A DNA stretch of 50,446 nucleotides from Ignavibacteria bacterium (lineage in GTDB: Bacteria; Bacteroidota; Ignavibacteria; Ignavibacteriales; Ignavibacteriaceae): positions 1 to 50,446 of the forward strand of contig JAUXVN010000056.1 of assembly GCA_030684555.1 (NCBI GenBank), read 5' to 3'. Made by a program: the position numbers and the translations under genes. Positions 1 through 50,446 of the stretch are shown in pieces (position 1 is the first letter of the stretch; each line of letters starts with the position of its first letter). The notes under the pieces were generated by a model that saw nothing but the letters and a program-made list of their open reading frames with translations, had not been told where the DNA came from and ran no database searches.

Positions 1-25
1 AACGGCATAAACTGCCGTTTTTTTT
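1..25 (+). terminator. Rho-independent terminator of a gene left of the window
   Basis: AACGGCA (1-7) pairs with TGCCGTT (13-19) around a 5-base loop, and a run of T follows. The T tract on the plus strand points to termination of a plus-strand transcript that enters from the left edge. Confidence 0.75.
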
Positions 26-119
26 CATCAAAATTTAAAAGAGTGTAAAAAAGTTAAACTTGTGGAAAATAATTTTCAGAAAACAAGGCAGTATGAAAAT
101 AACCCCCGATTTCAAGTGG

Positions 120-283
120 ATTTTCACACAGCCTCTTTATCCATTGGTTCATAACTAACACGCGCGACTCGTCGTAACGGTTTTAACCGTTTTGAAACGC
201 CGGATATTAAAACCGTTAAAACGGTTATCGGATACTTTCTTTCATTTCTGCTATACCAACGGATGAAGAGGCTGTGTGAAAAT
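120..283. repeat. MITE-like inverted repeat unit
   Basis: The outer arms 120-150 and 254-283 are near-perfect reverse complements (core TTTTCACACAGCCTCTT / AAGAGGCTGTGTGAAAA, with two differences further in). The interior carries two smaller hairpins made of AACGGTT/AACCGTT and has no convincing ORF. The size and terminal symmetry fit a non-autonomous transposable unit or a REP-type element. No target duplication was identified. Confidence 0.55.
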
Positions 284-353
284 AGGGTGTCAAGTTGATT
301 TTGGCTTTGATTATGAGCTAAAATCAAAACTTATTTTTTAAAAAATTGAATTA

Positions 354-384
354 TCACACAGGCTCTGAATCCGTTGGTTAATAA
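354..384. repeat. Third copy of the inverted-repeat arm
   Basis: The sequence CACACAGGCTCTGAATCC and the bases after it repeat the left arm of the 120-283 unit in the same orientation, with several substitutions. This looks like a decayed end of a further copy. Confidence 0.5.
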
Positions 385-469
385 AAATTTATGATAGAAG
401 GACTTTTATAAACTTACTTTTTGTATTTATGAATTAAGTCTACCACTTCAAGAGGGAGTTCTTTTTTCC

Positions 470-540
470 CTTTGCGAAACTTCGCGTCCTTTGCGGTTTA
501 CTTTTTTTACCGCCAAGAGTGCCGCGAAACGCCAAGAATT
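470..540. repeat. GC-richer imperfect palindromic repeat
   Basis: The first half contains CGTCCTTTGCGGTTTAC and the second half TACCGCCAAGAG and GCCGCGAAACGCC, so the two halves pair imperfectly around a T-rich centre. The base composition stands out from the very AT-rich surroundings. It resembles dispersed extragenic palindromes, and no coding potential was seen. Confidence 0.4.
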
Positions 541-564
541 ATTTGCAGTTAATTCGATATTTTT
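531..564. repeat. Left copy of 34-bp direct repeat bracketing the defence island
   Basis: This stretch matches 9897-9930 at 31 of 34 positions in the same orientation, with a shared core of CAGTTAATTCGATATTTTT. The two copies lie about 9.4 kb apart and enclose the helicase remnants, first TA module, RhuM, GxxExxY gene and type III R-M genes. It could be a boundary scar of island acquisition or simply a dispersed repeat. Confidence 0.55.
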
Positions 565-620
565 TTTATATCCGCTTAAGATATTTAACTCCAAACTTCC
601 GTTTTTATTATTCCCAAAAC

Positions 621-810
621 AGTTTTAAAGTTAAAAATGGAGTTTTAAGCTTTAAAAAAGAGTTGTAAGCTTAATAAGAGTTTTTTTTCGTTTAAAAAAG
701 AGTTTTAAGGCTTAAAAAAGACTTCCAGCGTTAAAAAGAGTTTTTTTTTCTTTAAAAAAGAGTTTTAAGCCATAAAAAACACTTTTATAGTTAAAAAAAG
801 ACTTCTATAC
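621..810. repeat. AT-rich tandem array, ~20-bp period
   Basis: About nine to ten degenerate units follow the pattern AGTTTTAAGC-TTAAAAAAG. Most units contain TTTTAAGCTTAAAA-like self-complementary cores. The A/T tracts recur roughly every two helical turns, which would favour intrinsic DNA curvature. No reading frame runs through it. The role is unknown; an iteron-like or decayed repeat are both possible. Confidence 0.6.
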
Positions 811-1159
811 AATAATCCAGCGAATTTAACTTAATTTCAAAGGGTTTGGCATTGAGGAGGAAAATGGAAGTTGGGGTATAATTATTTTCGAGTTGAGTTG
901 ATTAGCGAACTTAATGATTTTTTTTTGAACCGACTTGATTAGATAAGATCTTACCGTATTAAAACTTTTACATTTGAAAGATTACTAAAATAAACTTCTA
1001 TAGAAAATTGATAATAAACTGTTGATAATTTTCTTAAAAATATAAGAATTCAACAAATTTGCTTTATTTGGAGAGGAAATATTAATTTAAAGTAATGAAG
1101 TTTAATAGAAACATTTTTATGTTTAGATGCTTATTTTTAACATTTGAGGTGAGAAAGAT
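811..1159. other. Non-coding AT-rich stretch
   Basis: Apart from a purine-rich GAGGTGAGAAAG at 1146-1157, which would serve as ribosome binding site for the next frame, no gene, hairpin or repeat is evident here. Confidence 0.4.
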
Positions 1160-1575
1160 TTGACTCCATATCATACTAAATATTATGCTTATGAATTAAC
1201 TAAAAATTCACCTTCGGATAGTATTCAAAAGCTCGTAACTTCATTAATGAATGCACAAGTTGACCTTAATCCTCATCAGGTTGAAGCTGCACTTTTTGCA
1301 TTTCGCTCACCAGTATCCACTGTTGTAATATCTTTTAATGTAGAAATAAAAAAAATATTCTTAATTCTTTAGAACAAAAGGTTTTTGCACAAAGAGAAAT
1401 TAAGGATATGGAGAAAAAGAGAAGTGAGCTTCGCCGGAACCTCTTTTTAGCCCAAGATGAAGTTGATAAACGAAAAGAAAAAATAATTGAAGATATTGAG
1501 GCAAGATTGCAGCAGAAATCAGAAACAAAGGAATTATTTACAATTAGATGGACATTGATTTCGTCACCAATTTAA
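1160..1575 (+). pseudogene. Remnant of SNF2-type defence helicase (DrmD-like)
   Basis: The frame from TTG 1160 encodes YHTKYYAYEL and NPHQVEAALFAFRSPVS. That is the typical N-terminus of large SNF2-like helicases found in phage-defence loci such as DISARM drmD. It stops at 1370-1372, exactly where the Walker A segment (GAILADEVGLGKT in relatives) should begin. In a different frame, 1372-1575 encodes a charged coiled-coil-like tail (RSELRRNLFLAQDEVDKRKE and LFTIRWTLIS) that resembles the C-terminal end of the same family. The sequence is therefore a helicase that lost nearly its whole ATPase core by internal deletion. The family match is from memory of conserved motifs. It is not functional as a helicase. 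Confidence 0.65.
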
Positions 1576-1578
1576 TAA

Positions 1579-1731
1579 GAATCTTTAAAACAAGAACCGC
1601 CCAATTTTCTTGAGTGGCTCCGTAGCTACATTAACACTTGGTCAATAAGATAGTTCAAAACTATAATTGCAGCAGATAAAAGTCAATATTTTTATAAGGT
1701 TCTTGATACACCAATGTCAAAAATAATTTAA
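1579..1731 (+). pseudogene. Degenerate ORF remnant of unknown family
   Basis: A frame of 50 codons with a single internal TAG at 1651-1653 reads EPPNFLEWLRSYINTW before the stop and FKTIIAADKSQYFYKVLDTP after it. The amino-acid mix is protein-like and the frame is otherwise clean, which suggests a recently decayed fragment. I do not recognise the family. It lies between the helicase remnant and the toxin gene. Confidence 0.35.
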
Positions 1732-1771
1732 AAAACATTTACAATATTTGTAAACAATTATTATATTGCAC

Positions 1772-2104
1772 ATGCAAATTTCATTCAAATCAAGAAAGCT
1801 GGAAAAGAGCTTAACAGAACCAAAGGAAATCTCCAAAACCTATGGTGTTATGGCAAAAAAAGTGAACCAGAGAATTAAAGACTTATATGCCGCTTCCTCT
1901 TTGGTTGTTATGAAAACTTTACCCGCAGCTAATTGCCACGAGCTTCACGGCGGAAGAGCCGGCGAACTCGCGGTTGCCATTTCCGGCAATTGGAGAATTA
2001 TTTTCGAACCTGATCACGATCCAATTCCCGCAAAAGCTGAGGGGGGATTAGATTGGAATTCGGTTAAAAGTATTCGAATTCTTGAAGTAAATGATTATCA
2101 TTAA
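1772..2104 (+). CDS. higB: HigB/RelE-family toxin
   Basis: A protein of about 110 residues of the plasmid-maintenance killer (HigB) fold, expected to be a ribosome-dependent mRNA interferase. Diagnostic features are the basic N-terminal helices (SFKSRKLEKSL), the central LHGGRAGELAVAISGNWRIIFEP segment typical of the RelE core strand region, and the C-terminal ILEVNDYH. The ATG at 1772 is preferred over the TTG at 1766. The gene is followed after a short gap by a HigA-like XRE protein, in the usual toxin-first order of higBA operons. The relatively long insertion after FEPDHDP is common in this subgroup. Confidence 0.85.
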   Translation: MQISFKSRKLEKSLTEPKEISKTYGVMAKKVNQRIKDLYAASSLVVMKTLPAANCHELHGGRAGELAVAISGNWRIIFEPDHDPIPAKAEGGLDWNSVKSIRILEVNDYH

Positions 2105-2121
2105 AAATTTTGAGGTATAAC

Positions 2122-3219
2122 ATGTATAGTGAATATAAACTTAAAAAGGAATTGCTCTCACCTCCGGGTGATACAATTCAAGAAACTATTGATACGATTG
2201 GTATGAATCAATATGAGCTTGCCGAGCGTCTTGGCAAGAACATTAAAAATGTTAATCAGATTATCAAAGGTAAGGAACCTATCACAACTTCAACAGCTAT
2301 CGCCCTGGAAAAAGTTTTAGGAATCCCCGCAGACTTTTGGATTGAACGGGATCGACAATATCAAAAAGAATTTGCTGAGATTGAATTTGATGAATACCTG
2401 GAAAATTGTAAAGACTGGATCAAACATTTTCCTATAGCGAACATGGTCAAGCTGGGATGGATCCCGGCATCAAAGAATCCGATCGAACTATTAAAATATC
2501 TATTAAATTATTTTGGCATCGCCTCTCCCGAACAATGGAGCACTCTTTATATAAGCAAAGCTACTAATGTTGCCTTCAAAATTTCTTTGGCACATACTAG
2601 TGAACCGGAAGCCATTTCCGTTTGGTTAAGAAAAGGTGAAATTGATGCTAAGAAACTACAAGTGAAAGAGTTTAATAAGGATCTATTCAAAAAAAACCTT
2701 GAAAAAATCAAAGAATTATCATTTCATCACCCTGCCGACTTTAAAGATCAACTGCAAAAATTATGTTCCGAAGCCGGTGTTGCTATTGTTTATACACCCA
2801 ATATTCCCAAAGCAACAATTAGCAGTGCAACAAGATGGATTTTTAATACTACTGTGCCCTTAATTCAGTTATCCGGAAGATATAAAACAAACGACCATTT
2901 CTGGTTTACTTTCTTTCATGAAGCCGGACACATTTTATTGCACGGAAAAAAGGACGTTTTCTTAGAAGAAGTTACGGGGCATAAGATTGATAAAGAAAAA
3001 GAAGTTGAAGCAGATCGATATGCGAGTAAGTTTCTGATACCGGATATACAATACCAGCAACTACTTCAATTAAAACCTTATAGCGAATCTTCTGTTTTAG
3101 ATTTTGCAAATAAACAGCACATTCACCCTGCAATAGTTGTTGGCAGGTTACAGCATGATGATATCATTCCTCATAATCGGTTCAACGACACAAAAATTCA
3201 TATCGATCTTTTTGGTTAA
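2122..3219 (+). CDS. higA: HigA-type XRE antitoxin fused to ImmA/IrrE metallopeptidase domain
   Basis: The N-terminus (about residues 15-75) is an XRE/HigA helix-turn-helix domain (MNQYELAERLGKNIKNVNQ, then a conserved TTSTAIALEKVLGIPADFW). The C-terminal half carries the ImmA/IrrE zinc-peptidase signature HEAGH near residue 266 and a downstream EVEADRYASKFLIP that supplies the third metal ligand. It should neutralise and autoregulate HigB, and the peptidase domain may govern its turnover or respond to a signal (inference). The start ATG 2122 follows a TGAGGT Shine-Dalgarno-like sequence; an upstream TTG at 2110 is less likely. A paralogue with the same architecture sits at 10428-11528. Confidence 0.85.
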   Translation: MYSEYKLKKELLSPPGDTIQETIDTIGMNQYELAERLGKNIKNVNQIIKGKEPITTSTAIALEKVLGIPADFWIERDRQYQKEFAEIEFDEYLENCKDWIKHFPIANMVKLGWIPASKNPIELLKYLLNYFGIASPEQWSTLYISKATNVAFKISLAHTSEPEAISVWLRKGEIDAKKLQVKEFNKDLFKKNLEKIKELSFHHPADFKDQLQKLCSEAGVAIVYTPNIPKATISSATRWIFNTTVPLIQLSGRYKTNDHFWFTFFHEAGHILLHGKKDVFLEEVTGHKIDKEKEVEADRYASKFLIPDIQYQQLLQLKPYSESSVLDFANKQHIHPAIVVGRLQHDDIIPHNRFNDTKIHIDLFG

Positions 3220-3229
3220 TGGCATGTTG

Positions 3230-3382
3230 AACGAAGTGAAGCATCGAATTTCTAAGAACACATGTGAAACTACTGGCGAAAAACTAGCTGATTATTTTGC
3301 CGATATCGGGAAATTGATTGAACTTGGTAGTTGTACGCAGCGAGAAAAGATCTTAATATTTCAAATGGTGCGATATGAATAA
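3230..3382 (+). pseudogene. DinD-like internal fragment
   Basis: The frame encodes CETTGEKLADYFADIGKLIEL followed by GSCTQREK and ending in VRYE. This matches the pattern of the DinD core (C..TG....DHFADI.K.I.LG.GAQR....LTRYACYL) without start or end. The segment LNEVKHRIS just before it corresponds to a widely dispersed repeat-like sequence (TTGAACGAAGTGAAGCATC). The remnant overlaps the start of the RhuM gene by a few bases. A complete protein is not encoded. Confidence 0.5.
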
Positions 3383-4403
3383 CGATAAAGAAAATCTTAG
3401 CAGCGATATCATTCTTTATACTACTGAAACCGGCGATGTAAAAGTCGAAGTTCTATTTAACAATGAAACCTTTTGGTTAAATCAGAAAAAACTTGCCTCG
3501 TTATTCCAAGTTGATCGCTCGGTAATTACCAAACATCTAAAAAACATCTTTGCCAATAAGGAATTGGATGAGAATTCAGTTAGTGCAATAATTGCACATA
3601 CTGCCGTAGATGGTAAAACTTATTCTGTACAGTTTTACAATTTGGATGCAATTATCGCTGTTGGTTACCGCGTCAATAGTTTTCAAGCAACACAATTTAG
3701 AATGTGGGCTACCAGAACTCTTCGTGAATTCATGATTAAAGGTTTTGTCCTTGATGACCAACGCTTAAAACAAAGGCAACGGTTCGGTAAAGATTACTTT
3801 GATGAACTCTTAGAACGAATAAGGGAAATACGTGCAAGCGAACGAATATTTTATCAAAAGATAACGGATATTTACCAGCAATGCAGTATTGATTATAGCC
3901 AGGATGCCGATATTACCCGAAAGTTTTATAAGATGGTTCAAAACAAACTTCATTGGGCTGTAACCGGTAAAACTGCAGCTCAACTTATTGCTGAAAGAGC
4001 GGATTCATCTAAACCGCAAATGGGGTTACTTACCTGGAAAAATTCTCCCAAAGGCAAAATTGTTAAAAGTGATGTCGTTGTAGCAAAGAATTATTTAACC
4101 GAAAAAGAAATTAAAGAACTTGAGCGAATCGTCTCTATGTATCTGGATTATGCCGAAAACCAAGCTGCCCGGCAAATTCCTATGAAAATGTCCGACTGGG
4201 TTAATAAAGTGGATGCGTTTTTACAGTTTAACGAATATGATATATTGAAAGATGCCGGTAAAATGAGCCATGAAGTTGCTATCAAACTTGCTGAGGATGA
4301 ATATGATAAATTTAGAGTTATACAAGATCACAACTACGAAAGTGATTTTGACAAGGAAGTTAAAAAACTTAATGCGAAAAATAAATTTGGGAAAAGGAAA
4401 TAG
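3375..4403 (+). CDS. RhuM-family protein
   Basis: A 342-residue member of the virulence-RhuM family (PF13310-type). An N-terminal DNA-binding-like region reads ETFWLNQKKLASLFQVDRSVITKHLKNIF. It is followed by the hallmark VQFYNLDAIIAVGYRVNS...FRMWATRTLREF and by KMVQNKLHWAVTGKTAAQL. Length is normal for the family. The molecular function is not established; members are frequent in defence and TA islands, which agrees with the surroundings here. The start ATG overlaps the preceding dinD-like remnant. The protein looks intact. Confidence 0.85.
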   Translation: MNNDKENLSSDIILYTTETGDVKVEVLFNNETFWLNQKKLASLFQVDRSVITKHLKNIFANKELDENSVSAIIAHTAVDGKTYSVQFYNLDAIIAVGYRVNSFQATQFRMWATRTLREFMIKGFVLDDQRLKQRQRFGKDYFDELLERIREIRASERIFYQKITDIYQQCSIDYSQDADITRKFYKMVQNKLHWAVTGKTAAQLIAERADSSKPQMGLLTWKNSPKGKIVKSDVVVAKNYLTEKEIKELERIVSMYLDYAENQAARQIPMKMSDWVNKVDAFLQFNEYDILKDAGKMSHEVAIKLAEDEYDKFRVIQDHNYESDFDKEVKKLNAKNKFGKRK

Positions 4404-4407
4404 TTAA

Positions 4408-4740
4408 ATGAAAAAAGAACTCATTTCTGAATTGTTCAAAAAGTTTGAAAACGCTTGTTATCTTTTAGAGGGTATAGAATGTTGGAGTGCTAGGGAGATG
4501 CAGGATATTTTCAATTATACTCAATGGCGTAACTTTGAGAACGCTATAGCTAAGGCAAAGGATGCTTGCGTTAACGCAGGTGAAACTGTTTCCGATCATT
4601 TTGCTGATATCAGCAAAACGATACCAATGCCTAAAGGAGCCGCTAAAACCATTGATGATATTGCTCTTACAAGATACGCTTGTTATCTTGTCGCTCAAAA
4701 TAGTCAGAATCAGAATTTGCAGAATTTAAGAATGAACTGA
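4408..4740 (+). pseudogene. dinD: dinD truncated by the GxxExxY element
   Basis: The N-terminal ~95 residues match the DNA-damage-inducible DinD family: FENACYLLEGIECWSAREMQ, then YTQWRNFENAIAKAKDAC, VSDHFADISKTI and LTRYACYLVAQN. DinD is normally about 270 residues. Here the frame leaves conserved sequence exactly at VAQN and enters the left inverted repeat of the next element, giving the artificial tail SQNQNLQNLRMN and a stop at 4738-4740. No DinD C-terminus appears beyond the element, so the 3' half is lost. E. coli DinD modulates RecA; this fragment is unlikely to do so. Confidence 0.7.
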
Positions 4741-5256
4741 ATTTTTTTATGATTAAGGATGAATTAACTTATAATGTGATTGGCTGTGCGATAAAAGTCC
4801 ATAATACTCTTGGAAATGGTTTCCAAGAAGTTATTTATCAACGATGTTTGGCTATAGAATTAGAACGAATCGGCATACAATTCGAAAGGGAAAAGGAACA
4901 AAAAATCTTTTATGATGGAATTGATGTTGGAACGCGCAGAGCTGATTTTATTGTTGAAAATAGAGTAGTTGTTGAACTAAAAGCGTTAATAAATTTAGAA
5001 GCTGTTCATTTAGCCCAAGCAAAAAATTATGTTGTAGCTTATGATTTTCCTTTAGGATTATTAATTAATTTTGGGAGTCAAAGTTTACAATACAAATTAA
5101 TATTTAATCCCAAATACAATCAAACTAATTCTGATAATTCTAAGGTTTAATAAATTACATAATGAAAATGAAAGTACGCAGCAACAATGAATATTTTACA
5201 AAGATAGATTCAAATGATTCTGTAAATTCTAAAATTCTATAAATTCTGATTCTGAC
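4703..5256 (+). mobile_element. Putative GxxExxY insertion unit with inverted terminal repeats
   Basis: Left end GTCAGAATCAGAATTT (4703-4718) and right end AAATTCTGATTCTGAC (5241-5256) are exact reverse complements. The similarity continues inward to about 31 bp with three differences. The ends are built of repeated CAGAATT units. The 554-bp unit contains one gene, the GxxExxY protein. Its left boundary coincides with the point where the dinD reading frame ceases to match its family. No clear target-site duplication was found. Mobility is inferred from these boundaries. Confidence 0.6.
4749..5150 (+). CDS. GxxExxY protein (PD-(D/E)XK-like)
   Basis: A 133-residue protein with the family-defining motif G24-x-x-E27-x-x-Y30 within LGNGFQEVIYQ. 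A downstream RRADFIV...RVVVELKA segment provides D and ExK residues of a PD-(D/E)XK nuclease-like core (PF13366-type). The catalytic-looking residues are retained, so it may be an active nuclease, although no biochemical role is established for the family. It is the only gene between the inverted repeats 4703-4735 and 5224-5256. The tail (YNQTNSDNSKV) is less conserved. ATG 4749 follows the repeat directly and no strong ribosome binding site is visible. Confidence 0.8.
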   Translation: MIKDELTYNVIGCAIKVHNTLGNGFQEVIYQRCLAIELERIGIQFEREKEQKIFYDGIDVGTRRADFIVENRVVVELKALINLEAVHLAQAKNYVVAYDFPLGLLINFGSQSLQYKLIFNPKYNQTNSDNSKV

Positions 5257-5269
5257 AGAAGAGAGTAAT

Positions 5270-6991
5270 ATGAACCACAAACCAAAATTAGAACTAACAT
5301 GGATTGGCAAAGACAAGCAGCCGAAACTCGAACCGCGTATTTTAATTGAAGACCCGGAAAAATCTTACGGCGATAAGAACACGGAGAACATGCTCATTTA
5401 CGGAGATAATCTTCTTGCTCTTAAAGCTCTTGAACAAGACTTTGCCGGAAAAATAAAATGTGCAGCAATTGATCCACCTTACAATACTGGTTCTGCGTTT
5501 GAGCATTATGATGATAGCATTGAACATTCTCTTTGGTTGAGCCTAATGAGAGACAGACTCCAGATAATTCACGGTTTATTATCTGAGGATGGAACAATCT
5601 GGGTTTGTATTGATGATAATGAAGGTCATTATTTGAAAATATTATGCGATGAAATATTTGGTAGACAATGTTTCGTTGCTACAGTTATTTGGCGCTCAAC
5701 GGACAATTCAAATAATGATGCTAAGCAATTCTCAGTTGATCATAATATGATTTTGGTTTATTCGAAAACATCCAACTGGCGTTCCAAACGATTAATGCCC
5801 GATGATAGTAAAAGAAAACATTTCAAAAATCCAGATAACGATCCCAAAGGTCCATACTTTGATGGTAATCCAATTTCGTCTCCTCATTTTCGTCAAAATT
5901 TATGTTATGATGTTATTTCACCACAAGGTAATATCATAAAATTTCCAACGAACGGTTGGAGATGGAGTAAAGAAAGAATGCAAGAAATGATTGAAAAAGG
6001 TGAAATAAGATTTACTCAAGATGGAAAATCAATCAGACGAAGAACATATTTACAAGAACAAGGTGGCTTACCTCCTTCAACATTATGGTTTGATTTGAGT
6101 GAAACTGGACATAACAGACAAGCCAAATATGAACAAAAGAATCTTTTTCCTGAATGGACTAAAGAAGAATGGTTTCAAACACCGAAACCCGAAAAGTTAT
6201 TACAAAAAATATTGATGATAGCCACAGATGAAGGCGATTGGACTCTCGATTCATTCCTTGGCTCCGGGACAACTGCTGCAGTTGCACAAAAGATGAATCG
6301 CAGATGGATAGGCATTGAACTTGGCGAGCATTGCCACACACACTGCATTCCCCGTCTTCAAAAAGTTTGCGACGGAACAGATCAAGGTGGAATATCTCCA
6401 TCAGTCCCCTCACGGGAGGGGCAAGGGGTGGGTTGGAAAGGCGGCGGCGGTTTTAAATATTATTATCTCGCTCCAAGTTTGTTAAAGCAAGATAAATACA
6501 ACAACTGGGTTATTAATCCGGAGTATAACGGCAACATGCTTGCATCTGCAATGGCAAAGCATGAAGGTTTTCGCTACCAGCCCGATGAACAAATCTATTG
6601 GAAACAAGGTCAATCCACAGAAAAAGATTTTATCTATACAACCACACAATTTATTACAGTAGAAACTCTTGACAGAATTCATGAGGAAATGCAGAGCGGA
6701 GAAAGTTTACTTATCTGTTGTAAATCATTTTCCAAAGCTTGCGATTATAGTTATTCAAACATTACAATAAAGAAAATTCCTAAAATGCTTCTTGGTAGAT
6801 GTGAGTTCGGTAAAGAAGATTACAGTCTCAATATTATCAACATGCCCGTTGATCCAAACGAGCCGGATTTTATTCCTATGGGAATCCATCCCTTCGGGAA
6901 AGGTTTTAATTCAATACCTTCATCAAAGAAAAAGAAGAATGGTAAAACAGAACCCAATCTTTTTAATTCAGAAAATGGAGGTGAAGAATGA
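5270..6991 (+). CDS. mod: Type III restriction-modification methyltransferase (Mod)
   Basis: A 573-residue adenine-specific DNA methyltransferase that would provide both modification and sequence recognition for the type III system. DPPYNTG near residue 68 is the catalytic motif IV, and FLGSGTT near residue 327 is the SAM-binding motif I. This order marks the beta class. The region between them (about 140-300) would be the target recognition domain. The C-terminus contains IPRLQKVCDGTDQGGIS and WKGGGGFKYYYLAPSLL. Between these conserved blocks sits a 12-residue in-frame insert encoded by a palindromic repeat (6405-6436). The stop overlaps the start of res (ATGA), which indicates translational coupling. 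ATG 5270 follows an AGAGAG ribosome binding site. Confidence 0.92.
   Translation: MNHKPKLELTWIGKDKQPKLEPRILIEDPEKSYGDKNTENMLIYGDNLLALKALEQDFAGKIKCAAIDPPYNTGSAFEHYDDSIEHSLWLSLMRDRLQIIHGLLSEDGTIWVCIDDNEGHYLKILCDEIFGRQCFVATVIWRSTDNSNNDAKQFSVDHNMILVYSKTSNWRSKRLMPDDSKRKHFKNPDNDPKGPYFDGNPISSPHFRQNLCYDVISPQGNIIKFPTNGWRWSKERMQEMIEKGEIRFTQDGKSIRRRTYLQEQGGLPPSTLWFDLSETGHNRQAKYEQKNLFPEWTKEEWFQTPKPEKLLQKILMIATDEGDWTLDSFLGSGTTAAVAQKMNRRWIGIELGEHCHTHCIPRLQKVCDGTDQGGISPSVPSREGQGVGWKGGGGFKYYYLAPSLLKQDKYNNWVINPEYNGNMLASAMAKHEGFRYQPDEQIYWKQGQSTEKDFIYTTTQFITVETLDRIHEEMQSGESLLICCKSFSKACDYSYSNITIKKIPKMLLGRCEFGKEDYSLNIINMPVDPNEPDFIPMGIHPFGKGFNSIPSSKKKKNGKTEPNLFNSENGGEE
6405..6436 (+). repeat. Palindromic element inserted in frame in mod
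   Basis: CCCCTC-ACGG-GAGGGG forms a perfect hairpin and is followed by CAAGGGGTGGGTTGG. Translated it gives SVPSREGQGVGW, which splits the conserved Mod blocks GGIS and WKGGGGF. A related element lies in res at 7098-7154; both end in AAGGGGTGGGTT in the same reading phase. Confidence 0.6.
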
Positions 6992-9729
6992 ATCGTAATG
7001 TAAATCTTATTCGCAATAGATTAAGTCTTCGCCCTCCGCAAGAAGAGAGCTTAACAATCCTCGCCAATCTTGCAGATAAACTGACTCTTCAAAAGAATCC
7101 CCTCCTTGGAGAGCCTGTCCCGAACTCGATTCTGGAGGACGAAGGGGTGGGTTACTTACAGCAAGAACTAGAAAAAGTAAAATCCACTTACCCAACCTGC
7201 ACAGACTTTGAAAGAACATTTCCATCCGTTTGCTTTTCACTTGCAACCGGTGTAGGTAAAACACGTTTAATGGGAGCGTTCATTGCATACTTATATCTAG
7301 AAAAAGGGATCAAGAATTTTTTCGTGTTGGCTCCAAATCTCACGGTTTACAATAAGCTGATATCCGATTTTCAAGACAGCCGGATAGATAATCCCAAATA
7401 TGTATTTCAAGGAATCGGAGAGTTTGTAACAAACCAGCCACGCATCATCACGGGCGATAATTACGAACAGATGTCGCAAACAAAACTGTTCGAATCAGAA
7501 GTTCACATAAATGTTTTCAACATCTCAAAGATCAATGCAGAGACTCGCGGTGGAAATATTCCTAAAATAAAAAGACTATCGGAATATCTTGGTGAATCCT
7601 ACTTCAATTACTTATCCAATCTTGATGATCTTGTCCTCCTGATGGATGAATCTCATCATTACCGTGCGGATCGTGGAATGGAAGTTCTTAACGAACTCAA
7701 TCCTATTCTTGGTTTGGAAGTTACAGCAACACCGCAAGTAGAAAAAGCTGGCAGAACAATAAAATTCAAAAATGTTGTCCTGGAATATTCACTTGCAAAA
7801 GCAATTCAAGATGGATTTGTAAAAGAACCTGCAGTAGCAACAAGACGGGATTTCGATCCTTCACAATATTCTTTGGAAGAATTGGACCGTATTAAATTGG
7901 AAGATGGCATTCGTATTCACGAAGCAACAAAAGTAGAAATGTATAAATATTCTTTAGATGCTAAAGTTCGTCTTGTAAAACCTTTCGTGCTCGTTGTTTC
8001 AAAGGATACTGATCACGCCGGACGGTTGAAGGATTTAATAATCTCTCAATCATTTTTTAATGGTTACTATGCCGATAAAGTGATGGTGATACATTCTAAC
8101 CAATCCGGAGAGGAAAAAGATGAGAATGTTGCTAAACTTCTTTCACTCGAAAGCTTCGATAACAAAATCGAAATTGTAATTCATGTTAATATGCTTAAAG
8201 AAGGTTGGGACGTAACAAATCTTTATACAATTATTCCTTTAAGAACAGCCGCTTCTATGACTCTCCGCGAACAAACAATTGGAAGAGGCTTAAGATTGCC
8301 TTATGGACACAGAACCGGCGTTGATAAAGTTGATAAACTCACAATTGTTGCCCACGATAAATTCCAAGAAATAATTGATGAAGCCAACAAACCGGATTCA
8401 ATTATCAAACAGCAGAACATAATTGTAATTGATGAGCAAGAACTAAATCAATCCAAAGAGGTCGTTGTTTCTATTTCAACAAGTCAGAAGAAATATGAAG
8501 AACAGAAAAAGCAGATTGAAACAATTATAGAACCGGAACAAAAACATAAAGCGACTATTACGTTGGAGGTTACTCGAATAATCAACGAAGTTCTTCCGGA
8601 ACTCAACAAAGAAAAAGATGTAAAGAATGTTAGTGATCTTAAAAGGGAAGACATTCAAAAGATTGCTCTGGAAATGGTAAAAGAAAAAATCTATTCCGAT
8701 CCGCAGCAGAATATGTTTGCAACCGATCTTATCAAAGAAGCTGAACAAAGATATGAAGCAGTTGTTCAAGAGTTTACTGAAAATATTATTGAGATCCCGC
8801 GCATCACAATCCAGCCAAGCACAGAAATTAAAACCGGATTTAGAGAGTTCGATCTTGATACAATTGCGTTGAACTATCAGCCAGTATCAGAAGAAATTCT
8901 TATTAAGAAATTACGTGAACAAGAAGATGATACGGATATTGTTAGAGGCGGCGGTAAAATAATTTTGGATACTCCGGAAAATCTGATTGTAAACGAACTC
9001 ATAAACTATTCCGAGATAGATTATGATTCACAATCCGAAATCTTATTCAAACTAGCGGCTCAAGCTGTAGAAAAATTCAAAACATATCTTGATGAAGACG
9101 GCTTAAGAAATGTGGTTCAATACAACAAACGGGAAATCGGTAATTTCATCTTCAAACAATTGATGGGACATTTTTATTATGAAACTCCCGAATTTGAAAA
9201 ACCGAGAATTGATGTAAAAGCATTCACGAAAATTGAAGAACACAACTATACCAAGTTTACACAAGATTCAATTCGTGATTTCAAAGAAACAATTATTCCA
9301 ACATCAGCAATTCCAACAAAAGTATTCACCGGATTCAAGAAAGCATGTCACACACTCTATAAATTCGATTCCAAAGCAGAGAAAGATTTCTCAGTTATAC
9401 TCGAGCAAGATTCGGAAGTAAAGAAGTGGCTGCGACCTGCTCCAAATCAATTTAAGATTTATTGGCGCCATAATTCAAAACAGTATCGCCCGGATTTTGT
9501 AGCAGAGACAGATGATTCAATCTATTTGATCGAGATAAAGAAAGAGAGCGATATGGATGATTCAGAAGTTCAAGAAAAAGCTGCTGCTGCAAATGTATAT
9601 TGCAAATACGCATCAGAATATAACGCCCAAAACTCCGGGAAACCCTGGAATTATCTATTGATTCCCCATACTGAAATTCAGGTAAATAAATCCTTCAAGT
9701 TTTTAGGAAAAGCTTTTTGCATGAAATAG
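6988..9729 (+). CDS. res: Type III restriction endonuclease subunit (Res)
   Basis: A 913-residue DEAD/H helicase-endonuclease that cleaves unmethylated DNA together with Mod. LATGVGKTRLMG near residue 85 is Walker A and LLMDESHHYRADRG near residue 217 is the DExH box. The second RecA-like domain includes HVNMLKEGWDVTNLYTIIPLR and REQTIGRGLRLP (motif VI). The C-terminal nuclease has RPDFVAETDDSIYLIEIKKE near residues 833-852 (D...E-x-K). All catalytic motifs are intact. An N-terminal insert (NPLLGEPVPNSILEDEGVGY) before the Walker A region comes from a palindromic repeat at 7098-7154. The start codon overlaps the mod stop by 4 bases. Confidence 0.92.
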   Translation: MNRNVNLIRNRLSLRPPQEESLTILANLADKLTLQKNPLLGEPVPNSILEDEGVGYLQQELEKVKSTYPTCTDFERTFPSVCFSLATGVGKTRLMGAFIAYLYLEKGIKNFFVLAPNLTVYNKLISDFQDSRIDNPKYVFQGIGEFVTNQPRIITGDNYEQMSQTKLFESEVHINVFNISKINAETRGGNIPKIKRLSEYLGESYFNYLSNLDDLVLLMDESHHYRADRGMEVLNELNPILGLEVTATPQVEKAGRTIKFKNVVLEYSLAKAIQDGFVKEPAVATRRDFDPSQYSLEELDRIKLEDGIRIHEATKVEMYKYSLDAKVRLVKPFVLVVSKDTDHAGRLKDLIISQSFFNGYYADKVMVIHSNQSGEEKDENVAKLLSLESFDNKIEIVIHVNMLKEGWDVTNLYTIIPLRTAASMTLREQTIGRGLRLPYGHRTGVDKVDKLTIVAHDKFQEIIDEANKPDSIIKQQNIIVIDEQELNQSKEVVVSISTSQKKYEEQKKQIETIIEPEQKHKATITLEVTRIINEVLPELNKEKDVKNVSDLKREDIQKIALEMVKEKIYSDPQQNMFATDLIKEAEQRYEAVVQEFTENIIEIPRITIQPSTEIKTGFREFDLDTIALNYQPVSEEILIKKLREQEDDTDIVRGGGKIILDTPENLIVNELINYSEIDYDSQSEILFKLAAQAVEKFKTYLDEDGLRNVVQYNKREIGNFIFKQLMGHFYYETPEFEKPRIDVKAFTKIEEHNYTKFTQDSIRDFKETIIPTSAIPTKVFTGFKKACHTLYKFDSKAEKDFSVILEQDSEVKKWLRPAPNQFKIYWRHNSKQYRPDFVAETDDSIYLIEIKKESDMDDSEVQEKAAAANVYCKYASEYNAQNSGKPWNYLLIPHTEIQVNKSFKFLGKAFCMK
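7098..7154 (+). repeat. Palindromic element inserted in frame in res
   Basis: The element begins TCCCCTCC-TT-GGAG and ends GAAGGGGTGGGTTA, like the element in mod. Between these lies a second repeat-like core, CCTGTCCCGAACTCGATTC, which suggests one repeat nested in another. It stays in frame and adds about 19 residues before LQQELEKVK, ahead of the ATPase core. Confidence 0.55.
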
Positions 9730-10147
9730 GATAAACTCAATCTAATTACATATTACAGCGTCTGGTTTTAAAATAACTCAAAGGTAAATTCTATTTTTGG
9801 GTTAATAAGGAGCCTTATTGCTATATTATAACACTCCCGTTTGAAACAAAGTTACTTTGTCTACTTGCTTTTTTCCCCCCAAGTTATTCATTAAAAGCCA
9901 CGAATTTTTTACAGTTAATTCGATATTTTTCCCTTCATTCAACTTCGTAACCATAGTATTTTATTTTTTAGAACGCCAGGATGCTTTTTTCAAAATTGAT
10001 CTGCCTACTTTAATAGCCGAATGACTAATTATACAGCCAAAAATATTAGAAAATAAAGTTACCCATAGGGTAATATTATATTTGCTTTTCCAAAACTTAT
10101 TTTTTAATTTTGGAGTGACCCTTAAGGTAAACATATAAAGTAAATAA
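9730..10147. other. Intergenic stretch holding the right island repeat
   Basis: No convincing gene lies here. The only recognised element is the direct repeat copy at 9897-9930. A minus-strand frame across 9961-10191 is rich in F, I and S, overlaps the next gene and has no recognisable motif. Confidence 0.4.
9897..9930. repeat. Right copy of 34-bp direct repeat bracketing the defence island
   Basis: Matches 531-564 at 31 of 34 positions in the same orientation. It lies just after res and before the second TA module. Confidence 0.55.
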
Positions 10148-10450
10148 ATGATTGTAAAATTTGAAAATAAAAAACATGAGAACTGCTTCAATCAAAAAGA
10201 TGAAGCTGTTAGATTGCTCGGAAAGGAGGCTGCCAATTATTATATCATGGCTATATCTTTGCTCGATAATTCCCCCGCATTATGGGGAGTTACAGCATTT
10301 GCTTTTGTAAAACTTTCGGAAATAGAAGGTGAAGTTAACTTATGGCAGATGACCATAAAGGGATTGGTTTTGATTATGGAGATAATCGAAAGCGATTCAG
10401 GAGTATTAATTAATATTAAAGAGGTTTATGATGAAAAAAGAAAATCATAA
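10148..10450 (+). CDS. Putative divergent HigB-like toxin
   Basis: A 100-residue protein encoded directly before, and overlapping by 23 bases, a HigA/ImmA-type antitoxin. It begins MIVKFENKKHENCF, like many HigB proteins (MI..F.NK.TE..). Later it has KLSEIEGEVNLWQMTIKGLVLIMEI, which recalls the G...W...I segment of the RelE fold, and it ends in INIKEVYDEKRK in place of the usual DYH. Sequence similarity alone is weak; position and overlap carry the call. Alternatively it is an unrelated small partner of the XRE-peptidase protein. Confidence 0.55.
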   Translation: MIVKFENKKHENCFNQKDEAVRLLGKEAANYYIMAISLLDNSPALWGVTAFAFVKLSEIEGEVNLWQMTIKGLVLIMEIIESDSGVLINIKEVYDEKRKS

Positions 10451-11528
10451 CTTACATACCGATGCGCCGATTCATGCTGGGGCATTTATTCAACTTCATT
10501 TAGCCGAAATAGGAATGACCAAAAAAGAATTTGCGGTCAGGTTACAGCGTCCGTTTAATAAAGTGCTGATGATGTTAAACGGTAAAAAAGAAATCACACC
10601 TCAAACGGCAATAGGAATTCAAAAAATCTTAAAACTTGATGCTCAAGTAATATTGAATCTTCAGACCAGCTATTCTCTTCAAATTGAACGAAACAAGAAG
10701 ACCAACGGAAATTTAGATGCCGATATTGAATTATTGGAGCATTACAACTACAGTTTTATGGTAAAAAACGGATGGATTGCTGAGACACGTAAGAAAGAAG
10801 AGAGGGTTGAAAAATTAAGATCATTTTTTAATGTCGCTACTTTACACGCAGTTAATCATCTTGCATTATACAATCCACAATTTAGACAGGTAAGTTCAGG
10901 TGAGAAGAAAATATCGAAGGAAGCGATTGCCATTTGGTTACGAAGGGGGGAAATTCTTGCGGCTGATATAAAAACCGCCCCTTATAACGAAAAACTATTA
11001 AGAGCTATTCTTCCCGAAGTTCGAAAAATGACAACAACTGACCCAAGGGAATTTTTTCCAGGATTAGTTTCGATACTCGCAGATTGCGGTATTGCTTTGG
11101 TGGTGGAGAAATATGTTTCCCGATCTTATGTGAGCGGAGCTACATTCTGGTTATCAGGCGAAAAAGCGGTAGCAATGCTATCGTTAAGAGGAAAATATGC
11201 TGATTCTTTTTGGTTCAGTCTTTTTCATGAATTAGCACACGTAATATTGCACAAAAAAGGGAACGTAATGCTAAATTATACAGATCAGACATTGAGAGAT
11301 GAATTTGATGCCGAAGCCGACGAGTTTGCGTCGAATCTTCTTATCCCCAAAAAACTTTACAATGCCTTCGTAAAAAAGAGTTCATTTTATTCGGGTGATA
11401 TAAAGATGTTTGCAAAAAATTTAGAAATCGATCCCGGAATTATAGTCGGGCGATTAACACATAACGGTTACTTAAATCATGGTCAATTTAATGATTTGCG
11501 TACACAATATGAGATTTCCGATGAATAG
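10428..11528 (+). CDS. higA: HigA-type XRE antitoxin fused to ImmA/IrrE metallopeptidase domain (second copy)
   Basis: A 366-residue paralogue of the protein at 2122-3219. The HTH region is HLAEIGMTKKEFAVRLQRPFNKVLMMLNG, followed by TPQTAIGIQKILKLDAQVILNLQ. Shared middle segments include EAIAIWLRRGEI (EAISVWLRKGEI in the first copy). The peptidase domain has SFWFSLFHELAHVILH, with HELAH near residue 267, and EFDAEADEFASNLLIP as third ligand region. It ends with IDPGIIVGRLTHNGYLNHGQFND. It is expected to repress its operon and antagonise the upstream toxin. A GAGG ribosome binding site at 10421 lies inside the toxin gene. ATG 10428 and 10431 are both possible starts. Confidence 0.85.
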   Translation: MMKKENHNLHTDAPIHAGAFIQLHLAEIGMTKKEFAVRLQRPFNKVLMMLNGKKEITPQTAIGIQKILKLDAQVILNLQTSYSLQIERNKKTNGNLDADIELLEHYNYSFMVKNGWIAETRKKEERVEKLRSFFNVATLHAVNHLALYNPQFRQVSSGEKKISKEAIAIWLRRGEILAADIKTAPYNEKLLRAILPEVRKMTTTDPREFFPGLVSILADCGIALVVEKYVSRSYVSGATFWLSGEKAVAMLSLRGKYADSFWFSLFHELAHVILHKKGNVMLNYTDQTLRDEFDAEADEFASNLLIPKKLYNAFVKKSSFYSGDIKMFAKNLEIDPGIIVGRLTHNGYLNHGQFNDLRTQYEISDE

Positions 11529-11550
11529 TATATTCGTCGGTAAAGAGTTT

Positions 11551-11574
11551 TCCCCTCCACGGTGGAGCGGGAAT
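11551..11574 (+). repeat. Palindromic repeat related to the coding inserts
   Basis: TCCCCTCCACGGTGGAGCGGGAAT contains the hairpin CTCCA-CGG-TGGAG and starts with the same TCCCCTC as the elements in mod and res. It lies between the antitoxin and the next small gene and might also act as a weak transcription end. Confidence 0.35.
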
Positions 11575-11614
11575 TCATAAAACGCAGCAGATGCTGCAGA
11601 ATGGAAAAACAAAA

Positions 11615-11995
11615 ATGGCAACTCTAAAATCAAGCCATTTTATGGTTCTAATTGAAAAATTGAACCATCTAAACAACGGAGTTAATAATAATAACTCCAC
11701 AATTCAACTTCCGGCGGAAGTTTCACCCGAGAAGATCGTTGAGCTACAGAACGACTTGAATCAACGAAGACTTGATTATATTGCTTTAAGAGCAGAAACT
11801 AAAGTCAAGTATCAGGATTACGATGAATTCTATAAAGAAGCTAACGATAGAATCAATCAAATGATCTCGGCAGTGAAAGGAAAGCTGGGATTAAAGAATA
11901 GAAAGTTGGAGGAGTTTGGCATTCGTCCTCAAATTACGAGACGAAAGCGCAAAAATAACAATCCAGAAGCTACTCCTTCCAACTTTCCTGCGTAA
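11615..11995 (+). CDS. Small coiled-coil protein of unknown function
   Basis: About 126 residues from ATG 11615 (MATLKSSHFMVLIEKL). The frame also has a start at 11591, but a hairpin (GCAGCA-GA-TGCTGC, 11584-11597) covers it. The centre (SPEKIVELQNDLNQRRLDYIALRAETKVKYQDYDEFYKEA) is a charged, heptad-like helix. The C-terminus is very basic (RRKRKNNN). Small proteins of this pattern seem common in Bacteroidota-like genomes, but no function is known to me. It follows the second TA module and is not clearly linked to it. Confidence 0.65.
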   Translation: MATLKSSHFMVLIEKLNHLNNGVNNNNSTIQLPAEVSPEKIVELQNDLNQRRLDYIALRAETKVKYQDYDEFYKEANDRINQMISAVKGKLGLKNRKLEEFGIRPQITRRKRKNNNPEATPSNFPA

Positions 11996-12022
11996 ATAGT
12001 AACCTTTCGGTTACATTCCAAG

Positions 12023-12051
12023 GGATGGGAAGTGGTTCATACTTCCCATCC
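12023..12051 (+). terminator. Strong hairpin, probable transcription end
   Basis: GGATGGGAAG (12023-12032) and CTTCCCATCC (12042-12051) form a perfect 10-bp stem with a 9-base loop. The following AAATTT is not a classical U tract, so termination on either strand is probable but not certain. Confidence 0.5.
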
Positions 12052-12129
12052 AAATTTAACTCAAAAACTTCCTAACAACAATAGAAAAATCGCTAATAAA
12101 ATTTAATATTCCTCTTTTTCGATGCTGTG

Positions 12130-12166
12130 TTTTGAACTTGATTAAAAGTTAAATAATTTTGGCTGG
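12130..12166. repeat. Dispersed repeat copy 1
   Basis: This stretch (starting TTTTGAACTTGATTAAAAG) matches 19272-19307 in the same orientation with three substitutions and one gap. The copies lie 7.1 kb apart and flank the AraC-esterase-acyltransferase-chemoreceptor stretch. Confidence 0.5.
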
Positions 12167-12346
12167 TAATTGAGATATTATCTACTGCGTTATAAATCAT
12201 TTCATATCAATTGTAAAGCAGTAATTATCGAATTTAAAGTAGGATATACGCAATTTTGGGTGAAAACTAATGTTGACAGCAAGTGTTACGAGAAAGCATT
12301 GACAACTTCAGATGACTAACCGCAATAAAATTGAATAAATAAAATT

Positions 12347-13495
12347 ATGGATATAATATTTTTACTAGGTGCTGTTCAGGCTTTCTTCTTTGGGGTTTTA
12401 CTTCTGGATAGAGGAAAAAACAGACTTCCTCCAAAATTACTTTTGCTGTTCTTCAGTATAATTGGTTTTGTGTTGATTGAACATTATTTATTTCAAAGAA
12501 AGATCATATTCGAATACCCACATTTGCTGGGACTTACTTATACTTTCCCAATAATATTAGGACCCATTTTGTTTTTTTATACAAAATCTTTGGTAAATGA
12601 AAACAATGCAATTTCATTTCGAGATTTTTTACTTCATGCAATACCGTTTTTATTCGTATCCACTTTTTTAATTTATGACTTTTATTTTTTAAGCCCGCAA
12701 GAGAAGTTAATTTATTACGAAAAAGAAACTCAGGGGGAGACTTCCGTTTTCATTTACATTGCCGAATTCTTTATTAATTTTTCTATTCCCTTTTATTCTA
12801 TAGTTTCCCTTCTTTTATTGAAGAAGCACCTTAAACAAATCAAGCAAAGCTACTCGAATACAAAATACATAGACTTACATTGGTTAAAAATAGTTTTGAT
12901 TTGTATGGTATTTGTTTCATTCGTGTCTGTATTGATGGGCTTGTTAAGTGATTTTTTAAATTTTATCTCTTATGAAGACGGAGACTATTTAATGTACATC
13001 ACTCTTACCGTAATAATTTATTTTTTAGGTTATTATGGCATTAAACAAAAACCTATTTTATCAAATGAAAATCCTATTTCACAAATTGAAACTACTCTAA
13101 CTACTAAACCCAAATATGCAACTTCATCTTTAAAAGATATTGGAAAAGAAAAACTTATAAAGCGGCTGGCCGAATCTATGGAGGACGAAAAGCCATATTT
13201 AAATGAAAACCTGACTTTAAAAGAATTGGCAAACAAACTTGAAACTACACCCAATAATCTTTCCCAAATAATTAATGAAAAGTTTAATAAAAATTTTTAC
13301 GAGTTTATTAATGAATACAGGATTAATGAAGTGAAAAGTTTGTTGGCTGACCCAAAGTATTCTCATTATTCTATGCTTGGAATAGCCTTCGAGTGCGGAT
13401 TTAATTCAAAATCAACCTTTAACAGTGTGTTCAAACAATTCACCGGTAAAACGCCAACTGAATTCAAAAAATCGGATTTTGACTTACCCGGCTGA
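12347..13495 (+). CDS. Membrane-embedded AraC-family transcription regulator
   Basis: 382 residues. The first ~230 are strongly hydrophobic with about seven membrane segments (for example IIFLLGAVQAFFFGVLLL, then GLTYTFPIILGPILFFYT). After a linker, residues ~283-378 form an AraC HTH pair: LTLKELANKLETTPNNLSQIINEKF, then a second helix pair ending in AFECGFNSKSTFNSVFKQFTGKTPTEF. This layout is frequent in Bacteroidota and suggests direct coupling of an envelope signal to transcription. The esterase gene downstream in the same direction is a natural target, although a 127-bp gap separates them. The ligand is unknown. Confidence 0.85.
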   Translation: MDIIFLLGAVQAFFFGVLLLDRGKNRLPPKLLLLFFSIIGFVLIEHYLFQRKIIFEYPHLLGLTYTFPIILGPILFFYTKSLVNENNAISFRDFLLHAIPFLFVSTFLIYDFYFLSPQEKLIYYEKETQGETSVFIYIAEFFINFSIPFYSIVSLLLLKKHLKQIKQSYSNTKYIDLHWLKIVLICMVFVSFVSVLMGLLSDFLNFISYEDGDYLMYITLTVIIYFLGYYGIKQKPILSNENPISQIETTLTTKPKYATSSLKDIGKEKLIKRLAESMEDEKPYLNENLTLKELANKLETTPNNLSQIINEKFNKNFYEFINEYRINEVKSLLADPKYSHYSMLGIAFECGFNSKSTFNSVFKQFTGKTPTEFKKSDFDLPG

Positions 13496-13622
13496 GTCCA
13501 ATCTTACCTAATCAGACATTCAAATGTTTTCTTAAATCATTCTTGTAGTCCGAACTTACACTTTCGGGCATTTGTCTCAATATCAAAATGTAGTTTTGTC
13601 AGAAACTTTAAAAGGAAATCGG

Positions 13623-14753
13623 ATGAAGACAAAACTTTTTTTTCTCGTATCACTTTTTCTGATGGCATTAACATCGGAAAAAAGCATTGGTCAAAGCCAC
13701 TTGTCAATTGAGATTATTAACGCATCTTCGCTGAATAATAATAAGTTGGGCATAGACACTCTTCAAAAAGTTGCCGTTTATTTGCCTCCTAATTATGACA
13801 GCTCTAATAAGAACTACCCCGTTGTGTATTATTTACCCGGCTTTACAAGTACGATTAACGAGTTTCTATTTGGCGAGTACAGTGGGTTTGAACTGCAAAA
13901 AGTGGCGGATTCTTTAATTGAAAGGCAATTGATAAATGAAATGATTATAGTGTTAGTTGACGGCAATACCTTTTTAGGCGGTAGTTTTTATGTTAATTCA
14001 TCAATCAATGGGAATTGGGAAGACTACATTGCTTATGATATAGTTCAATACATAGACAAGAAATACAAAACAAATCCTTCACCCAATTCGCGTGCTATTG
14101 CAGGTAATTCAATGGGGGGCTTTGGTGCTTTACATATAGTAATGAAACATCCTGATATTTTTGGTATGGTCTATTCATTAAGCCCCGGATTATTTGATGT
14201 TAATGGTATTCTCAAAAACAGATTTTTAACTTCATATCAGAACCTTTCAGAGATTCAGCAAGTAATAAACAAATACTTTGGTGAGCCTGAATTAAATGAG
14301 ATTGAACGTTATAAATATCTTACTGCTAATTTGAGATATGGTCCATATGAAGGATATCTTAAAGGTTTTTTGCTTGCTTATGGAAGTGCTTTTTGTCCGG
14401 ATTCTGCATTAGTGACTCCCCCATTTTTTTATTTACCTGATACATCTGTTACAGAAACCAACATAAACGAGAAACAATTTAAATGCTGGATTAATGGCTT
14501 TGGCGGATGGGAAGAAAAAATAAAAGAACACAATTCCAATCTGAAGAAAATAAACATCATTCTGGACTGTGGATTAAATGATGGCTGGATAACTGATGGT
14601 ACAAAGTATGTTTCTAACTTACTGGAGGAAAACCAAATCAAGGTTAATACTCAATGGTTTGATGGCGGGCATACAGACAATCTCCACATCAGGCTGAAAG
14701 AATATATGCTTCCGTCAATCTCAAAGTATTTTGAAATTCAAACGAGCAAGTAA
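13623..14753 (+). CDS. Secreted esterase (alpha/beta-hydrolase, esterase-D/PF00756-like)
   Basis: A 376-residue protein with signal peptide KTKLFFLVSLFLMALTSEKS, so it is probably exported. The nucleophile elbow is GNSMGGFGAL (Ser near residue 163). Asp in DCGLNDGW (near 315) and His in GGHTDNLH (near 349) complete a plausible triad. KVAVYLPPNYDSSNKNYPVVYYLPG is the typical N-terminal strand region of the family. ATG 13623 is chosen over the TTG at 13572 because AAAGGAAAT precedes it and the signal peptide begins there. The acyltransferase gene starts 4 bases after its stop, so the two are co-transcribed. Confidence 0.85.
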   Translation: MKTKLFFLVSLFLMALTSEKSIGQSHLSIEIINASSLNNNKLGIDTLQKVAVYLPPNYDSSNKNYPVVYYLPGFTSTINEFLFGEYSGFELQKVADSLIERQLINEMIIVLVDGNTFLGGSFYVNSSINGNWEDYIAYDIVQYIDKKYKTNPSPNSRAIAGNSMGGFGALHIVMKHPDIFGMVYSLSPGLFDVNGILKNRFLTSYQNLSEIQQVINKYFGEPELNEIERYKYLTANLRYGPYEGYLKGFLLAYGSAFCPDSALVTPPFFYLPDTSVTETNINEKQFKCWINGFGGWEEKIKEHNSNLKKINIILDCGLNDGWITDGTKYVSNLLEENQIKVNTQWFDGGHTDNLHIRLKEYMLPSISKYFEIQTSK

Positions 14754-14757
14754 GGAT

Positions 14758-15906
14758 ATGAGTACTAATCAACGCATCTATTATATTGACTGGCTAAGAG
14801 TTATAACCTTCGGTCTGTTATTTGTATTTCACTCCTTTCGTCTGTTTGATACTTATCCATGGCATTTGAAAAACGCTGATACAAGCATTTCAATCAACTA
14901 TATTATTGAATTTATGCATAGTTGGCGAATGTATATTATTTTTCTGGTATCAGGCGCAGGTACTTATTTCGCAATGAAATCTAAAAGAGAAAATTTTTTA
15001 AATGGAAGAATAAAGCGGCTGATCATCCCCTATATTTTTGGTGTTATTATATTGGTTCCACCCCAAAAATTTTTTGAAGCAATTCAACAATCAGGATTTG
15101 AAGGCAATTATCTTCTATTTCTTACACAATTGCCATATAGTTTAATAAATGAAAATTTTGGGTGGAACCTGATATGGACCGGATATTTAGGATACCACAT
15201 CTGGTATTTAATGTACTTATTCATTCAAACAATTTTATTTCTCCCGCTGTTCAAACTTATACTAAAACATCAAAATAAAGTGTGTGAACAATCCAATAAA
15301 CTATTCCGGTCATTTTATACTTTTTGGTATATCATCATACCGTTCGTTTTACTTGAGTTTCTTTTGCGACCTGTATTTCCTCAATATCTGAACTGGTCAG
15401 ATTTCGCAACATTTTCACTCTATTTCCTTTTTGGGTTTCTTTTGCAAATCAATCAGAAGATCATTTTATTCATTGAAAAAAATGCCTATAAATTTCTATT
15501 AATAGCCATCGCTTGTTGGAGTTTGTATTTAATCAATAAAACTTTTCTTGACAATATTTCAATACCGGAATATACAGTGAATTACTTTTTCTCAATCATT
15601 TTGAAAAACCTGAACAGCATCAGTTGGGTGTTTACATTTACCGGACTTGGTAAGAAATTTCTAAATTTTAATCATCGCTATTTGAACGACCTCAATCAAG
15701 GGATTTTACCTTTTTACATCCTACACCAAACCGTTATTGTGATTTTTGGATATTTTGTGGTTCAATGGGATTTATCGATTCTGGAAAAATTTCTTATTAT
15801 TTTTACTATCTCTTTTCTTGTTACCATTGGGCTGTACCAAATTATACGGAGAAATAATATGATGAGATTTTTCTTCGGAATGAAACGAAAGGGAGTAAAC
15901 CCATAA
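14758..15906 (+). CDS. Acyltransferase-3 family membrane protein
   Basis: 382 residues with about ten membrane segments. The N-terminus IYYIDWLRVITFGLLFVFHS contains the D-W-L-R...H pattern of acyltransferase-3 / OpgC-like enzymes, which transfer acyl groups to extracytoplasmic sugars or lipids. GAGTYFAMKSKRENFLNGRIKRLIIPYIFG is a further family segment. ATG 14758 follows AAGGA right after the esterase stop; the in-frame upstream start at 14731 would overlap the esterase. Pairing with a secreted esterase suggests one adds and the other removes acyl groups on a surface substrate (inference). Confidence 0.85.
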   Translation: MSTNQRIYYIDWLRVITFGLLFVFHSFRLFDTYPWHLKNADTSISINYIIEFMHSWRMYIIFLVSGAGTYFAMKSKRENFLNGRIKRLIIPYIFGVIILVPPQKFFEAIQQSGFEGNYLLFLTQLPYSLINENFGWNLIWTGYLGYHIWYLMYLFIQTILFLPLFKLILKHQNKVCEQSNKLFRSFYTFWYIIIPFVLLEFLLRPVFPQYLNWSDFATFSLYFLFGFLLQINQKIILFIEKNAYKFLLIAIACWSLYLINKTFLDNISIPEYTVNYFFSIILKNLNSISWVFTFTGLGKKFLNFNHRYLNDLNQGILPFYILHQTVIVIFGYFVVQWDLSILEKFLIIFTISFLVTIGLYQIIRRNNMMRFFFGMKRKGVNP

Positions 15907-15972
15907 AGAGTTTGCAAAAATAATAAATCAACTTGCGACAGCTAAGTAATGTCAAATTTAAAAGTTATAACA

Positions 15973-16158
15973 ATGAAGAATAAGTTAATATTAAACCCTG
16001 CAACAGGAATGGCAATAGGTGCTATCGTTGCAGCATTAATTTCAATAATAGTTCAACTTGCTACAAAAGACAGCTCTATTTGGATTTGGTCAATTCCCAT
16101 TGGGATTGCAATTGGATTACCAATTGGAATAGCAGCAAAGGGAAAAAAGAAGTTCTAA
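15973..16158 (+). CDS. Small two-helix membrane protein
   Basis: About 61 residues from ATG 15973 (MKNKLILNPATGMAIGAIVA); an alternative ATG lies at 15949. Two hydrophobic segments, GMAIGAIVAALISIIVQLA and IWIWSIPIGIAIGLPIGIA, are joined by a short polar turn. A basic tail, KGKKKF, follows. No family is recognised. It sits alone between the acyltransferase and the next small gene in the same direction. Confidence 0.55.
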   Translation: MKNKLILNPATGMAIGAIVAALISIIVQLATKDSSIWIWSIPIGIAIGLPIGIAAKGKKKF

Positions 16159-16195
16159 TAATATTTAGTAAATACTCATTTAAAGTGAAAACAGT

Positions 16196-16483
16196 ATGAA
16201 CGAAACAAAAATAATGACCTTGCATCCAGGTGGAAAACAAGGAGTCAATATTCTTTTAAGAAGGTATGAAATAATTAAAACTTTCATTCTTTCAAAACTA
16301 AAAAACCATTCGGAAATAAGTTTTGATGAACTAACCGACTTTGCAGTAAAAGAACTTTCTGCCAACTTTGACGGTAAAGTTGTTTGGTATATGGTTACGG
16401 TAAAACTTGACCTTGAAGCACGGAAACTAATAGAAAGAGTTCCCAAAACAAGTCCGCATAAACTGAGATTAACCAAAGTATAA
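16196..16483 (+). CDS. Small conserved hypothetical protein (DUF6958-like)
   Basis: 95 residues: a start region LHPGGKQGVNILLRRYEIIKTFIL, a helical middle SFDELTDFAVKELSANFDGKVVWYMVTVKLDLEARKLIERV, and a basic end. The pattern of a short strand, a helix and W-(Y/W)-x-x-T-V-K-L-D-L-E-A resembles small DUF6958-type proteins, which have no known role. The assignment to that family is tentative. The coding sequence is clean and has an ATG start. Confidence 0.6.
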   Translation: MNETKIMTLHPGGKQGVNILLRRYEIIKTFILSKLKNHSEISFDELTDFAVKELSANFDGKVVWYMVTVKLDLEARKLIERVPKTSPHKLRLTKV

Positions 16484-16644
16484 TGCGGGGATTAAAAACT
16501 CCCATAATTTGGGAAGTGCTTATTTCAAAGTTTGTGTTGGTTGAACTCTTTATTCAATTATAATCAAATTACTAAATGGAATGTTTTTAAGCAGCTCCTA
16601 ACTCCATCCTCACCTGAAATATCCGAATTAAAGTAAATAAAGAA

Positions 16645-16668
16645 AAGGTTGTCTAAATAGACAACCTT
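16645..16668 (-). terminator. Terminator of the chemoreceptor gene
   Basis: AAGGTTGTCTA and TAGACAACCTT form a perfect 11-bp stem with a two-base centre just beyond the stop of the minus-strand receptor gene. The minus-strand transcript ends with TTTTCTTT. GTCTTTTT on the plus side could make it bidirectional. Confidence 0.75.
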
Positions 16669-16679
16669 GTCTTTTTGAA

Positions 16680-19055
16680 CTAATGTTTACTTAAATAATT
16701 ATTCGAAATTTTAAATCGTGCAATTAATGATTGTAGATTATCAGCTAATCGATTCAAATCTTCAGTAGCTTTTGCAATTTGCTGAACGCCTTCCGCAGAC
16801 TCTTGCGCTATAGAACTCATGCTATCGATATTTCTACTGATTTGCTCAGCAGCTGATGATTGTTCTTCACTTGCAGCAGCAACTTGAGCAATATTATCAA
16901 CAACTTCGGAGGAACTTGTAATAATTTCGCGAAGTGCATCACCAGCTTTTTGCGCTAATTCCTTACCGCTGTTTACTTCATCTGTCCCTTGCTCAATTGA
17001 TTCCACAGCATGATTTGTATCTTTCTGAATTTGATTTATCATTGAAGCAATTTCTTTAGTCGCTTTAGTGGTTCTTTCGGCTAATTTTCTTACTTCATCA
17101 GCAACTACGGCAAAACCGCGCCCATGTTCTCCCGCTCTTGCGGCTTCGATTGCAGCATTAAGTGCGAGAAGATTAGTTTGATCTGCAATGTCATCAATTA
17201 CTTGAATTATTTCTCCGATTTTATCACTGCTATCGCCTAATTTTTTTACGATTTCCGCTGCATTTAAAACGACCTCTGCAATTTTATTCATTCCGATTAT
17301 AGTATCATTAACAACTTTACCGCCGTGTTTGGCAATGCTGCCAGATTTTTTTGCCGATTCAGAAACGCGTGTTACATTGTTAGCAGTTTCAATTATTGTT
17401 TTAGTCATCTGCTCAATACCGCGTGCAATTTCTGTTGTTTGTGAACTCTGTTCTTGAGCCCCCGCAGCCATTTCTTCAGCGCTTGATGAAATTTCGGATG
17501 ATGCACTTGCAGTTGCATTTGATGCTTCTGAAACACCAACCATTGCTTCATGTAGTGACGATACAACTTGATTTATACTATCTTTTATTTTTTGATGATC
17601 ACCCTTAAAATCACTTTTAATTTTTACCGTCAAATCTCCTTCCGATAAAAGTTTTAATGCGCCAACTGCTTCGTTAATCGGAGCAAGAAGAGAATCAAGA
17701 GTTGTATTCATCCCTTTAATAATCACTTTATACTCACCCGAGAATTGATTTTCTTTTCCTCTTACGGAAAGTCTTCCTTCAATTGCTGCGGTATTGAGTA
17801 TTTTAACCTCATCCACCAGTTCTTTTATTGTAGAAATCATTTTGTTCATGCTTTTTGAAAGCGCATCTTTTTCAGATTTAACTTCAACATCAACATCGAA
17901 ATTACCTTCTGCTATTTTCTGAGCCGCAGTTGATTTTTCTTTATAACTTTCTGCTATAGTGTTAAACGAATTCTCAAGAGCAGCTATTTCATCTTCTGAA
18001 GTTATTGGGATGTTAAAATTGGCATCACCTGAAGCTAATTGATTTGCCGCTGTAGTAAGTTTATGCATTTTTTTTACCACCAATTTATTGATAGTGTAAA
18101 TGATCACACCTGACAAAAGAATTACAATTATTGCCGATATTAGCGCCATCATTAATCGAAGCGAATTGATTTTATTAATAATATCATTAACCGATGCCGC
18201 TGCAACTACTTTAAAATTCCATTCATTGTAGTCTGTAACTGAATAATCCCATTCATCCCCGGACAAATTTATTCCGTTAGCAAAAATCTCTTTAAAAATT
18301 TCTTCAGTAATATGATTTGAATTAAAAATCATTTTATCGTTCATATCAATTACAGCAATAAATCCGTTTTCAAGTATTCGAGTATTTGCAATTGTTTCTT
18401 TCAACTCATCCAGAAGAGTTAATTTAAACCCTACATACCAGATACCGATTACGTTGCGGTTATTATCAAAAATAGGTTCGTAACCGGTGATATATAACTG
18501 TCCAAGAATATCTACAATTCCATAAAAAGGTTTATTGTTCAGAATTTCTTTTATCGCTTTTCCGTTTGGATCAAGTTGAGTTCCTATTGCTCTGCTGCCG
18601 TCATCTTTTATTACGTTGGTACTAATTCTATAAAAACTATTTCCCTTTCTCGAAAAAAGAGTTGCGGTTCCACCATTGTAATTTTTAATTATATCGACGG
18701 TATTAAATTTTAGAGCTTGAGGTGTATTTCCAAAATTGAGGTCGTTAACAACTTCATTCCCAACTTGAACCGGCTGACCTACCGAGGCAGCTCCAAACCT
18801 CAAGTATTCATTTTGTAAAACTTTGATTGAAGTTCTTAGATTCTCCAGCATCAAGTTATTTGTAAAACTAAAAGCCGTTATTATTTTGGAGTTGTTCTGA
18901 GCTATTGTTTCATCTACATTTTTGTGAATTTCATTTTCATAGTCGATTGCTATTATGTATACCAACAGGATTATCCCCACAAGTAGAATTCCGATTATCG
19001 GGAAAAGAATTTTGAAGTCTATTCTTTTTTTATAAGCTTGAAAAATATTTATCAT
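16680..19055 (-). CDS. Methyl-accepting chemotaxis protein with Cache sensor
   Basis: 791 residues. TM1 (about 15-37, [19 protein letters not shown]) precedes a periplasmic Cache_3/Cache_2-type domain with [16 protein letters not shown] and [22 protein letters not shown]2 lies near 305-327 and is followed by a HAMP ([20 protein letters not shown]) and further HAMP-like segments. The signalling hairpin is [37 protein letters not shown]. It would sense a small molecule outside and control CheA. No chemotaxis operon is present in this window, so it is an orphan receptor. It is transcribed against its neighbours. Confidence 0.95.
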
Positions 19056-19220
19056 GATTTATTCCGTGAATATTTGTTTTATTAAGTAATTGCACATCGT
19101 AACTTAAGCTACATTCGTTATCATAAGGTATTATCGGATAAACTCCGATTTTGTTTAGAAAAATCGGCATTTTGTTATACGTTAAATAATTATGAAAGAA
19201 TGACTTATGTTATTATCTGA

Positions 19221-19236
19221 TATGACAAAAGTCATA
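19221..19236. promoter_or_regulatory. Possible operator palindrome TATGAC-N4-GTCATA
   Basis: The perfect 6+6 inverted repeat with a 4-base spacer has the size and symmetry of Crp/Fnr-family sites. It lies about 165 bp upstream of the chemoreceptor start and 195 bp upstream of the HEPN gene. The regulator is unknown, and chance occurrence in AT-rich DNA cannot be excluded. Confidence 0.3.
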
Positions 19237-19271
19237 ATAGCTACCACTGTTGGATTGAGCTATTTAATGAA

Positions 19272-19307
19272 TTTTGAACTTCATTAAAAGTTGGATAATT
19301 TTGGTGG
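19272..19307. repeat. Dispersed repeat copy 2
   Basis: Direct-repeat partner of 12130-12166, in the same orientation, with three substitutions and one gap. Confidence 0.5.
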
Positions 19308-19431
19308 AATAAAACGAAACTTTAAACTTCTTGATAACTTAAAAAATAAAAGTTATCACACAGAAATTTTGTAAGAAATCCAATACACATAAAACTAACA
19401 GAATTGTTTATATTTGAGGAAAAAGTTATAA

Positions 19432-19818
19432 ATGGAAAATAAAATAAAATATTGGATTGATTTATCTGATTACGACCTGGAAACAGCCGAAGCCATGTTG
19501 AGCAGTAAGAGGTATCTCTATGTTGGTTTTATGTGTCACCAAACAATCGAAAAAGCATTTAAAGCTTATTTCACAAAACTTAAACTTGAGACAGCGCCTT
19601 TTACTCATAGCCTTTCATATTTAGCAAAGAAAGGTGAATTTTATGAATTACTTTCGGAATCACAGAAAGATTTTATCGACCAAATTGAACCACTAAATAT
19701 CGAAGCAAGATATCCTTCTCATAAAGATAGATTATTGCGAAGCCTGACCGATGTTAAGTGCATAGAACTGATTCAAAAAACTAAGGAATTACAGCAATGG
19801 ATAAAGAAGAAGCTATAA
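19432..19818 (+). CDS. HEPN-domain protein, toxin of HEPN/MNT module
   Basis: 128 residues of all-helical HEPN type: YWIDLSDYDLETAEAMLSSKRYLYVGFMCHQTIEKAFKAYF, then FTHSLSYLAKK. In HEPN/MNT pairs this protein is usually an RNase-like toxin. The canonical R-x4-6-H is not strictly seen in the last helix (residues EARYPSHKDRL come closest, R-Y-P-S-H). A GAGGAAAAAG ribosome binding site precedes ATG 19432. The MNT gene overlaps its 3' end by 22 bases, which implies coupled translation. Confidence 0.88.
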   Translation: MENKIKYWIDLSDYDLETAEAMLSSKRYLYVGFMCHQTIEKAFKAYFTKLKLETAPFTHSLSYLAKKGEFYELLSESQKDFIDQIEPLNIEARYPSHKDRLLRSLTDVKCIELIQKTKELQQWIKKKL

Positions 19819-20099
19819 GCAAAGTCAAACAATACAGTTCCTTGCTTAAACAAAACATACAATTTGAGAAAATCTATCTGTTCGGTTCATATGCGAGGAA
19901 CACGAACAAAGAAGACAGCGATATCGATGTTGCGATTGTGGTAAACAAGATTGAAGGTGATTATTTTTCAATCAATCCATTGCTTTGGAAACTCCGCCGA
20001 CAAGTTGACGACCGAATTGAACCGATTCTTATCGAAAGAGAATTTGACGACGCTGATTTTATTGGTGAGATTAAGAAATATGGAATCGAAATCGTATAG
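19797..20099 (+). CDS. MNT nucleotidyltransferase, antitoxin of HEPN/MNT module
   Basis: 100 residues with the minimal nucleotidyltransferase signature LFGSYARNTNKEDSDIDVAIV (G-S-x-D-x-D, near residues 30-45). In characterised pairs the MNT enzyme AMPylates the HEPN toxin to silence it. The start lies inside the HEPN gene. The C-terminus VDDRIEPILIEREFDDADFIGEIKKYGIEI is normal for the family. The protein appears intact. Confidence 0.9.
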   Translation: MDKEEAISKVKQYSSLLKQNIQFEKIYLFGSYARNTNKEDSDIDVAIVVNKIEGDYFSINPLLWKLRRQVDDRIEPILIEREFDDADFIGEIKKYGIEIV

Positions 20100-20265
20100 A
20101 GAAAGAACTACTACTCGCAACACCGAGTTTAAAACATTGAGGGTTTGGTTGTCAAGCAAAGTTACTATCCTGCTACAAGTGTGTCGGCGGGTTGTAACGT
20201 AGTAAAGCAGTCCACAATATTTAGAACAGGTAACCGTATTCTAAAACTAAACAAAAACCACAATC

Positions 20266-20637
20266 ATGAAAGAAAACAAAAAACATTTATCAATAGAAGA
20301 ATATTTTGATAATCAACCTGAAAAGATAAAAGAGAGTCTTAAGGAATTAAAAGATTGTATTTTAAAGGCAGTTCCCGAAGCGATTGAAATGCTCAATTAT
20401 GGTATTCCTGCGTACGCCCTTGTAAAAGGGGGAAAAAGAGAAGAGCAGATTATGATTGCCGGATATAAAAAACATGTTGGATTATATCCTCACCCGACCG
20501 TAATGGATAAATTTGATAAAGAACTTGAAGGTTATAAAAAAGGTAAAGGATCTGTTCAGTTTCCTATTGATAAACCTTTACCAAAAGCACTTATTGTAAA
20601 AATGGTTAAATACCGAATGTTACTTTTGAAAAAATGA
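20266..20637 (+). CDS. DUF1801 (YdhG-like) protein
   Basis: 123 residues: SIEEYFDNQPEKIKESLKELKDCILKAVPEAIEMLNYGIPAYAL, then MIAGYKKHVGLYPHP and KGSVQFPIDKPLPKALIVKMVKYR. These are the standard blocks of the DUF1801 / YdhG family, a frataxin-like fold sometimes called iron chaperone-like, without firm biochemical role. It stands alone after a 166-bp gap that carries no recognised feature and converges on the anti-sigma-like gene. Confidence 0.85.
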   Translation: MKENKKHLSIEEYFDNQPEKIKESLKELKDCILKAVPEAIEMLNYGIPAYALVKGGKREEQIMIAGYKKHVGLYPHPTVMDKFDKELEGYKKGKGSVQFPIDKPLPKALIVKMVKYRMLLLKK

Positions 20638-20702
20638 AAAGGGCTGGATAAGGGAATATGGATGTAATTTAGTTTATCTAAAACATCGACTATGGATAGA
20701 AA

Positions 20703-21221
20703 TTATTCCGGTCTTTCAGTTGTCAATGCCGCACTGATAACTAACGAATTTTTTAGACTATCAATCAACTTTCTTTCTTCATCTGAAGATGAGATAAGTT
20801 TGAATCCTACTAATTCATTATTCATAACAATCCGGTTGGAGTTCGTTCTGCCCGATTTAACTTTCTGAATCACTTCATCATTTATAACCGCTAATTCTGT
20901 TTGGTTAACTCTATCAACTTCAAAAATATCACTTCTTACACGCGGCATTTCTGAAAATGGATTGGTATACACTATTCTTTCATTCACCATCAAAACAAGA
21001 AAAATAACTGAGGCAACTGTTATACTTGCAGTTGAAGGAATCCAGAGGAACGAATTTTTCACTCTATCCCAAAAACTCTCAACCGCCTCCGGTGACTTTG
21101 ATATTTGAGCAAAAAGTTTTTCTTCAAACATGTAAGGGACTTCGGTTTTGCTCAGTTTTTGTAAACTTTGTGTAACCTGCGGAAAATGGTTTTCGTTATC
21201 AAAAATATTTTCTTTTTTCAT
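20703..21221 (-). CDS. Single-pass membrane protein, probable anti-sigma partner
   Basis: 172 residues with a cytoplasmic N-terminus (~1-52), one membrane segment (STASITVASVIFLVLMV, about residues 58-74) and a periplasmic tail. It begins one base after the ECF sigma gene stop, the usual arrangement of an anti-sigma factor. No HxxxCxxC zinc motif is present, so the anti-sigma role is inferred from topology and position. The tail has no recognised domain. Confidence 0.6.
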   Translation of the reverse strand: MKKENIFDNENHFPQVTQSLQKLSKTEVPYMFEEKLFAQISKSPEAVESFWDRVKNSFLWIPSTASITVASVIFLVLMVNERIVYTNPFSEMPRVRSDIFEVDRVNQTELAVINDEVIQKVKSGRTNSNRIVMNNELVGFKLISSSDEERKLIDSLKNSLVISAALTTERPE

Positions 21222-21222
21222 C

Positions 21223-21804
21223 TTAATCTTCTAACATTTTCGAAAGTAGTTTTTGTAATTTGCTTCTTCCCCTGTTTAACCTTGATTTTACAGTCCCGGC
21301 TGTTATTCCGGTAATTTCAGCTATCTCTTCGTAAGAAAGTTCCTGAATATCCCTTAGAATAACTATTTCACGGAAAATCTCCGGAAGTTGTTCAATCGCT
21401 TTTGTTATCATTTCTTCATTTAATTTATTAAGAAGAATTTCATCCGGTCGATTGCTATTATCTTCAATCTGAAACTGTTTATCTTCATCTTCTCCCATCG
21501 CATCGATTGACAACATCCCAAACTTTTTCTTTTTTTGAAGTTCGGTTCTCGCAAGATTTCCTGCAATTGTGTATATCCATGTCGAAAATTTTCCGATAGG
21601 TTTGAAACTATCTTTTTTTCTGAAAACACGAATCATCGTCTCTTGAACAATATCAGCCGAACTTTCATAATCACCGGTAAATCTGTGGACAAAATTCATA
21701 AGAGGATTTTTATACTTCCTAACTAAAAAGGTGTATGCCTCAACGTTATTTGTCGCCTGGAACTCGATCATGAGTTCTTCATCAGATAATTCTTTTAAAT
21801 TCAA
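21223..21804 (-). CDS. ECF RNA polymerase sigma factor (RpoE-like)
   Basis: 193 residues. Sigma-2 region: YTFLVRKYKNPLMNFVHRFTG, then SADIVQETMIRVFRKKDSF and FSTWIYTIAGNLARTELQKKKK. Sigma-4 region: LPEIFREIVILRDIQELSYEEIAEITGITAGTVKSRLNRGRSKLQKLL. This is a typical ECF factor acting on envelope-type responses. The downstream membrane protein is its likely regulator. An acidic linker (GEDEDKQFQIEDNSNRPDE) separates the domains. Confidence 0.93.
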   Translation of the reverse strand: MNLKELSDEELMIEFQATNNVEAYTFLVRKYKNPLMNFVHRFTGDYESSADIVQETMIRVFRKKDSFKPIGKFSTWIYTIAGNLARTELQKKKKFGMLSIDAMGEDEDKQFQIEDNSNRPDEILLNKLNEEMITKAIEQLPEIFREIVILRDIQELSYEEIAEITGITAGTVKSRLNRGRSKLQKLLSKMLED

Positions 21805-21857
21805 TTCGTTTCAGACTTATTATACTTTTGAAATGGATAAAAGTTTCAATTAGACTA

Positions 21858-22865
21858 TTATTTTAAAATTCTTGTTAACAACATTGTAAGAATTGTCTTT
21901 TCGTCAGTATTTGTTGTTTTGATTGATAAATCGGCTTCGAGGAATGCTTCAAATATTTCACTAAATTTTTGCGGTGAAAGAGATTCTGCAGCTTTAATAT
22001 AATTTGGATAATAATAAGGATGAGTTCCGACAATACGTGCAGCTATTTCATTCCTTGTGTTTTTTTCTTGAAGTTCTTTTACTTGAACTAATCCCGTATA
22101 GTATTTATTTAAAGGATAAAGAATGGGAGCAACTCCATTTTTTTCCAGCATACGGAAAGCAATTTTCATCGCTAATTTTTTATCACGTTTTACGAGTGCA
22201 TCTTGAAGCTGAAAAATTGTATACTCTTTTGATGCAATTACGTGCGAGTTAATAATATCAAGAGTAATACCGGGTTCATTCTCAATGTAAGTAAGCATTT
22301 TATCAATTTGCATTTTAAGAGTTTCGCGGCTTTCGCCGACAAGGTCGGCAAGGTATCTTGCATCGGGTTCAGAAATATTCTTCTTTTTTGATTTAACATA
22401 TTCCGAAATCCAATTTATTACTGCCCCTTCTTTTAATGCTTTTGCCTCAAATGAATATCCATGTTTTTCTAAAAGTTGTAAATGTTCTTTATCGAATTTT
22501 GTAATAGAGCCGGTATAAATCAAAATTAGAATGGTAAAATCTGCGGGAGATTGAATGTAGTTTGAAAATTGTTCTGCATCCTTCATCTTTTCAAATTCTT
22601 TAACAATAACTAATTTTTTATCTCCACTGAAAGGAAAGGAATTTGCGAAATCAAGTATTTCCGGAGCGGTAGCTTTACTTCCATAATAAGTTTCTCTATC
22701 AAAATCAGTTCCAACTAACGGAGCGAGCTGCTTTTCCATATACTCGGCGGTTTGTCTGATTAAAAAACTATCCTCACCGAACAGAAAATATATTGGTAAA
22801 ATCTGATTCTTTTTAATTAAAGCGGGAATATCAGAAATTGATGATGAATTTGATTTAACTGCCAT
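21858..22865 (-). CDS. holA: DNA polymerase III subunit delta (HolA)
   Basis: 335 residues of the clamp-loader delta family. N-terminal ILPIYFLFGEDSFLIRQTAEYMEKQL, central VIVKEFEKMKDAEQFSNYIQSPADFTILILIYTG, and C-terminal helices ITLDIINSHVIASKEYTIFQLQDALVKRDKKLAMKIAFRMLEKNG followed by ARIVGTHPYYYPNYIKAAESLSPQKFSEIFEAFLEADLSIKTT. The protein opens the sliding clamp for loading. Its start overlaps the end of the small MetS-like gene by 11 bases, so the transporter genes and holA probably share an mRNA. Confidence 0.9.
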   Translation of the reverse strand: MAVKSNSSSISDIPALIKKNQILPIYFLFGEDSFLIRQTAEYMEKQLAPLVGTDFDRETYYGSKATAPEILDFANSFPFSGDKKLVIVKEFEKMKDAEQFSNYIQSPADFTILILIYTGSITKFDKEHLQLLEKHGYSFEAKALKEGAVINWISEYVKSKKKNISEPDARYLADLVGESRETLKMQIDKMLTYIENEPGITLDIINSHVIASKEYTIFQLQDALVKRDKKLAMKIAFRMLEKNGVAPILYPLNKYYTGLVQVKELQEKNTRNEIAARIVGTHPYYYPNYIKAAESLSPQKFSEIFEAFLEADLSIKTTNTDEKTILTMLLTRILK

Positions 22866-22977
22866 TTTCTTCTAATCTTTTTTTCTTTTCAAACAAAAAT
22901 GCTTTCCTCACAAAATATGCAAATCCACCCCAAACAATTGTAAGGATTATTATTGCAGTTATATATGTTGAAACCAT
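22855..22977 (-). CDS. MetS-like small subunit of NSS transporter
   Basis: A 40-residue ORF with ATG at 22977 and TAA at 22857-22855. It has one membrane helix, ITAIIILTIVWGGFAYFV, followed by a charged tail (RKAFLFEKKKRLEENGS). It starts 15 bases after the stop of the NSS transporter gene. Corynebacterial MetPS pairs an NSS transporter with a tiny one-helix MetS subunit of the same layout (V-W-G-G core, basic tail). Position, size and sequence pattern all fit that family. It overlaps the holA start by 11 bases. Confidence 0.75.
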   Translation of the reverse strand: MVSTYITAIIILTIVWGGFAYFVRKAFLFEKKKRLEENGS

Positions 22978-22992
22978 CTTGTTTAGTTTTTC

Positions 22993-24456
22993 TTATTCTT
23001 GTAAAGTTTTCGAAACCATTTTTTTATTTAAAGCGAATAATACAATTATTGCAACACCCCACTGGAATAAAACTGTTCCAGCGTTTTCAAGATGGAAAGG
23101 GTTCCACCATTCTGCATCCCATGTTATAGATGAAACTAGCCACCAAATGATAAGCAAAATTGCTTGAACAGGAACTACTATTCCGATTAATACATTATAC
23201 CATTTACCGATTTTAATATCACTTCCGAAACCGTTAATCACTTCTGTTCTAAATTTGTCTACACCAAACCTAATAATCGAAAATGAAATAAATGCACCGC
23301 TTAAAATTAATCCAACTCCCCAAACCCAATCTTGATTAATTAATACATTCACATCAAATGCTGAAGGAAATCCGAAAATAATTCCAGCTCCACACACGAA
23401 GATAATTGCTTTTTTTCTTATCAAACCAAAGTCGATTAATGTTCTTGTAGCAAGTTCAACCATTGATAATAGTGATGAAACTGCAGCAAAAAATAGAGCT
23501 AAAAAAAACAGAGATGCAAAAATTGCATTTATTGAGTTTGAAGCAGACATTTTTGAAAAGAGTAAAGGAAGATAAATAAATGTTAAGCCTGTATTCGCCG
23601 GTCCCGATTTTGAAATTTCAATCATCGCCTCTGTTGATGACAAAGCAAAAACTGTCGAAAAGATTGTAATTCCTGCAATAAGAGAGATCGAGTTATTTCC
23701 GAATCCGATTAATGCAGCATTTATCGAAATATCTTCCTTTTTCTTCATATAAATTGCATAAGTCATTATTAATCCCCAGCCTGCACCGGTATCCCACGCA
23801 TTTTGTGTTAAAGCATTCAACCAGACTTTATAATCGAGCAGTGCAGATAAATCCGGAGTGAAAAAATATTTTAATCCTTCAACCGCATTGGGAAGTGTAA
23901 CTGCTCTAATAAGAAGTAACAACAAAATAGTTATAAGTGAAGGGACTAAAATTTTATTCACCTTCTCAATCCCTTTAGTTACCCCACGAAAAATTACTAT
24001 TCCGCATAATAGAATTGCGAGGAAATGAAAAAGAAATGGTAAAGCACTTGATGAAAAACTATTCCAATATTCAAGATGATTTCGTACCTGGAAAAGTTCA
24101 CCTGAAATTGCCGAATAAAAATATCTGAGGCACCAGCCCGTTACAACAGAATAGTAAAACATAATAGAAGTTGATACGAACACGATGAATGCTCCCATCC
24201 ATCCGAATTGTTTACCTGCAGTTTTTGAAATTGCACCGATTGGACCTAAACGGGTATGTTTACCAATTGCAAATTCAGCAATTATAAGAGGAATTGACCA
24301 AAGAAGTAAAAAGATAACCCAGGGAATAAGAAAAGAACCTCCACCGTTTTGTGCTACAACTCTGGAAAACCGCCAGATATTTCCTGTTCCGACGGCTATT
24401 CCTAAAGTTGCAATTATTAAAGCCCAACGTGAGGAGAAAAATTCTTCCTGTTTCAT
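22993..24456 (-). CDS. Sodium-dependent NSS (SNF) family amino-acid transporter
   Basis: 487 residues with about twelve membrane segments. The N-terminus has LIIATLGIAVGTGNIWRFSRVVAQNGGGSFLIPW, the sodium and substrate-binding TM1 signature of neurotransmitter:sodium symporters. Further segments are KHTRLGPIGAISKTAG and TQNAWDTGAGWGLIMTYAIYM (TM6). The small downstream MetS-like gene suggests a MetP-type methionine or alanine transporter, but the substrate cannot be read from sequence alone. Confidence 0.9.
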   Translation of the reverse strand: MKQEEFFSSRWALIIATLGIAVGTGNIWRFSRVVAQNGGGSFLIPWVIFLLLWSIPLIIAEFAIGKHTRLGPIGAISKTAGKQFGWMGAFIVFVSTSIMFYYSVVTGWCLRYFYSAISGELFQVRNHLEYWNSFSSSALPFLFHFLAILLCGIVIFRGVTKGIEKVNKILVPSLITILLLLLIRAVTLPNAVEGLKYFFTPDLSALLDYKVWLNALTQNAWDTGAGWGLIMTYAIYMKKKEDISINAALIGFGNNSISLIAGITIFSTVFALSSTEAMIEISKSGPANTGLTFIYLPLLFSKMSASNSINAIFASLFFLALFFAAVSSLLSMVELATRTLIDFGLIRKKAIIFVCGAGIIFGFPSAFDVNVLINQDWVWGVGLILSGAFISFSIIRFGVDKFRTEVINGFGSDIKIGKWYNVLIGIVVPVQAILLIIWWLVSSITWDAEWWNPFHLENAGTVLFQWGVAIIVLFALNKKMVSKTLQE

Positions 24457-24468
24457 TGGTTAGAAATA

Positions 24469-25071
24469 TTATTTCGCACGTTTTTCGATTGTAACTGTCT
24501 CCATAACAATATCAGCAACCGGTTTATCAAAAGGTTTAGTTGTTTGGACTTTACCGATAGTTTCAACTATTTCCATTCCGCCAATTACTTTTCCAAAAAT
24601 GGAATGTTTGCCGTCAAGCCAGGGTGTAGCAACTAATGTAATGAAAAATTGACTTCCGTTTGTATTTGGTCCGGCATTTGCCATTGATAAAAATCCAGCA
24701 CCTGTATGTTTTAATTCAGGGTGAAATTCATCTGCAAATTTACCTCCCCAGTAACTTTCACCACCGCGTCCGGTTCCTGTTGGATCTCCGCCTTGAATCA
24801 TAAATTTATCAATCACACGGTGAAATATTACTCCGTTATAATACCCTTTTTCAGTTAAACCTTTAAAGTTCTCGACTGTTTTGGGTACTTGTTTTTCAAA
24901 TAATTCAACTTCGATAGTTCCCATGTTAGTTTTGATTACAGCAACCAAAAGTGTATCTGACATAATTTTTTCTTCCTGTATATTTTGAGTTTGTTGTTGA
25001 TTGGATGAACTTGCTTCTTTACATCCGAATGTGAATCCGATTATCACAAAAAATAAAAAGAGTCTTCTCAT
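24469..25071 (-). CDS. Cyclophilin-type peptidyl-prolyl isomerase, lipoprotein
   Basis: 200 residues. The N-terminus [22 protein letters not shown] is a lipoprotein signal with lipidated Cys in TFGC, so the enzyme acts in the periplasm. The cyclophilin core is complete: [22 protein letters not shown], then [22 protein letters not shown] and [19 protein letters not shown]. It catalyses proline isomerisation during protein folding. It lies 12 bases upstream of the NSS transporter gene, in the same direction. Confidence 0.93.
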
Positions 25072-25086
25072 ACTTTTTCCTTTCTC

Positions 25087-25932
25087 TTATGGATTAATGA
25101 TATTTGAATATAAAAGTCCTAAGATTATCAAACCAAGACCGATTCGATAATAGATAAAAACAAATGTACTGTTTTTTCTTAAAAATTTTAACAGAAAGTC
25201 GATTGCAAAATAACCGCTAATTGCAGAAGCAACTGTGGCAACAATTAGATTAACAATTTCATCTCCGGATGAAATATTTCCAATTTCTTGATAAAGTTGT
25301 AACATACCGCTTGCAAATATTGCAGGGATACTTAAAAGAAATGAAAAACGTGCAGCAGTTTCACGATTTAACCCTATAAATAGTCCGCCTGTAATCGTAG
25401 TACCTGAACGTGATGAACCGGGTATGAGAGCTACTGCTTGTGCTAAGCCTATTAATAGTGAATCAAGGATTGTAATATCTTTCATTTCCTTTTTGAATTT
25501 CGCCGTTTTTTCTGCGATAGCGAGAATTATTGCTAATACAATAAGGCTTATCGAAATAACAAATAAGTTTTTTGTAAATGCCCCTTCGATAATATCTTTA
25601 AAGCCAAGGCCAATTACAACAACCGGTATGGTGCCTATAATAATTAACCAGCCAAGTTTAGAATTCAATTGTTGTTCTGAATATTTTTTTCTATTGAAAA
25701 TATTTTCGTTAAAGAAAGCGATTAGAATGTTAATAATGTCTTTCCAAAAGTAAATGAGAATGGCAACCAAAGTTCCTAATTGAATTATCGCAATAAATGC
25801 AGTCCATTGCTGATCATTTGAAATTAATCCCATGGACTTACCGGCAAGGGTTAAATGTCCGGTACTACTGATTGGTAAAAATTCTGTTAATCCTTGAACT
25901 ATTCCAAGAATAAGTGCTTCAAAAAATGACAA
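25087..25932 (-). CDS. uppP: Undecaprenyl-diphosphate phosphatase (UppP/BacA)
   Basis: 281 residues, membrane protein with about eight helices. Both catalytic signatures are present: GLTEFLPISSTGHLTLAG near residue 20 and LIPGSSRSGTTITGG near residue 170. The enzyme recycles undecaprenyl pyrophosphate for peptidoglycan and glycan synthesis and confers bacitracin resistance. It lies in a tight run of envelope genes (beta-barrel protein upstream, cyclophilin downstream). Confidence 0.95.
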   Translation of the reverse strand: MSFFEALILGIVQGLTEFLPISSTGHLTLAGKSMGLISNDQQWTAFIAIIQLGTLVAILIYFWKDIINILIAFFNENIFNRKKYSEQQLNSKLGWLIIIGTIPVVVIGLGFKDIIEGAFTKNLFVISISLIVLAIILAIAEKTAKFKKEMKDITILDSLLIGLAQAVALIPGSSRSGTTITGGLFIGLNRETAARFSFLLSIPAIFASGMLQLYQEIGNISSGDEIVNLIVATVASAISGYFAIDFLLKFLRKNSTFVFIYYRIGLGLIILGLLYSNIINP

Positions 25933-25941
25933 GTCAACTCC

Positions 25942-26583
25942 TTAAAATATTGCTGCGATTCCTAATTTAATGCCGGCAGAAAGAGAATTCATTTTTAATT
26001 CTTCTTTAGCTGCATTCATGATAATTGTTTGTCCGTTATTTTCCGGTTTTCCGATGAGATTATATCGTAAGTCAAACCCGATATATGCATAAAAATTTCC
26101 ACCGAGTGCAGTAGTTCCATCGGCTCTTAATACTACTCCAAAACCTGTAGTTTTATAATTAACAGCTTGAGATAACGGAGGTTTTGTTTCATCAACAGAG
26201 AGGAGACGGGGACCGACACCACCGCCAAATTTAAATTTATATCCTTCTCCTTTAATCAGATAATATCCCATTATAGAGGGAGAAGTTACACCATAATCAA
26301 AATTATATTTCCCGGTTATAAAAGCATAATTGAATGAACTCATCTCAAAAGCATATTCAATACCAATTTGATATTTCTCCATTTCGTAACCGGCTTCAAG
26401 TCCAAACTCAACTGCGCTACTAAATGAGTTCACCTCTTCACCTTGTGCATAATTTTCCTGCAAATAATCCCGAAGGAAGGGCGTATTCACCATGTTGATT
26501 CCCATACTGCCGCGAAAATCATATTGTGCATAAACCGGTATAAAACTAAGGATAAATAGGAGAGTCAGTATTTTATTTTTCAT
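25942..26583 (-). CDS. Outer-membrane beta-barrel protein
   Basis: 213 residues with signal peptide KNKILTLLFILSFIPVYAQ. Alternating amphipathic strands follow, for example FKFGGGVGPRLLSVDE and FYAYIGFDLRYNLIGKPEN, and it ends in AGIKLGIAAIF with a terminal Phe typical of barrel proteins. It likely forms an eight-stranded OmpA/OmpW-type barrel. The specific role is unknown. It is 9 bases upstream of uppP. Confidence 0.75.
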   Translation of the reverse strand: MKNKILTLLFILSFIPVYAQYDFRGSMGINMVNTPFLRDYLQENYAQGEEVNSFSSAVEFGLEAGYEMEKYQIGIEYAFEMSSFNYAFITGKYNFDYGVTSPSIMGYYLIKGEGYKFKFGGGVGPRLLSVDETKPPLSQAVNYKTTGFGVVLRADGTTALGGNFYAYIGFDLRYNLIGKPENNGQTIIMNAAKEELKMNSLSAGIKLGIAAIF

Positions 26584-26594
26584 GTTTATATCTT

Positions 26595-27650
26595 TTAATT
26601 TTCATCATTAAGTTCAAAGAGAGATCCCTTTTTTAATGTAGAATATTTTTTCCTAAATAAGAAAAAATATATTGTTGCACTTACTAAATGTGTTGCATAG
26701 GAAAGTGCATGTGTTAAAGCTGCATAAGCAATACTTATACCTTCTCCAAATGCAAACAAATTTACTAAAATTGATTTTGTAATTGTATGATAAGAGCCTA
26801 TTCCCCCGGGGGTTGGAATCATTATTCCGATAGCACTAATGCTCATTACAATCCACGCAGTTGATATAAGATTTTTACTATTGGATTCCATCCCTAAAAT
26901 ATAGAATCCGGTATATGAAGTAACCGCATATGTTAGCATGATTAAAACACTAATAAATAGTACAAGGATTGTATTTTTCGTCCCTTTTAAACTTGAAAAA
27001 CCGGTAATCAGTTTATCAAAAATTTCGGCAAGTTTTTTCGCCCATCTTTCGGAAATCAAGCCGGAGGCTAATACAATTCCCGTGTAAAACTTTTCTCTGA
27101 ACTTTATCGTAAGGAAGAGAGTAAATATTATGGTAAGAATTGCAAATAATCCAAAATAGATTGTCGGCTCTAACCATGAGAATTCATCATATAAATTGCC
27201 GCTATAAATCAACCCGCTTATAATCACTGATGCACCAAAAAAAACTATATCAATTACACGTTCAACTATAATAGTTCCAAAGATTGATGAACGCGAGATC
27301 CCCTCAATTTGTCCAACCGAAACAGCTTTGGAGACTTCTCCTAATCGGGGTATGACATTATTAACTCCGTAACCAATCAACAATGAACCAAATAAATGAT
27401 TAACACTGATATCTTTTTTTACGGAAGTTAAAATTATTCGCCAGCGTAGTGCCCTTAAAAAATGGGCGAAGAGGGTAAGTGTAATAAAAACGATTATCCA
27501 GAACAGTGAGATGTGGCTTAATGCTGAAAGGACTTCATCTGTGTTAACACCCCGAAACGCAAACCATAGAAAAACGACTGCCAAAAATATGGAGACGACA
27601 AAACTAATAATCTCTTTTATCGAGATCCTTTTGGGTTTATCGGAGGTCAA
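26595..27650 (-). CDS. Lysylphosphatidylglycerol-synthase-type transmembrane protein (UPF0104)
   Basis: About 351 residues from TTG 27650; a longer frame starts with TTG 27683 and would overlap lolA by 47 bases. TTG 27650 has GGAAGG upstream, overlaps lolA by 14 bases and is preferred. About eight membrane helices are visible. Family segments are FRGVNTDEVLSALSHISLFWI, FGSLLIGYGVNNVIPRLGEVSKAVSVGQIEGISRSSIFGTIIVERVID and PTPGGIGSYHTITKSIL. It belongs to the membrane part of LPG-synthase/flippase-like proteins and probably moves or modifies lipids. No synthase domain is attached. Confidence 0.85.
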   Translation of the reverse strand: MTSDKPKRISIKEIISFVVSIFLAVVFLWFAFRGVNTDEVLSALSHISLFWIIVFITLTLFAHFLRALRWRIILTSVKKDISVNHLFGSLLIGYGVNNVIPRLGEVSKAVSVGQIEGISRSSIFGTIIVERVIDIVFFGASVIISGLIYSGNLYDEFSWLEPTIYFGLFAILTIIFTLFLTIKFREKFYTGIVLASGLISERWAKKLAEIFDKLITGFSSLKGTKNTILVLFISVLIMLTYAVTSYTGFYILGMESNSKNLISTAWIVMSISAIGIMIPTPGGIGSYHTITKSILVNLFAFGEGISIAYAALTHALSYATHLVSATIYFFLFRKKYSTLKKGSLFELNDEN

Positions 27651-28224
27651 TAATCTTGCATCCTTCCGGTACAGAAAAAACAAATTTGTTAGCCGGGATT
27701 TTCTGATTCAATTTGTAATTCGTAAACTCAACTAATATTTGTGCGTTATTAGTGTCAACAATTAATATTTTTTTTATTAATGAATTATCATTTAACCATA
27801 TCTTCGCAGAAGTAAAGTTTAATGAACTATTATTTGGAATAAGATTAACAACTGCTTCATTCGCCTCATTACTTTCACTCACATTACATTTTGAAGGGTA
27901 ATCAAAAATTAATTTATCTAAAGAAAGGATTGTTTGATCGTCTTCGTTATAATCGCTTATAATTACTTTATTATCACGTTGATTATAATTCCATGAAGTA
28001 ATTCCGTCAGTAAGAATTACCATATTTTTTATTTCCATCCTAAAACGTTTATCTTTTTTATAAAAGATTTTCCCGCTTAATCCAGATTTAGCATTTGTTG
28101 ATTGTTTAAAATCCGCCGAGAAATCCTCAAGAGATTTAAACTTACTTTGAAGTTCCACAAGTTTGGTTGATTGACCAAAGTTTAATGCGGTTATAAAGAT
28201 TACTAATAAGACTAATATTTTCAT
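27637..28224 (-). CDS. lolA: LolA-like outer-membrane lipoprotein carrier
   Basis: About 195 residues from ATG 28224, with signal peptide MKILVLLVIFITALNFGQS. Conserved LolA blocks are LVELQSKFKSLEDFSADFKQ, SGKIFYKKDKRFRMEIK, LTDGITSWNYNQRDNKVIISDY and WLNDNSLIKKILIVD...ILVEFTNYKLNQKIPANKFVFSVPEG. It is a periplasmic carrier of lipoproteins from LolCDE to the outer membrane. ftsK is directly upstream, a neighbourhood also seen in many other bacteria. Confidence 0.88.
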   Translation of the reverse strand: MKILVLLVIFITALNFGQSTKLVELQSKFKSLEDFSADFKQSTNAKSGLSGKIFYKKDKRFRMEIKNMVILTDGITSWNYNQRDNKVIISDYNEDDQTILSLDKLIFDYPSKCNVSESNEANEAVVNLIPNNSSLNFTSAKIWLNDNSLIKKILIVDTNNAQILVEFTNYKLNQKIPANKFVFSVPEGCKIIDLR

Positions 28225-28258
28225 AATTAAATTCAATTTCTTTTAAAGTTTAGACGTA

Positions 28259-30817
28259 TCAAATATTACGAAGTATCGTTTCGAGTTGCTCTTCATTCTC
28301 AACCATCACTTCACGAGCTTTACTTCCATCATTTGGGCCAACAATACCGGCTTCTTCAAGTTGGTCTACAATTCTCGCTGCGCGCGAGTAACCTAATTTT
28401 AATCTGCGCTGTAACAATGAAACCGAACCTTGTTGATATTTAACGATAACCCTGGCAGCATCTTCAAATAGTGGATCAAGATCCTCAAGGAATTTCGCTC
28501 CTGCATCTTTTTTCTTATCATAAAGTGATGGAAGGTAATATGGTTTTGAATAACCTTCCTGCTTCTGAATATATTGTGTAATTCTTTCAACTTCATCTGT
28601 TGTAATGAAAGCATTTTGAATTCTTATCGGCTTTGGAGTTCCGGTCGGAAGATATAACATATCCCCTCTTCCGAGTAACTGCTCGGCTCCGTTCATATCG
28701 AGAATTGTGCGCGAATCAATTTTAGTCGCAACTTGATAAGCTATTCTTGCACTAAAGTTAGCTTTAATTACACCTGTTATAACATTGACCGATGGACGTT
28801 GAGTAGCAACAACTAAATGAATTCCGACAGCTCGTGCAAGTTGGGCTAAACGGGCAATCGGTTCTTCGACTTCTTTACCGGCAGTTATCATTAAATCTGC
28901 CAACTCATCAATAATAACAACAATGTACGGAAGAAAATGGTGTTTTATTCTTTCATCATCTTTAGGTTTACGTGATGGATCGGACACTTTCTGATTATAA
29001 TCAACAATATTACGAACACCGGCTTTTGCAAGTCTATCGTAACGCTGTTCCATTTCATATTCAACCGACTTCAAAAGAAGAATTGCATTTTGAGGAACTG
29101 TTACTATCTCTTCATCCAAATCAGGAGAAACTGCAAGATAATGTCTTCTTAAAGATTTGTAAAACGAAAGTTCAATCTTTTTAGGATCAATGATTGCAAG
29201 TTTTACTTCAGAAGGATGTTTTGCATAAAGCAGACTTGTTATAATCATATTAATACCGACACTTTTTCCTGACCCCGTTGATCCGGCAATTAACATGTGT
29301 GGCATCTTTGCTAAATCGGTAAGATAAACATCACCGGCTATTGTTTTTCCGAAAGCCAATGGCAGTTCAAATTTTGATGCGGAAACTGTTCCCAATACTG
29401 ATTTTGCAACAACCAATGAAGCATTCAAATTTGGAATTTCTACACCGATTGCACTTTTGCCCGGAATTGGTGCGATTATTCTTATCCCTCGCGCAGCTAA
29501 TGCAAGTGCAATATCATTTTCGAGACTAACAATTTTGCTAATCTTTACTCCAGGCGCAGGTTTGATTTCATATAAAGTAACAACCGGTCCAGGTGTAACT
29601 GAAATATCTTCAATTTCGATATCAAAAAGTGCAAGTTTTTCTTTTAATAATTCAGCATTTCGTTTTAATTCATCTTCGGCGACTTTAAAATCTTCTTGTG
29701 GAATTGGATCAAGGATTTCAAGTGTCAATCGATTGTACTTTATTTTTTCATCCCACGGATCAGGTTTCTCAGCTTCTTTCTCACGTATTTCAATTACGTC
29801 TTCAATTGTGTCGGCTTTTGGTACAACTCCACCAGGCTGCTCCGGTGGAAACTCTTCAACTTGAACTTTAGCCTTCTCCCCTTTTTTCTTCTGAACTTTT
29901 TCATCACTCACTTTAACATTTTTTAACTCATCGGGTATTGCCGAATTCTTCTCGTTTTCCTGAAGCTCATTTTTTCGAAGAATTCTAATTGTAGTATCTT
30001 TTTTATCTTCCGGTAAAACTGATTCATCTTGAACATTCGGAGGATCTTTCTTTTTATTTTTTTCTCGTAGAGATTTTATTTTATCAAGATTATCTTCACT
30101 CTTTTCATCTTTTTCTGTCTCTGCTTCAGTTTCTTCATTACCATTAAGTTTATCTTGTGCATATTCAACTGATGAAGAAAAAAGTGATTTCAACAAGTGA
30201 AAAAACTTTTCAATTTTTATATCAAAAGCGATTACCAATGATATTATCATTAGTGTAATTATCAGAAGAAGACTTCCAATGCTGCCGAGCAGCATACCGA
30301 GCGAGCTTCCTATATATTCACCAACAGCTCCTGATAATTCATACCGATCGAAAAGAATTCCAAGTTTCATTCTTAAAACACCAAAGAATCCCGCTGATAA
30401 TATTCCCCAAAATAGCAGAAAATTTGTTACGTTTAATTTAGTTTTAAAACTAATTGGACGGAAAAATGAGACTCCAAACAGAATCGTTATTAACGGAAAA
30501 ACGAATGAGAAATATCCAATCAGCGATTTCATTAAATATTTTGAAATAAAAACACCGAATATTCCTATCCAATTATTGATTGACTGTTTTTCATGACCAT
30601 TAAAAATAAAGCCGAGAGTTTCTTTAAGTGAATAATCTATTGTAAGATTTTCATCTTTACGAGAATATGTTAATAGACTAAGAAAAATTACTAAAGAAAA
30701 AACAATAAGAAAAAGTCCCCAGATTTTTTTCTTTTTATCTGAGGACAGGGTGAAAAGGGTCGAATCATTTTCCGGCTTCGATGCCTTCTTGACTGCCGGT
30801 TTTATTTTTTTTGCCAT
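28259..30817 (-). CDS. ftsK: DNA translocase FtsK/SpoIIIE
   Basis: 852 residues. Four to five membrane segments occupy the first ~200 residues, followed by a charged low-complexity linker rich in E and K (about 215-350). The motor has AGSTGSGKSVGINMI (Walker A) and VVIIDELADLMIT (Walker B). The C-terminal gamma winged-helix reads VSLLQRRLKLGYSRAARIVDQLEEAGIVGP, which recognises orienting sequences. It pumps chromosomal DNA through the septum and activates XerCD at dif. Length is typical. It precedes lolA on the same strand. Confidence 0.96.
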   Translation of the reverse strand: MAKKIKPAVKKASKPENDSTLFTLSSDKKKKIWGLFLIVFSLVIFLSLLTYSRKDENLTIDYSLKETLGFIFNGHEKQSINNWIGIFGVFISKYLMKSLIGYFSFVFPLITILFGVSFFRPISFKTKLNVTNFLLFWGILSAGFFGVLRMKLGILFDRYELSGAVGEYIGSSLGMLLGSIGSLLLIITLMIISLVIAFDIKIEKFFHLLKSLFSSSVEYAQDKLNGNEETEAETEKDEKSEDNLDKIKSLREKNKKKDPPNVQDESVLPEDKKDTTIRILRKNELQENEKNSAIPDELKNVKVSDEKVQKKKGEKAKVQVEEFPPEQPGGVVPKADTIEDVIEIREKEAEKPDPWDEKIKYNRLTLEILDPIPQEDFKVAEDELKRNAELLKEKLALFDIEIEDISVTPGPVVTLYEIKPAPGVKISKIVSLENDIALALAARGIRIIAPIPGKSAIGVEIPNLNASLVVAKSVLGTVSASKFELPLAFGKTIAGDVYLTDLAKMPHMLIAGSTGSGKSVGINMIITSLLYAKHPSEVKLAIIDPKKIELSFYKSLRRHYLAVSPDLDEEIVTVPQNAILLLKSVEYEMEQRYDRLAKAGVRNIVDYNQKVSDPSRKPKDDERIKHHFLPYIVVIIDELADLMITAGKEVEEPIARLAQLARAVGIHLVVATQRPSVNVITGVIKANFSARIAYQVATKIDSRTILDMNGAEQLLGRGDMLYLPTGTPKPIRIQNAFITTDEVERITQYIQKQEGYSKPYYLPSLYDKKKDAGAKFLEDLDPLFEDAARVIVKYQQGSVSLLQRRLKLGYSRAARIVDQLEEAGIVGPNDGSKAREVMVENEEQLETILRNI

Positions 30818-30826
30818 ATTATAAGA

Positions 30827-31585
30827 TTATGTTTCTGAAGTAGGAACAGCCTCCGTTTTAGGATGCTGTAAAATTTTGATCACATTGGCGGAAAAAATCG
30901 GGATTATTGGAATTGTATTTAATTTACTGCAATATTTTATATCTTCCTCAAATCCATTTTCGATTAGTATTTTACCATGTTCAGATTCTGTCATCATCTT
31001 TTTTAAATTTTTCCCAAGTGATTTAGCCAATGTTAATGCGGCTAATGATGAGTCGGTTAGTTCTACATCAGTGGCTAATGATGATAATTCAGTTACTAAC
31101 TTACCTGCACAAATTGTATCTTCTAAGCTAAAAACACCATTTCTACCGGAACACAGTATTTCAACATTATTATTTAATTCAACTAAATAGTGTGCAACCG
31201 CTGATAAATTCTGAAATGAACAAATGATTGAATTCTCAGAAAATTTTGACTTAACAATCGCACGGGAACCATTGGATGTATAAAGAATTATTGATTTACC
31301 CGAGATTGTTTCGGGAATATATTCAAGAGGTGAATTACCTAAATTGAAACCGTCAATCATTTTTGTGTTTCTTTCACCACCGAGAAGAGTTTGTCCGCCA
31401 AACATACTTCCCGAAGCTTTCATTGCAAATTCAACCGAGCTGACAGGAACAATTTCCTTTGCCCCGTTAGCAAGAGCTGTAATAATTGTTGTTGATGCAC
31501 GAAGAACATCTATAATCACGGTTGTTTTTCCGGTGAAATAAAGTTCATCAACATTAGGAGGCGATATGATTACATTGATCTTCAT
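30827..31585 (-). CDS. comB: 2-phosphosulfolactate phosphatase family (ComB)
   Basis: 252 residues. Family blocks are TTVIIDVLRASTTIITALANGAKEIVPV, GGERNTKMIDGFNLGNSPLEYIPETISGKSIILYTSNGSRAI, and VEILCSGRNGVFSLEDTICAGKLV. In methanogens ComB makes sulfolactate for coenzyme M; in bacteria the homologues often stand alone with uncertain substrate. Here no other ComA/C/D gene is near, so the physiological role is open. It lies 9 bases upstream of ftsK. Confidence 0.9.
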   Translation of the reverse strand: MKINVIISPPNVDELYFTGKTTVIIDVLRASTTIITALANGAKEIVPVSSVEFAMKASGSMFGGQTLLGGERNTKMIDGFNLGNSPLEYIPETISGKSIILYTSNGSRAIVKSKFSENSIICSFQNLSAVAHYLVELNNNVEILCSGRNGVFSLEDTICAGKLVTELSSLATDVELTDSSLAALTLAKSLGKNLKKMMTESEHGKILIENGFEEDIKYCSKLNTIPIIPIFSANVIKILQHPKTEAVPTSET

Positions 31586-31631
31586 TTAATAATCTTTTAC
31601 AGAATTTATTTTAGTGTAATTTATTCAAAAA

Positions 31632-32717
31632 CTATCTGGTTAAAAATGGTAATCTTACAACAGTTGAAGGAACTTCTTTCCCTCTTATTAAAAGATTGAT
31701 TACACTTTTTTCAACCGCATATTCTGTTTCAACATATGCAAGAGCAATTCCTTTTTCAAGTATAGGGCTGACTGTACCGCTTGTTACAACGCCTACTTTT
31801 TTCCCATTGGCAACAACCTCATAACCGTGCCGCGGGAATGCTTTATCATCAATCAGTAAAGGAATTAATTTTCTTTTTAATCCTTCTTCCTTAACTTTTA
31901 GAATAGACTCTTTACCGATAAAACTTTTCTTCGATAGTTTTGTTATCCAACCAAGACCAGCTTCTAAAGGATTTGTGGTTTGATCAATATCATTTCCGTA
32001 TAAACAAAAACCCATTTCTAATCTTAGTGAATCACGTGCACCAAGACCAACCGGTTGGATGTTAAATTCTTTTCCGGCTTCAAAGAGAGCGTCCCAAACT
32101 TGTTTAGCAGCGGCTTCATCTCCTTTGAAATAGAGTTCGTACCCGAGTTCGCCGGTATAACCTGTACGTGATAAAATCATATCAACTCCGGCAACTTTTG
32201 CCTTCATAAAATGATAATATTCCAGATTAACATCTTGATCTGTAATTTTTTGAATAACATTTTTTGAATCGGGACCTTGAACAGCAAGTAATGAATACTC
32301 ATCACTTTCGTTGACAATTTCAACTCCGAATGAATTATTAACATTCATCCAGCTAAAATCTTTTTCCAGGTTTGATGCGTTTACAACCAGCATATATTCT
32401 TCATTAGAAACACAATAGACGAGTAAATCATCAACAATACCGCCATCGGGATAACACATTGCAGAGTATTGAACGCGTCCCGGAGTCAATTTTGAAGCAT
32501 CATTCGTAGTTATTTCTTGCACAAAATCTAATGCCTTCTCTCCACGGATAAAAACTTCGCCCATGTGACTGACATCGAATACACCAACTGCATTTCGTAC
32601 TGCTTTGTGTTCTGCAATTATTGAAGAATACTGAATCGGCATTTCATAGCCGGCAAATTCTACAATTTTTGCGTTATAACTTTTATGAATTTCATAAAAC
32701 GCCGTTTTCTTTGACAC
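31632..32717 (-). CDS. gcvT: Aminomethyltransferase GcvT (glycine cleavage T protein)
   Basis: 361 residues. It starts KKTAFYEIHKSYNAKIVEFAGYEMPIQYSSIIAEHKAVRNAVGVFDVSHMGEV, the folate-binding T-protein N-terminus. The conserved catalytic Asp lies within SRTGYTGELGYELYF and GLGARDSLRLEMGFCLYGNDI, and the C-terminus has GVVTSGTVSPILEKGIALAYV. It transfers the aminomethyl carbon to tetrahydrofolate. No other gcv genes are in the window. It is flanked by fsa and comB. Confidence 0.95.
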   Translation of the reverse strand: MSKKTAFYEIHKSYNAKIVEFAGYEMPIQYSSIIAEHKAVRNAVGVFDVSHMGEVFIRGEKALDFVQEITTNDASKLTPGRVQYSAMCYPDGGIVDDLLVYCVSNEEYMLVVNASNLEKDFSWMNVNNSFGVEIVNESDEYSLLAVQGPDSKNVIQKITDQDVNLEYYHFMKAKVAGVDMILSRTGYTGELGYELYFKGDEAAAKQVWDALFEAGKEFNIQPVGLGARDSLRLEMGFCLYGNDIDQTTNPLEAGLGWITKLSKKSFIGKESILKVKEEGLKRKLIPLLIDDKAFPRHGYEVVANGKKVGVVTSGTVSPILEKGIALAYVETEYAVEKSVINLLIRGKEVPSTVVRLPFLTR

Positions 32718-32743
32718 GATTTGTTCCGTATAATATTTATAAT

Positions 32744-33388
32744 TTATTTTTTTGATTTATCCCAATCACTCAAAAACTTTTTCAAACCTAAATCGGTTAA
32801 AGGATGATCAAATAGTTTGTCAATAACACTGTACGGTATTGTACAAACATCGGCACCGATTAATGCAGCTTCAACAAAATGAAGCGGATGACGGACGCTC
32901 GCAACAAGTACTTGAGTTTGATAGTCATAATTTTTATAAATGGTAACTATTTGATTTATCAATTCCATTCCATTTGTACTAATGTCATCCAATCTCCCGA
33001 CAAATGGACTAACATATGTTGCACCTGCTTTTGCTGCTAATACAGCTTGTGAAGCTGAAAAGCATAAAGTTACATTAGTCTTAATCCCTTCATCAGAAAA
33101 AACTTTTACAGCTTTCAATCCTTCACGAATCAGAGGAACTTTAACCACAATATTTTCATGAATTGCCGAGAGCAATCTTCCTTCTTTAATTATTCCGTCA
33201 TAATCTGTTGAGATAACTTCTGCACTTACAGGTCCATCAACAATTGCAAGAATTTCATCAAGCAGTTTGCGGAAATCTTTTCCTTCTTTCGAAACTAATG
33301 AAGGATTTGTAGTTACACCATCAACTAAACCAAGGGCGGCGGCTTCTTTAATTTCATTTATATTTGCTGTGTCTATAAATATTTTCAT
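32744..33388 (-). CDS. fsa: Fructose-6-phosphate aldolase / small transaldolase
   Basis: 214 residues, the length of the FSA/TalC subfamily. [36 protein letters not shown] is the family start. NIVVKVPL supplies the Schiff-base Lys. [32 protein letters not shown] and [49 protein letters not shown] complete the barrel. Transaldolase and F6P aldolase activities cannot be separated by eye. It carries out sugar-phosphate carbon exchange. Confidence 0.92.
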
Positions 33389-33412
33389 ACAAACTCCGAC
33401 TTTAAATAATTG

Positions 33413-34984
33413 TTAAACATCTTCTGTCACATCTTTTTTCGACTTAGCGAGAATGAACCTAAACTGTCTGATATTTAAATTTGGTTCTTCGATTACTTTA
33501 ATTCTCATTAAGTTTTTAAATTGAGCTTTTAAAATATAAGAAAATTTTCCTTCGCGCATCTTAGATGCGATTGTGGGATTACATTTTAGGATTAGTGACC
33601 TGCCCTGCTTTTGTCTCTTATATTTTTTTAGCCACTCTTCAATATCGTATAAAACGTGAGATTTTTTGGTTAATAATCCCGTCCCTTCACAATGAGGACA
33701 AACTTCGTTCATCGCTTGCGAAATATTTTGTCGAACTCTTTGACGTGTAATTTCAATCAATCCGAAATCAGACATTGGTAAAACTGAGACTTTAGCTCTA
33801 TCTCTTCGGAATTCTTTTCTTAACTCATCAAAAACTTTTTTACGGTTTTTATCATCTTCAAGATCAATAAAATCGATTACAATTAATCCACCAATATCTC
33901 TAAGCCTTAATTGCCGTGTAATTTCCCGTGAGGCTTCCAAATCAGTTTTAAGTGAATTTAATTCCTGCTCTTTATTGGCGGCATAACGACCGCTGTTTAC
34001 ATCGATAACAACCATAGCTTCGGTGTGTTCGATAATAAGATAACCGCCACTCTTTAAAGGAACTTTTCTTCCGATTAAAGTTTTAATCTGCTCTTCAATT
34101 TTGAAAGTTTCGAAGATAGGACGCTGTGATTTATATAATTCAATTTTTTCGGCTAATTGCGGATGAACTAATCCAACGTAAGTTTTTATTTGTTTAAATA
34201 GCTTCTTAGAATCAATAAAAACTTTAGATATATCAGCAGAAAACAAATCACGAATAACACTTGAAGTTGTATTTAAATCTTGATATAAAAGCGAAGGTGG
34301 TTCTTCTGATTTTACGGCGGCTTCAATCTCTTCCCAGGTCTTCTTAAGATATTTTAAATCTTCAGATAACGCTTCCTCGGTTTGATTTCTTGCAACTGTT
34401 CGAATTATAAGTCCGCAATTATCAGGAAGGATACTACGTGCAATAGTTCTTAATCTTCGTCTTTCTTTAAAATCGTAAATCTTTTTTGAAATACCGATTT
34501 TATCATCGAAAGGAAGTAAAACGCAAAACCGACCGGGCAAAGATACTGAAGATGTTACCCTAACACCCTTATTGCTAACCGGTTCTTTTGTTATTTGGAT
34601 AATTATATCTTGTCCCTTTTTCAACTTAGGAACACCGTTAATCATTCCGGTTGGATCAGATGGCGGTGGAGTTTCTTTCGAATTTTTCTTATCGTTTTCA
34701 TCATCTTCGACAACTACTTCAGCATCTTCACCGGCTAATGCTTGAAAATCTTTTGTTCTTTCACCAATATCTGAAAAGTGAAGGAACGCATCATGTTTCA
34801 TCCCAATATCTATAAAAGCAGCTTTGATACCGGGAAGCACTCGGGCAACTTTACCAAGGTAAATATCGCCCACCATTCTTCTGTTCTCAGGATAGTCTAC
34901 AAAGAAGTCTACTAAATTTCCGTCTTCTGTAATTGCAACACGTGTCTGAGTAGCAGAGGAATTGATGATAATCTCTTTTATCAT
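33413..34984 (-). CDS. rng: Ribonuclease G/E family endoribonuclease
   Basis: 523 residues. It starts with an S1 domain (VDFFVDYPENRRMVGDIYLGKVARVLPGIKAAFIDIG) interrupted by an acidic insert (EDAEVVVEDDENDKK...PPPSDP, about residues 85-115). The catalytic Asp residues are in VVIDVNSGRYAA and IVIDFIDLEDDKNR. The zinc-link CPHCEGTG follows QRVRQNISQAMNEV. It processes and degrades RNA. There is no long C-terminal scaffold, so RNase G-like. It is separated from pnp by a terminator-like hairpin. Confidence 0.93.
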   Translation of the reverse strand: MIKEIIINSSATQTRVAITEDGNLVDFFVDYPENRRMVGDIYLGKVARVLPGIKAAFIDIGMKHDAFLHFSDIGERTKDFQALAGEDAEVVVEDDENDKKNSKETPPPSDPTGMINGVPKLKKGQDIIIQITKEPVSNKGVRVTSSVSLPGRFCVLLPFDDKIGISKKIYDFKERRRLRTIARSILPDNCGLIIRTVARNQTEEALSEDLKYLKKTWEEIEAAVKSEEPPSLLYQDLNTTSSVIRDLFSADISKVFIDSKKLFKQIKTYVGLVHPQLAEKIELYKSQRPIFETFKIEEQIKTLIGRKVPLKSGGYLIIEHTEAMVVIDVNSGRYAANKEQELNSLKTDLEASREITRQLRLRDIGGLIVIDFIDLEDDKNRKKVFDELRKEFRRDRAKVSVLPMSDFGLIEITRQRVRQNISQAMNEVCPHCEGTGLLTKKSHVLYDIEEWLKKYKRQKQGRSLILKCNPTIASKMREGKFSYILKAQFKNLMRIKVIEEPNLNIRQFRFILAKSKKDVTEDV

Positions 34985-35237
34985 ACAATTTTAAACTTAT
35001 AATTATTGTGTATATACTAAAATATCCGGGAAAACTTCTACTGTTTTCTTCTGCATTAATACTGCAGTCATAATAATATTCATCCGTAAGATTAAAAAGG
35101 ATGAATAAAAAACCGTTCAGAAGACCGGACAGTTGTTTAACTATTTGTATAAAATAAATCAATCGAAAATCTCTTTCGTTGAATAAACTTTTATCCTTCC
35201 TCATTGGAAGATTTTTTTTAATTTTTAAAGAAGAAAT

Positions 35238-35264
35238 CAGTGCTGCCATATTATGGCAACACTG
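35238..35264 (-). terminator. Terminator after pnp
   Basis: A long stem, CAGTGTTGCCATA / TATGGCAGCACTG read on the minus strand (one G-U pair), begins 13 bases beyond the pnp stop. ATTTCTTCTTT follows. It should end the rimP-to-pnp transcript, so rng downstream needs its own promoter in 34985-35237, where nothing else is visible. Confidence 0.75.
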
Positions 35265-35276
35265 ACAAAATAACAT

Positions 35277-37385
35277 TTAGCTCTTAACTTCTTCTTGAGC
35301 ACCTTCTGATGCAGTTAAGAGTTCTTTACGGCTTAAACTAAATTTACCGTTTTCAACTTTTAATAGTTTAACTTTAACTCTATCTCCTTCTTTGAGATAG
35401 TCAGTAACTTTGTTAACACGTTTTGTGTCAATTTGTGAGATATGCAATAAACCTTCTTTTCCGGGAAGGATTTCTACAAATGCACCAAAGTCCATTATTT
35501 TGGTAACAAGACCATCGTAGATTTCACCTACTTCGGGTGTGGCTGTCATGGCTTTAATATGGTCTTTGCATTTAGTTGCACTCTCTTTATTTGGAGAAGC
35601 AATATTTACACTTCCATCATCACTTATGTGAATTTCTACACCGAATAATCTTTGCATTCCCTGGATGGTTTTTCCGCCGGGACCAATTATTAAACCAATC
35701 TGATCTGTTTCAACTTTAATTGTGATTAAACTTGGGGCATAATGCGAGATTGATTCTCGTGGTTGACTTATAGCTTCATTCATTATTCCAAGAATGTGCA
35801 ATCTGCCATCTTTTGCTTGAGCAAGTGCTTTTTCCATAATCTCAAATGAGATGCCTTGAATTTTTATATCCATCTGAAGTGCAGTAATACCTTCGGCTGT
35901 ACCCGCAACTTTGAAATCCATATCACCAAGATGATCTTCGTTTCCAAGTATATCTGAAAGGATTGCAAATTTGTCATCTTCCTTTATCAATCCCATTGCA
36001 ATACCGGCAACAGCACTTTTAACGGGAACACCGCCATCCATCAAAGCTAATGAACCAGCACAAACAGTAGCCATTGAAGATGAACCATTTGATTCGAGAA
36101 TATCAGAAATTAGTCTGATTGTATATGGAAATTTTTCTTCAGAAGGAATCATATTCTTTAATGAGCGTTCGGCTAAATTACCGTGACCAATTTCTCTTCT
36201 TCCGACTCCCGTCATTCTTCCTACTTCACCTACACTAAATGGGGGAAAGTTATAATGAAGAAGAAATCTTTTTGTGTGTTCCATTAAAAGTCCATCAATA
36301 ATTTGCTCGTCATTTTTTGTTCCGAGTGTAAGTGTTGATAAACTTTGAGTTTCTCCACGAGTAAATAGTGCCGAGCTATGTGTTCTTGTAAGCACTCCAA
36401 GTTCAACTGTAATAGGACGAATTTGTGTTGTATTTCTACCGTCGAGTCTTAATCCTTCGGTAAGAATTCTTCCACGCATAATATCTTTTTCGAGATCATG
36501 CATGATTGTACCGATTGCTTTCTCTTGATCGGGATATTTTTCGGATAAAGCAGTTTTTACTTCACTATTCAGTTCTTTGTTAGCTTTGCTTCTCTCTTCT
36601 TTTGCAAGAATTGAAGAAACAATGTTCTTTAATTTTTCAGTTGCTAACGTTTTAACTTCAGCTATTAGTTCTGTATTTACTTCAGCAGAAACAACTTCAC
36701 GTTTTGTTTTTCCACAAGCAGTTACCAATTCATTTTGAAGTTGAACAATTTTTACTATTTCTGCGTGAGCAAATTTTAATGCGGCAAGCATAACATCTTC
36801 GCCGACTTCTTTAGCTTCACCTTCAACCATCATGATTGAATCAGCGGTTCCAGCTACCACAAGTTCAATATCACTTTCGCCAAGTTGAAGATGAGTCGGA
36901 TTGAGAATTAATTCTCCGTTAATTCTTCCAACACGAACTTGCGCAATAGGACCATCAAACGGAATATCGGAAATTGCGAGTGCTGCAGATGCACCAATCG
37001 CACCTAATACATCCGGATCATTTTCTCCATCATAAGAAAAAACTAAAGCAATAACTTGTGTTTCATTACGATAGGTATCAGGAAATAAAGGTCTTATAGG
37101 ACGGTCTATTAATCTTGCGCTTAAAACTTCTTTCTCGGTCGGTTTACCTTCGCGTTTGAAGAAACCTCCCGGGAATTTTCCGGCTGCAGATGATTTTTCA
37201 CGATACTCTACTTGTAACGGGAAATAATCTAAATCTGGTTTTGCTTCTTCGGATGCACATGCGGTAACCAATACCTGCGTGTCTCCGTAACGAACCATAA
37301 CCGCGCCGTTTGCTTGTTTGGCATATCTGCCGGTTTCAATCGAAAGAGTTTTTCCGCCGATTATAATTTCTTTACTAACTAACAT
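35277..37385 (-). CDS. pnp: Polyribonucleotide nucleotidyltransferase (PNPase)
   Basis: 702 residues with two RNase PH domains (N-terminal VRYGDTQVLVTACASEE and FFKREGKPTEKEVLSARLIDRPIRPLFP; second domain RTHSSALFTRGETQSLSTLTLGTKND). The KH domain is QIGLIIGPGGKTIQGMQ and the S1 domain is GEIYDGLVTKIMDFGAFVEILPGKEGLLHIS. It is a phosphorolytic 3'-5' exoribonuclease. It starts 9 bases after rpsO on the same strand, the universal rpsO-pnp order. Confidence 0.97.
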   Translation of the reverse strand: MLVSKEIIIGGKTLSIETGRYAKQANGAVMVRYGDTQVLVTACASEEAKPDLDYFPLQVEYREKSSAAGKFPGGFFKREGKPTEKEVLSARLIDRPIRPLFPDTYRNETQVIALVFSYDGENDPDVLGAIGASAALAISDIPFDGPIAQVRVGRINGELILNPTHLQLGESDIELVVAGTADSIMMVEGEAKEVGEDVMLAALKFAHAEIVKIVQLQNELVTACGKTKREVVSAEVNTELIAEVKTLATEKLKNIVSSILAKEERSKANKELNSEVKTALSEKYPDQEKAIGTIMHDLEKDIMRGRILTEGLRLDGRNTTQIRPITVELGVLTRTHSSALFTRGETQSLSTLTLGTKNDEQIIDGLLMEHTKRFLLHYNFPPFSVGEVGRMTGVGRREIGHGNLAERSLKNMIPSEEKFPYTIRLISDILESNGSSSMATVCAGSLALMDGGVPVKSAVAGIAMGLIKEDDKFAILSDILGNEDHLGDMDFKVAGTAEGITALQMDIKIQGISFEIMEKALAQAKDGRLHILGIMNEAISQPRESISHYAPSLITIKVETDQIGLIIGPGGKTIQGMQRLFGVEIHISDDGSVNIASPNKESATKCKDHIKAMTATPEVGEIYDGLVTKIMDFGAFVEILPGKEGLLHISQIDTKRVNKVTDYLKEGDRVKVKLLKVENGKFSLSRKELLTASEGAQEEVKS

Positions 37386-37394
37386 TCACACACC

Positions 37395-37658
37395 TTACTT
37401 TCTTATATTCAATTCTTTAATAATGGTTCTATAACGGCTAATATCTTTAGCAATTAAATAATCCAATAATCTTCTTCTTTTACCAACAAGCATCATCAAC
37501 CCTCTTCTTGAGTGATGATCTTTTTTGTGCATATTGAAATGGGAAGTAAGATCATTGATCCTTTTTGTGATGAGTGCAATTTGAACTTCCGCTTTACCGG
37601 AATCTTTTTCACTTGCACCATACTTGGTAACTATTTCGAGTTTTTCTTCTTTAGTCAT
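37395..37658 (-). CDS. rpsO: Ribosomal protein S15
   Basis: 87 residues, standard length. [64 protein letters not shown] contains the whole S15 signature (LT.H...[11 protein letters not shown]). It binds 16S rRNA helix 22 in the small subunit. It sits between ribF and pnp. Confidence 0.98.
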
Positions 37659-37711
37659 CTGACTAGTTCTCCTTTTTGTTTGATACGATATAACCCCAGA
37701 AATAACCGGGA

Positions 37712-38650
37712 TTAATTATTTATTTGTTTTAAAATCTGCAAAGCAACAGCTTTGTCTCTATTTATCTGTTCAATTAATTCTTCTTTTGAGTTGAATTTTT
37801 GTTCATCTCTTATTCGATCTACAAATTCAACTTTAATTTCTTTATCATAAATATTTTCCGAAAAATCAAAAATATGCACTTCGAAAATTATGCTTTCACT
37901 ATCTTGAAAAGTCGGTCTGTTTCCAATATTCATAACTCCAGAATATTCTTCATTACCCGTAAAAACTTTTACTGCATAAACACCATTAGCCGGAACCATT
38001 TTATCGTCATCTGAGATTTGAATATTAGCAGTCGGAAAACCAAGCAACCGTCCCCGCTTATCGCCCTCGATGACTCTTCCGGTAATTGAATAAAACCTGT
38101 TCAGATAACATGCGGCGGATTTAATTTTTCCATGCTGCAATTCTCTTCTAATTACCGAACTACTTACCGTTAAATCATCATATTTAACTTCGGGAACAAG
38201 TGTTACTTCAAAATTATAAAGACTGCCGAGTTGTCTAACTTTACTTTCATCTCCATCTCTTCCTTTGCCAAAATGATGGTCGTAACCAAGAATTATTTCT
38301 TTAATTCCGATTTTATCGATGATGATATTCTTAAAAAAATCATCGGAAGACATTTGAGAAAATTCGTGAGTAAACGGAAGAATTAATATCTCATCAACTC
38401 CATGCTTATAAATCAGTTCTTTTTTTTCTTCAAGAGAAGTCAATAATTTCAAAGAATAATTTTGCGAAATAACTTTTCTCGGATGCGGTTCAAAAGTTAA
38501 AACAATACTCCTGCAATTTTTTGCTTTCGCATTATTAACGAGAGTTGAAAGAATTTTTACATGACCGACATGCACTCCGTCAAAAGACCCGACAGTAATT
38601 ATTGTATTATCGTTTCGAGTTATTTCAGATAAATTTAGTTCAACACTCAT
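37712..38650 (-). CDS. ribF: Bifunctional riboflavin kinase / FAD synthetase (RibF)
   Basis: 312 residues. The N-terminal FMN adenylyltransferase has [20 protein letters not shown] and [16 protein letters not shown]. The C-terminal kinase has [22 protein letters not shown], then [15 protein letters not shown] and [31 protein letters not shown]. It converts riboflavin to FMN and FAD. Its place between truB and rpsO is typical. Confidence 0.96.
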
Positions 38651-38697
38651 GCTTCCAAAATCTTAACGGTAATTTGCAAAAATAAAGTATTTTCATC

Positions 38698-39429
38698 TTA
38701 AAAAGAAACTTCCGTTTTTGTGGAAGTGTGGTTTATTCCGGAATAAAACTCTCTAAACTCATTTATTGAAAAAGCATTTTCAACTGAATAATCACCTATT
38801 TTTGTTCTTCGTAAACTACTCAGATAAGCACCGCATCCCAATTTTTGACCAAAATCGTGCGCAATTACTCTTATATATGTTCCTTTTGAACAGTCAATCT
38901 TAAAATGAATTTCCGGAAGATCAATTTTTGTAATTTCAAATTGATAAACAGTTATTTTCCTCGGTTCACGATGGACTGTTTTTCCCTTTCGGGCAAGTTT
39001 ATAAAGCTTTTCCCCTCCATAATTAACTGCTGAGTACATCGGAGGAATTTGTTCAATTTCACCAAGGAAGGAATTCCGGACCGAAAGTATTTCAGCTTCC
39101 TTATAATGTTCAAAAGGTAATTCGTTTTCGAACTCGGTTTCACTATCCATTGATTGAGTAGTTTTACCGATAGTAAAAGTTCCGGTGTAAGTTTTTTGTA
39201 AATCCTGAAACTTAGTAATTTCTTTAGTTTTTTTACCGGTACAGATTATTAATAAACCGGTAGCTTTAGGATCAAGAGTTCCGGCATGTCCAACCTTTTT
39301 AACTTTGATGATTTTTCTCAAATCATAAACAACTTGAAAAGATGTTCTATTTAAAGGTTTATCAAACAGAATGCTTTCGCCTATTTCGAAATTAAGTTCA
39401 GAGGAATTATTCGATTGTTTTGTTATCAT
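38698..39429 (-). CDS. truB: tRNA pseudouridine(55) synthase TruB
   Basis: 243 residues. VGHAGTLDPKATGLLIICTGKKTK contains the catalytic Asp. YTGTFTIGKTTQSMDSETE, EQIPPMYSAVNYGGEKLYKLARKGKTVHREPR and CSKGTYIRVIAHDFGQKLGCGAYLSSLRRTKIGDY are the remaining family blocks. It makes pseudouridine-55 in the T-loop of tRNAs. The N-terminal residues overlap the end of rbfA by 23 bases. There is no C-terminal PUA domain, so it is the short form. Confidence 0.95.
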   Translation of the reverse strand: MITKQSNNSSELNFEIGESILFDKPLNRTSFQVVYDLRKIIKVKKVGHAGTLDPKATGLLIICTGKKTKEITKFQDLQKTYTGTFTIGKTTQSMDSETEFENELPFEHYKEAEILSVRNSFLGEIEQIPPMYSAVNYGGEKLYKLARKGKTVHREPRKITVYQFEITKIDLPEIHFKIDCSKGTYIRVIAHDFGQKLGCGAYLSSLRRTKIGDYSVENAFSINEFREFYSGINHTSTKTEVSF

Positions 39430-39763
39430 CCTCGTGAATCTTTTTTAATAAATCTTCAATCTTTTCAACATAATCGAGCGTTTCATCAATAAAAAATTTA
39501 AGCTCGGGAACATATCTGACTCTAATTTTTGAAGCTAATTCACTTCTGATAAATCCGGTTTTCGCCAGGACTTTTTGAAGAGTCGTTTCTCTTTTGTCTT
39601 TGTCAAAAACAGAAATAAAAACTTTGGCTATCTTTAGATCAGGTGATAATTTAACACCGGTTATTGTCAGAAATCCGAACACCGGATCAGATAAACGATG
39701 TAGAAAAATCAGACTCAATTCTTCTTTAATTAGATTTTCTAATTTATCTTTTCTGTAACCCAT
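39407..39763 (-). CDS. rbfA: Ribosome-binding factor A
   Basis: 118 residues. GYRKDKLENLIKEELSLIFLHRLSDPVFGFLTITGVKLSPDLKIAKVFISVF is the KH-fold core and VRYVPELKFFIDETLDYVEKIEDLLKKI the typical C-terminus. It assists 16S rRNA 5' maturation and cold adaptation of 30S subunits. It lies between infB and truB, overlapping the latter. Confidence 0.95.
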   Translation of the reverse strand: MGYRKDKLENLIKEELSLIFLHRLSDPVFGFLTITGVKLSPDLKIAKVFISVFDKDKRETTLQKVLAKTGFIRSELASKIRVRYVPELKFFIDETLDYVEKIEDLLKKIHEDDNKTIE

Positions 39764-39807
39764 TAATTCCCTCCCAATCTATTAACTCAAATTCGGGAAA
39801 AGATTTA

Positions 39808-42438
39808 CTATACAAGTTTTTTCTTAGTTTCGATTACTTTGAAAGCTTCAATTATATCACCGATTTTAATATCGTTAAAATTATATACACTAATACCGCA
39901 TTCATATCCGGCGTCAACTTCACGCACATCATCTTTAAATCGTTTTAATGCGCCAAGATCACCCTCGTAAATAACTATGCCGTTACGAACAAGTCTAACT
40001 TTATTGTTTCTGAATATTTTACCTTCAAGGACGTAACAACCGGCAACTGTACCGACTTTTGGAACTTTGAATGTTTCACGAACTTCAACAGATGAAGTAA
40101 TTTCTTCACTCAATATCGGTGATAATAATCCTTCAAGAGCAGATTTCACTTCATTAATGGCGTCATAAATAACACTATAAATTCTTATGTCAACTTTTTG
40201 AGTTTCTGCAAGTTTACGGGCGTTCAAATTTGGACGCACGTGGAATCCGACAATAATTGCATTAGATGCATCTGCAAGTAGAACATCGCTTTCGGAAATT
40301 GCACCAACACCTCGGTGAATTACACGAACAATAACTTCTTCAGTAGATAATTTCATTAATGAATCTGAAAGTGCTTCAACCGAACCATCCACGTCACCTT
40401 TAACTATAAGCGGTAACTCTTTAACCCCGCCAATTTTAATTTGCTGCGCAATTTCATCAAGAGTTAAATGGTGAACTTGTTTTTGATCTTGTTCACGTTT
40501 TAATTGTTGACGTTTAAGTGATATTTCACGAGCTTCTCTTTCTGAATCAACAACTATAAAGAGATCACCGGCTTGAGGAGCACCTTCTAAACCGAGTACA
40601 AGTACAGGAGTAGCAGGACCAGCTTGAACAACTTTACGATTTCTTTCATCAAACATTGCACGAACTCTACCCTGAAAAATACCGGCAATAAATGGATCAC
40701 CAACTTTTAGCAATCCTTTTTGAACTAACACTGTAGAAGTAACACCTCTTCCTTTATCAAGTTCGGATTCGATAATTATTCCGCGTGCATTTCTATCAGG
40801 ATTGGCTTTGAGGTCTAATATTTCAGCTTCAAGTAGAATTTTTTCAAGCAGGACATCAACATTTTTACCGCTCTTTGCAGAAAGTTCTACACACTGATAT
40901 TTCCCGCCCCAATCTTCAACTAACACTTTACGATCTGCTAATTGCTGTTTGATTTTTTCAATATTTGCTCCCGGTTTATCAATTTTATTAACCGCAACAA
41001 CTATGGGAACATTTGCAGCAAGTGCATGACTGATTGCTTCAACAGTTTGCGGCATCACCGCATCATCAGCAGCTACAACAAGAATAACAATATCAGTAAC
41101 TTGTGCACCTCTTGCACGCATAGCTGTAAAAGCTTCGTGACCGGGTGTGTCTAAGAATGTAATATATTTTCCATTTCCGACATCAACTTTGTACGCACCG
41201 ATATGCTGTGTAATTCCACCGGATTCCCCGGCAACCACATTCGTTTGTCTTATATAATCAAGCAAAGAGGTTTTTCCGTGATCAACGTGTCCCATAATTG
41301 TAACAACCGGTGAACGGAATTTTTTAGTTTCATCAACATCTTCATAATCTTCTAAAATTTCTGAGGTGTATTCCTTTACGAATTCAACTTCAAAGTCAAA
41401 TTCATCAGCTACAAGAGTTATCGTTTCTACATCAAGGCGTTGATTGATTGAAACCATTAATCCAAGTGAAATGCATTTAGTAATAACATCGCCAACAGAA
41501 ACGCCCATTAAATTTGCTAATTCATTTACCGCTATAAACTCAGTAACATGAATTACATTTTTTTCTTGTTGACGTATTTCTTCTAGAATACCTTCTTGTT
41601 CTTGACGTTCCTTCTTTTTTCTTTTTCGGCTTGAAGCACGTCCGGAAAGCAATGAGTCATCCATACTTAAAAGAGTTTTACGGATTGCCTCTTTTACTTC
41701 TTTATCATCAATTTCAAACTTTTTAACTTTCTGACGTTTTTTAACGACAACCGGTTCTTCAACTGTTACCTCACCTTTTTTCTTAGGTTTTGGTTTTGGT
41801 TTTTTCTTTTTCTTTTTAATTACTTTTGAAGCGTCATCTTTCTGTTCGGCGGTTTGAGGTTTAGCTTCCTGTTGTGTGGATTTTTTCTCTGTCAAATCCA
41901 TTTTGCCAAGAACTGTTAGTCCTCTCATTTTAGTTGGAGTATCATCCGATGTTTTTGAAACTTTAGCCTCAGAAACAGCAGTTTCTGCCGAAATTTCTTC
42001 CTTAATGATATTTTCTTCCACCGGAATCGATTTATCTTCAATAGGTGATGTTGCAGCTTCCGGAGTAGTTTCAACAATAACCGGCGTTTCAGTAACGGGT
42101 TCCGTTTCAATTAAAACAGGTTGTTCAACTTCAGCAGCAACATATTGAGGGACTTCTTCAGTTTGTTCAGCTATTGAGGCTGCTTTCTCTTCTTTAGGAG
42201 TTTTCGCGGCCATCTTCTTATTGAATTCGGCTACTTTCTTCTGATGCTTTTCTGCTTTTTCAATATCTTTTTTGAAATGATTTTGAATCTCGGTGAGCAT
42301 ATCACCCGTAACAATCGAGTTCTGCGTCTTAACTTCAAAGCCTTTTTTCTTCAAGAAATCAATCAAGCTATCAGCGGCGAGATTATACTCCGTTGCTAAA
42401 ATGTGAACACGTATTTTTTTTTCTTTAGTTTCTTCCAT
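39808..42438 (-). CDS. infB: Translation initiation factor IF-2
   Basis: 876 residues. An IF2-N module ([28 protein letters not shown]) is followed by a low-complexity E/P/V/T-rich and then K-rich linker (about 80-270). A second IF2-N module follows, then the GTPase: [20 protein letters not shown] (G1), [15 protein letters not shown] (G3) and [12 protein letters not shown] (G4). Domains II-IV follow. It delivers initiator tRNA to the 30S subunit. All G motifs are intact. It lies in the nusA-infB-rbfA order found in most bacteria. Confidence 0.97.
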
Positions 42439-42462
42439 ACTCTGTGAGATCCCTTGTATAAA

Positions 42463-43707
42463 CTACTCTTCTTCAAACTGTGATTTTATAATTTCAAAAA
42501 TTTCTTGAATTTTTTCAGAAGTTAATCCTTCAACCTCAAGCAATTTTTCTTCACCGGCTCTTAAAACTTCTAATGCGGTGTCGTATCTATGCTCTATAAG
42601 AAGTTTGTAAATTTCTTCTCCGAGCTCTTCTCTTAAATCAATTAATTCAATATCATCTTCATATTCTTCGAATGGTTTTTCTTCTCTGATTAAGTCAATG
42701 TTATATCCCGTTAATTTCATTGCGAGACGAATATTGACACCGTTTCTACCAACGATTAGCGATGCCTGATCGCTATCGGCATAGACTGTGGCTTTTTTCT
42801 CATCTTTATCAATTTCAATATTTTTAATTTTCCCGGGAGCCAATGCTCGCTGGATTAAAATTTGAATATCGTTTGTATAAGGAATAACGTCAATATTTTC
42901 GTTATTTAATTCTCTTACTACAGCGTGAATACGAACACCTTTCATTCCAACGCAAGCTCCTACTGCATCAATTCGTTTGTCTTGCGACTCAACAGTAATT
43001 TTTGCGCGTTCACCGGGTTCTCTCGCAATTGATTTTATTTCAATAATTCCGTCATAAATTTCCGGAATTTCTATTTCAAATAATCTGCGGAGGAAAGTAT
43101 TGTCTGAACGTGAAATAATAATTTGCGGACCCGTATTCCCTTTTTTTACTTCCTTAACAATGGCGCGGATGGTTTCGCCTTTGCGGTATCTTTCAAAAGG
43201 AATTTGTTCGTTTCGAGGAAGCATTAATTCATTTTTATTATGATTAACAAGAATGTCATTTTTCCTGATTTGATAAATATCGCCAATAACGATTTCACCA
43301 AGTAATTCTTTATACTCATTGTAAACAAGATCTTTTTCTAACTCGCGAATTCGTTGTGATAAACTTTGTTTCGCTAATCCAATCATTCGTCTTCCGAAGC
43401 TCGGGATTTTAATTTTTTCAGCATATTCTTCACCGACTTCCAATTCGTCTTCGTTGCCGATTCTGTTTAGTTCATCGATATGAATTTGGAGATTAGGATT
43501 TTCGACAACTTCGACAACTTCACGCATCAGATATATTTCTATATCGCCTCTATCCATATTAACAACAACGCTGTATTTGGCATCTTCACCATATTTTTTT
43601 TTAACAATTATGCCGAAGACTTCTTCAAGGATACCCTGAAGCACATCTTTATCCACTCCCTTTTCGCGCACCATCTGCGCAAAGGATTCGACTATTTCGG
43701 AATTCAT
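42463..43707 (-). CDS. nusA: Transcription elongation/termination factor NusA
   Basis: 414 residues. The N-terminal RNAP-binding domain is IVESFAQMVREKGVDKDVLQGILEEVFGIIVKKKYGEDAKYSVVVN. The S1 domain is around residues 135-200 and the KH domains include GACVGMKGVRIHAVVRELNNENIDVIPY and SLIVGRNGVNIRLAMKLTGYNIDL. The C-terminus is short and acidic, without the AR repeats of E. coli NusA. It modulates pausing, termination and antitermination. It is 16 bases downstream of rimP. Confidence 0.96.
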   Translation of the reverse strand: MNSEIVESFAQMVREKGVDKDVLQGILEEVFGIIVKKKYGEDAKYSVVVNMDRGDIEIYLMREVVEVVENPNLQIHIDELNRIGNEDELEVGEEYAEKIKIPSFGRRMIGLAKQSLSQRIRELEKDLVYNEYKELLGEIVIGDIYQIRKNDILVNHNKNELMLPRNEQIPFERYRKGETIRAIVKEVKKGNTGPQIIISRSDNTFLRRLFEIEIPEIYDGIIEIKSIAREPGERAKITVESQDKRIDAVGACVGMKGVRIHAVVRELNNENIDVIPYTNDIQILIQRALAPGKIKNIEIDKDEKKATVYADSDQASLIVGRNGVNIRLAMKLTGYNIDLIREEKPFEEYEDDIELIDLREELGEEIYKLLIEHRYDTALEVLRAGEEKLLEVEGLTSEKIQEIFEIIKSQFEEE

Positions 43708-43723
43708 CTTTAGTTAACCTCCA

Positions 43724-44182
43724 TCAAGAAAAACTAATTAGTACTTGAGCTTTTATTATGTTAGAAAATTGAATTTTAATTTCTTCTTTTTTATCTGTAA
43801 ATATCAGGATATCATCTTCAATCCGATTTAGCTGAGCTGTAAGTTTATTTACAGTATCCGCTTCACCGCTGTATTCTATTTCAAATTTGCGACCGACGTG
43901 CTTCTTATATTGCTGAAGGAATTTTAACGGACGTTCAACTCCGGGAGATGAAACATCAATACGGTAACTTGATTCGATTAGGTTTTCTGCTTCGATTTTC
44001 TCGTTTATCAACCTGCTTATTGAGGCACAATCAGCTATGGTCAGATTCTTTTCACCATCAATAAAGAGCTCGATAATTTTCTGACTTTTTTGACCGCGGA
44101 ATTGAATTGCTATAACGAAGTAACCACTTTCAGTTGCTACCTCTTCGCAAAGTTTCGATATTTTTTCTTCAATTAAGTTCAT
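43724..44182 (-). CDS. rimP: Ribosome maturation factor RimP
   Basis: 152 residues from ATG 44182; an in-frame TTG lies two codons upstream. Family blocks are ATESGYFVIAIQFRGQKSQKIIELFIDGEKNLTIADCASISRLINEKIE, YRIDVSSPGVERPLKFLQQYKKHVGRKFEIEY, and a C-terminal SH3-like part. It aids 30S assembly. No Shine-Dalgarno sequence is evident; a stable hairpin with a T tract ends only a few bases upstream of the start. Confidence 0.93.
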   Translation of the reverse strand: MNLIEEKISKLCEEVATESGYFVIAIQFRGQKSQKIIELFIDGEKNLTIADCASISRLINEKIEAENLIESSYRIDVSSPGVERPLKFLQQYKKHVGRKFEIEYSGEADTVNKLTAQLNRIEDDILIFTDKKEEIKIQFSNIIKAQVLISFS

Positions 44183-44190
44183 ATACAAAT

Positions 44191-44212
44191 AAAAATCGCC
44201 CTAACCGGGCGA
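44191..44212 (-). terminator. Hairpin between U32 peptidase and rimP (terminator or leader)
   Basis: On the minus strand TCGCCC-GGTTA-GGGCGA is followed by TTTTTATTTG, a textbook terminator. It lies immediately upstream of the rimP start, so it may end the U32 transcript, or act as an attenuator or leader structure controlling the rimP-nusA-infB operon. Confidence 0.7.
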
Positions 44213-44310
44213 AAACTGTTCACAAAGTTAGAATTATTTTACCGAATTAGCAAGTTTTTTAAATTTCTCAATTTTTGAGGGAGAAACGGTATTTTTAGGA
44301 AGAATGAATT

Positions 44311-45528
44311 TTATCTTTTTTCTTTCAAAATATACATGCGATCTCTGGGACGTACTTTCTCATTACATTCAAATGTGATTTTATCCCCTTTATTTGCTGA
44401 TGTTACAGATTTTTCATCAATTATTATATTTTGGACTTCCATTTCAATTACACCGGATGTTTTTCCGATGATTAAAATTTTGTCCCCTTTTTCTACTTTG
44501 CCCGATTCCAGCTCTACATAAACAATGTGAGAATTTGCATAATAATTTAAGACTTTACCAACATACTCTTTTTTTACAGTGGAAGCATTTCCCTCAACAT
44601 CTGCAAATTCATTTGCAGAAGGATCATATTGATAAAACCCTGAGGAAAAACCTCTATTATAAACCGTCGCAAGTTCTTCGTTAAATTGCATTTTCAATTC
44701 ATCGGTTAATGTTTCATTAAAGTAGGCATCGATTGCGCGCCGGTAAACCGAAACAGTTTTTGCAACATATTCGGGACTTCTTTTACGCCCTTCAATTTTG
44801 AATGAATCAATTCCCGCTTCAATTAATTTATCAATAAAATCAATTGTAGAAAGATCTTTTGCTGAAAGGACGTAATCTTTACCAAGAATTAAAGTCTCGT
44901 CCGTTCTTTTATCATAGATTTCATACTCTCTTCTGCAAGATTGTAAACATTCCCCTTCGTTAGCGCTTTTACCAAACATTTCATGACTTAAAAAACATCT
45001 TCCGCTTACAGCAATGCACATTGCCCCGTGAATAAAAGCCTCAACTTCGATGTTCACGTTTTTACGAATTTCTATTATTTCATTTAAGGAACACTCCCGT
45101 GCTAAAACAATTCTTGACGCTCCAAGTGATTGATAAAACCTTGCAGCCGAAACATTTGCAATTGAAGCTTGTGTTGAAATACAAAACTCCAAACCAAGTT
45201 CTTTACATTTTTCGATGACGGCAAAATCCCAACAGATAATTTTTTTTATTCCGGCTTCTTTTGCTTTTGTAAGAATTTCAGAAACATCATTCAGTTTTTC
45301 ATCACGAATAATCGTATTAACAACAAGGAAAGGGAGAACATTTTCATCTTTGCAGAAACTAACGATTTCAGGAAGTTCATCAATCGTAAAATTTTCGGCT
45401 TTAGCGCGCATATTCAATTTTCCGATTCCGAAATACACTGCATCTGCACCATTTTGTACTGCGGCTCTAAGCATTGTCCAGTTCCCCGCAGGAGCCATTA
45501 ATTCCGGTTTTCTAATCAAGTCTTTCAA
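44311..45528 (-). CDS. U32-family peptidase
   Basis: 405 residues. KPELMAPAGNWTMLRAAVQNGADAVYFGIGKLNMRAKAENFT is the classic U32 start. Then EVEAFIHGAMCIAVSGRCFLSHEMFGKSANEGECLQSCRREYEI carries the conserved Cys cluster, and GIDSFKIEGRKRSPEYVAKTVSVYRRAIDAYF follows. The family includes YegQ/TrhP and RlhA, which take part in tRNA or rRNA hydroxylation, as well as collagenase-like proteins. The start is TTG 45528, directly adjoining the stop of the shell-protein gene. Confidence 0.9.
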   Translation of the reverse strand: MKDLIRKPELMAPAGNWTMLRAAVQNGADAVYFGIGKLNMRAKAENFTIDELPEIVSFCKDENVLPFLVVNTIIRDEKLNDVSEILTKAKEAGIKKIICWDFAVIEKCKELGLEFCISTQASIANVSAARFYQSLGASRIVLARECSLNEIIEIRKNVNIEVEAFIHGAMCIAVSGRCFLSHEMFGKSANEGECLQSCRREYEIYDKRTDETLILGKDYVLSAKDLSTIDFIDKLIEAGIDSFKIEGRKRSPEYVAKTVSVYRRAIDAYFNETLTDELKMQFNEELATVYNRGFSSGFYQYDPSANEFADVEGNASTVKKEYVGKVLNYYANSHIVYVELESGKVEKGDKILIIGKTSGVIEMEVQNIIIDEKSVTSANKGDKITFECNEKVRPRDRMYILKEKR

Positions 45529-46083
45529 TTAAATCATTTCCGATAAAAGTTCTTGACGGGGCTGTGCAATTACAACTTTATTTACAAGAAGTCCACGTTC
45601 GGCAACCACTTGCGCACCGGCATCAACGGCGGCTGTAACTGCTGCAACTTCTCCGGTACAGGTAAAAAAGGCTTTTCCTCCGAGTGCCATTGCGAGACGA
45701 ACTTCTATCAATTCGATGTTTGCAGATTTAACTGCTGCGTCTGCCGCCTCAATTAATGATGCTACGGAAAATGATTCAACTATTCCCAAAGCTTGAAGAA
45801 GCTGCACATTTGTATGTCCTGAAATAGCAGGAAATATTGAACGGTGTACATTCGGAATTACAAAGTGATCGATAACTCCAAACCCGATTGTTTCTACTGC
45901 TGCATCAACTGCGGCTTGAACTGCTGCAACTTCTCCGCCGATTAACGTCATATATTTACCCGAACAAATTGTTCGTGATAAAATTAATTCTACATTAGAA
46001 GTTTTTAACATTATATCAGCGGCTTGCATACCCGCGGCAATACTTGTCATTTCGATTAATCCGAGTGAATTCATTTCGCTCAT
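45529..46083 (-). CDS. pduT: Tandem-BMC microcompartment shell protein (PduT-like)
   Basis: 184 residues made of two BMC domains (about 5-85 and 95-180). The first begins SLGLIEMTSIAAGMQAADIML with GGEVAAVQAAVDAAVE; the second has SVASLIEAADAAVKSANIELIEVRLAMALGGKAFFTCTGEVAAVTAAVDAG. Cys40 in SRTICSGKY is at the position of the pore Cys that holds an iron-sulfur cluster in PduT, suggesting electron transfer across a shell. No further shell genes or encapsulated enzymes are in the window. The PduS-like gene upstream is its natural partner. Confidence 0.88.
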   Translation of the reverse strand: MSEMNSLGLIEMTSIAAGMQAADIMLKTSNVELILSRTICSGKYMTLIGGEVAAVQAAVDAAVETIGFGVIDHFVIPNVHRSIFPAISGHTNVQLLQALGIVESFSVASLIEAADAAVKSANIELIEVRLAMALGGKAFFTCTGEVAAVTAAVDAGAQVVAERGLLVNKVVIAQPRQELLSEMI

Positions 46084-46133
46084 AATTATTTTATCACTTT
46101 CTTTAGTTTATAAAATTTTCTATCTCGAACAAT

Positions 46134-46231
46134 GAAACCTCCAAGGTTTCAGTGAAATGTTTATCTTAAAAGTACTAATATAATTCCGGATGAAATTTGT
46201 AAATAGATGCTGATAAAACCCTGGAGGTTTT
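46134..46231. repeat. Paired palindromes between pduT-like and pduS-like genes
   Basis: GAAACCTCCAAGGTTTC (46134-46150) and AAAACCCTGGAGGTTTT (46215-46231) are each self-complementary. They are also inverted copies of each other (14 of 17 positions). They enclose ~64 bp of AT-rich DNA, as in small palindrome-pair elements. Confidence 0.45.
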
Positions 46232-46250
46232 AGACTCACTCCACTTTCTT

Positions 46251-47564
46251 TTAATTACTTATTCTTATAAAATCATCAGACACTTGAGTTACAATTCCGT
46301 TTATTGAAGCATGAATATTAGCTCCCATTTTACCTTCTTCAATCTTTGCAATCAATTGATCTATTTTAACTTTTTCACCAATTTTTACAACAGGAACAGC
46401 CTTCTCGCCAATGTGCTGTTTCAATAATATTTTTACGGATTTTACATTCAGTTTTTCTGATGTAAATGGAGTATGAACATCATAATTTTGGAGATTCAAC
46501 TTCTTAATTAATTGTTTTAATGGAACTCTTCTTCCATCTTTCATCGGATGAACTTTTACAGGTTTGGTTTGAACATATTTGATTCCTTCAGCACGCATTT
46601 CACGTTTAGATTTATCACACGCCTCTTTAGGGAAGAGATCTTCCGGACAGGCATAGAGAGTGCATAATCCGCAAGCACAACAAAGTTCAGCCATTTGATT
46701 CCATATCTCGCTGCCGGTTTTGCTAAATCCGAGTGAACGCATAACTTTATGCGGCTGGACATCATAACCGAGCAAATAACGAGGGCAAAATTCCGTGCAG
46801 TAACTACATTGATCACAGGCTGATTTTCCTATTCGATGCCAATTTTGCTCAGGTTGATTTTTCCTTTTTATCAGATAATGTTCTTTAGGAAGAAGAATAA
46901 ATCCGGCGGTAGTTTTTGTAACTACTTCATCAAGATCGAAAATAAGTTGTCCCATCATTACACCGCCTACAAAGATGCCATAATCTTTTACGGCAGCTCC
47001 ACCAACAAATTCTAAAACTTCACGAAATGATGTTCCTATCGGGACAAAAAAAGTTGACGGTTTTTTAACTGCACCGGCAACACAAATAAATTTTTCAGTA
47101 ACCGGCTTTCCCTCAACTGCGCGCGCCACATTATAAAGTGATTCAACATTATTTACAACACAACCGACTTGAAGCGGTATTCCGGCAGGGGGAATTAATC
47201 TTTTTGTAGCAGCATAAACAAGCTCATACTCATCACCGGCGGGATAAAAATCGCCAAGTTCTGTTTTTTCGATAAGAGAATTTTCAATTAACGGTTCTAA
47301 AGTTTCAATAGCTTTAATATTTTTAGATTTAATTCCGAAATAACCTTTTCTTGCTCCGGTACTTTGAATCATATATTCAAAACCCTTTACAATTTCCGGG
47401 GCAAAGTGAACCATCAATTCGTAATCTTTGTGAATGAGCGGTTCACATTCGGCTCCGTTTGCAAGTACAAATTCAACTTTAGATTTTGATTTTATAGATG
47501 TAGGAAAACCGGCACCGCCTGCACCGACTACACCGGCATTAAATATAAGTTCACTTAAATCCAT
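46251..47564 (-). CDS. pduS: PduS/RnfC-like flavo-iron-sulfur protein
   Basis: 437 residues. The N-terminal FMN/NADH-binding part is IFNAGVVGAGGAGFPTSIKSKSKVEFVLANGAECEPLIHKDYELM, and a SLBB-like domain follows. Two 4Fe-4S sites are present: CDQCSYCTEFCPRYLLG and CCACGLCTLYACPEDLFP. The C-terminal barrel-sandwich segment reads KIGEKVKIDQLIAKIEEGKMGANIHASINGIVTQV. PduS is a cobalamin reductase that partners PduT in propanediol microcompartments; RnfC-like proteins feed electrons from NADH. Here it is next to a PduT-like shell gene. Lack of other BMC genes leaves the substrate pathway open. Confidence 0.88.
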   Translation of the reverse strand: MDLSELIFNAGVVGAGGAGFPTSIKSKSKVEFVLANGAECEPLIHKDYELMVHFAPEIVKGFEYMIQSTGARKGYFGIKSKNIKAIETLEPLIENSLIEKTELGDFYPAGDEYELVYAATKRLIPPAGIPLQVGCVVNNVESLYNVARAVEGKPVTEKFICVAGAVKKPSTFFVPIGTSFREVLEFVGGAAVKDYGIFVGGVMMGQLIFDLDEVVTKTTAGFILLPKEHYLIKRKNQPEQNWHRIGKSACDQCSYCTEFCPRYLLGYDVQPHKVMRSLGFSKTGSEIWNQMAELCCACGLCTLYACPEDLFPKEACDKSKREMRAEGIKYVQTKPVKVHPMKDGRRVPLKQLIKKLNLQNYDVHTPFTSEKLNVKSVKILLKQHIGEKAVPVVKIGEKVKIDQLIAKIEEGKMGANIHASINGIVTQVSDDFIRISN

Positions 47565-47799
47565 TTTTATTTCCGAAATAATAATTAGTTCTGAGATGTT
47601 TTAATTAAGTCATTCTTAAACTGTTTCAAAAATAAGAAATTTTTACTGATATGTGTTAATAACTGTTTAAGGAAATTCTTGGGACTTACTTTATTGACAA
47701 TATTGAGTTTATCAAATTTTTGTCATAATCCCCTTTCCTTGACTTTCAGAGAGCCTCTCTCTATTTTTATTTTTCAAATTTAATAAATAGGGAAACTTA

Positions 47800-48360
47800 A
47801 TGGCTGATACCTCAGATTTCAAAAATGGACTAATAATTAAATTCAAAAATGACCTCTATACAATTACAGAATTTCAACACGTAAAGCCGGGCAAGGGGGG
47901 AGCTTTTGTTCGCACAACTCTCAAAAATTTAAAGACAGGAAGAGTTCTTGATAATACCTTTCGCTCAGGTGAAGGTGTTGAAGTTGTAAGAGTTGAAAGA
48001 AGAAAATATCAATATTTATATCGAGATGGTGAATTCCTCGTTTGTATGGATAACAATACTTATGAACAAATTAATGTAGCCGCACCACTTTTCGGCGATG
48101 GTGTTAATTATCTAAAAGAAAATGAAGAAGTTGAAATTCAATTTAATGGCGAAGAAATTATAAATGTTGAAATTCCTGTTTTCGTAAAATTGAAAGTAGT
48201 TTCTACCGAACCCGGTTTTAAAGGCGACACTGCAACCGGAGCATTAAAACCTGCAACTCTCGAAACAGGTGTTACAGTAAACGTTCCACTATTCGTTAAT
48301 GCTGATGATTTTTTAAAAATTGACACCCGCACCGGCGGTTATGTTGAGCGCGTAAAATAA
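47800..48360 (+). CDS. efp: Elongation factor P
   Basis: 186 residues, normal length. The KOW-like domain has VKPGKGGAFVRTTLKNLKTGRVLDNTFRSGEGVE, with Lys32 at the tip of the PGKGG loop (the residue that is modified in many bacteria). The C-terminal OB domains have YEQINVAAPLFGDGVNYLKENEEVEI and VVSTEPGFKGDTATGALKPATLETGVTVNVPLFVNADDFLKIDTRTGGYVERV. It relieves ribosome stalling at polyproline. It is the only plus-strand gene in the right half. A terminator follows it. Confidence 0.97.
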   Translation: MADTSDFKNGLIIKFKNDLYTITEFQHVKPGKGGAFVRTTLKNLKTGRVLDNTFRSGEGVEVVRVERRKYQYLYRDGEFLVCMDNNTYEQINVAAPLFGDGVNYLKENEEVEIQFNGEEIINVEIPVFVKLKVVSTEPGFKGDTATGALKPATLETGVTVNVPLFVNADDFLKIDTRTGGYVERVK

Positions 48361-48373
48361 ACTGATTTTTATC

Positions 48374-48400
48374 GGAGAAGTAATAATTACTTCTCCTTTT
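48374..48400 (+). terminator. Terminator of efp
   Basis: GGAGAAGTAAT and ATTACTTCTCC form a nearly loopless 10-11 bp stem followed by TTTT, 14 bases after the efp stop. Confidence 0.8.
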
Positions 48401-48462
48401 AATAACCTACTGGATTCTAAAAAGAAGTAGAGGTTATTGCTTTCCAACAACATTTCAAAATT

Positions 48463-48696
48463 TCATACTTGTTTTTCTTCGTTTATATGGGTTAGTACCA
48501 CTTTGTATTCAACAAAAACACTTCCACTTGAATTATGAACTTTATAAATAACTGCTTTATCACCATTTAGTGGATTAATTGAAATATGGCTCTCAGCAGC
48601 CGCTTCATTTTCATCTATTGAAAGTTGAATTTCGCTTTCTTGGCACATTGTAACAACTGTGAAAAGTAAAAAAACAAGAAAAATTGAATTCTTCAT
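48463..48696 (-). CDS. Small exported protein of unknown function
   Basis: 77 residues with signal peptide KNSIFLVFLLFTVVTMCQ, a possible lipoprotein or Sec signal (Cys at position 18). The remainder is short and beta-rich (ISINPLNGDKAVIYKVHNSSG, then VFVEYKVVLTHIN). It follows the propeller lipoprotein gene by 14 bases. A broken copy of its start is found at 50142-50213, so it belongs to the duplicated unit. Confidence 0.6.
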   Translation of the reverse strand: MKNSIFLVFLLFTVVTMCQESEIQLSIDENEAAAESHISINPLNGDKAVIYKVHNSSGSVFVEYKVVLTHINEEKQV

Positions 48697-48932
48697 ATTA
48701 ACTCCTTTTGTTATTTGTTATTATTTTTCATTTTGCCTCGAAATACGAGAACATTTTCATCTCCCAATGTTGTAATAAATACACTTTTTTCAGTTACAAA
48801 GGCATTAGTCATCACACATCCTCTATACGGATATGTATTTAATTCACTTAATGTTTTCCAATTTTTTCCATTATAATGATGAACATCGCCATAATGACCC
48901 ACTGAAAACACATTGGTAATTGTTGAACCCCT
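48676..48932. repeat. Left copy of tandem duplication
   Basis: Matches 50193-50446 closely, with a 3-bp length difference and scattered substitutions. It covers the start of the small exported gene and the 3' part of the lipoprotein gene. The spacing is about 1.5 kb. The right copy is cut by the window edge. Confidence 0.8.
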
Positions 48933-50060
48933 TACTGCCGATTGCGCATATTGATGGTTTATCGGCATATTCTCTAATACTCCATTTCTCAACATCTTTG
49001 GGTATGTTCCAATCAGAAAAACTTCTCCCGATTTTGCTTGCCAAACTCCGGTTCGCGGTGGACCGCTAAAACCTAATTCTTTTTTGGTCCAACTATTGCC
49101 GTCATAACTATATTATATCCACTCGGCTGTTTTCATATCTTTGCCAGTCGCAAAAACTTCATTGCTGCTTCTACCGCTTACAGCCCATAGAGTATATCTC
49201 CTCTCAATTCCCTGAACCTTCTTCCACTCCACACCATCCCAGTGAATTATTGTTCCACTTCCACCTACTGCCCATACATCTTCTGGACTGCTACCCCAAA
49301 CTGACCTCAATGGATAAACTGTGTCACCTCTGTTAAGAAAATAATCATCGCGATATTCAGCCCAGTTTGTACCATTCCAGATTCCCACTACACCTCTATT
49401 AGTATATTCACCAACAATAAAAATATTATTCTCATCAAAACCGTAAATTCCCTGTTTTATACCTGCAAATGATGGAAAAACGTTCCAGTTATTACCATCC
49501 CATTTTATAACTCCAGTTGGTCCTTCAGGCATTTGAACATATCCAATAGCATAAACATTATTCTCATCTATTCCCCAAACATCATTCAAAAAATTTCCCG
49601 GCTGCCCAAGTGTATCTATTTGCCATACTATATCATGGCTTGTTGGGGAGAGGGTTGCGGTTGTTATTGTATTGCTTGTGTCTTTTAGCTTTTCTTCTTT
49701 ATCTTCAGCGGTTATCCGGTAGGTATAAATTTTTCCCATTTCAAGCGTATCAGTTGCACCGTCTATGTAGAGAGTGTCCCTTCCATAAATATTAAAGATG
49801 GCAATTATTTGTTCTTCTCCTATTTCTCTTTTTCTTTTAATTGTGTATTTGTAAAGAGAAGCTGTATCATCCAGGGCTTTGTTAAACTTTATGCAAATAC
49901 GGTTTAGGTCTTGCCACTCTGTTTTCAAAACTATTGTGTTTTTTACAATAGGTTTATCATCAACAGGCGGCGGCTCTGTCGGTTTATTACAACTAACCGC
50001 AGTAAATAGTAACGGGAGTAATATTATAACTAATAGTTTTGTTAATGAGTTTAAGGACAT
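48711..50060 (-). pseudogene. Secreted beta-propeller lipoprotein interrupted by an in-frame stop
   Basis: Read through, about 449 residues. Signal and lipobox: LLVIILLPLLFTAVSCNKPTEPP (Cys near 24). An Fn3-like domain is followed by repeated propeller blades (DVWGIDENNVYAIGYV, GSSPEDVWAVGGSGTIIHWDGVEWKKV, then VFSVGHYGDVHHYNGKNWKTL). TAA at 49113-49115 splits the frame between EWI and YSYDGNSW. The downstream part (to 48711) stays in the same frame, so a single substitution or sequencing error explains it. The truncated protein (50060-49113) may still be exported. The role is unknown; possibly surface binding. Confidence 0.7.
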
Positions 50061-50141
50061 AATTGCCTCTTAGTTGTAATTTGGGTAATAAACATTATTT
50101 TTTAACATGAGCACTCCGCCGATTATTTATATTCTTTAGTT

Positions 50142-50213
50142 TTACTGAATCCTCTGTCGAGAAGTGGTTCTCGACTGCCGGAGGGAAAAAATAAGAAAAA
50201 TTGAATTTTTCAT
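50142..50213 (-). pseudogene. Truncated copy of the small exported protein
   Basis: Starts MKNSIFL like the gene at 48463-48696. After about nine residues it runs into a palindromic repeat, giving the foreign tail SLRQSRTTSRQRIQ and a stop. It is positioned downstream of the right lipoprotein copy exactly as in the intact unit. Confidence 0.55.
50151..50186 (-). repeat. Palindromic element GTCGAGAA-N4-TTCTCGAC
   Basis: A perfect 8-bp stem with loop GTGG (50156-50175), extended outward by CCTC/GAGG. It marks the break point in the duplicated small exported gene and encodes its aberrant tail. Confidence 0.6.
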
Positions 50214-50446
50214 ATTAACTCCTTTTGTTATTTGTTATTTTTCATTTTGCCTCGAAATACGAGGACATTTTCATCTCCCAATGTTGTAATAAACACATAT
50301 TTTTCAGTTACAAATGCATTAGTCATTACACATCCTCTATACGGATATGTATTTAATTCACTTAATGTTTTCCAATTTTTTCCATTATAATGATGAACAT
50401 CGCCATAATGACCCACTGAAAACACATTGGTAATTGTTGAACCCCT
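50193..50446. repeat. Right copy of tandem duplication
   Basis: Partner of 48676-48932; the window ends within it. Confidence 0.8.
50228..50446 (-). CDS. C-terminal part of a second propeller lipoprotein (partial)
   Basis: At least 65 residues nearly identical to the end of the protein ending at 48711: VGHYGDVHHYNGKNWKTLSE, then RGCVMTNAFVTEKYVFITTLGDENVLVFRGKMKNNK. One visible difference is Y for S after TEK. The upstream part lies beyond the right edge, so whether this copy is intact cannot be judged. Confidence 0.7.
   Translation of the reverse strand, partial: RGSTITNVFSVGHYGDVHHYNGKNWKTLSELNTYPYRGCVMTNAFVTEKYVFITTLGDENVLVFRGKMKNNK

Follow-up and report, generated by a model that had tools for sequence, protein, structure and literature searches.

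A GxxExxY gene between inverted word arrays, beside a type III restriction operon, may well be one copy of a widespread one-gene mobile element

We examined positions 4703-5256 of a 50,446-nucleotide stretch of DNA from an Ignavibacteria bacterium (the whole stretch is called the window here), where a small GxxExxY gene lies between inverted ends. On balance we think this unit probably belongs to a widespread family of one-gene mobile elements. They would operate in the manner of a REPIN/RAYT pair in which a nuclease replaces the HUH transposase, and we infer that the nuclease itself moves the element. The features of the region are as follows.

4703 to 5256, forward strand: the whole element, 554 bp from end word to end word (locus L006), with inverted arms and the end word of its relatives
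4703 to 4747, forward strand: left arm, with the head GTCAGAATC followed by CAGAATT-type words every ~10-11 bp
5212 to 5256, reverse strand: right arm, a mirror image of the left arm, matching the reverse-complemented right-arm consensus
4749 to 5150, forward strand: GxxExxY gene, 133 aa, PD-(D/E)XK nuclease-like, with E27, D66, E76-x-K78 and Q90xxxY94
4408 to 4740, forward strand: 5′ part of dinD (BRO-N domain), whose frame enters the left arm and ends there; the same frame is found in L226
5270 to 6991, forward strand: mod, type III DNA methyltransferase (PF01555; PADLOC MTase_III, E 2.2e-191), the next gene past the element
6988 to 9729, forward strand: res, type III restriction subunit (Pfam ResIII; PADLOC REase_III, E 8e-188)
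3375 to 4403, forward strand: RhuM-family gene (PF13310, E 8e-110), upstream in the same operon and missing from the G070 copy

The arms are complementary at 82% of 45 ungapped nucleotides. An earlier note on this DNA had described ends that are exact reverse complements over 16 bp, match at about 28 of 31 bp and are built of repeated words, and these descriptions hold: GTCAGAATCAGAATTT (4703-4718) is the exact reverse complement of AAATTCTGATTCTGAC (5241-5256), 28 of the first 31 bp of the arms match, and the words are real. No other exact inverted repeat of at least 12 bp occurs in the window at a spacing of 380-700 bp. Among 100 versions of the window generated by a first-order Markov model, 2 contain arms of at least 16 bp, and the exact 16 bp arm taken alone is only moderately surprising and could be chance. 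The inverted repeat is convincing because it is conserved in relatives, and a chance origin was ruled out since the ends are common to them. Only the GxxExxY gene lies inside, as had been claimed, and a profile search of the window at E 0.001 found PDDEXK_3 and GxxExxY alone, with no HUH/Y1 or DDE transposase, between the ends. A DDE or HUH transposon was ruled out on the same ground, the single gene between the ends being PDDEXK_3. A phage origin was also rejected, as the GxxExxY protein is without a match in the phage collection; in PHROGs it hit one family of unknown function (E 0.00024), and a plasmid search returned 8 records, each below 60% identity.

The window protein belongs to TIGR04256 (GxxExxY; E 3e-39, 134 bits against a curated cut-off of 35) and PF13366 (PDDEXK_3; E 5e-38, 130.5 bits against a cut-off of 22). 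The D...ExK residues said to be retained are present as D66, E76 and K78, and together with E27 of the GxxExxY motif, Q90 and Y94 they are invariant across 72 aligned proteins; by analogy with the superfamily these are presumably the catalytic residues. An AlphaFold2 model (pLDDT 91.5, pTM 0.83) gives a confident PD-(D/E)XK fold, from which nuclease activity is predicted. The best structural match is 4ic1 (SSO0001), which we take to be a Cas4 protein, with a Foldseek E of 1.7e-5 to 3e-4 and, for 4ic1_G, a Z of 9.2 over 99 aligned residues at an rmsd of 3.1. Further matches are restriction-like folds with Z at most 7.5 (Cas4 4r5q 6.1, Hjc 6.4), where a Z below 8 may reflect only the common fold. 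The QxxxY motif is typical of the Cas4/lambda-exonuclease-type group, and the protein resembles this group in its best structural matches and in its E, D, ExK and QxxxY residues; it differs in being shorter, and no cysteine cluster was noticed. By sequence the likeness to Cas4b in PADLOC is marginal (E 0.005), and a PDB profile search gave just two weak, unrelated matches (E 0.94 and 1.3). Between the window and G070, a genome of a second genus of the family, dN is 0.063 and dS 0.725, which points to strong constraint on the protein. In four genomes (G120, G130, G144, G241) matches to the GxxExxY-clade profile fall in open frames of 883-896 aa, perhaps fusions.

GxxExxY genes are common around the host, a match being present in 45 of 59 other genomes that were searched. 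In the host genome itself (4.34 Mb, 152 contigs) there are seven GxxExxY genes in all; the window's end type is in one copy only, its exact matches being the window's own two ends, and the other genes have different end words. Among those six, four (L001, L003, L004, L007) have inverted arm pairs of at least 14 nt, L005 has direct repeats of CACAAAG words on either side of the gene, and L002 has an inverted word pair on the downstream side only. Across a set of 96 GxxExxY genes, in which one locus is counted twice, the best inverted match between 200-bp flanks has a median of 18.5, as opposed to 10 for 1227 control placements, and 61 of the 96 exceed the 99th percentile of the controls and 80 the 95th. 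The proposal of a self-contained unit with its own ends is strengthened by this, and the suggested search for conserved ends around relatives' GxxExxY genes was positive, the close relatives carrying GTC[AT]GAATCAG.

The flanking words of 95 loci were sorted into types AG (45), GAT (21), PAL3 (10) and AAT (7), with 12 showing none; these types are patterns made by eye and defined after the flanks had been seen. On a tree of 89 proteins, 5 word-type changes suffice for the 80 labelled rows, and when unlabelled rows are treated as a fifth group 12 changes are needed against a shuffled mean of 42.4. One exception is the PAL3-labelled L072, which sits in the GAT clade. The flanking word type thus follows the protein tree, and arms and protein are inherited together. 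Three other arrangements were seen among these loci. In three genera (L001, L008, L010) a GxxExxY gene with CACGGAG-type arms occupies the same gap, from a ..YGAIF/YGAI end to an MKK(R/K)ILIL start. GxxExxY genes with CACAGAG/CGCAGAG arms (L024, L028, L029, L033, L046, and L025) apparently occupy a single conserved position ahead of a gene that begins MF(E/N)(I/V/L)DL.., and there the upstream frame seems to enter the arm. Identical spacers stand between successive arms in L022 (44 bp) and L306 (~90 bp), as if an arm pair and spacer had been duplicated.

For the window's own clade we used the window protein and two close relatives as queries, giving 79 distinct GTDB loci, 70-83% identical. With ten PAL3 loci from the host's relatives (window included) these make up 89 clade loci, although L083 and L114 are apparently the same contig and many loci come from metagenome-assembled genomes. 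Hosts are mostly Bacteroidota, with some records named Bacillota, Desulfococcaceae, Spirochaetes, Cyanobacteria, Fibrimonadaceae, Leptospiraceae, Geobacteraceae and Binatia. The end word common to the clade is GTCTGAATCAG[AG]ATTT, which is found with at most 3 mismatches of 11 at the left of 81, the right of 70 and both ends of 66 of the 89 loci. Over 65 loci the left-arm consensus is GTCTGAATCAGaATTTaCAGgATTaaagaATtaaCAgaAT / GTCTGAATCAGaATTTaCAGgATT, and the right arm is the same reversed; each arm is ~40 bp, with a head of TTGTCTGAATC and variants followed by about three further words of 10-11 bp. Outside the ends, T mostly precedes GTC and AA mostly follows GAC, and in 26 of 65 loci an ATG lies no more than 6 bases from the right end. 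Element length has a median of 529.5 bp (range 302-705). The two arms of one element are more alike than arms of strangers (mean 0.671 vs 0.627; 0 of 2000 permutations as high, 65 loci).

Arms also occur without the gene. A 24-position arm pattern, allowing at most 2 mismatches, gave 133 matches in 35 of 395 genomes, and the reversed pattern used as a control gave 0. The clade protein (E 1e-40) is present in 64 of the 395 genomes overall but in 8 of the 9 with at least four arm matches (p 4e-6; by genus 6 of 7, p 8e-4), and those eight mostly have one or two genes each, while 12 of the 35 genomes with arms lack the protein at E 1e-40 and show one to four arm matches. Gene-less arms are therefore most numerous in genomes with the GxxExxY protein. 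In the examples read, from some relatives and Bacteroidota, they stand as singles and as inverted pairs; the 20 stretches were mostly chosen for having two close pattern matches, so the count of pairs is not a frequency. One gene-less pair, in G424, lies at a gene junction where four sister species have none. A single arm (L228) is absent at the aligned place in a sister species, where the alignment is poor, and the comparison for L227 covers one flank only and contains many other repeats. Some single matches (L232, L233) may be chance. No clear duplications were seen by eye around gene-less pairs, an exact end search of the host genome found no gene-less inverted doublets, and across 59 relatives there were too few cases to relate exact arms to gene presence.

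Where the elements sit was examined with 12 reference R-M, RhuM and DinD proteins within 1.5 kb of each locus. R-M genes are near 31 of 89 window-clade loci and 1 of 85 loci of other types (p 1e-9), and in the window itself both mod and res of a type III operon are present beside the element. Such neighbours could mean that the gene is a passenger or defence accessory, supplying restriction operons with an additional nuclease or regulator; the arms would then be ordinary repeats or binding sites in the gaps of the operon that recombination or replication slippage has spread. The strong constraint on the protein and the tandem arrays of ends and spacer (L155, L117, L022) agree with this too, but no R-M match to the 12 reference proteins lies within 1.5 kb of 58 of the 89 window-clade and 84 of the 85 other-type loci. 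Ordinary repeats would also leave unexplained why word type follows the protein and why arm amplification goes with it, and we hold this reading to be quite unlikely. Clade elements are co-directional with the upstream gene in 46 of 50 comparisons and with the downstream gene in 50 of 52, together 96 of 102 resolved cases, and other types do so in 73 of 75 upstream and 65 of 74 downstream, counts that are to be read knowing that operon neighbours are often co-directional anyway. The element sits between host genes in the sense direction and, in the window's clade, often inside R-M operons.

To look for target duplications, host sequence outside both ends was compared, with the 99th percentile of mispaired flanks as threshold. 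Direct duplications above it were found at 10 of 63 loci; at the other 53, the window copy among them, none exceeded it. The duplications that the earlier note had thought worth seeking are thus present in some copies, none being visible at the window copy. Seven of the ten were judged to be single-copy target duplications of 8-45 bp:

L159: 40/40 bp, hsdM start
L170: 38 bp (95%), hsdS end
L096: 45 bp (78%)
L129: 31 bp (74%), hsdS end
L123: 24 bp (75%), hsdR start
L141 and L156: 9 and 8 bp, ATGAGTAA(A), overlap of hsdR stop and hsdS start

In L141 and L156 hsdR and hsdS both stay whole because the duplicated bases are the hsdR stop and the hsdS start. Some copies, then, have duplicated host sequence on their two sides, with both neighbouring genes kept intact. 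The duplications of L155 and L117 lie within repeated arrays of ends and spacer, and L139 is over the threshold with a duplication of ambiguous nature. Among other word types, 69 loci have a strong inverted match, and 4 of them lie above the control maximum (L022 at 44/44 bp, L003, L005 and L098); these give no good duplication because L022, L003 and L005 were read instead as repeated arrays and L098 as an A-rich 10-mer.

The junction of hsdR and hsdS was followed further by a search for the C-terminal portion of HsdR across 395 genomes from the phylum. Of 29 matches, 26 have no GxxExxY in the fetched locus, so junctions without the gene exist, which had been another proposed check; in the empty L259, hsdR and hsdS overlap as TTATGAGTAAAGAG. 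A GxxExxY element lies at this junction in seven loci (L257, L260 and L282, with GTDB loci L111, L138, L141 and L156). An hsdR tree was built from 30 rows, three of 33 loci being too short; its six filled rows interleave with the empty ones and require 5 changes, of which starred branches force at least 3; the filled L282 and the empty L283 have hsdR rows that are 90% identical. Clustering of the filled rows does not exceed the chance level (as low in 176 of 500 shuffles), in agreement with repeated insertion or loss. Seven loci filled at one junction, interleaved on the tree, are what might be expected of a homing element, whose nuclease would cut the unoccupied hsdR/hsdS or other junction so that repair copies the unit in. 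Clade elements, however, lie at many different genes, and the conserved feature is the element's own end rather than the target. Homing as usually described is not known to leave a target duplication, unlike some copies here, and we consider homing very improbable.

The strongest argument against the nuclease as the mover comes from another gene family. The host genome has six TIGR02436 four-helix-bundle genes (L037-L042) framed by repeated words, of types that include GAAGTTAGAAG, GGAAAGTTGG, GATGGTTGATGG and TGAATGAATG; by eye the inversion is clear in L039-L042 and less so in L037 and L038. In L268 a four-helix-bundle gene (1089-1460; TIGR02436 E 1.5e-27, PF05635 23S_rRNA_IVP E 3.4e-26) stands between inverted words at the very hsdR/hsdS junction used by GxxExxY elements. 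A nuclease is not needed for the layout, since these genes share it and L268 shares the junction; either the same host process moves both kinds of element, or two proteins do different jobs for similar elements. The earlier idea that the PD-(D/E)XK protein takes the place of a transposase stays tentative in view of these genes, and also because the window copy shows no visible duplication, dinD is truncated and the host genome has one copy of this end type. In L040 the methylase gene start beside the four-helix-bundle gene has an apparent window-type ('type III') right end, AATCATAGTTCAGACA, in frame, and the same methylase gene start adjoins a GxxExxY element in L147.

The four-helix-bundle genes raise the question of intervening sequences acting at the RNA level. 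The arms would pair in the operon mRNA and RNase III would cut the stem, with the small gene or the cut being selected and movement being rare and due to host enzymes, making the unit an mRNA counterpart of 23S rRNA intervening sequences. The Coxiella intervening sequence, a similar-sized short insert (428 nt) with one small ORF, is excised by RNase III (PMC4990558). Four-helix-bundle genes outside rRNA have similar inverted word arrays, though the window insert lies between dinD and mod, with no rRNA, and carries a PDDEXK_3 gene and not an S23p ORF. Complementary arms that change together, the sense orientation in 96 of 102 neighbour comparisons, and the 23S_rRNA_IVP-type genes framed alike in the host (six genes) and at the same junction in L268 all speak for pairing in RNA. 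On the other hand, gene-less arms stand at many places in some genomes, single arms alone are unable to form such a stem, arm amplification goes with the protein, and target duplications and occupied or unoccupied junctions are DNA-level events. We regard an RNA-level origin as unlikely, while giving it some weight.

A mobile element resembling REPIN/RAYT is the reading we prefer. In REPIN/RAYT systems a small low-copy gene is found beside inverted short repeats or between them, inverted doublets and singlets without the gene are scattered through genomes, and repeat and protein apparently co-evolve (PMC3116915, PMC8266576), all of which has a likeness here. The RAYT/TnpAREP protein is an HUH (IS200/IS605-related) enzyme, whereas the GxxExxY protein has a PD-(D/E)XK fold; the arms here are arrays of 10-11 bp words and some copies have target duplications. 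REPIN/RAYT repeats are themselves short hairpins, with tags named GTAG- and CGTC-type in PMC3733652. Since the HUH enzyme is missing, the element is not REPIN/RAYT proper. In the mechanism we propose, the protein would recognise the arms, as DNA or as a one-strand hairpin, and cut them, so that the unit is moved or copied and gene-less arms are moved in trans, the role proposed for RAYT transposases towards REPINs. Duplications of variable length might arise from staggered cuts that the host fills in, the sense orientation would reflect dependence on the transcript of the host operon, and in the window the right-hand part of dinD may have been lost at or after insertion.

More tentatively, and somewhat doubtfully as a whole, GxxExxY proteins could be the enzymes of a new class of mobile DNA, in which a lone Cas4-fold nuclease acts on arrays of short words that it recognises, moving gene-less arms as well as its own gene and leaving variable-length duplications that spare operons. 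Each enzyme clade would have its own word (CRCNRAG, CRCNGAT, CACNAAT, GTCTGAATC/CAGRATT), and the 23S-IVP four-helix-bundle elements, alike in architecture but encoding a different protein, would form a second branch. In the library that we searched, no statement was found that GxxExxY genes carry terminal arrays or are mobile. A family that is annotated but lacks an explanation thereby gains a testable mobile-element hypothesis, in which ends and target sites are defined and candidate substrates are at hand. Should the nuclease be the mover, short repeats would have a way to spread that uses a Cas4-like enzyme and no HUH or DDE transposase. The hypothesis also offers one explanation for word-like repeats between bacterial genes, such as CACRGAG arrays, and raises the possibility that 23S intervening sequences belong, as a special case, to a broader class.

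With regard to the window copy, it had been described as inserted in dinD at the point where that frame stops matching its family. The stop is there, as dinD (4408-4740) fits its 288-position model over 1-102 only, but the gene is truncated and not split: beyond the right end mod begins at 5270 after 13 bp, and the 3′ part of dinD is not there. We sought the slot before mod in 97 genomes, finding 9 mod matches in 8 of them, the window being one, and inspected 260 bp upstream in seven of the other eight, leaving out L219. The element was seen in one (G070, L217); in the other six, other genes or gaps stand in its place, with no clean empty site for the window copy. The arrangement of a truncated 110-aa dinD, element and mod recurs in G070 (locus L226), and it appears old and stable because the same layout is found in this second genus and the truncated dinD frame looks constrained (dN 0.057, dS 0.935 over 98 codons). 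The truncated gene, reduced to its BRO-N domain, has been kept in two genera with a dN/dS of ~0.06 and may be functional.
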